A stretch of DNA of 21,526 nucleotides from a virus. The stretch lies in the IMG/VR virus record IMGVR_UViG_3300017971_000828, positions 1 through 21,526 of that record. One strand, given 5' to 3'. Position 1 is the stretch's first letter. Every line of letters starts with the position of its first letter. Of this stretch, positions 1 through 21,526 are shown piece by piece. A program made the translations under genes and the position numbers. Below the pieces are notes generated by a model that worked only from the letters and a program-made list of their open reading frames with translations, was not told where the DNA came from and made no database searches.

Positions 1-17
1 ATTGTAAATCTTTTCAT
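1..17 (-). CDS. possible start of a further minus-strand gene (partial)
   Basis: A minus-strand ATG at 17-15 opens a frame reading MKRFT before it leaves the window. It lies about 20 bases beyond the TAG stop of the preceding minus-strand gene, the spacing seen elsewhere in this operon, and the bases just upstream are A-rich. Only five codons are visible, so nothing can be said about function, and the call rests on position alone. Confidence 0.25.
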
Positions 18-36
18 TTTGATTATGTATTGGTGA

Positions 37-363
37 CTAATTGCGTGATGTTAATTCAGCTGGCTGAGTTGGTGGTATGAGTATATTACCATTCTTGTCA
101 TCCCTCATCAACTTGGCTGGTTCACCAGCTAGCAGTACGCGACGTGTTAGCTCCATTGCTTTGTTTGAAAACTCTATGAATGGATTAACATCGCCTTGAG
201 TAGCCATGAGTATAGAGTCATGTAAGAATACAACAGCAACACGCAATTCTACCATTGTTGTTGAATCATCATTGTATTTCTCAACATACCCTTTTAAACT
301 ATCAGACAGTTCACCTAACCGTTCTACTGTCTCAAGTATTATTTTCTCCCTATTTGATTCCAT
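37..363 (-). CDS. hypothetical protein, 108 aa
   Basis: I do not recognise this gene. The frame starts with MESNREKIIL and is predicted mostly helical over residues 1-80, with a heptad-like pattern in the N-terminal third (ILETVERLGELSDSLKGYV), followed by a Pro-containing tail. It has no Cys pair, membrane segment or signal peptide. The start lies two bases downstream of the stop of the neighbouring 64-aa gene, so the two are probably co-transcribed and translationally coupled. It ends with TAG, one of only three in the window. The opposite strand has no competing frame of note here. Existence as a gene is likely from the packed operon layout; the function is unknown. Confidence 0.7.
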   Translation of the reverse strand: MESNREKIILETVERLGELSDSLKGYVEKYNDDSTTMVELRVAVVFLHDSILMATQGDVNPFIEFSNKAMELTRRVLLAGEPAKLMRDDKNGNILIPPTQPAELTSRN

Positions 364-365
364 AG

Positions 366-560
366 TTATACAATATTAACAATGACATCATTACAAAACT
401 TAGTAGAACCAAATTGTTTTACTTCCCCCATTATTGTTACCTCAAATCCCTCTTCTTCCATGATGTTAACATCACGAGCAGTTATACAAGTGAACATTAC
501 ACTCTTCTCACCAGCTTCTTTAGCTAGTACTACACGACGATATGGACTACTACCACACAT
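366..560 (-). CDS. hypothetical small protein, 64 aa
   Basis: This small protein begins MCGSSPYRRVVLAKEAGEKS. Alternating hydrophobic residues, such as FEVTIMGEVKQF, suggest a compact beta-rich or alpha/beta fold. Three Cys (2, 25, 56) are not arranged as CxxC pairs. It sits 16 bases after the 154-aa gene and 2 bases before the 108-aa gene, so it is an internal gene of the minus-strand operon. A 67-codon frame on the opposite strand covers almost the same bases, but it would run against the operon. No family is recognised. Confidence 0.6.
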   Translation of the reverse strand: MCGSSPYRRVVLAKEAGEKSVMFTCITARDVNIMEEEGFEVTIMGEVKQFGSTKFCNDVIVNIV

Positions 561-576
561 GTTATTTGTCTTTATT

Positions 577-1041
577 TTATCCTGATACCAAAAGATCTAA
601 AAACACCCAACCTGCACGTGTAAATCTTTCAGGTGGTAACTCACTTAATATAGGTATCAAGTGATCAAAAAACATGGCCCTCCTCAAAAAGTGGATGCTA
701 GGTTCACCTTTATAACCACAAACGATTGGTGTATCCATATCGATAGAGTCATAGTCCTCCCCCTCACATCTATCCATATTACGTATATAATCTTGATGTG
801 CATTATCATATGAGTCAAATCTGGTGCACCCCACTTCCCCAGTTTTACTCGCTAAAGGACAACCAACACATGTCCTCGTACCCTTAGAGAGCATGGGATT
901 CTCCACATGTACAGTGTTATGTATGATACATAGTGGACAATTTAGCACCAAGAAGAATGTCTTCCCATCAGGGTTACGATACTTAGCGGCTAGCTCTGCG
1001 CAAGCTGCTATTGTTCTTGCTTTTTTTGATTTAAATGTCAT
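577..1041 (-). CDS. Cys-rich putative zinc-binding protein, 154 aa
   Basis: The protein contains a Cys cluster: CPLC at residues 35-38, CVGCPL at 58-63, a Cys at 72 and one at 92, with an extra Cys at 14. The pattern could ligate one or two zinc ions (known behaviour of CxxC knuckles; ligation here is inferred). An acidic stretch follows (RCEGEDYDSIDMD, about 91-103), and the C-terminal third is hydrophobic and helical without a clear membrane segment. The only plausible ATG is at 1041, preceded about 22 bases upstream by a copy of the AACACATCA leader motif. It may belong with the other Cys-rich small proteins of this window. The function is unknown. Confidence 0.7.
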   Translation of the reverse strand: MTFKSKKARTIAACAELAAKYRNPDGKTFFLVLNCPLCIIHNTVHVENPMLSKGTRTCVGCPLASKTGEVGCTRFDSYDNAHQDYIRNMDRCEGEDYDSIDMDTPIVCGYKGEPSIHFLRRAMFFDHLIPILSELPPERFTRAGWVFLDLLVSG

Positions 1042-1062
1042 GGCGATGAATATTAATTCAAA

Positions 1063-1072
1063 TGATGTGTTA
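1063..1072 (-). promoter_or_regulatory. AACACATCA leader motif copy, distant
   Basis: The minus strand reads TAACACATCA here, 22 bases before the ATG of the 154-aa gene. It matches the element found directly against the ATG at 1287 and 1628. The wider spacing makes this copy less certain. Confidence 0.35.
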
Positions 1073-1083
1073 CTTTAGTGATA

Positions 1084-1287
1084 TTAATAATATTGTTCCC
1101 CTGTTATCCCAATACTAGCCGCCACAATAGCTAAAACCCCAGTTTCTGCTGGGTACAAAAGCAACCAAAATATATCTTTAACAAGAAACGATATTACAAT
1201 AGGATGTGCGGCAATTGCTACTAATACCATTGGTACAAGTATGTATACCAATCTAACCATTTTGATTTTCTTCATTAATATTTTCAT
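1084..1287 (-). CDS. small two-helix membrane protein, 67 aa
   Basis: A basic N-terminus (MKILMKKIKM) is followed by two hydrophobic stretches: about residues 11-28 (VRLVYILVPMVLVAIAAH), and a second from about residue 38 to 61. These are separated by a short VKD-containing turn. This topology fits a small inner-membrane protein; phage holins can look like this, but nothing specific supports a lysis role. The ATG is immediately preceded by AACACATCATC, itself abutting the TAA stop of the upstream 109-aa gene, which strongly supports this start and tight coupling. The call as a gene is good; the function is open. Confidence 0.7.
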   Translation of the reverse strand: MKILMKKIKMVRLVYILVPMVLVAIAAHPIVISFLVKDIFWLLLYPAETGVLAIVAASIGITGEQYY

Positions 1288-1298
1288 GATGATGTGTT
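1288..1298 (-). promoter_or_regulatory. AACACATCATC leader motif
   Basis: On the minus strand the sequence TAA AACACATCATC ATG joins the stop of one gene to the start of the next. The 11-mer is identical to that before the gene starting at 1628. It is not a Shine-Dalgarno sequence; a translational enhancer or an RNA-binding site is possible. Confidence 0.5.
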
Positions 1299-1628
1299 TT
1301 AAATGAGATCACGATGATAAAGAATTGTGTCAAATCCCCCATTACTTTTGTACCTAAATTTGATCAATACATCGTCATTGGTGAAGTACATGATTTTTTC
1401 AATTATACCCTCCCTTGTGAATGAAGAGAAGTAATTAGCTTTACGTGTGGCTTTCTTGCCAATTAAACACCTGTATTTGTCTAGCTGTTCTTGTAATTTC
1501 TTTTCATGCTTTTGCACCAAATGTTCAAGCTCAATGTCAATGTAAATCCCCTTGCCAATGACTTTCAGCAATTCATAGACATGCTTGGTTAATTTAGTGT
1601 ATCGTTGACGATCGCTTAATGATAACAT
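1299..1628 (-). CDS. hypothetical basic protein, 109 aa
   Basis: The frame begins MLSLSDRQRYTKLTKHVYEL. Residues 1-50 are helical with a coiled-coil-like Lys/Glu/Gln segment (VQKHEKKLQEQLDKYRCLIG), and the C-terminal half looks like beta strands (VLIKFRYKS, FDTILYHRDL). It has a net positive charge and no recognised motif. The ATG carries the same AACACATCATC leader as the downstream gene. It lies downstream of the strong terminator at 1685-1718, so it would need either read-through or its own promoter; none was identified with confidence. No family assignment. Confidence 0.65.
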   Translation of the reverse strand: MLSLSDRQRYTKLTKHVYELLKVIGKGIYIDIELEHLVQKHEKKLQEQLDKYRCLIGKKATRKANYFSSFTREGIIEKIMYFTNDDVLIKFRYKSNGGFDTILYHRDLI

Positions 1629-1639
1629 GATGATGTGTT
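1629..1639 (-). promoter_or_regulatory. AACACATCATC leader motif
   Basis: A perfect 11-base copy lies directly against the ATG at 1628 on the minus strand, identical to that at 1288-1298. Exact repetition at the same distance from two unrelated start codons argues for function rather than chance. Confidence 0.5.
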
Positions 1640-1685
1640 GTTGAAGTTAATTATTGCGTAGCTAATAGCCATTCAGCACCTAACC

Positions 1686-1718
1686 AAAAAAGAGAGACAG
1701 CCTGCGGTGAGCAAGCTG
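1686..1718 (-). terminator. intrinsic terminator of the 213-aa gene
   Basis: Read on the minus strand, CAGCTTGC and GCAGGCTG form an 8-bp stem (one G-U pair) closing a five-base loop. The stem is followed by TCTCTCTTTTTT. This is a classical rho-independent terminator placed 28 bases after the stop of the gene at 1746-2387. Confidence 0.75.
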
Positions 1719-1745
1719 ACCCTCATTGGATGATGATAAATTGAT

Positions 1746-2387
1746 TTACTTGGTAGTGGGTGGCTCAGGTGCTGGTGGTGGTGCAGGATCGCTACCTTTG
1801 TCGACAAGTGCATCGACTTGTGCATTGAGATCACCAGTTTCAGATGATTGTGCGACGTTCACAAAGTCACGACCTGAACGAGCAAGTCGCATGCCTGCCT
1901 CATCATCTTCACCTGCAAACAGAAAGACCCTGGCAATGTTGGCTGTCCTTGGACGACCGTCATCATATGTCATGACGTTACCGTCTGCATCTTTCATGTA
2001 ATAATCATCAATCTTGAATGTCCGCCAACGACCAAACACACCGCCTTGAGCATTGAGTTCTTCAGCGACCTTCTTCATGTCGCCCTGGCACTCTTTGTCA
2101 ATGAGGTTGATTTCCTCAAAAGGTAAAGGATGAGTGTTTTGAAACGTTGGTTTCTTGTACAGCGCAACCTGAGCACCAATACCTTGAACATCTTCGTCCT
2201 TAATTTTGAGAGAGACTGTGTAGAAGTCCGTAGGTAATGTACGACTCTTAGTTTTGCGCAATTCGGTGACAGAGACAACTTTGTGATACCTGTTGTCTGC
2301 TACGTTGTTTTGAACAACGGTGTTTGATTGCTGTTGACCTGCCCCTGAGAGCAAGTTCAAAGCGTTAATTAATGCTGTTGCATCCAT
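1746..2387 (-). CDS. hypothetical protein with Pro-rich tail, 213 aa, separate transcription unit
   Basis: The chosen start is the ATG at 2387 (MDATALINALN), 13-14 bases after a good promoter and an A/C-rich CAAAATCAAAATCAA leader. A start at 2492 is possible by frame but would lie upstream of that promoter. The protein has a flexible Gln/Asn-rich region (residues 15-30), a mixed beta/alpha core to about residue 165, and a C-terminal PAPPPAPEPPTTK tail. The unit is closed by a strong terminator. Its bases are noticeably more G+C-rich than its neighbours, as in well expressed phage genes. I do not recognise the family; a nucleic-acid-binding or other abundant replication/host-takeover role is only a guess. 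Confidence 0.75.
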   Translation of the reverse strand: MDATALINALNLLSGAGQQQSNTVVQNNVADNRYHKVVSVTELRKTKSRTLPTDFYTVSLKIKDEDVQGIGAQVALYKKPTFQNTHPLPFEEINLIDKECQGDMKKVAEELNAQGGVFGRWRTFKIDDYYMKDADGNVMTYDDGRPRTANIARVFLFAGEDDEAGMRLARSGRDFVNVAQSSETGDLNAQVDALVDKGSDPAPPPAPEPPTTK

Positions 2388-2406
2388 TTGATTTTGATTT
2401 TGGTTT

Positions 2407-2436
2407 ATAATAGCACGGTTATTAAGTTTTTGACAA
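2407..2436 (-). promoter_or_regulatory. sigma70-like promoter for the 213-aa gene
   Basis: The minus strand reads TTGTCA (2436-2431), an 18-base spacer, then TATTAT (2412-2407). The predicted start of transcription is near 2400, leaving a leader of about 13 bases before the ATG at 2387. Element and spacing match the bacterial sigma70 consensus; it does not match the Bacteroidota TTTG/TAnnTTTG pattern or the plus-strand phage element. Confidence 0.5.
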
Positions 2437-2545
2437 AGTTCCCCGCTCACCACTCTTGTATTACCTAGGCATTTTAATGAAGAATGGGTCATGGCAGGGA
2501 ACTGTGCTTTCGCATGTTAAATCAACAGTTAATTAAGGTTTACCC

Positions 2546-2617
2546 TTAGTCCCAGTCAATGTCCAAGAAATCTTGGTATGACATTAGGACACCATTGACC
2601 ATGACATAATCTTGCAT
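2546..2617 (-). CDS. possible 23-aa peptide
   Basis: A minus-strand ATG at 2617 opens a frame reading MQDYVMVNGVLMSYQDFLDI and then DWD before TAA. It is included because it carries a variant of the leader motif (AACACATCACCATC) directly against the ATG, like two longer genes in this operon. It falls in the otherwise empty 2388-2692 gap. That gap also holds the promoter at 2407-2436 and a terminator at 2667-2687. The peptide is acidic and hydrophobic with no recognised motif. Confidence 0.4.
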   Translation of the reverse strand: MQDYVMVNGVLMSYQDFLDIDWD

Positions 2618-2631
2618 GATGGTGATGTGTT
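2618..2631 (-). promoter_or_regulatory. AACACATCACCATC leader motif variant
   Basis: This is the minus-strand leader of the 23-aa frame. Compared with the 11-mer at 1288 and 1629 it carries a three-base insertion (AACACATCACCATC). Confidence 0.4.
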
Positions 2632-2666
2632 AAGTTACCCTTCTTATGCAAAAGCTATATTAGTTC

Positions 2667-2687
2667 AAAAAGGGCATGATAGCCCCT
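2667..2687 (-). terminator. short intrinsic terminator after the 70-aa gene
   Basis: The minus strand reads AGGGGC, a six-base loop, then GCCCTTTTT. This gives a stem of about 6 bp with a T tract that begins inside the stem. It starts 5 bases after the stop of the 70-aa gene. Confidence 0.5.
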
Positions 2688-2692
2688 GGTTG

Positions 2693-2905
2693 TTACAGCG
2701 TGATAGGACTTTGCAGAGGTCGAAATGCTTTTAAGAACCCTTGAGATACTGCTAACATACCATACTTATTGAACTGTGATGGAGTGAGTGGCAGAGAGTA
2801 ATCAGCAGTAATGCTGGTTGTTTCACCAGACATATTGCTGGTAGCCTCGACAATATGGACTTTGTTGTCACGGCCACGGACTTTGAATGCACGAGTCTTT
2901 GGCAT
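2693..2905 (-). CDS. hypothetical small protein, 70 aa, first gene of the minus-strand block
   Basis: The chosen start gives MPKTRAFKVRGRDNKVHIVE. Longer in-frame starts run into the GC-rich hairpin of the divergent control region and read as low-quality sequence. The N-terminal third is basic with alternating hydrophobics (beta strands), followed by Ser/Thr-rich residues and a helical C-terminus (FNKYGMLAVSQGFLKAF). It is bounded downstream by a short terminator, so it may be a separately transcribed, highly expressed small protein. There is no recognised domain; a small nucleic-acid-binding protein is one possibility from its basic N-terminus. Confidence 0.6.
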   Translation of the reverse strand: MPKTRAFKVRGRDNKVHIVEATSNMSGETTSITADYSLPLTPSQFNKYGMLAVSQGFLKAFRPLQSPITL

Positions 2906-3098
2906 GATGCACGATTTAAATGATGGCACCCGACTTTTGCGGGGGGTACCTTTCCGCCGAAAACGCACTGGGGATGCTTGACTGTGGTGGTCTAAGCTCG
3001 CAGAAATATATAAAATTTTCAAAAAAATATAACGATTTTCGTAACTTTTTGGTGAGTTTTACGTATAATGTAGTATACGGAATTAGAAGCGAGAACGT
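2906..3098. other. divergent control region between minus and plus gene blocks
   Basis: This 193-base gene-free stretch separates divergently transcribed blocks. It contains the plus-strand promoter at 3041-3069. It also holds an A/T-rich tract (3001-3040) likely to open easily, and a GC-rich imperfect hairpin (GGCACCC at 2925-2931 with GGGTACC at 2944-2950) that would lie in the leader of the minus-strand transcript. A minus-strand promoter must be here, but no -35/-10 pair was convincing. Confidence 0.5.
3041..3069 (+). promoter_or_regulatory. phage promoter element, copy A
   Basis: GTAACT (3041-3046), a 17-base spacer, then TATAAT (3064-3069) preceded by TTTACG. Three other copies in the window share GTAACY and ACGTA at the same or one-base-shifted spacing. 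The predicted transcript start near 3076 gives a leader of about 23 bases for the gene at 3099. Confidence 0.65.
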
Positions 3099-3278
3099 AT
3101 GGAACGAAAGTGGAAAATAAAACCGCAAGATGAAACAGCCTGTCTTCACTGGGCTTGTCCTGACAGAACATCCGGACCAGTTGCTTACAATGGACAAGTT
3201 CACAGTAATTTACATAAATGTCTTCATAAAGATGGACCTTATTTTTGCAGGGAAGATAGATGCCCAATCAAATGGTAA
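3099..3278 (+). CDS. Cys-rich small protein, 59 aa
   Basis: This is the first gene behind promoter copy A, starting MERKWKIKPQDE. Cys at 15, 20, 41, 50 and 55 are arranged as C-x4-C-P and C-x8-C-x4-C-P-I, with His at 17, 35, 39 and 43, so a small zinc-binding fold is likely. The gene at 4472 is also exactly 59 aa and also has C-x8-C and C-x4-C-P-I, suggesting distant relatedness. An overlapping frame from 3130 lacks these features and is rejected. The function is unknown; small phage zinc proteins of this kind often act on host machinery, which is inference. Confidence 0.7.
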   Translation: MERKWKIKPQDETACLHWACPDRTSGPVAYNGQVHSNLHKCLHKDGPYFCREDRCPIKW

Positions 3279-3287
3279 GTAAAAAAA

Positions 3288-3482
3288 ATGAGTCAAAAAA
3301 AGAGAAAATTGTCAATACAGGTACAGTGTGGTAGATGTGATAATACCTACACTATGCCGGCACCTAGGGGGGTGCATCAGGATACCCCTTTGTTTATGAT
3401 AGAGGATACTACCTGTCCTTTATGCAACAACAACAATAAGGATGCACATATAATTAACTTAAGGAATTACCAAGCAAACTAA
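3288..3482 (+). CDS. zinc-ribbon protein, 64 aa
   Basis: Two CxxC knuckles (CGRC at residues 14-17, CPLC at 43-46) separated by about 25 residues give a typical zinc-ribbon. A basic N-terminus (MSQKKRKLSIQ) fits nucleic-acid or protein binding. The ATG lies 9 bases after the previous stop in an A-rich context, the preferred start environment of Bacteroidota phages. It belongs to the run of small plus-strand genes behind promoter copy A. The specific target is unknown. Confidence 0.75.
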   Translation: MSQKKRKLSIQVQCGRCDNTYTMPAPRGVHQDTPLFMIEDTTCPLCNNNNKDAHIINLRNYQAN

Positions 3483-3485
3483 GTC

Positions 3486-3620
3486 ATGAAAAAGAAAACT
3501 AAAAGACAGATTGTAACCAAGTTAGCTGATAGATCGAAGTCAATCGACAATACTGCAAATGCATACGATTTAAATGCTACTGGTGGGTTTATAAGTGATG
3601 TACGATTTAAACTAAGCTAA
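3486..3620 (+). CDS. hypothetical small basic protein, 44 aa
   Basis: The frame begins MKKKTKRQIVTKLADRSKSI and ends in TAA, which overlaps the next start as TAATG. It begins 3 bases after the zinc-ribbon gene. It is strongly basic in the first 18 residues and has no known motif. The tight chaining with genes on both sides is the main support. Confidence 0.6.
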   Translation: MKKKTKRQIVTKLADRSKSIDNTANAYDLNATGGFISDVRFKLS

Positions 3621-3775
3621 TGGATAACAGAACTAAATTAAGGATTAAAGCACGTATTACACAGCTTGAGACTGAACAGACATCCTTTCATAGGGATGGT
3701 AATGTGATCAATAAGTTAGCTTGTGATAGGGCTATACACGAATTAAATAGGTTACTAGACGAAGACTTATATTAA
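3620..3775 (+). CDS. hypothetical small helical protein, 51 aa
   Basis: Starts MDNRTKLRIKARITQLETEQ and is predicted to form two helices (residues 4-20 and 30-47), the second ending in the acidic LLDEDLY. It is joined to both neighbours by TAATG stop-start overlaps, a sign of translational coupling. The length, charge pattern and helix-turn-helix-like hairpin resemble small phage helical-hairpin proteins, but no family is recognised. Confidence 0.65.
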   Translation: MDNRTKLRIKARITQLETEQTSFHRDGNVINKLACDRAIHELNRLLDEDLY

Positions 3776-3894
3776 TGAAAATGAGTAAGCAAGATTTGAG
3801 GGAAGCCAAGAAGACTGTAAAGCTCTATTCAGAGCATGAATTTGTTGAGAAGAAACATAGGGAGGTATTTAAAAAACTATTAAAACACTTATAA
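3775..3894 (+). CDS. hypothetical small basic helical protein, 39 aa
   Basis: The product (MKMSKQDLREAKKTVKLYSE and onward, ending FKKLLKHL) is one continuous, very basic amphipathic helix. It is chained upstream and downstream by TAATG overlaps. A role in binding nucleic acid or the membrane is possible from composition only. Confidence 0.55.
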   Translation: MKMSKQDLREAKKTVKLYSEHEFVEKKHREVFKKLLKHL

Positions 3895-4211
3895 TGATAA
3901 AAGGGGAATTTATAAGCGGGGAGGACTTTTATTTGGTTAAACCGCAGAGGGAAATTAAAGTTACTAAAAAGGTTATAGTTGGGACAGATGAGGAAGATGA
4001 AGATGGTGTAAAAATCACCAAGGAAGAGAAAAAACGTGTACCGGCTAACCAGCAACTAGCTGAGGTGTTAGTTAAGCCAAGTGGTCCAAGGGCTGTTTGG
4101 GAAGTAGGTGATATTATTGTTTATAGCGGTAAGGGCATTGATTTTGACCTTATCAAGGGAACAAGGTTGGTTAGGACATTCGAAGTTATTGGGAAATGGC
4201 AAGACTCATAG
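3894..4211 (+). CDS. GroES-like co-chaperonin (phage gp31-type analogue)
   Basis: The 105-aa product follows the GroES plan (97 aa in E. coli). An N-terminal strand (FYLVKPQREI, 12-21) is followed by a charged flexible loop with DGVKIT at about 37-42, matching the GroES mobile loop whose hydrophobic tripeptide (GIVLT) binds GroEL. Then come QLAEVLVKPSGP (about 54-65), like the GroES GEVLAVGNG strand, and VGDIIVYSGKGIDF (about 71-84), like VGDIVIFNDGYGV, and a closing strand TFEVIGKW. Such proteins cap host GroEL and help fold the capsid protein (known for T4 gp31). The gene is coupled upstream by TAATG and overlaps the next gene by 16 bases. The assignment rests on motif order recognised by eye. 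Confidence 0.6.
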   Translation: MIKGEFISGEDFYLVKPQREIKVTKKVIVGTDEEDEDGVKITKEEKKRVPANQQLAEVLVKPSGPRAVWEVGDIIVYSGKGIDFDLIKGTRLVRTFEVIGKWQDS

Positions 4212-4369
4212 AAGATAAAACAGACCAGGAACTCTTAGACCGAGTTGCTGAGCTCGAGAGCCGTCTCGGGGAGACTGAGAGAGAAATGGCAAATACCAGG
4301 TTAGCTTTCATTATAGCTATCGTGGGTGTTGTCATTATTGAGGGATTTACGTTAATAAACATTTGGTAA
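4196..4369 (+). CDS. coiled-coil protein with C-terminal membrane helix, 57 aa
   Basis: Residues 1-36 (MARLIEDKTDQELLDRVAEL and following ESRLGETEREMA) form a heptad-patterned charged helix. Residues 37-52 (LAFIIAIVGVVIIEGF) form one membrane segment. The start overlaps the GroES-like gene by 16 bases. This architecture is common among small phage membrane proteins, including spanin or holin partners and sheath-type proteins, but no defining motif is present. Confidence 0.65.
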   Translation: MARLIEDKTDQELLDRVAELESRLGETEREMANTRLAFIIAIVGVVIIEGFTLINIW

Positions 4370-4388
4370 CACAAAACAAGTTTATAGC

Positions 4389-4481
4389 ATGAAGAAGAGA
4401 ATAGCTAGAATAGCATTTATAGGGACCGCAGTTGTTGTATTAGCACTCGCAGCTGTATATGTGTTTTTGACATGCGTGTAG
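4389..4481 (+). CDS. single-helix membrane peptide, 30 aa
   Basis: The frame MKKRIARIAFIGTAVVVLAL continues AAVYVFLTCV. It has a basic head and one hydrophobic helix covering most of the protein. It lies 19 bases after the preceding membrane-protein gene and overlaps the next gene by 10 bases. The stop is TAG. It could be a signal-anchor peptide or a small lysis/regulatory factor. Its size makes the call tentative, but position and composition are typical of real phage micropeptides. Confidence 0.5.
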   Translation: MKKRIARIAFIGTAVVVLALAAVYVFLTCV

Positions 4482-4651
4482 GTAAGCACTGGCAAGTTTG
4501 GCATGTAGATGCTGATAGACCGACCATCAGCAGCAGGCATTGTGGTTTTAGATCTAGCAGTGCCATGTGTAATTTCACAAAAGAACTGTGTGAAAAAGAG
4601 GGGTGCCCTATAGCTAATATGGAGGGGATGCAAAAAAAAATTGATTTTTAA
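4472..4651 (+). CDS. Cys-rich small protein, 59 aa
   Basis: Starts MRVGKHWQVWHVDADRPTIS. Cys at 24, 33, 40 and 45 form C-x8-C-x6-C-x4-C-P-I, and His lies at 6, 11 and 23. Both the total length and the C-x8-C and C-x4-C-P-I elements are shared with the gene at 3099, so the two may be diverged paralogues. It overlaps the upstream micropeptide gene by 10 bases. Its stop codon is directly followed by promoter copy B, making it the last gene of this first plus-strand group. The function is unknown. Confidence 0.65.
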   Translation: MRVGKHWQVWHVDADRPTISSRHCGFRSSSAMCNFTKELCEKEGCPIANMEGMQKKIDF

Positions 4652-4652
4652 T

Positions 4653-4681
4653 GTAACCTTTTCTAGAAAATTACGTATACT
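4653..4681 (+). promoter_or_regulatory. phage promoter element, copy B
   Basis: GTAACC (4653-4658), a 17-base spacer holding the palindrome TTTTCTAGAAAA (4659-4670), then TATACT (4676-4681) within TTACGTATACT. The predicted transcript start near 4688 gives a 49-base leader before the ATG at 4737. Confidence 0.65.
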
Positions 4682-4736
4682 AGGGGTAGAAACTTGAGGA
4701 TGTAACGTCCCCTTGAGTTAAGCTGGCCACACGAAA

Positions 4737-5057
4737 ATGTCGGAAGACAGGCATCAACTTGCACTCGTCAGGGTGTTTGGATCAGGCACCTTACCTACTG
4801 CTCCAGGGAGCGGGCTGAATAGAAACAGCGGTTGGGATCCACTCATTTTTGAGTATAAACATTTTACTGGGCTAGGGAAGGTAACCAAAAGTAAAACAAA
4901 AAACAAGGTTGAGATGAAAAAAGGATGTGTAGATTTGATTAATGAAATGGCCTTAGGGGATATAAGGGGGCCGGAGTATAAAAATGAAGAAGAACGCCGT
5001 GTTCGGGATGTAGTATATGGGGATAGGACGTATTTCCAGATTAACCGATTCCCATAA
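4737..5057 (+). CDS. hypothetical protein, 106 aa
   Basis: This is the first gene behind promoter copy B, starting MSEDRHQLALVRVFGSG. The N-terminal half has Gly/Pro/Ser-rich turns, and the rest is charged and mixed helix/strand (residues 50-106). It has no membrane segment or Cys pair. A 151-codon frame on the opposite strand covers it but runs against every neighbour and reads like antisense low-quality protein, so this frame is preferred. No family is recognised. Confidence 0.65.
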   Translation: MSEDRHQLALVRVFGSGTLPTAPGSGLNRNSGWDPLIFEYKHFTGLGKVTKSKTKNKVEMKKGCVDLINEMALGDIRGPEYKNEEERRVRDVVYGDRTYFQINRFP

Positions 5058-5114
5058 GGGTAGGCAGCAACAGTTAATATAGTATATACAGAATTTACGG
5101 GAAAAACGAGATTT

Positions 5115-5264
5115 ATGAAAAGGGAACAAGAAAATAAGGGAACGAAATGCAACCATGATTGGGAGTTGAAATCATTGTTTGAGGATTTTCGTGATTTAGC
5201 GTTTGGCACTCCTTGGGAGGCAGGTTCAAATTACATCTGTAGGAAGTGCGGTGAACATCGGTAA
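5115..5264 (+). CDS. zinc-ribbon-like protein, 49 aa
   Basis: Cys12-x-His14 followed by CRKCGEH at residues 42-48 gives the pattern C-x-H-x-W...Y-x-C-x2-C-G-x-H seen in many tiny phage zinc-binding proteins. The start is in an A-rich context (GAGATTTATG). The stop is 2 bases before the ATG of the 298-aa gene, so the two are linked. The function is unknown; zinc binding is inferred from ligand spacing. Confidence 0.7.
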   Translation: MKREQENKGTKCNHDWELKSLFEDFRDLAFGTPWEAGSNYICRKCGEHR

Positions 5265-5266
5265 TT

Positions 5267-6163
5267 ATGGGGTTAGATTTAAATACTAAGGAGACCTACC
5301 AACAATTTGATCAACACAACATGTGTGTCATTAAGGGGGATGAGCGGTCATGGCGCGATAGCGTTGGCCGTAATTATTTGTGCTGGTTAGCGTATGACAG
5401 GGACCCAAAATTGGCCCGTGCGTTGGGTAACTGTGTGTCATTTTGGGATGGCCATTGGGTACTACACAGACATCCGGGGGTGGTGCCCGAAGATGGGTCA
5501 CCAACAAATATATCGCGGGATCACTGGTCATACTTTTTACAGTTTAAGCGGCTGACGTCAAGTGACGCTGCCTATAAAGCTTTCATCAGTCGGGTACCCC
5601 ACATGTTTGGGGTGTACTCATGGATGTGGGCTTTGGCTGGGGATAAGTTTCATACCTGGTGGTATTATAATATTGAGATACTTGGGGCCAGGTTAGGGGT
5701 CTTATGGAATAATATAATCAGGGCCATTGCTTTTATACCGATGGGTCCTGAGCACTCACAGCATGATTGGGACCGCATAGGGACTTCGGTACAAAAGAAT
5801 TTATCAAAGTGGACCAAGTTTTGGCGTAAGTTATTGCTGCCGCACTATGCTTTACACAATAAAGCGTGGCAGGTACGGTTGTTGCCGGACCATGGGCGTA
5901 AGGCTAAACTACAGCGTTTGCTGCGCAAAAGGTTAGGGGAGCCCTCAACTAATTTATTAGTGTTGATGTTGTTGGGGGTCACACCTGCTGAGGGGTATAT
6001 TTATGCTTATCGCCACATGACTGGTTATCGTTGGGGTGTCAGGCTTGATGAGACTAACGACCGTCATTGTGTTATAATTAGTGATCCGGCGTTGATCGCT
6101 GCTAATGCTTATGAAGTTGATTTATTGAGGTGGTTATATGAAGAAACCAAAATTAGTAGATAA
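5267..6163 (+). CDS. Trp-rich protein of unknown function, 298 aa
   Basis: This is the longest gene of the accessory region. It starts MGLDLNTKETYQQFDQHN after an AATT spacer. Sixteen Trp residues (about 5 percent) lie throughout, with dense clusters such as FWDGHWVLH (about 59-67), YSWMWALAG and KFHTWWYYN, and a TNISRDHWSYF motif near residues 80-90. The pattern of helices with buried Trp recalls alpha/alpha-barrel carbohydrate-active enzymes that carry a conserved (S/T)RDx motif, but this is only a resemblance. Its bases are visibly more G+C-rich than the surrounding genes, hinting at separate acquisition. It overlaps the next gene by 26 bases. No hydrophobic signal peptide is seen. Confidence 0.8.
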   Translation: MGLDLNTKETYQQFDQHNMCVIKGDERSWRDSVGRNYLCWLAYDRDPKLARALGNCVSFWDGHWVLHRHPGVVPEDGSPTNISRDHWSYFLQFKRLTSSDAAYKAFISRVPHMFGVYSWMWALAGDKFHTWWYYNIEILGARLGVLWNNIIRAIAFIPMGPEHSQHDWDRIGTSVQKNLSKWTKFWRKLLLPHYALHNKAWQVRLLPDHGRKAKLQRLLRKRLGEPSTNLLVLMLLGVTPAEGYIYAYRHMTGYRWGVRLDETNDRHCVIISDPALIAANAYEVDLLRWLYEETKISR

Positions 6164-6302
6164 AGAACCTAAATTTGAACCTACTGACGATATTGTTTCG
6201 CAGGTTGAGGATTTTATATTTAATCAGAATTGGTGTCGGGAATGTGGCCGAGCGATACCGCTACACACTAAATATTGTCCTTACTGTAGGGTTGAGCAGT
6301 AA
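6138..6302 (+). CDS. zinc-ribbon protein, 54 aa
   Basis: A basic, charged N-terminal 30 residues lead into a zinc-ribbon: CREC at 33-36 and CPYC at 47-50, with a His at 43. The ATG lies inside the end of the 298-aa gene (26-base overlap), implying coupled translation. It is followed by the terminator hairpin at 6323-6360 and ends this gene group. The ribbon resembles the short zinc domains used for protein or nucleic-acid contact; no specific partner is evident. Confidence 0.7.
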   Translation: MKKPKLVDKEPKFEPTDDIVSQVEDFIFNQNWCRECGRAIPLHTKYCPYCRVEQ

Positions 6303-6322
6303 TGTTATAGAAGAATTATAGT

Positions 6323-6360
6323 AAAAGGTTGCAGTAAAGTGTAACCTTTTTTGCTTTTTT
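6323..6360 (+). terminator. terminator hairpin overlapping promoter copy C
   Basis: AAAAGGTT (6323-6330) pairs perfectly with AACCTTTT (6343-6350) across a 12-base loop and is followed by TTGCTTTTTT. The right arm of the hairpin contains the -35-like GTAACC of promoter copy C, so termination of one group and initiation of the next share bases. Confidence 0.55.
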
Positions 6361-6369
6361 ACGTATACT
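6341..6369 (+). promoter_or_regulatory. phage promoter element, copy C
   Basis: GTAACC (6341-6346), a 17-base spacer, then TATACT (6364-6369) in TTTTACGTATACTATAG. The predicted transcript start near 6376 coincides with the ATG at 6375, suggesting a leaderless message. Confidence 0.65.
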
Positions 6370-6374
6370 ATAGT

Positions 6375-6689
6375 ATGGGGACTAAAATAATTAAGGTATT
6401 GAAGTGGTTTGACAGGTGGATGCCTGTTGCTGCGGTTTCCATAGTTGCCGTAGCATCTGTCTCTGCGGGGGTATATAATATATTATGTACTAACAGGGTA
6501 GGTGTCGGTTTAATAGCTTTAGGTGTTGGTGCATGGTGTGTGTACTTTGGTATCAACGATGTTAAAAGGAGCAAAGAAGATGAAATTAAGGATAAAAGAG
6601 AGGCTAATAAATCTTCTCAAAACGAGGTACGAGAAGAAACTGGAGAGGTACGTTCAAGCGTTGGAGAACAACATAGAACATCTGAATAA
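6375..6689 (+). CDS. two-helix membrane protein with charged tail, 104 aa
   Basis: The ATG start (MGTKIIKVLKWFDRW) is preferred over an earlier TTG at 6351, which lies within the promoter. Two membrane helices follow, about residues 16-37 and 42-60, and then a long hydrophilic cytoplasmic-type tail rich in Lys, Glu and Ser. The tail is encoded by bases that are shared, out of frame, with the next gene. A holin-like role is conceivable from topology and size but unsupported by any motif. An internal ATG at 6420 is an alternative start if a leader is required. Confidence 0.65.
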   Translation: MGTKIIKVLKWFDRWMPVAAVSIVAVASVSAGVYNILCTNRVGVGLIALGVGAWCVYFGINDVKRSKEDEIKDKREANKSSQNEVREETGEVRSSVGEQHRTSE

Positions 6690-6774
6690 GGTAATTGAGG
6701 AACAAGAAAAGAGGTTGGAGAAACAAAAGAAACGGACTTACTATAAGCAGAAGTCTAAAGTAAATGCTAACTAA
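6580..6774 (+). CDS. basic coiled-coil protein, 64 aa
   Basis: The start at 6580 (MKLRIKERLINLLK) is chosen because AAGGAG lies 8 bases upstream, a rare clear ribosome-binding site in this window; frame-compatible starts at 6523 and 6559 lack one. The protein is almost entirely one charged heptad-repeat helix (residues 5-55) rich in Lys and Glu. It overlaps the tail of the membrane-protein gene by 110 bases in another frame and the next gene by 11. The pairing of a membrane protein with a coiled-coil partner is suggestive of a membrane-associated complex. Confidence 0.6.
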   Translation: MKLRIKERLINLLKTRYEKKLERYVQALENNIEHLNKVIEEQEKRLEKQKKRTYYKQKSKVNAN

Positions 6775-7045
6775 AGCTCAAATAGAAGAGTTAGGCTGGG
6801 CAGAATCATCTAAGGGTACGTACTTATTTGAGTCAGTTGATGAACAATACAGATGTTGGGTAATGCAGACTTTAGAGGATAAGTGCTACATATACGGGAT
6901 GCCAAGTGACCAACCTTTAGTCGGGGAGGACGTACCTGGCAAGATCAAGTATGATGGTGATGTTGACAGTCAAATGGAGCTTTATGATATAATGGTTAGT
7001 GTGGGTGTTTTACCAAAGGAGGAAAAAGATGAGTATGTACAATGA
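6764..7045 (+). CDS. hypothetical acidic protein, 93 aa
   Basis: Starts MLTKAQIEELGWAESSKGTY, overlapping the coiled-coil gene by 11 bases. An opening helix is followed by a beta-rich centre (TYLFESV, YRCWVMQTL, KCYIYGMP) and an acidic C-terminal helix. The LGW...GTYLFE opening recalls short uncharacterised phage proteins, but I cannot name a family. It is the only gene in the window to end in TGA. Its last 17 bases overlap the following gene. Confidence 0.65.
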   Translation: MLTKAQIEELGWAESSKGTYLFESVDEQYRCWVMQTLEDKCYIYGMPSDQPLVGEDVPGKIKYDGDVDSQMELYDIMVSVGVLPKEEKDEYVQ

Positions 7046-7199
7046 GAAAGAAAGGGAGATGCACATCAAATTAGCAGAATTAGCTAAGGCGGCTCAGGTT
7101 GAATGTGCGAAGATAGCTGCTCAGGCAGCCGTTGAAGTTGCCCTAATAAATAATGGGTTGTTAGGTATTGAAATTTTGGAACAAAGGAAAATTAAATAA
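7029..7199 (+). CDS. hypothetical Ala-rich helical protein, 56 aa
   Basis: The start at 7029 is set by AGGAGG at 7017-7022, an excellent ribosome-binding site six bases upstream, rather than the earlier GTG at 6999. The product, from MSMYNEKEREMHIKLAELAK to QRKIK, is one long Ala-rich amphipathic helix, with AKIAAQAAVEVALI in its centre. It could pack as a helical bundle or lie on a membrane. No family is recognised. Confidence 0.6.
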   Translation: MSMYNEKEREMHIKLAELAKAAQVECAKIAAQAAVEVALINNGLLGIEILEQRKIK

Positions 7200-7209
7200 G
7201 GGAGGAATT

Positions 7210-7356
7210 ATGGCACGTTATAGATGTTATAAGATTAATGAACCGGTTAAGCCTAAGAGAATTAAATGGCCTAAGCCGGTAGAAGAAGAAATCGAGGTTA
7301 TCAGGGTCGTGAGAGTCTGTGAACCGAAGGTTATTTTTATTGAATGTGAAGATTAA
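7210..7356 (+). CDS. hypothetical basic protein, 48 aa
   Basis: The start at 7210 follows GGGAGG by four bases. The product MARYRCYKINEPVKPKRIKW continues PKPVEEEIEV and ends in a beta-like VIFIECED. It has a Pro/Lys-rich first half, an acidic second half, and three Cys that do not form CxxC pairs. It lies between tightly spaced neighbours (10 bases before, 4 after). The function is unknown. Confidence 0.6.
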   Translation: MARYRCYKINEPVKPKRIKWPKPVEEEIEVIRVVRVCEPKVIFIECED

Positions 7357-7360
7357 TAAT

Positions 7361-7657
7361 ATGAGTTTACCACAGGAATCGTTGAACAGGGATATCTATG
7401 AGAGGATAGATGAGGGTATTGATGAGTTTATCAATACATCTGGTTTAGAATTTATGGATATTTCCAGTGAGTTGTATAGGGTATATGTATATCCTGATGG
7501 AACTGAAGTTACGGTTCACGAACCTTTGCTGTTGCATGTGTCGTTTAATGGCGGTCACAGGGTTTATGATTTGAGTAACACGTCTCATTACGTTGTACCA
7601 GGATTTGTACACGTGTATTGGACGTCAAGGGAAGGTGAGCCAAATTTTATTGCATAA
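7361..7657 (+). CDS. conserved-type phage protein, 98 aa
   Basis: The start MSLPQESLNRDIYERI at 7361 is preferred over the in-frame GTG at 7319, which lies inside the previous gene. The body contains ISSELYRVYVYPDGTEV, VSFNGGHRVYDLSNTSHYVV and GFVHVYW. This series of SxxYR, GGHR, SHY and a closing HVxW strand is one I associate with small uncharacterised proteins recurring in many tailed phages. It is predicted beta-rich, and a metal- or ligand-binding role for the His residues is possible. The gene ends in TAATG, coupling it to the next gene. Confidence 0.75.
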   Translation: MSLPQESLNRDIYERIDEGIDEFINTSGLEFMDISSELYRVYVYPDGTEVTVHEPLLLHVSFNGGHRVYDLSNTSHYVVPGFVHVYWTSREGEPNFIA

Positions 7658-8163
7658 TGAGCGAAAACGAAAAAGAAGTACAAGCCGAACAACAAGAGCC
7701 CAAACACCACCAAGTAGGCGACTTAGCCTTTGAGTGTGGGTCATGTGGTAATGTTGAAATTATGCAAAAAGACATACCTGGCGGCATAAGTTTTATTTTG
7801 GGTACTATTGAGGACGCTGAAGTAAGGCTACAATGCGGCAAGTGTAACAATTATTGTACACTTTATTTTAAGGGTATGTCTGATGAACGCGATGTTGAAT
7901 ACGAAGAAAAACAGAAAGTAATGGAAGAAGCCTTGAAAGAACAAGAAATTTTGGAAGCTAAAAAAGCTGAATTAGAAGCTGAAGCTGCGGTTGAGTTGAC
8001 TGAGGAAGAAGGTGTGGAATTGGCAGCTGAAGAAGCTGAATTTCTTGAAACGGATGCTCTTGTAGAAGAAGGAGAAGAAGTGAGTGAAGAGGAAGTGAAA
8101 GAAGAGCCGGCAGACGAGCCAGAGCCTACTAATGAAGCAGAAGCCTCTGGAGCGCAACATTAA
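7657..8163 (+). CDS. zinc-ribbon protein with long acidic tail, 168 aa
   Basis: The N-terminal domain has CGSC at residues 27-30 and CGKC at 60-63, with a further Cys at 67, a standard zinc-ribbon. From about residue 80 the protein becomes a Glu/Ala-rich helical, highly acidic extension (for example EEEVKEEPADEPEPT), which may mimic nucleic acid or bind a basic partner. Translation is coupled to the previous gene by TAATG. The modular layout suggests an adaptor that engages host transcription or nucleic-acid machinery, but this is inference; no named family is recognised. Confidence 0.75.
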   Translation: MSENEKEVQAEQQEPKHHQVGDLAFECGSCGNVEIMQKDIPGGISFILGTIEDAEVRLQCGKCNNYCTLYFKGMSDERDVEYEEKQKVMEEALKEQEILEAKKAELEAEAAVELTEEEGVELAAEEAEFLETDALVEEGEEVSEEEVKEEPADEPEPTNEAEASGAQH

Positions 8164-8173
8164 GAAGAAGTAA

Positions 8174-8551
8174 ATGAACGAGTTTGGGAAGAATATTAAG
8201 AGCGAGAATTTATACACGGAGTACGTGCGTATTTTAAATGGTTTGTTGCAATTGTCAGATCGTGAAGCCGAGTTGTTTGCATTGTTACTTAAGGTTGATT
8301 ATGAATGGGAGCCTAAATTGGGGGAACCTAAAAATATTCTCAGTACCGATATTCGTCGTGCTATTATGAAGGAAACTTTGGTTAATAAAAATAACCTGAG
8401 TAAATATATCAAAGTTCTCAAGGAAAAGGGAGTATTGATGAAGACTGATGATGGTTACGAAGTACGGGAGATGTTTGTCCCCAAACTTACAGGTGGCTTG
8501 TTAGAAGTTGTGTTCGCATTGGACACACGGGACAGACAAGACTTTACCTAA
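8174..8551 (+). CDS. putative winged-helix DNA-binding protein, 125 aa
   Basis: Residues 15-40 (YVRILNGLLQLSDREAELFA) form helix 1-2 of a winged-helix unit. NILSTDIRRAIMKETLVNK (about 53-71) and NNLSKYIKVLKEKGVLMKT (about 73-91) follow, the latter resembling a recognition helix and wing (S/T-x-Y-I-K-x-L-x-x-x-G-V-L). A C-terminal strand-helix segment ends the protein. Similar small winged-helix proteins occur next to the packaging module of crAss-like phages, as far as I recall, and a switch role between early and virion genes would fit the position. The gene is followed by the structured RNA region. Confidence 0.65.
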   Translation: MNEFGKNIKSENLYTEYVRILNGLLQLSDREAELFALLLKVDYEWEPKLGEPKNILSTDIRRAIMKETLVNKNNLSKYIKVLKEKGVLMKTDDGYEVREMFVPKLTGGLLEVVFALDTRDRQDFT

Positions 8552-8552
8552 T

Positions 8553-8637
8553 CCCCCTCCCTTGGTTCCCGGTCGTGGGGGTCGCGTTTGTACTACCGCC
8601 TTAGTGCGTTAAAGTTGTAGGAGCGGCCCTTTACGAC
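8553..8637 (+). ncRNA. candidate structured RNA / leader
   Basis: This GC-rich intergenic segment can fold as a nested element. An outer stem pairs GTCGT (8572-8576) with ACGAC (8633-8637), extended by GGG (from 8577) with CCC (8627-8629). A middle stem pairs CTAC (8593-8596) with GTAG (8617-8620). An inner hairpin pairs CGC (8597-8599) with GCG (8606-8608). Alternatively CCCCC (8553-8557) pairs with GGGGG (8577-8581), which excludes part of the outer stem. It lies just upstream of the 60-aa gene. It is not a tRNA. Whether it is a terminator, leader or small RNA cannot be decided from sequence. Confidence 0.4.
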
Positions 8638-8650
8638 TAATCACAGTAAA

Positions 8651-8833
8651 ATGGCTGATAATCAAATAGTACATAATCTATATTTAAAATACAGGAAGGA
8701 TAAAAGGGTGGTACGCAAAGTGATGCATCACCCTATTCTTTTTGCTAGGAATAGAATAGTGGATGAAGAGGATTGGCAGCCAGTCAGAATACGATATTTT
8801 GGGGCTTTTGTGCTGAAAAATAAGCGGGTATAA
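8651..8833 (+). CDS. small HU/IHF-like DNA-binding protein (tentative), 60 aa
   Basis: The product runs MADNQIVHNLYLKYRKDKRV, a helix, a short loop, then VRIRYFGAFVLKNKRV. The RIRYFGAF segment echoes the conserved (G/R)FGxF turn of HU/IHF proteins, and the helical N-terminus with a strongly basic character fits the abbreviated HU-like proteins found near the packaging genes of many phages. At 60 residues it lacks the long DNA-clasping arms of true HU. It lies between the structured RNA and promoter copy D. Confidence 0.5.
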   Translation: MADNQIVHNLYLKYRKDKRVVRKVMHHPILFARNRIVDEEDWQPVRIRYFGAFVLKNKRV

Positions 8834-8852
8834 AATAAAAATAACCTTTTTT

Positions 8853-8882
8853 GTAACCTTTGTATAGGTTTTTACGTAAAGG
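8853..8882 (+). promoter_or_regulatory. phage promoter element, copy D (degenerate)
   Basis: GTAACC (8853-8858) is followed by TTTTACGTAAAGG with ACGTA at 8874, one base further than in copies A-C. The -10 core is TAAAGG rather than TATAMT. The inverted repeat AACCT (8855-8859) / AGGTT (8866-8870) with a T run downstream could also serve as a weak terminator for the preceding gene. The predicted transcript start coincides with the ATG at 8890. Confidence 0.45.
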
Positions 8883-8889
8883 TAAGTAT

Positions 8890-9852
8890 ATGGAAGCGTC
8901 TGTTATAGTAGGTTATCATAATGAGGCTGGGTTAGTTCAGCTCCTATTAGAGTCTATAGATGAGTCCATAAGGAACAGGATAGAGGTGATCCTTGTTGAT
9001 GATGCTTCGGAAGCTACGTATGATTATAGTTACGATGGTGAAATAAAGCTTATCAGGCTAAAGGAGAGAAGAGGTATTGGGCATGCATTTGACGTAGGTG
9101 TCTGGCACGCGCGCGCGGATAATATAATATTATGTGGGGGCGACATTGTTTTCAAGGATAAACTTTGGCTGGATTACTTTCTGGCAGATCTTATCCATGA
9201 CGATGAGGCTATAATTTGCGGTAAATGCCTTAATTTACACGAGCACGCTTGGGATATAAATGACCCCGGTTTGGTCGAAGGTTATGGGGCACGTATAATT
9301 CCTTTTGTCACTAGTGAGGATGTGCCTAATTCTCCTGAGGATTTTAAGTCAGTTTTTCAAACCAGGTGGTTAGCTAAACCTTTGGGGGAAGATTCTGTTG
9401 TTGAAGTACCTTGTGTACTTGGTGGTTGTTACGCCATTAAGAAAAAATGGTATGAGTACTTGAGGGGATTTGAAGGACATTTGTATTGGGGAACTTTAGA
9501 GCCTTATATTAGTATCAAAAATTGGATGTTTGGCGGTAGCAATAAAGTGGATACAAGGATTGAACATGGTCATTGGTTTATCAATAAGGGGAGTAGGTTT
9601 ACGGTAGAGCGGTGGCATATTGTTTATAATAAGATATTAGTAGCTTTTGTGTTGGGTGGGGACCTGACGCCAGAGCTAGTTGACAGTATTAAAATGATTA
9701 GTGGTCACGATGTGGCTGCTGAAAAAGCGTTAAAAGACGTAGAGAAAATCAGGGAGCTAAGGGACTATGTTGAGGCTTTTAAAGTTAAGAGCCTATCTCA
9801 ATATATAGCATGGCAAAACTCTTTGATATACAAGCAGGGAAAATCACAATAA
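8890..9852 (+). CDS. GT-A glycosyltransferase with polypeptide GalNAc-transferase-like motif order
   Basis: The 320-aa enzyme starts MEASVIVGYHNEAG, so strand 1 of the GT-A fold is at the very N-terminus. HNEA (10-13), VILVDDASE (33-41), ERRGIGHAFDVG (59-70), GGDIVF (83-88), LGGCYAIKKKWY (177-188), WGTLEPYISIKNWMFGG (200-216) and EHGHWF (225-230) follow in the same order as in GT27 polypeptide GalNAc-transferases (HNEA, VDDASE, DxH, GG, WGGE...W..GG, GH.F). The metal-binding DxH position reads GGD, so its first Asp is missing. The substrate is unknown; the enzyme would use a nucleotide sugar. It sits next to the packaging genes and overlaps the next gene by 43 bases. An upstream TTG at 8860 is unlikely. 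Confidence 0.8.
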   Translation: MEASVIVGYHNEAGLVQLLLESIDESIRNRIEVILVDDASEATYDYSYDGEIKLIRLKERRGIGHAFDVGVWHARADNIILCGGDIVFKDKLWLDYFLADLIHDDEAIICGKCLNLHEHAWDINDPGLVEGYGARIIPFVTSEDVPNSPEDFKSVFQTRWLAKPLGEDSVVEVPCVLGGCYAIKKKWYEYLRGFEGHLYWGTLEPYISIKNWMFGGSNKVDTRIEHGHWFINKGSRFTVERWHIVYNKILVAFVLGGDLTPELVDSIKMISGHDVAAEKALKDVEKIRELRDYVEAFKVKSLSQYIAWQNSLIYKQGKSQ

Positions 9853-10367
9853 GCGAGGAATCCCTGGCTATCCCGCCTTTTAAGGTACTATGGGATAGAG
9901 ACAAGACTAAAACTAAAGATAGGGCGACGAGGGAAATATCATTCGTGGCCTTTCTGTGTGACTATAAGTCACCTTACTTTGAAGCTTACCCCGAGGACCA
10001 ACGACTGAAAGTTCTCAAGGGTGATTTTTTAGGGGACGAGGATTATGAACTTGATGAGCTCTTGGAGAACGCAATCGAGCGTTACAAGGAGTTTAGAGAG
10101 ACGACTAATACTCGTCTTTTGCGTGCTGGTAAGTTTGCTGCCGATCAATTGACAGACTGGTTTTTTGGTGTTAACCTTAATAAAAAGGATAGGGAGGGCA
10201 GATTCGAATATACAGCTTCTGATGTGAGTCGAAATTTGAAAGAGATTGGCGGTATCGTCAAGTCTCTTGATATGCTTGAACGACAGGTACAGAAGGAGCA
10301 ACTTGAACAGAGTCGCGCACGTGGTGGTTCTGAGATTGGTGATTATGAAATACCAGATGAAGACTAA
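9810..10367 (+). CDS. conserved pre-terminase protein, candidate small terminase subunit, 185 aa
   Basis: Starts MAKLFDIQAGKITISEESLA, overlapping the glycosyltransferase gene by 43 bases. The recognisable core is IPPFKVLWDRDKTKTKDRAT (21-40) followed by FLCDYKSPYFEAYPEDQRLK (about 48-67), a pattern I recall in the protein encoded just upstream of the large terminase in crAss-like phages. The second half is helical, with AIERYKEF and LLRAGKFAADQLTDWF, and ends in a charged Glu/Arg/Asp-rich tail. Position and helical content suggest a small terminase or packaging factor, but no DNA-binding domain is obvious. Coupled downstream by TAATG. Confidence 0.65.
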   Translation: MAKLFDIQAGKITISEESLAIPPFKVLWDRDKTKTKDRATREISFVAFLCDYKSPYFEAYPEDQRLKVLKGDFLGDEDYELDELLENAIERYKEFRETTNTRLLRAGKFAADQLTDWFFGVNLNKKDREGRFEYTASDVSRNLKEIGGIVKSLDMLERQVQKEQLEQSRARGGSEIGDYEIPDED

Positions 10368-10522
10368 TGGGAAATTTGTACGTAAGAATAGAGGAACTAA
10401 AGGAACAATGTGAGTATTGGGGATTTAATTTCAAGGAGTATGTTAAATCTTTCAGAAGGCAGTATCCAGATATCGAAATAATAGGGGGAGAAGAAATTGA
10501 TAGGTTACAAGAAGGTCAATAA
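10367..10522 (+). CDS. hypothetical small protein, 51 aa
   Basis: The product MGNLYVRIEELKEQCEYWGF continues NFKEYVKSFRRQYP and an acidic IIGGEEIDRL. It is coupled upstream by TAATG and overlaps the terminase gene by 26 bases. A short helical protein of this type is often found between the small and large terminase genes, but no family is recognised. The opposite-strand frame across it (10452-10856) is a shadow. Confidence 0.6.
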   Translation: MGNLYVRIEELKEQCEYWGFNFKEYVKSFRRQYPDIEIIGGEEIDRLQEGQ

Positions 10523-12518
10523 TAGTGATAAGTTTAGGCAAGCGGCCATTAATTTTCAACGCATGGGGTTCTATACTGCAGCCCCTCGTGGCACTACTGC
10601 TTATAAGGAATATTGGAATGAAGAACGTCGTCGTTGTATAGAAGGGTATACGGCTGAGGACGGTGATTTCATAACTGGTTATAATTATTTTTATGTCAAT
10701 TATTGTCAGATTATTATTGTCAAAGAAAAAGAAGTAACGCTCAGAAGTGGCCAAAAGAAAACTATAAAAGCTAGGGAGAGAGGGTTCCCCAAGTTTTATG
10801 ATTGGGACTACTATTTCTTTAATGCAGTAGAAGAAGCCGAGACACAGGGCAAACACCTAGTTGTGTTGAAAGCTAGGGGTAAGGGCTACTCCTTTAAGTG
10901 TGCTTCCATGTTGTGCAGGAATTTCTACTTGATACCAGAGAGTAATTCTTACGCCATCGCCGCTGAAGCTGAATTTTTGCTCAAGGATGGTATTTTAACC
11001 AAGGCGTGGGACTTCATGGATTTCGTGGATGCCAACACAGCTTGGTATAAGAAACGTCAAAAAACTGACACCAAAATTCATAAGCGTGCGTCTATAGTTA
11101 TTGATATTGATGGTGTTAAAACAGAAGTCGGGTACAAGTCGGAGATCATGGGCATCACCCTTAAAAACGACCCGCAGAAAGCGCGTGGTAAAAGGGGCAA
11201 GCTCATACTTTGGGAAGAGGCCGGTAAGTTTCCTGGGCTCAAACAAGCGTGGCAGATCGCGCAGCCGTCGGTCGAGGAAGATGGCGTAGCCTTCGGTCTG
11301 ATGATCGCATTCGGTACTGGTGGTACTGAAGAAGGTGACTATGAAGGGCTGAAAGATTTGTTTTATGAGCCAGACGCTTACAATGCTTTACCATTAGAGA
11401 ATAGTTGGGATGAAGGAGCTACTAAACCTTGTGGTTTTTTTGTTCCTGAATATGTCAACATGACCGTTGAAGATGAGGGAAAACCTCTCATGGACAAGGA
11501 CGGTAATTCTGAGCTACTACTAGCCAGGGCTTTTGCTACAAAGAAGCGTCAAATAGTAGTAGAAAATGCTAGTGATAAAAGAGCTGTTGACAGGTATATA
11601 GCAGAGAGACCGTTTACTCCTATGGAGGCCACTCTGCAGTTGTACGGTAATATTTTCCCAAAAACCGAATTAGCCAGGCATCTAGCGTACATAAGGACCC
11701 ATAAGGATATAGCAAATTATAAGCAGGTTGGGGATTTGATTTTCAGTGCTGATGGCGAATTAAATTGGGTACCAGCTAGTTCACCAAAAGACATAACTAA
11801 ATATAAGCTTACCCGCGACGACGACCCATCAGGCCAGATTGTTATATGGGAACACCCGGTACCAGATCCCCCTTATGGTTTATATATAGCCGGTTGCGAC
11901 CCCTATGACCACGACAAGGCCGGGACTGATTCTTTAGGTTCTACTTTTGTTTATAAGCGGTTCCAAGATTTCGAATCTTACTTTGATGTTATAGTGGCTG
12001 AGTATACTGGCAGGCCAGATACTGCTGAAGAGTACTATGAGAATGTCAGAAAATTGATGATATATTATCGTGCTACTGTTTTATTCGAGAACGAAAGAAA
12101 GGGTATTTACCCGTATTTCCAGTCTAAGAGTCAGGATTATTTGCTTGCTGATCAGCCAGATTATATCAGTGAGATTATAAAAGACAGCAAAGTTCAACGT
12201 AGAAAAGGTGTACACATGGTTCAGGGCATCAAGGATTGGGCCGAGATACAGATACGGGACTGGTTGAATGAGGAGCACGAACCTGGGAAGAAAAATATTA
12301 CAAGGATATTATCGGAACCATTACTAGAGGAATTAATATCCTACAATGACGAAGGCAACTTTGACAGAGTCATTGCTTTAATGATGATAATGATTTATAA
12401 AGCACAACTTCATCATCTTCATGTAAAGAAAAAGGAGGGAATAGAAAAGAATAGAAGATTAATATTAGATGATGGCTTATTTAGGGATTATAAAAAATTA
12501 CCACAATCGTGGTTATAA
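10497..12518 (+). CDS. terL: terminase large subunit
   Basis: This ATPase-nuclease motor, 673 aa, packages DNA through the portal and cuts the concatemer. Visible motifs are a variant Walker A (KARGKGYSFK, about 125-134), a Walker B (KLILWEEAG, about 235-243), a coupling motif (MIAFGTGG, about 269-276), and RNase H-type nuclease acids at AGCDPYDHDKAGTDS (about 465-479), FENERKG (530-536) and NFDRV (621-625). An insert-like segment AYKEYWNEERRRCIEGY (35-51) opens the protein, as in crAss-like terminases. The chosen start is TTG at 10497, with GGGGGAG seven bases upstream; the first in-frame ATG at 10563 would remove residues 1-22, which look conserved. It is preceded by a 26-base overlap and followed by the portal gene. 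Confidence 0.93.
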   Translation: MIGYKKVNNSDKFRQAAINFQRMGFYTAAPRGTTAYKEYWNEERRRCIEGYTAEDGDFITGYNYFYVNYCQIIIVKEKEVTLRSGQKKTIKARERGFPKFYDWDYYFFNAVEEAETQGKHLVVLKARGKGYSFKCASMLCRNFYLIPESNSYAIAAEAEFLLKDGILTKAWDFMDFVDANTAWYKKRQKTDTKIHKRASIVIDIDGVKTEVGYKSEIMGITLKNDPQKARGKRGKLILWEEAGKFPGLKQAWQIAQPSVEEDGVAFGLMIAFGTGGTEEGDYEGLKDLFYEPDAYNALPLENSWDEGATKPCGFFVPEYVNMTVEDEGKPLMDKDGNSELLLARAFATKKRQIVVENASDKRAVDRYIAERPFTPMEATLQLYGNIFPKTELARHLAYIRTHKDIANYKQVGDLIFSADGELNWVPASSPKDITKYKLTRDDDPSGQIVIWEHPVPDPPYGLYIAGCDPYDHDKAGTDSLGSTFVYKRFQDFESYFDVIVAEYTGRPDTAEEYYENVRKLMIYYRATVLFENERKGIYPYFQSKSQDYLLADQPDYISEIIKDSKVQRRKGVHMVQGIKDWAEIQIRDWLNEEHEPGKKNITRILSEPLLEELISYNDEGNFDRVIALMMIMIYKAQLHHLHVKKKEGIEKNRRLILDDGLFRDYKKLPQSWL

Positions 12519-12543
12519 TTTAAACATGTTTAATTAAATAATT

Positions 12544-14928
12544 ATGGCAACAATTTCACCATATACATTGGTGCCTTTTCCAGTGCAAAAGTTACCTCTG
12601 TCAAAAAAGAATAAAGATTGGAGGGAAACGAGCGTTGATGCTATAATTGCTCGCGAGGCCACCACAGGAGTTGTCGGTGGTCAAACTCGTGTAGACCGTA
12701 TGCGTATAGCGTACGATCTCTATAACAGTGTATTCGACGAAAAAGATCTCAAATATGTAACGGACCCGTACAAAGTTGAGGATGGATTTCCAGCATCTTT
12801 GCAGAATTTCAACATTATTAGGCCTAAGGTTGACCTTCTGTTAGGAGAGGAAAGCAAGCGTCCTGACAGTATAAGAGTTATACAAACTAATGAGGATGCT
12901 GTCAGCAAGGTTCAGCAGGAGCGTAAGGATTTGCTTATGAATTATGTAAGTGAGCGAATCGGCGAAATGCTGAGTGGCGGTAGTGCCAATCAACTTGCTA
13001 CTGAGGAACAACTATCGGAGATTGAAAATTATATGTTGTATGACTATAATGATATTGTAGAACAACAGGCATATCATACTTTGGAATATTTACGTGAAAA
13101 TCTTAAGTTACGCAATGAATTCCTTAAAGGTTGGAAAGATGCTCTCATAGCTGGTGAAGAGATTTATTACATAGGAACGGTATTTGGGGAGCCTATTTTA
13201 GAAAGGGTTAATCCCATGCGTTTCTCATATGATCCTGATCCGGATTTAGAATTTATTGAAGATGGTGATTGGGCTCTTAGGAAAATGTACTTGAGCCCGG
13301 CATCGATCTATGATAGATTTAACGACATAATGACACCGTCTGATCTTGATAAGGTATTAGATTTGGTAGGTCAGGGACCACAGTCTTCTTCTCAGACATC
13401 CGGTACTGGTAGTGAAGTTAATACTCAGACTATTTATTATAGGGATAGAACTCATAGCGAACTTTCCAGGGAAGAAAATTTGGAAGGGACTTTGATAAGC
13501 GTTTGGCATGCCGTATGGAAGTCTTTTAAGAAAGTTGGGTTCTTGAATTTCATTGATCAAAATGGCGAAGAGCAAGAGATGATCGTGGATGAGACCTATA
13601 AACCTGAAGAAGGTGAGGATATAACTTGGGATTGGATTATAGAAGTTTGGGAAGGATATAGGATCGGTGAGGATATTTATGTTGGGATACAACCCGTTGA
13701 ATATCAGCATGTGTCTATGGACAATCCTAATGCTCAGAAATTACCTTATACCGGAGTAGCTTATAGTAAGACGAATGTTAAGAGTAAGTCTCTTGTTGAT
13801 ATAATGAAGCCACTGCAGTATATATATATTGTAGTATGGTATAGACTAGAATTGGCTTTGTCTAGGGATAAGGGTAAAGTTCTTAATATGGACGTTACTC
13901 AAATACCTAAATCTATGGGTGTAGACTTTAACAAGTGGGCCCATTATTTGACAGCTATGGGTGTTAATCTCATTAACCCATATGAGGAAGGATGGGATAT
14001 ACCAGGTCGTGAAGGTGGTAAGCCGTCAACATTTAATCAAATGTCTTCTCAGGATCTCAGTATGACTGCAGCTATTGCAGAGTATATTGAGCTGATGAAT
14101 AAAATTGAAGAGATGGCTGGCGAACTTTCCGGGGTTTCTAAGCAACGTCAAGGAGCTATTGAAACAAGAGAGTTAGTAGGGAATGTCGAAAGAGCAGTTA
14201 TACAATCTTCGCATATAACCGAACCCTTGTTTTGGTTACATAATCAAGCTAAACAACGTGCGTTGACATTATTGTTAGATTGTGCTAAATCAGCATGGTC
14301 TAATAGTGGTAGGAAATCACTGCATTATGTCTTGGGTGATTTTTCCAGGGCTTTGATAGATTTGGATAGTGACTTTTTGTACTCAGATTTGGCTGTATTT
14401 GTTTCGGATTCTACTAAGGAAAATAGGGAAATAGAGACACTTAAGACCCTGTTACAACCTGCTATGCAGAATGGAGCTACTCTTATGGATGCTGCTAATA
14501 TACTGACTAGCGACAACATGACTCAAATTAAGCGTAGATTAGCTGAGATAGATAAGCGCAGAGAGAGAATAGAGAAACAAGCAGCAGAGCGTGAGCAAGA
14601 AATGCAAATGCAAATACAGCAGATGCAGGCTGAACAAGTAGCTGAAGATAATAGAATTAAAGAAGAGGATTCTATACGTAAAGCTAATACCGCCATTGAG
14701 GTGGCACTGATAAACGCTGACTCCAGAGAAGGGGGAGGCGAAGAAGATAATTCCTCTGAACGTGAGAAGTTGAGTTTGCAACGAGAGAAGCAGACTTCCG
14801 AGGTTGAATTAAAGAGCCGTCAGCAACGAGAGGATGAAAGAAAAAATAAGAGGGCTGAAGCCCAACGACAACAGGAAATTGAGATAAAGCGTAAACAGGC
14901 TAATAAACCTGTTACTAACAGTAAATAA
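12544..14928 (+). CDS. portal protein
   Basis: This 794-aa protein should form the dodecameric DNA channel at the capsid vertex, the dock for terminase and neck. Evidence is its position directly after terL and before a scaffold-like gene, its size (crAss-type portals are about 800 aa), and internal segments typical of portals: VNPMRFSYDPDPDLEFIEDG, SKSLVDIMKPLQYIYIVVWY, and MAGELSGVSKQRQGAIE near residues 525-540. From about residue 660 a long Gln/Glu/Lys/Arg coiled-coil tail follows, ending in RKQANKPVTNSK. The start has the AATAATTATGG context shared by virion genes. No transmembrane or enzyme motif is present. Confidence 0.88.
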   Translation: MATISPYTLVPFPVQKLPLSKKNKDWRETSVDAIIAREATTGVVGGQTRVDRMRIAYDLYNSVFDEKDLKYVTDPYKVEDGFPASLQNFNIIRPKVDLLLGEESKRPDSIRVIQTNEDAVSKVQQERKDLLMNYVSERIGEMLSGGSANQLATEEQLSEIENYMLYDYNDIVEQQAYHTLEYLRENLKLRNEFLKGWKDALIAGEEIYYIGTVFGEPILERVNPMRFSYDPDPDLEFIEDGDWALRKMYLSPASIYDRFNDIMTPSDLDKVLDLVGQGPQSSSQTSGTGSEVNTQTIYYRDRTHSELSREENLEGTLISVWHAVWKSFKKVGFLNFIDQNGEEQEMIVDETYKPEEGEDITWDWIIEVWEGYRIGEDIYVGIQPVEYQHVSMDNPNAQKLPYTGVAYSKTNVKSKSLVDIMKPLQYIYIVVWYRLELALSRDKGKVLNMDVTQIPKSMGVDFNKWAHYLTAMGVNLINPYEEGWDIPGREGGKPSTFNQMSSQDLSMTAAIAEYIELMNKIEEMAGELSGVSKQRQGAIETRELVGNVERAVIQSSHITEPLFWLHNQAKQRALTLLLDCAKSAWSNSGRKSLHYVLGDFSRALIDLDSDFLYSDLAVFVSDSTKENREIETLKTLLQPAMQNGATLMDAANILTSDNMTQIKRRLAEIDKRRERIEKQAAEREQEMQMQIQQMQAEQVAEDNRIKEEDSIRKANTAIEVALINADSREGGGEEDNSSEREKLSLQREKQTSEVELKSRQQREDERKNKRAEAQRQQEIEIKRKQANKPVTNSK

Positions 14929-14930
14929 TT

Positions 14931-16109
14931 ATGGATAGAGATGATGATTTCTTCGGTGGTTTTGCAGATATAGCCGGTGAAATATCTCCTCAAGCTGTCG
15001 GTGAACCCATGCCTTTAGAGGATGACGATACAGTATCGGATGCCAATAAGGGTATAATGGCCGTTGATCCAGCAGATATTATTGGGGATGATAAACCGGA
15101 AGAAGATCTAGAAACTATCGAAAACCCCACAGACACGGGCGAAGAAGAGGGGGCCCAAGAAGAAGAGGTCGAGGAACAAGAGGAACAAGAAGAAGAGGAA
15201 GTAGTAGAAGAAGTAGTAGAAGAAACATCTGAAGAAGAAGAAGAGGTAGAAGATCTCAGCAAGGTTGAGTCGGATATTTCTAGGTATTTTACAGAGAAAT
15301 TAGCTGAATCTTTAGGTGTTGATATTGAGGAGGAAGACAAATTTGACAATGCTAATGATGTTGTTGATTTCATGAGGCAGCTGGTAGAGGATAATTCTAA
15401 GCCAGTTTTTGCTAATGAAGACATAGAAAAGCTTAATCAATTTGTTGAAGATGGTGGCGAACTTAAGGAATACTTCCAACAGACTTTTGGTGATGTTGAT
15501 CTAGATTCTATAGACCTGTCTTCTGAAGGAAGCCAGAAGACTGTTATTCGTGAATTTTTGAAAACTGAAGGATATTCTACTGAACGTATTGATAGACGTA
15601 TTCAGAGGTATGAAGAAGCCGGAACTTTAGAGGAAGAGGCTGAAGATGCCAAAGAGTTATTGTCAGAATATAAACAGAAGAATTCAGAAAAGCTATTGGA
15701 TGATCAGAAAAAAGTGGCTGACACCAGGCGAAATCAGCAACAAAAATTTATAAATGACGTACAATCGAATGTAAAAGCTCTTAAAAATGTGAGGGGTATC
15801 CCTGTTTCAGATGGTGAAAGGAAGCAATTACTTGACTATATATTTACACCTGATTCAGAAGGTATAACACAATATCAAAGGGATTACGCCAAAGATGTAA
15901 ATAACTTAATAGAGTCTGCTTACTTCACTATGAAGGGAGATACTCTAATACAAAAAATACAAAACAAGGCAACCTCTAATGCCGTTAAAACCATCAAGAC
16001 GAAACTAGAGAGTAAAGGCAAACGGACCAAAAGTGTCAAAGGCCAAGAAGAAAGCGTTTCAGATTTAGAAGTTTTAACTAGGGCAAGCAAGTTTTTAAGT
16101 AAGCGTTAA
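14931..16109 (+). CDS. putative capsid scaffolding protein
   Basis: The 392-aa product lies between portal and major capsid genes, the classical place of a scaffold, 2 bases after the portal stop. The N-terminal 110 residues are extremely acidic (residues 71-107 contain mainly Glu, for example EEQEEQEEEEVVEE), followed by predicted helical coiled-coil regions (about 150-300) rich in Glu, Lys and Gln and a basic C-terminus (KSKGKRTKSVKG type, about 365-380). This acidic-helical-basic plan matches scaffolding proteins, whose basic C-terminus binds the shell. No Cys is seen. It would be lost before DNA packaging. A protease motif is not evident. Confidence 0.75.
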   Translation: MDRDDDFFGGFADIAGEISPQAVGEPMPLEDDDTVSDANKGIMAVDPADIIGDDKPEEDLETIENPTDTGEEEGAQEEEVEEQEEQEEEEVVEEVVEETSEEEEEVEDLSKVESDISRYFTEKLAESLGVDIEEEDKFDNANDVVDFMRQLVEDNSKPVFANEDIEKLNQFVEDGGELKEYFQQTFGDVDLDSIDLSSEGSQKTVIREFLKTEGYSTERIDRRIQRYEEAGTLEEEAEDAKELLSEYKQKNSEKLLDDQKKVADTRRNQQQKFINDVQSNVKALKNVRGIPVSDGERKQLLDYIFTPDSEGITQYQRDYAKDVNNLIESAYFTMKGDTLIQKIQNKATSNAVKTIKTKLESKGKRTKSVKGQEESVSDLEVLTRASKFLSKR

Positions 16110-16155
16110 TAAATTATTTATAAACTAAATCTACTACATTTAAACAGTACTTATT

Positions 16156-17625
16156 ATGGCAATGGAAAACAATGTTTTAAATAGCCTAGTTCTGTATAAA
16201 TCTAAGTGGTTCTCCGATTTGGTTGATGAGTCGATGCTGTCGAATGCTCTCATGACCAAGCCACATGAGGTGTCTACTATTCTTTCATACGTTTTTGGAC
16301 GTTATGAGGGTAATACTGTAGACTTCCTTACCATGGGTCTTGGAAAAACTATTGAGATTGAAAGCAGACAGTATGAATGGCCGTTGATGATTGAATTTGA
16401 CAAGGCTGTTCCAATCGTCGATGCTAAGTGGCAAGGCGCCAGTATTTCTTCTGGTGACACTCCAGGTCTTAATCAAACTCCTATCCAGATTTGGGTACGT
16501 GAGAAGTGGTTCGGTCCTGGCGCTATTATAGCATTTGATGATCGTGAGTATCAAGCTCGTGTTACAGGCGATCCTTATCAGGATGGCGAATATTTTGTAT
16601 ACACCGTGTTTGTTGCCGATGGTCAAGCCGATTCATTCATCTTGCCTTCGCTTTTAGCCGCAGGATCAAAGATCAGTAGGGAAGGTTCTGCTTACGAGGA
16701 ATACAGCGAAGAGGCTGATATCGTCAACTACCCGACGCCGTTTAAGCTGCGCAATCAGCTTACCACGATGCGTTTGAGTTACGATATTACCGGATCCGCT
16801 GTTAGCACAGTTATGGTTATAGCTATGCGAGATCCTCAATCAGGTAAGAAATCTTTCTTATGGTCTGATTATCAAGAATGGCGGGCACTCCGTCAGTGGT
16901 ATGAAACCATTGATAGGTGGCTTGTTTATTCAAGGTACAATTCTAATGCAGACGGTACTACAGATCTTTCTGGAACTACCGGACGTCCCGTTTATATCGG
17001 TGCTGGCTTGCTTCAGCAAATAGCACCTGCTAATAAGCGGTATTACACAACTCTGACCTTAGATTTGCTTGATGAATTCTTGTCAGATCTGTCTTATAAC
17101 ATTCTAGGCAGAGGCGAAAGAAAGTTTGTTGCTCTTGTCGGTGAAATGGGTATGCGCGAGCTCGATAGAGTTCTTCGTGCTAAAGCTACTGGGTACAGCC
17201 TGGTAGACACTCATTTTGTAACTGGCACAGGTCAAGATTTGACCTTGCAGGGTCAGTTTACGACTTACAAGGGTCTGAACGGCATCGAACTCACACTTAA
17301 GCACTTCCCGTTTTATGACAATACTGTCTATAACAGGAAGTTACACCCAATCACAGGTAAGCCGCTCGAGTCTTACCGCATGACCTTTATTGATTTTGGA
17401 ATGAGAGATGGTGAACCCAATCTCATTAAAGTTATCCGTAAAGATCGCGGTCTCGTGATGTGGCATACTGGTGGTTCTGTTGCTCCAGGTTCAGGACATG
17501 CGAAATCTATTAACACCCTGCGTTCTAACGCTAAGGATGGCTATAGTGTGCATTTCTTGTCTGAGCAAGGGCTAATGCTTAAGGATCCCACAACCAGTGG
17601 TGAACTTATTTGCGATGCAGAATAA
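16156..17625 (+). CDS. major capsid protein
   Basis: 489 aa, matching the length of crAss-like major capsid proteins (about 490). Starts MAMENNVLNSLVLYKSKWFS after a TTATT spacer. The sequence shows the extended N-arm, then a beta-rich body with IEIESRQYEWPLMIEFDKAV (about 68-87) and a C-terminal block GYSVHFLSEQGLMLKDPTTS (about 464-483) that I associate with HK97-fold capsids of this group. It assembles into the head shell around the scaffold. It is followed by a strong hairpin, which would make this the most abundant message. Cleavage of the N-terminus cannot be judged. Confidence 0.9.
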   Translation: MAMENNVLNSLVLYKSKWFSDLVDESMLSNALMTKPHEVSTILSYVFGRYEGNTVDFLTMGLGKTIEIESRQYEWPLMIEFDKAVPIVDAKWQGASISSGDTPGLNQTPIQIWVREKWFGPGAIIAFDDREYQARVTGDPYQDGEYFVYTVFVADGQADSFILPSLLAAGSKISREGSAYEEYSEEADIVNYPTPFKLRNQLTTMRLSYDITGSAVSTVMVIAMRDPQSGKKSFLWSDYQEWRALRQWYETIDRWLVYSRYNSNADGTTDLSGTTGRPVYIGAGLLQQIAPANKRYYTTLTLDLLDEFLSDLSYNILGRGERKFVALVGEMGMRELDRVLRAKATGYSLVDTHFVTGTGQDLTLQGQFTTYKGLNGIELTLKHFPFYDNTVYNRKLHPITGKPLESYRMTFIDFGMRDGEPNLIKVIRKDRGLVMWHTGGSVAPGSGHAKSINTLRSNAKDGYSVHFLSEQGLMLKDPTTSGELICDAE

Positions 17626-17643
17626 ATATGGTTAAATGGCATA

Positions 17644-17664
17644 GGGGGGCTCTAGGAGCCCCTC
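17644..17664 (+). terminator. hairpin after the capsid gene
   Basis: GGGGGGCTC pairs with GAGCCCCTC around a TAG loop, giving a stem of about 9 bp with one G-U pair, 18 bases after the capsid stop. A run of T (TTTTTT) occurs only about 18 bases further, so it may act as a partial terminator or as a 3'-end RNA stabiliser that raises capsid expression over downstream genes. Confidence 0.55.
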
Positions 17665-17688
17665 AACTCCATTAAAAATTTTTTAATT

Positions 17689-18435
17689 ATGATAGTAACT
17701 CTCCGGCAAACGAGCCGTGATTCGTGGTCCGGGGTCAGACGCTACAGAAACTGTAGTATATATTTGTCCCCGTATCTCACCAGGTCAGGCGGTATTTACA
17801 CCGGCCTAACACTTGAAGATGAGAAAAGACTGGGCGAAGCGTTGAGATTAGACTTAAGTCCGAGTTCTGATTATTGGCTTCAATTTTTTGTTAGAGTTGG
17901 TGACGACGATGTCGTTATAGATACTGACTTACCTGAGGGAGAATTGAAGTACCTGTTCTTAAAAAACCACAAGCGTGTAGCTAATGGTTTAAGTGATAGG
18001 ACTAAACCTGGCGCTAACTTTGTGCTTATCAATGATGATGAGCAAGCTAAAGAAGTTAATAAGCGTAACAAGGTCAAACGTAAAGCTCTAAAAGAATTTG
18101 ATAAAATGTCGTTGGATGAAATGCGAAAGTGCCTTAGGGTCCTTGGACATGCACCATCGAGCATGAGTAACGAATTGGTAGAGCAAAAACTAAATGAACT
18201 AATTGAGGAAAATCCTCAAAGGTTTTTCGATAAATGGGTTGATAATAAGTTGCGGATAACTGAGTATAACCTTAAAGATGCTATAAGCAGAAATGTTATA
18301 CGTAAGAACCGTAATATCTATCAGTATGGAACTGAAATTATCGGCCGCTCTCTAGAGGAAGCTATAGCTTTCCTGGATGATCCGGAAAACCAAGATATTA
18401 AAATGGCAGTTATCAAAGAAACAGGCGCTAAGTAA
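17689..18435 (+). CDS. virion structural protein next to capsid (neck/vertex type), 248 aa
   Basis: Starts MIVTLRQTSRDSWSGVRRYR after TTTTAATT. A beta-rich N-terminal domain (residues 1-105) is followed by a basic linker (KRNKVKRKALKEF) and a helical domain DEMRKCLRVLGHAP that resembles a short SAP-like helix pair. The C-terminal ISRNVIRKNRNIYQYGTEII is a pattern I associate with phage proteins of the same position. Its location directly after the capsid gene suggests a capsid-vertex or head-completion protein. The stop overlaps the next start as TAATG. Confidence 0.7.
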   Translation: MIVTLRQTSRDSWSGVRRYRNCSIYLSPYLTRSGGIYTGLTLEDEKRLGEALRLDLSPSSDYWLQFFVRVGDDDVVIDTDLPEGELKYLFLKNHKRVANGLSDRTKPGANFVLINDDEQAKEVNKRNKVKRKALKEFDKMSLDEMRKCLRVLGHAPSSMSNELVEQKLNELIEENPQRFFDKWVDNKLRITEYNLKDAISRNVIRKNRNIYQYGTEIIGRSLEEAIAFLDDPENQDIKMAVIKETGAK

Positions 18436-19295
18436 TGAACTATAACCAATTTCACACTGCGGTTAAATTACATTTAGATAAGTCGTCTGGTCTGGAGTTA
18501 CCGGCATTTGAGCCGGAAGAGCTTGATTTTTGGATAAACACTGGTATAATAAAGTTTGTTAAAACTAGATACAGTGGTCTAAATGTCAAGGGAGAGGCTT
18601 TTGAGCAGACCCAAAAAAGAATAGAGGACTTACGTACTCTCGTCAAGGAAGTTACAATTTCTTGTAGTGATCCCGGCGACAGTACGCTCTATAAGCCTAA
18701 TGCTAGGTTGGCAACGTTACCGGATGATTATTGGTTGACGTTGGGCGAAGATGTAACTCTAACCGTTAATGGTTCTACTATTAGGACTGGAATTCACCAA
18801 ATCACGAGTGATAGATATGCTCCTCTGATTGATGATCCTTACAGTCCGCATATACTTCATTACAATAAAGCTAAGCCTTTACGTTTGTTTCATGGTACAA
18901 ATGTCGAACTTATAGGTGATGGTAACTATACTATCACATCATATCATCTACGGTATTTAAAGGTACCTCTGTTTGTCACTGCTAAGGTGTACGCTGCTGA
19001 TACCACATCATCTGGTGAAATCGAGCCAGGTGTAACATACACTGTGGCTGGAACAGGCGGAATAAACTACAACGGTACTGTAGTTAGTACTGGTAGTTCT
19101 TTTGTTGGTGTCAATGGGGTGAAGACCTGGACAGTTAGCAGCGGAGTACCTACCGTATCAAGATCTCTTTCAAATACAGATTTACCAGAATTTATCCACG
19201 ATGAAATAGTAAAAACGGCTGTACACATGCTCCTCGAGAATATCGAACAGCCTAGGTACCAAACTCATACTATTGAGCTTGGGACAATGGAGTAA
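18435..19295 (+). CDS. head-tail (neck ring) adaptor-like protein, 286 aa
   Basis: Begins MNYNQFHTAVKLHLDKSSGL with the segment FEPEELDFWINTGIIKFVKT (about 25-44). This E-x-E-x-D-F-W-x-N pattern opens head-completion/adaptor proteins of many podoviruses, which bind the portal. The centre is beta-rich with many Thr/Gly/Ser turns. A distinctive insert of repeated VSTGSSFVGVNG-type strands (about 195-240) forms a small beta domain. The C-terminal helix HDEIVKTAVHMLLENIEQPR follows. Coupled upstream by TAATG; the next gene begins 39 bases later after an A/T-rich spacer. Confidence 0.7.
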   Translation: MNYNQFHTAVKLHLDKSSGLELPAFEPEELDFWINTGIIKFVKTRYSGLNVKGEAFEQTQKRIEDLRTLVKEVTISCSDPGDSTLYKPNARLATLPDDYWLTLGEDVTLTVNGSTIRTGIHQITSDRYAPLIDDPYSPHILHYNKAKPLRLFHGTNVELIGDGNYTITSYHLRYLKVPLFVTAKVYAADTTSSGEIEPGVTYTVAGTGGINYNGTVVSTGSSFVGVNGVKTWTVSSGVPTVSRSLSNTDLPEFIHDEIVKTAVHMLLENIEQPRYQTHTIELGTME

Positions 19296-19298
19296 TTA

Positions 19299-19333
19299 TT
19301 TTTTGTAAATTTTTTTTAAATTTTTTGTAAATT
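19299..19333 (+). repeat. A/T-rich tandem repeat before the 342-aa gene
   Basis: TTTTTTGTAAAT occurs twice (19299-19310 and 19321-19332), separated by ten T/A bases, and the second copy abuts the ATG at 19334. It lacks a Shine-Dalgarno sequence. It may keep the start region unfolded, or provide a weak promoter; neither is proven. Confidence 0.5.
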
Positions 19334-20362
19334 ATGTTAACTAGAGTAAACAAAGTTCTTATCGGCAAAGATGTTGATAGAACAGCTGCTCTTGTGGCCG
19401 GTGCTGCTATAGACACGGTTATTGGTAATATAGTAGAAGGCGAAATCGTTGCCCTTGACAAGTACAAGAAGGTTCTTGAATCGGGTTATGGTATTGCTGA
19501 TACTGATACCATTTTCTTGTGTGAAGGTACTGGTGAGACCTATGATTATACAAATGAAACAGGCACGACTGTAACTAGCGCTAGGAAGATTATCTTTTCC
19601 GATCCTATTGAAGGGGCGAAAGTTAAAGCGTGGAATGGTAATTCTTATTCCGCTAAGTCAGAACAATCCACCGCTATCAGTGTAAATGGTTTATCCACCA
19701 CTGATGGTACCGAGTATATACTTAGGATTGTTTATACAGATCTTAGCGAACATCCTGGTCAATTTGTACATAGTTATAGGATTGAAGCAGGAGGAACTCT
19801 TGACACTGATATGGCCGCACTTGTAGCAAAAGTTCAGGCTCATAAAGGTCGGAGAGTAAATGCTTCTTACGCCACTGGTACTGACATTATCACGCTTGCT
19901 GCTAGGCCCATACCTGACTGCACGACTGCCGTGACTGATATCGATGAATTCAGCATGGTAGAATTTTCTGCTTTCTTGGTGTATGTGGATTCTAACGGCA
20001 ATTGGGTAGAATGGAATACTAGTATTACGGATACTGCTGCTAGTCCTGGAAATGGAACTTGGGAGCAAGTACGTGATATGGAGAAATTCGCGCAAGGTTA
20101 TAAAGGAGTATTTAACAGGATTCATTTCCCGATTATCACTCCTGACTTTAGGACTGTTAAAAGTGCTACCTATGATATTTTGGTAATTGAGCACGATAAG
20201 TCTTATCTGTCACCTGATAATCAGTATGTGAAGCAGACTCCTTTGACGACTGTTGTAGCTATACCTGTACCAAGTTCAGGCACCCAAATGGCCACATTGT
20301 TAGGTCAGTTAAATCCGTGGTTCGCTTCATTACCTGGAGCTTTTCCGTCGGTTAGTGTTTAA
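19334..20362 (+). CDS. virion structural protein, 342 aa (tail-tube or head-fibre candidate)
   Basis: The product starts MLTRVNKVLIGKDVDRTAAL. It is predominantly beta with many Thr, Gly and Asp residues, including TETY-like turns such as GETYDYTNETGTTVTSA (about 66-82), SEQSTAISVNGLSTTDGTEY (about 111-130) and an ending GQLNPWFASLPGAFPSVSV. There is no enzyme motif or membrane segment. Its place after the neck gene fits a tail tube, capsid-fibre or other abundant virion component, and I cannot decide between these. The A/T-rich repeat just upstream may promote strong translation. Confidence 0.65.
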   Translation: MLTRVNKVLIGKDVDRTAALVAGAAIDTVIGNIVEGEIVALDKYKKVLESGYGIADTDTIFLCEGTGETYDYTNETGTTVTSARKIIFSDPIEGAKVKAWNGNSYSAKSEQSTAISVNGLSTTDGTEYILRIVYTDLSEHPGQFVHSYRIEAGGTLDTDMAALVAKVQAHKGRRVNASYATGTDIITLAARPIPDCTTAVTDIDEFSMVEFSAFLVYVDSNGNWVEWNTSITDTAASPGNGTWEQVRDMEKFAQGYKGVFNRIHFPIITPDFRTVKSATYDILVIEHDKSYLSPDNQYVKQTPLTTVVAIPVPSSGTQMATLLGQLNPWFASLPGAFPSVSV

Positions 20363-20380
20363 TGTTAAAAACGAATAATT

Positions 20381-20761
20381 ATGGCAACAAATGAATATCA
20401 AATTCAGAGGACAGCCAAGGCTTCGTTTACATTACCAAGCTCGACGGCAACCTCGAATATTACATCAGATGCGTATATACCAACCGGAGCGCTTATTACT
20501 AACATCCGGATAGTTGCACCATCTGCTGTAACTACAACTAATGCCTCACACACTGTTGTACCAAGAGTTGGTACAGCTAATATATGTGCTACTGTTAATG
20601 TATCAGATCTGCCCGCAGTCACTGTTGGTGACACCACGGCGCTGCTTTCTGATGCTCATTATGTAACAGCAGGAGGTCTTTTGAACCTGCAGTGTGCAGC
20701 CTGTACTACAGCTGTGACGGCAACATATGATTACTACGTAGATTATCTCTTCGCAGGCTAA
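20381..20761 (+). CDS. Ser/Thr-rich capsid-decoration-like protein, 126 aa
   Basis: A small all-beta-type protein beginning MATNEYQIQRTAKASFTLPS. About a quarter of residues are Ser or Thr (22 Thr by count), with VTTTNASHTVV in the centre, and only two aromatic clusters, near the termini. Two Cys near residues 104 and 107 (CAAC) are the only Cys pair. Small beta-sandwich proteins of this size near capsid genes often decorate the head. It is followed by a strong terminator. The next gene encodes a glycosyltransferase, so it is a candidate acceptor for O-glycosylation (inference). Confidence 0.55.
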   Translation: MATNEYQIQRTAKASFTLPSSTATSNITSDAYIPTGALITNIRIVAPSAVTTTNASHTVVPRVGTANICATVNVSDLPAVTVGDTTALLSDAHYVTAGGLLNLQCAACTTAVTATYDYYVDYLFAG

Positions 20762-20773
20762 TCATCAAGAGTT

Positions 20774-20810
20774 AAAATGGGGGGAGGTGGTAATATCCCC
20801 CCTTCATTTT
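20774..20810 (+). terminator. terminator after the decoration-like gene
   Basis: AAAATGGGGGG (20774-20784) pairs with CCCCCC, two bulged T, then CATTTT (20797-20810), around a 12-base loop. The long stem with a T run within its 3' arm fits an intrinsic terminator or mRNA-stabilising hairpin 12 bases after the stop codon. Confidence 0.65.
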
Positions 20811-20824
20811 ATAACATAAATTAA

Positions 20825-21526
20825 ATGGAACCAAGAATAATAGGAGAAAGTACTGTTGGGTTGCATAATTCTGATTTAGATAAATCTATTGAACGCGTGG
20901 ATAATTCCATGATGTATGAAGATTTGTCTACTATTATTATATGTCCAACAAGGGGAACATTTCCCACGAGAGTAGTTCAGTCGTGGATGAAAATGTTGAA
21001 ACCAATGAATCAAGTTGTGGCAGGACCGATCTTTGCGGAAGCAATGAAAGTCGATGTTGCCTACAATTCTTTGATTACATACATACTCAATAATGAGTAT
21101 CTAAGTAAGTTTAAGTACATACTTACTATAGAAGAAGATAATTTGCCCCCTGTAGACGGTTTGATAAAACTGTATGAGGGAATGAAAGAATATGACGTTG
21201 TTGGTGGACTATATTGGGGCAAATCTGAACATGGTTTTCCAATGATATTTGGAAATCCAGAAGTGGGACCGGAGGATAATCGCCCGCAGACACCAATTCT
21301 TGATGGATTGCAAAGGGCTAATGCTCTCGGTATGGGGTTTAACCTCTTTAAGCTTGATATGTTTAGGAACGTAGAAGAGCCGTGGTTTAAAACCGTACAG
21401 GAATATACAGGAAAAGGTGTTGAAGAGTTAACTCAAGATTTCTATTTTTATAAGAAAGCCGCTAAAAAAGGTTATAAATTTGCTTGTGATACCAGAATTC
21501 TGGTAGGACATTACGATAGTAAAGCA
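20825..21526 (+). CDS. GT-A glycosyltransferase, partial at the window edge
   Basis: The frame runs 234 codons to the window end with no stop, starting MEPRIIGESTVGLHNSDLDK. After a leader of about 35 residues comes STIIICPTRGTFPTRVVQSW, the first strand of a GT-A fold. ILTIEEDNLPP (about 99-109) resembles the DxD-like metal-binding loop. VVGGLYWGKSEHGFP (about 124-138) and ALGMGFNLFKLDMF (about 165-178) follow, then LTQDFYFYKKAAKKGYKFAC and ILVGHYD, the acceptor/catalytic region and conserved His of phage GT2 enzymes. The terminator upstream separates it from the decoration gene. The sugar donor and acceptor are unknown. Confidence 0.75.
   Translation, partial: MEPRIIGESTVGLHNSDLDKSIERVDNSMMYEDLSTIIICPTRGTFPTRVVQSWMKMLKPMNQVVAGPIFAEAMKVDVAYNSLITYILNNEYLSKFKYILTIEEDNLPPVDGLIKLYEGMKEYDVVGGLYWGKSEHGFPMIFGNPEVGPEDNRPQTPILDGLQRANALGMGFNLFKLDMFRNVEEPWFKTVQEYTGKGVEELTQDFYFYKKAAKKGYKFACDTRILVGHYDSKA

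Follow-up and report, generated by a model that had tools for sequence, protein, structure and literature searches.

What would an enzyme resembling animal GT27 glycosyltransferases do next to the packaging genes of a phage? The question is raised by one open reading frame, here called GT1, in the stretch of viral DNA analysed in this work (21,526 nucleotides, referred to as the window). A preliminary description had noted in GT1 the motif order of polypeptide GalNAc-transferases (GALNTs) and called the enzyme GT27-like. Protein-initiating enzymes of the GT27 type are best known from animals and protists, and our searches of open-licence papers turned up no description of a phage enzyme resembling them.

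Gene content of the window

The window represents a 21.5-kb virus contig from a crAss-like phage, with terminase large subunit (TerL), portal and major capsid proteins (MCP) that match crAss families. GT1 is encoded by an open frame on the plus strand (8890–9852) that gives 320 aa counted from the ATG; translation might also begin further 5', from a TTG at 8860. Just 5' of it lies a small ORF of 60 aa (8651–8833, +) without PHROG match, which has a similar counterpart in the related contig L007. Downstream, all on the same strand, follow the conserved crAss gene phrog_16390 (9810–10367), the TerL gene (10497–12518; phrog_6681, E=5e-143), with at most 63.5 % identity to Besingivirus cr118_1 (Suoliviridae), the portal gene (12544–14928; phrog_6547, 2e-166) and the crAss-like MCP gene (16156–17625; PF23898, 6e-184). 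A 126-aa putative decoration or head protein (20381–20761, +) is encoded directly 5' of a second glycosyltransferase gene (20825–21526, +; phrog_12406 glycosyltransferase, 3e-7; phrog_1574, 2e-9), the 3' part of which is cut by the contig end.

A further contig (L001) carries a copy of the enzyme identical to GT1 in unchanged ORF order, while the 43-kb contig L007 shows the same gene order with a GT1 that is 56–58 % identical and a terminase that is 88 % identical. In the window and in L007, GT1 stands one gene 5' of TerL, in agreement with the packaging-gene adjacency described earlier, and the single gene in between is phrog_16390. The 3' end of GT1 overlaps the conserved start of this gene by 43 bases in the window (the last 14 GT1 codons, in another frame) and by 58 bases in L007. 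Because the N-terminus of the downstream protein is much alike in phages without GT1, the tail of GT1 overprints the start of an older gene. As a minor observation, a non-coding stretch of 37 nt, ACCTAATCCCCCTCCCTTGGTTCCCGGTCGTGGGGGT, is identical between the window (8546–8582) and L007 (9664–9700), whereas the coding DNA around it has diverged between the two phages. It showed no significant RNA fold.

Sequence and fold relationship to GT27

The motifs HNEA (residues 10–13), VDDASE (36–41), WGTLEPYISIKNWMFGG (200–216) and GHWF (227–230) are present in the order that had been claimed, and alignment to 1xhb bears out that seven of 17 positions are identical to the GALNT1 segment WGGENLEISFRIWQCGG (W, G, I, S, W, G, G). 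When the single GT1 sequence was searched against the PDB with phmmer, GALNT4, GALNT12 and GALNT1 came first (E=6e-8 to 3e-7), a similarity that at the sequence level is far beyond chance. With a profile of ten phage GT1 homologs (A8), the 16 best PDB sequences all belong to GT27, from 1e-18 (GALNT10) to 2e-9, and in nearly all of them the match spans the catalytic domain. Other enzymes, GT2 among them, rank lower (best 4e-8) and are matched mainly over the first 100–140 residues.

In Pfam, the only significant match of GT1 is Glycos_transf_2 (PF00535, 5e-13), an N-terminal half that it shares with CAZy GT2 enzymes of the chondroitin synthase and SpsA type. Viewed as a GT2 enzyme, GT1 lacks the first Asp of the DxD motif and has a Glu at the base position of the (E/D)D motif, and its match to GT27 is the better one. 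First rank in the PDB is not phylogeny, since GT27 structures are numerous there. Mere database bias is nevertheless argued against by two phage GT2 enzymes used as controls (L059:3170–3865 and L008:3986–4798), which behave differently: for both, the top match is chondroitin synthase, and a GALNT appears no more than once, weakly and over the N-terminal part. Judged against PDB sequences rather than in a tree, the catalytic domain of GT1 resembles GT27 more closely than GT2, and the profile search thus speaks against the opposite placement considered earlier.

Structure prediction, which had been suggested as a check, also puts GT27 enzymes on top. The AlphaFold model built from A8 (pLDDT 83, pTM 0.85) has GALNTs as all of its best 50 listed PDB matches, with E around 1e-15 and a query TM of up to 0.72, at an identity of just 16–21 % in the Foldseek matches. 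The best matches in the viral library were phage and giant-virus GT-A proteins at 9–17 % identity. A model built from two sequences was poor (pLDDT 43) and was set aside. The GT27-like kinship proposed in the preliminary description is therefore borne out by sequence profile and by fold, whereas the control phage GT2 enzymes do not show it. The closest solved relatives of GT1, as judged from sequence and model, are animal and parasite enzymes that start mucin-type protein sugar chains (GALNT1, 2, 4, 10 and 12, Toxoplasma GalNAc-T3). They have in common with GT1 the GT-A fold and, in order, HNEA, VDD, PxxxG[GA], WG...S..W..GG and GHxF.

The phage enzymes differ from GT27 in their size of about 315–370 aa, and the ricin-type lectin domain usual at the C-terminus in GT27 (PMC4202792) was not found in GT1. 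A transmembrane helix of sufficient hydrophobicity was likewise not found in GT1 (best 19-residue mean 1.42). The approximately 90 residues after GHWF are predicted to be mostly helical in the AlphaFold model.

Residue pattern and distribution of the phage family

The GT1 family was gathered by a search for the pattern EPYxxxKxWMxG and a scan with a five-sequence alignment, yielding ten members. Three are crAss-like (window, L007 and L065), three belong to a non-crAss tailed-phage lineage (L067, L068 and L069/G021), and the remainder are L064 from a 308-kb jumbo phage, L062, L063/G022 and L066/G020. H10, D37, D38, D85, W200, G201, E204, K210, W212 and H228 are invariant in all ten.

In GALNTs, the Asp and the His of the DxH motif bind Mn2+ together with a further His (PMC11074326). 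The earlier reading of this site as GGD in GT1 is confirmed by the alignment, where D85 falls on the His of DxH. Across the family the position reads GGD, GSD, ACD, GCD or GAD, and the first Asp is absent in every member; the metal-site His of GHxF is kept as H228. The WGGE(N/Q) position reads WG[TSC]LEP in ten out of ten, with Leu for Glu and a Glu one residue on. This Glu, E204, is also retained in two remote members and falls, in the alignment, on the Asn/Gln that follows WGGE in GALNTs. Since it occupies the position of the base Asp in the (E/D)D motif of inverting GT2/GT7 enzymes, inverting chemistry of GT1 is possible.

Identity as a polypeptide GalNAc-transferase is hence not upheld: DxH and the WGGE glutamate are absent family-wide, an invariant Glu sits at the base position of inverting GT-A enzymes, and the lectin domain was not found. 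GT1 is a phage-clade enzyme related to GT27, short of full GT27 membership. The same residues would suit an enzyme that extends an existing glycan on virion proteins, with a sugar as acceptor and E204 as the base of an inverting reaction, as both the invariance of E204 and the missing first Asp of DxD/DxH would fit. The overall fold and the second half of the sequence, however, are nearest to GT27, a protein-initiating retaining family, and we regard glycan extension as distinctly unlikely.

A remote relative, the annotated glycosyltransferase gp2 of Tunturiibacter phage Tunturi_4 (PP885687), resembles GT1 in the second half (23 % over 143 aa) and retains E204 and H228, and its gene lies between TerL and portal. 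It alone has a GT27-type metal motif (DNH), which the ten members lack, its N-terminal half is very divergent, and Tunturi_4, unlike the phage of the window, is a siphovirus of Acidobacteriota.

Just four of the crAss-like contigs examined carry GT1, namely the window, L001, L007 and L065. Neither GT1 nor another Pfam glycosyltransferase 2 match was found in three crAss reference genomes, and no GT1 relatives were found in the bacterial genome contigs scanned with two alignments. Weak matches in human-faecal phage scaffolds and in a 462-kb phage were rejected, as they had the look of common GT2 enzymes encoded amid further sugar genes. A small family tree with weak deep support does not place the window and L007 as sisters of L065; as the L065 gene also lies at a different genomic place, the two crAss-like groups likely acquired GT1 separately.

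Genomic neighbourhood of GT1 and its relatives

Location in late modules recurs across the family. In L065, GT1 is found directly 3' of the p19334 gene, behind head genes, a slot that in other crAss-like phages holds the 126-aa protein, the second glycosyltransferase and a methyltransferase. In the non-crAss lineage (L059/G021 and two relatives), GT1 opens a cassette before TerL and portal, with the MCP next in G021, and the cassette comprises GT1, a partner gene, a PF00535 (GT2) gene, a GT11-type gene (PF01531), a methyltransferase gene and other genes. In L062 and L058 this partner gene and a methyltransferase gene come after GT1, and in G022 three genes precede GT1: one for a virion structural protein, one of 2072 aa and a small one. 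The GT1 gene of the jumbo phage L064 overlaps a UDP-glucose/GDP-mannose dehydrogenase gene and has no recognised structural genes adjoining. G022 furthermore encodes a second, more distant GT1-like copy (L061 9096–11921) away from recognised structural genes and two genes from a Cpn10-like chaperonin gene (4e-7).

The partner gene encodes 248–264 aa directly 3' of the GT1 homologs (L062 10947–11711, L058 4917–5663, L067 5332–6102, L068 10993–11787, L059 1626–2399). No Pfam match was found in those scanned and no significant relative in the PDB; its C-terminal HDGLSNTVCEMG pattern looks GT-B-like by eye only. In L007, a rhamnosyl O-methyltransferase/CmcI-like gene (6531–7250; PF04989, 6e-31) lies 2.7 kb 5' of GT1; it is not seen in the window.

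Many phage glycosyltransferases of known role act on cell-surface glycans. GT1 might accordingly alter a host surface glycan or a lipid-linked precursor in the manner of serotype conversion or exclusion, keeping progeny from re-adsorbing to lysed or infected cells. Such a role would agree with the CmcI-like gene of L007 and with a weak match to the GtrB-like phrog_841 (E=0.01; 0.001 for the best alignment member). This match is limited to the generic N-terminal part, though, and in contrast to GtrB-type enzymes GT1 is without transmembrane segments and sits in packaging and structural modules of several phage lineages, which makes a surface-glycan role unlikely in our view, if less so than glycan extension.

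The second glycosyltransferase

Relatives of the second glycosyltransferase were found at 18 loci (L019–L036), 16 of them on environmental contigs with a crAss capsid gene. It lies 3' of the MCP gene wherever both are visible and is followed by a methyltransferase gene at all but one of the loci, the exception ending at the gene itself. In most crAss-like loci a gene similar to that of the 126-aa protein precedes it, and in L016 paralogous copies of this gene flank the glycosyltransferase-methyltransferase pair. An unrelated podovirus carries a relative between two methyltransferase genes, 3' of the MCP gene and three glycosyltransferase genes. GT1 and the second glycosyltransferase showed no homology to each other (hhalign probability 0.1 %), and the latter together with its methyltransferase seems to form a glycan cassette in its own right, spread across the lineage.

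Another possible role of GT1 would be to glycosylate modified DNA bases as a protection against restriction. The terminase gene, two genes on, would offer a link to DNA packaging, and phage DNA glycosyltransferases are diverse according to what PMC12619734 cites from Pyle et al. 2024. The nearest relatives of GT1 act on proteins, however, and the genes that accompany it in structural modules encode methyltransferases and a GT11-type enzyme. A thymidylate synthase/hydroxymethylase-type match (PF00303) was absent from the window, the relatives and three crAss genomes; this negative weighs little, because these contigs are incomplete and cr125_1, which has a gene annotated as thymidylate synthase, gave no match either. 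We consider DNA as acceptor very improbable.

Proposed role in virion glycosylation

The position in late modules alone does not fix the acceptor of GT1. Our best reading, based on genomic context and put at an even chance, is that GT1 glycosylates virion proteins. It fits best because one phage has two glycosyltransferases in its structural half, because pairing with methyltransferases recurs, because GT1 and the second glycosyltransferase exchange at one slot, and because a membrane anchor is absent. The protein acceptors proposed in the preliminary description thereby become plausible from structural-module position in several lineages, the second glycosyltransferase, the methyltransferases and the lack of a transmembrane helix. 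Counting against a virion role are the rarity of GT1 and the placement of the L064 gene and the second G022 copy away from recognised structural genes.

From this context we infer that GT1, a soluble and probably metal-dependent GT-A glycosyltransferase, is probably made late, alongside packaging and head proteins, and would move a sugar from a nucleotide-sugar (a UDP-sugar by analogy) onto protein side chains, probably Ser/Thr. The acceptors would be phage virion proteins, modified in the cytoplasm either ahead of assembly or while it proceeds. The second glycosyltransferase and the methyltransferases of the relatives would extend, cap or separately add glycans, as might the GT2 and GT11 enzymes of the one other lineage. 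The outcome would be a glycosylated virion, with possible effects on adsorption, stability or recognition.

Found beside virion genes in several unrelated phages, GT1 relatives suggest that such phages glycosylate their own particles. A clearly related phage family would represent a prokaryotic-virus branch of the GT27 lineage and provide small soluble enzymes for study. More tentatively, and as a possibility rather than a probability, it would be a family of protein-initiating O-glycosyltransferases that shares ancestry with the animal mucin-type GALNTs, has a rebuilt metal site ([GA]xD plus His) and catalytic motif, and glycosylates crAss-like and other virions in concert with methyltransferases and distinct, chain-extending glycosyltransferases. 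If virion proteins are the acceptors, glycosylated particles would occur in Crassvirales, to which some of the commonest phages of the human gut belong, and this would have consequences for adsorption and recognition.

A precedent exists in mycobacteriophages, whose capsid and tail proteins are glycosylated by phage-encoded enzymes (PMC12363180, PMC12619734). Che8, Corndog and Myrna are phages with such virion glycosylation. Homology of Che8 gp108–110 to GT1 and to the second glycosyltransferase was not detectable. By eye, Che8 gp108 (L051 6172–7347) joins a glycosyltransferase to a methyltransferase-like domain, echoing the glycosyltransferase-methyltransferase pairs described above.
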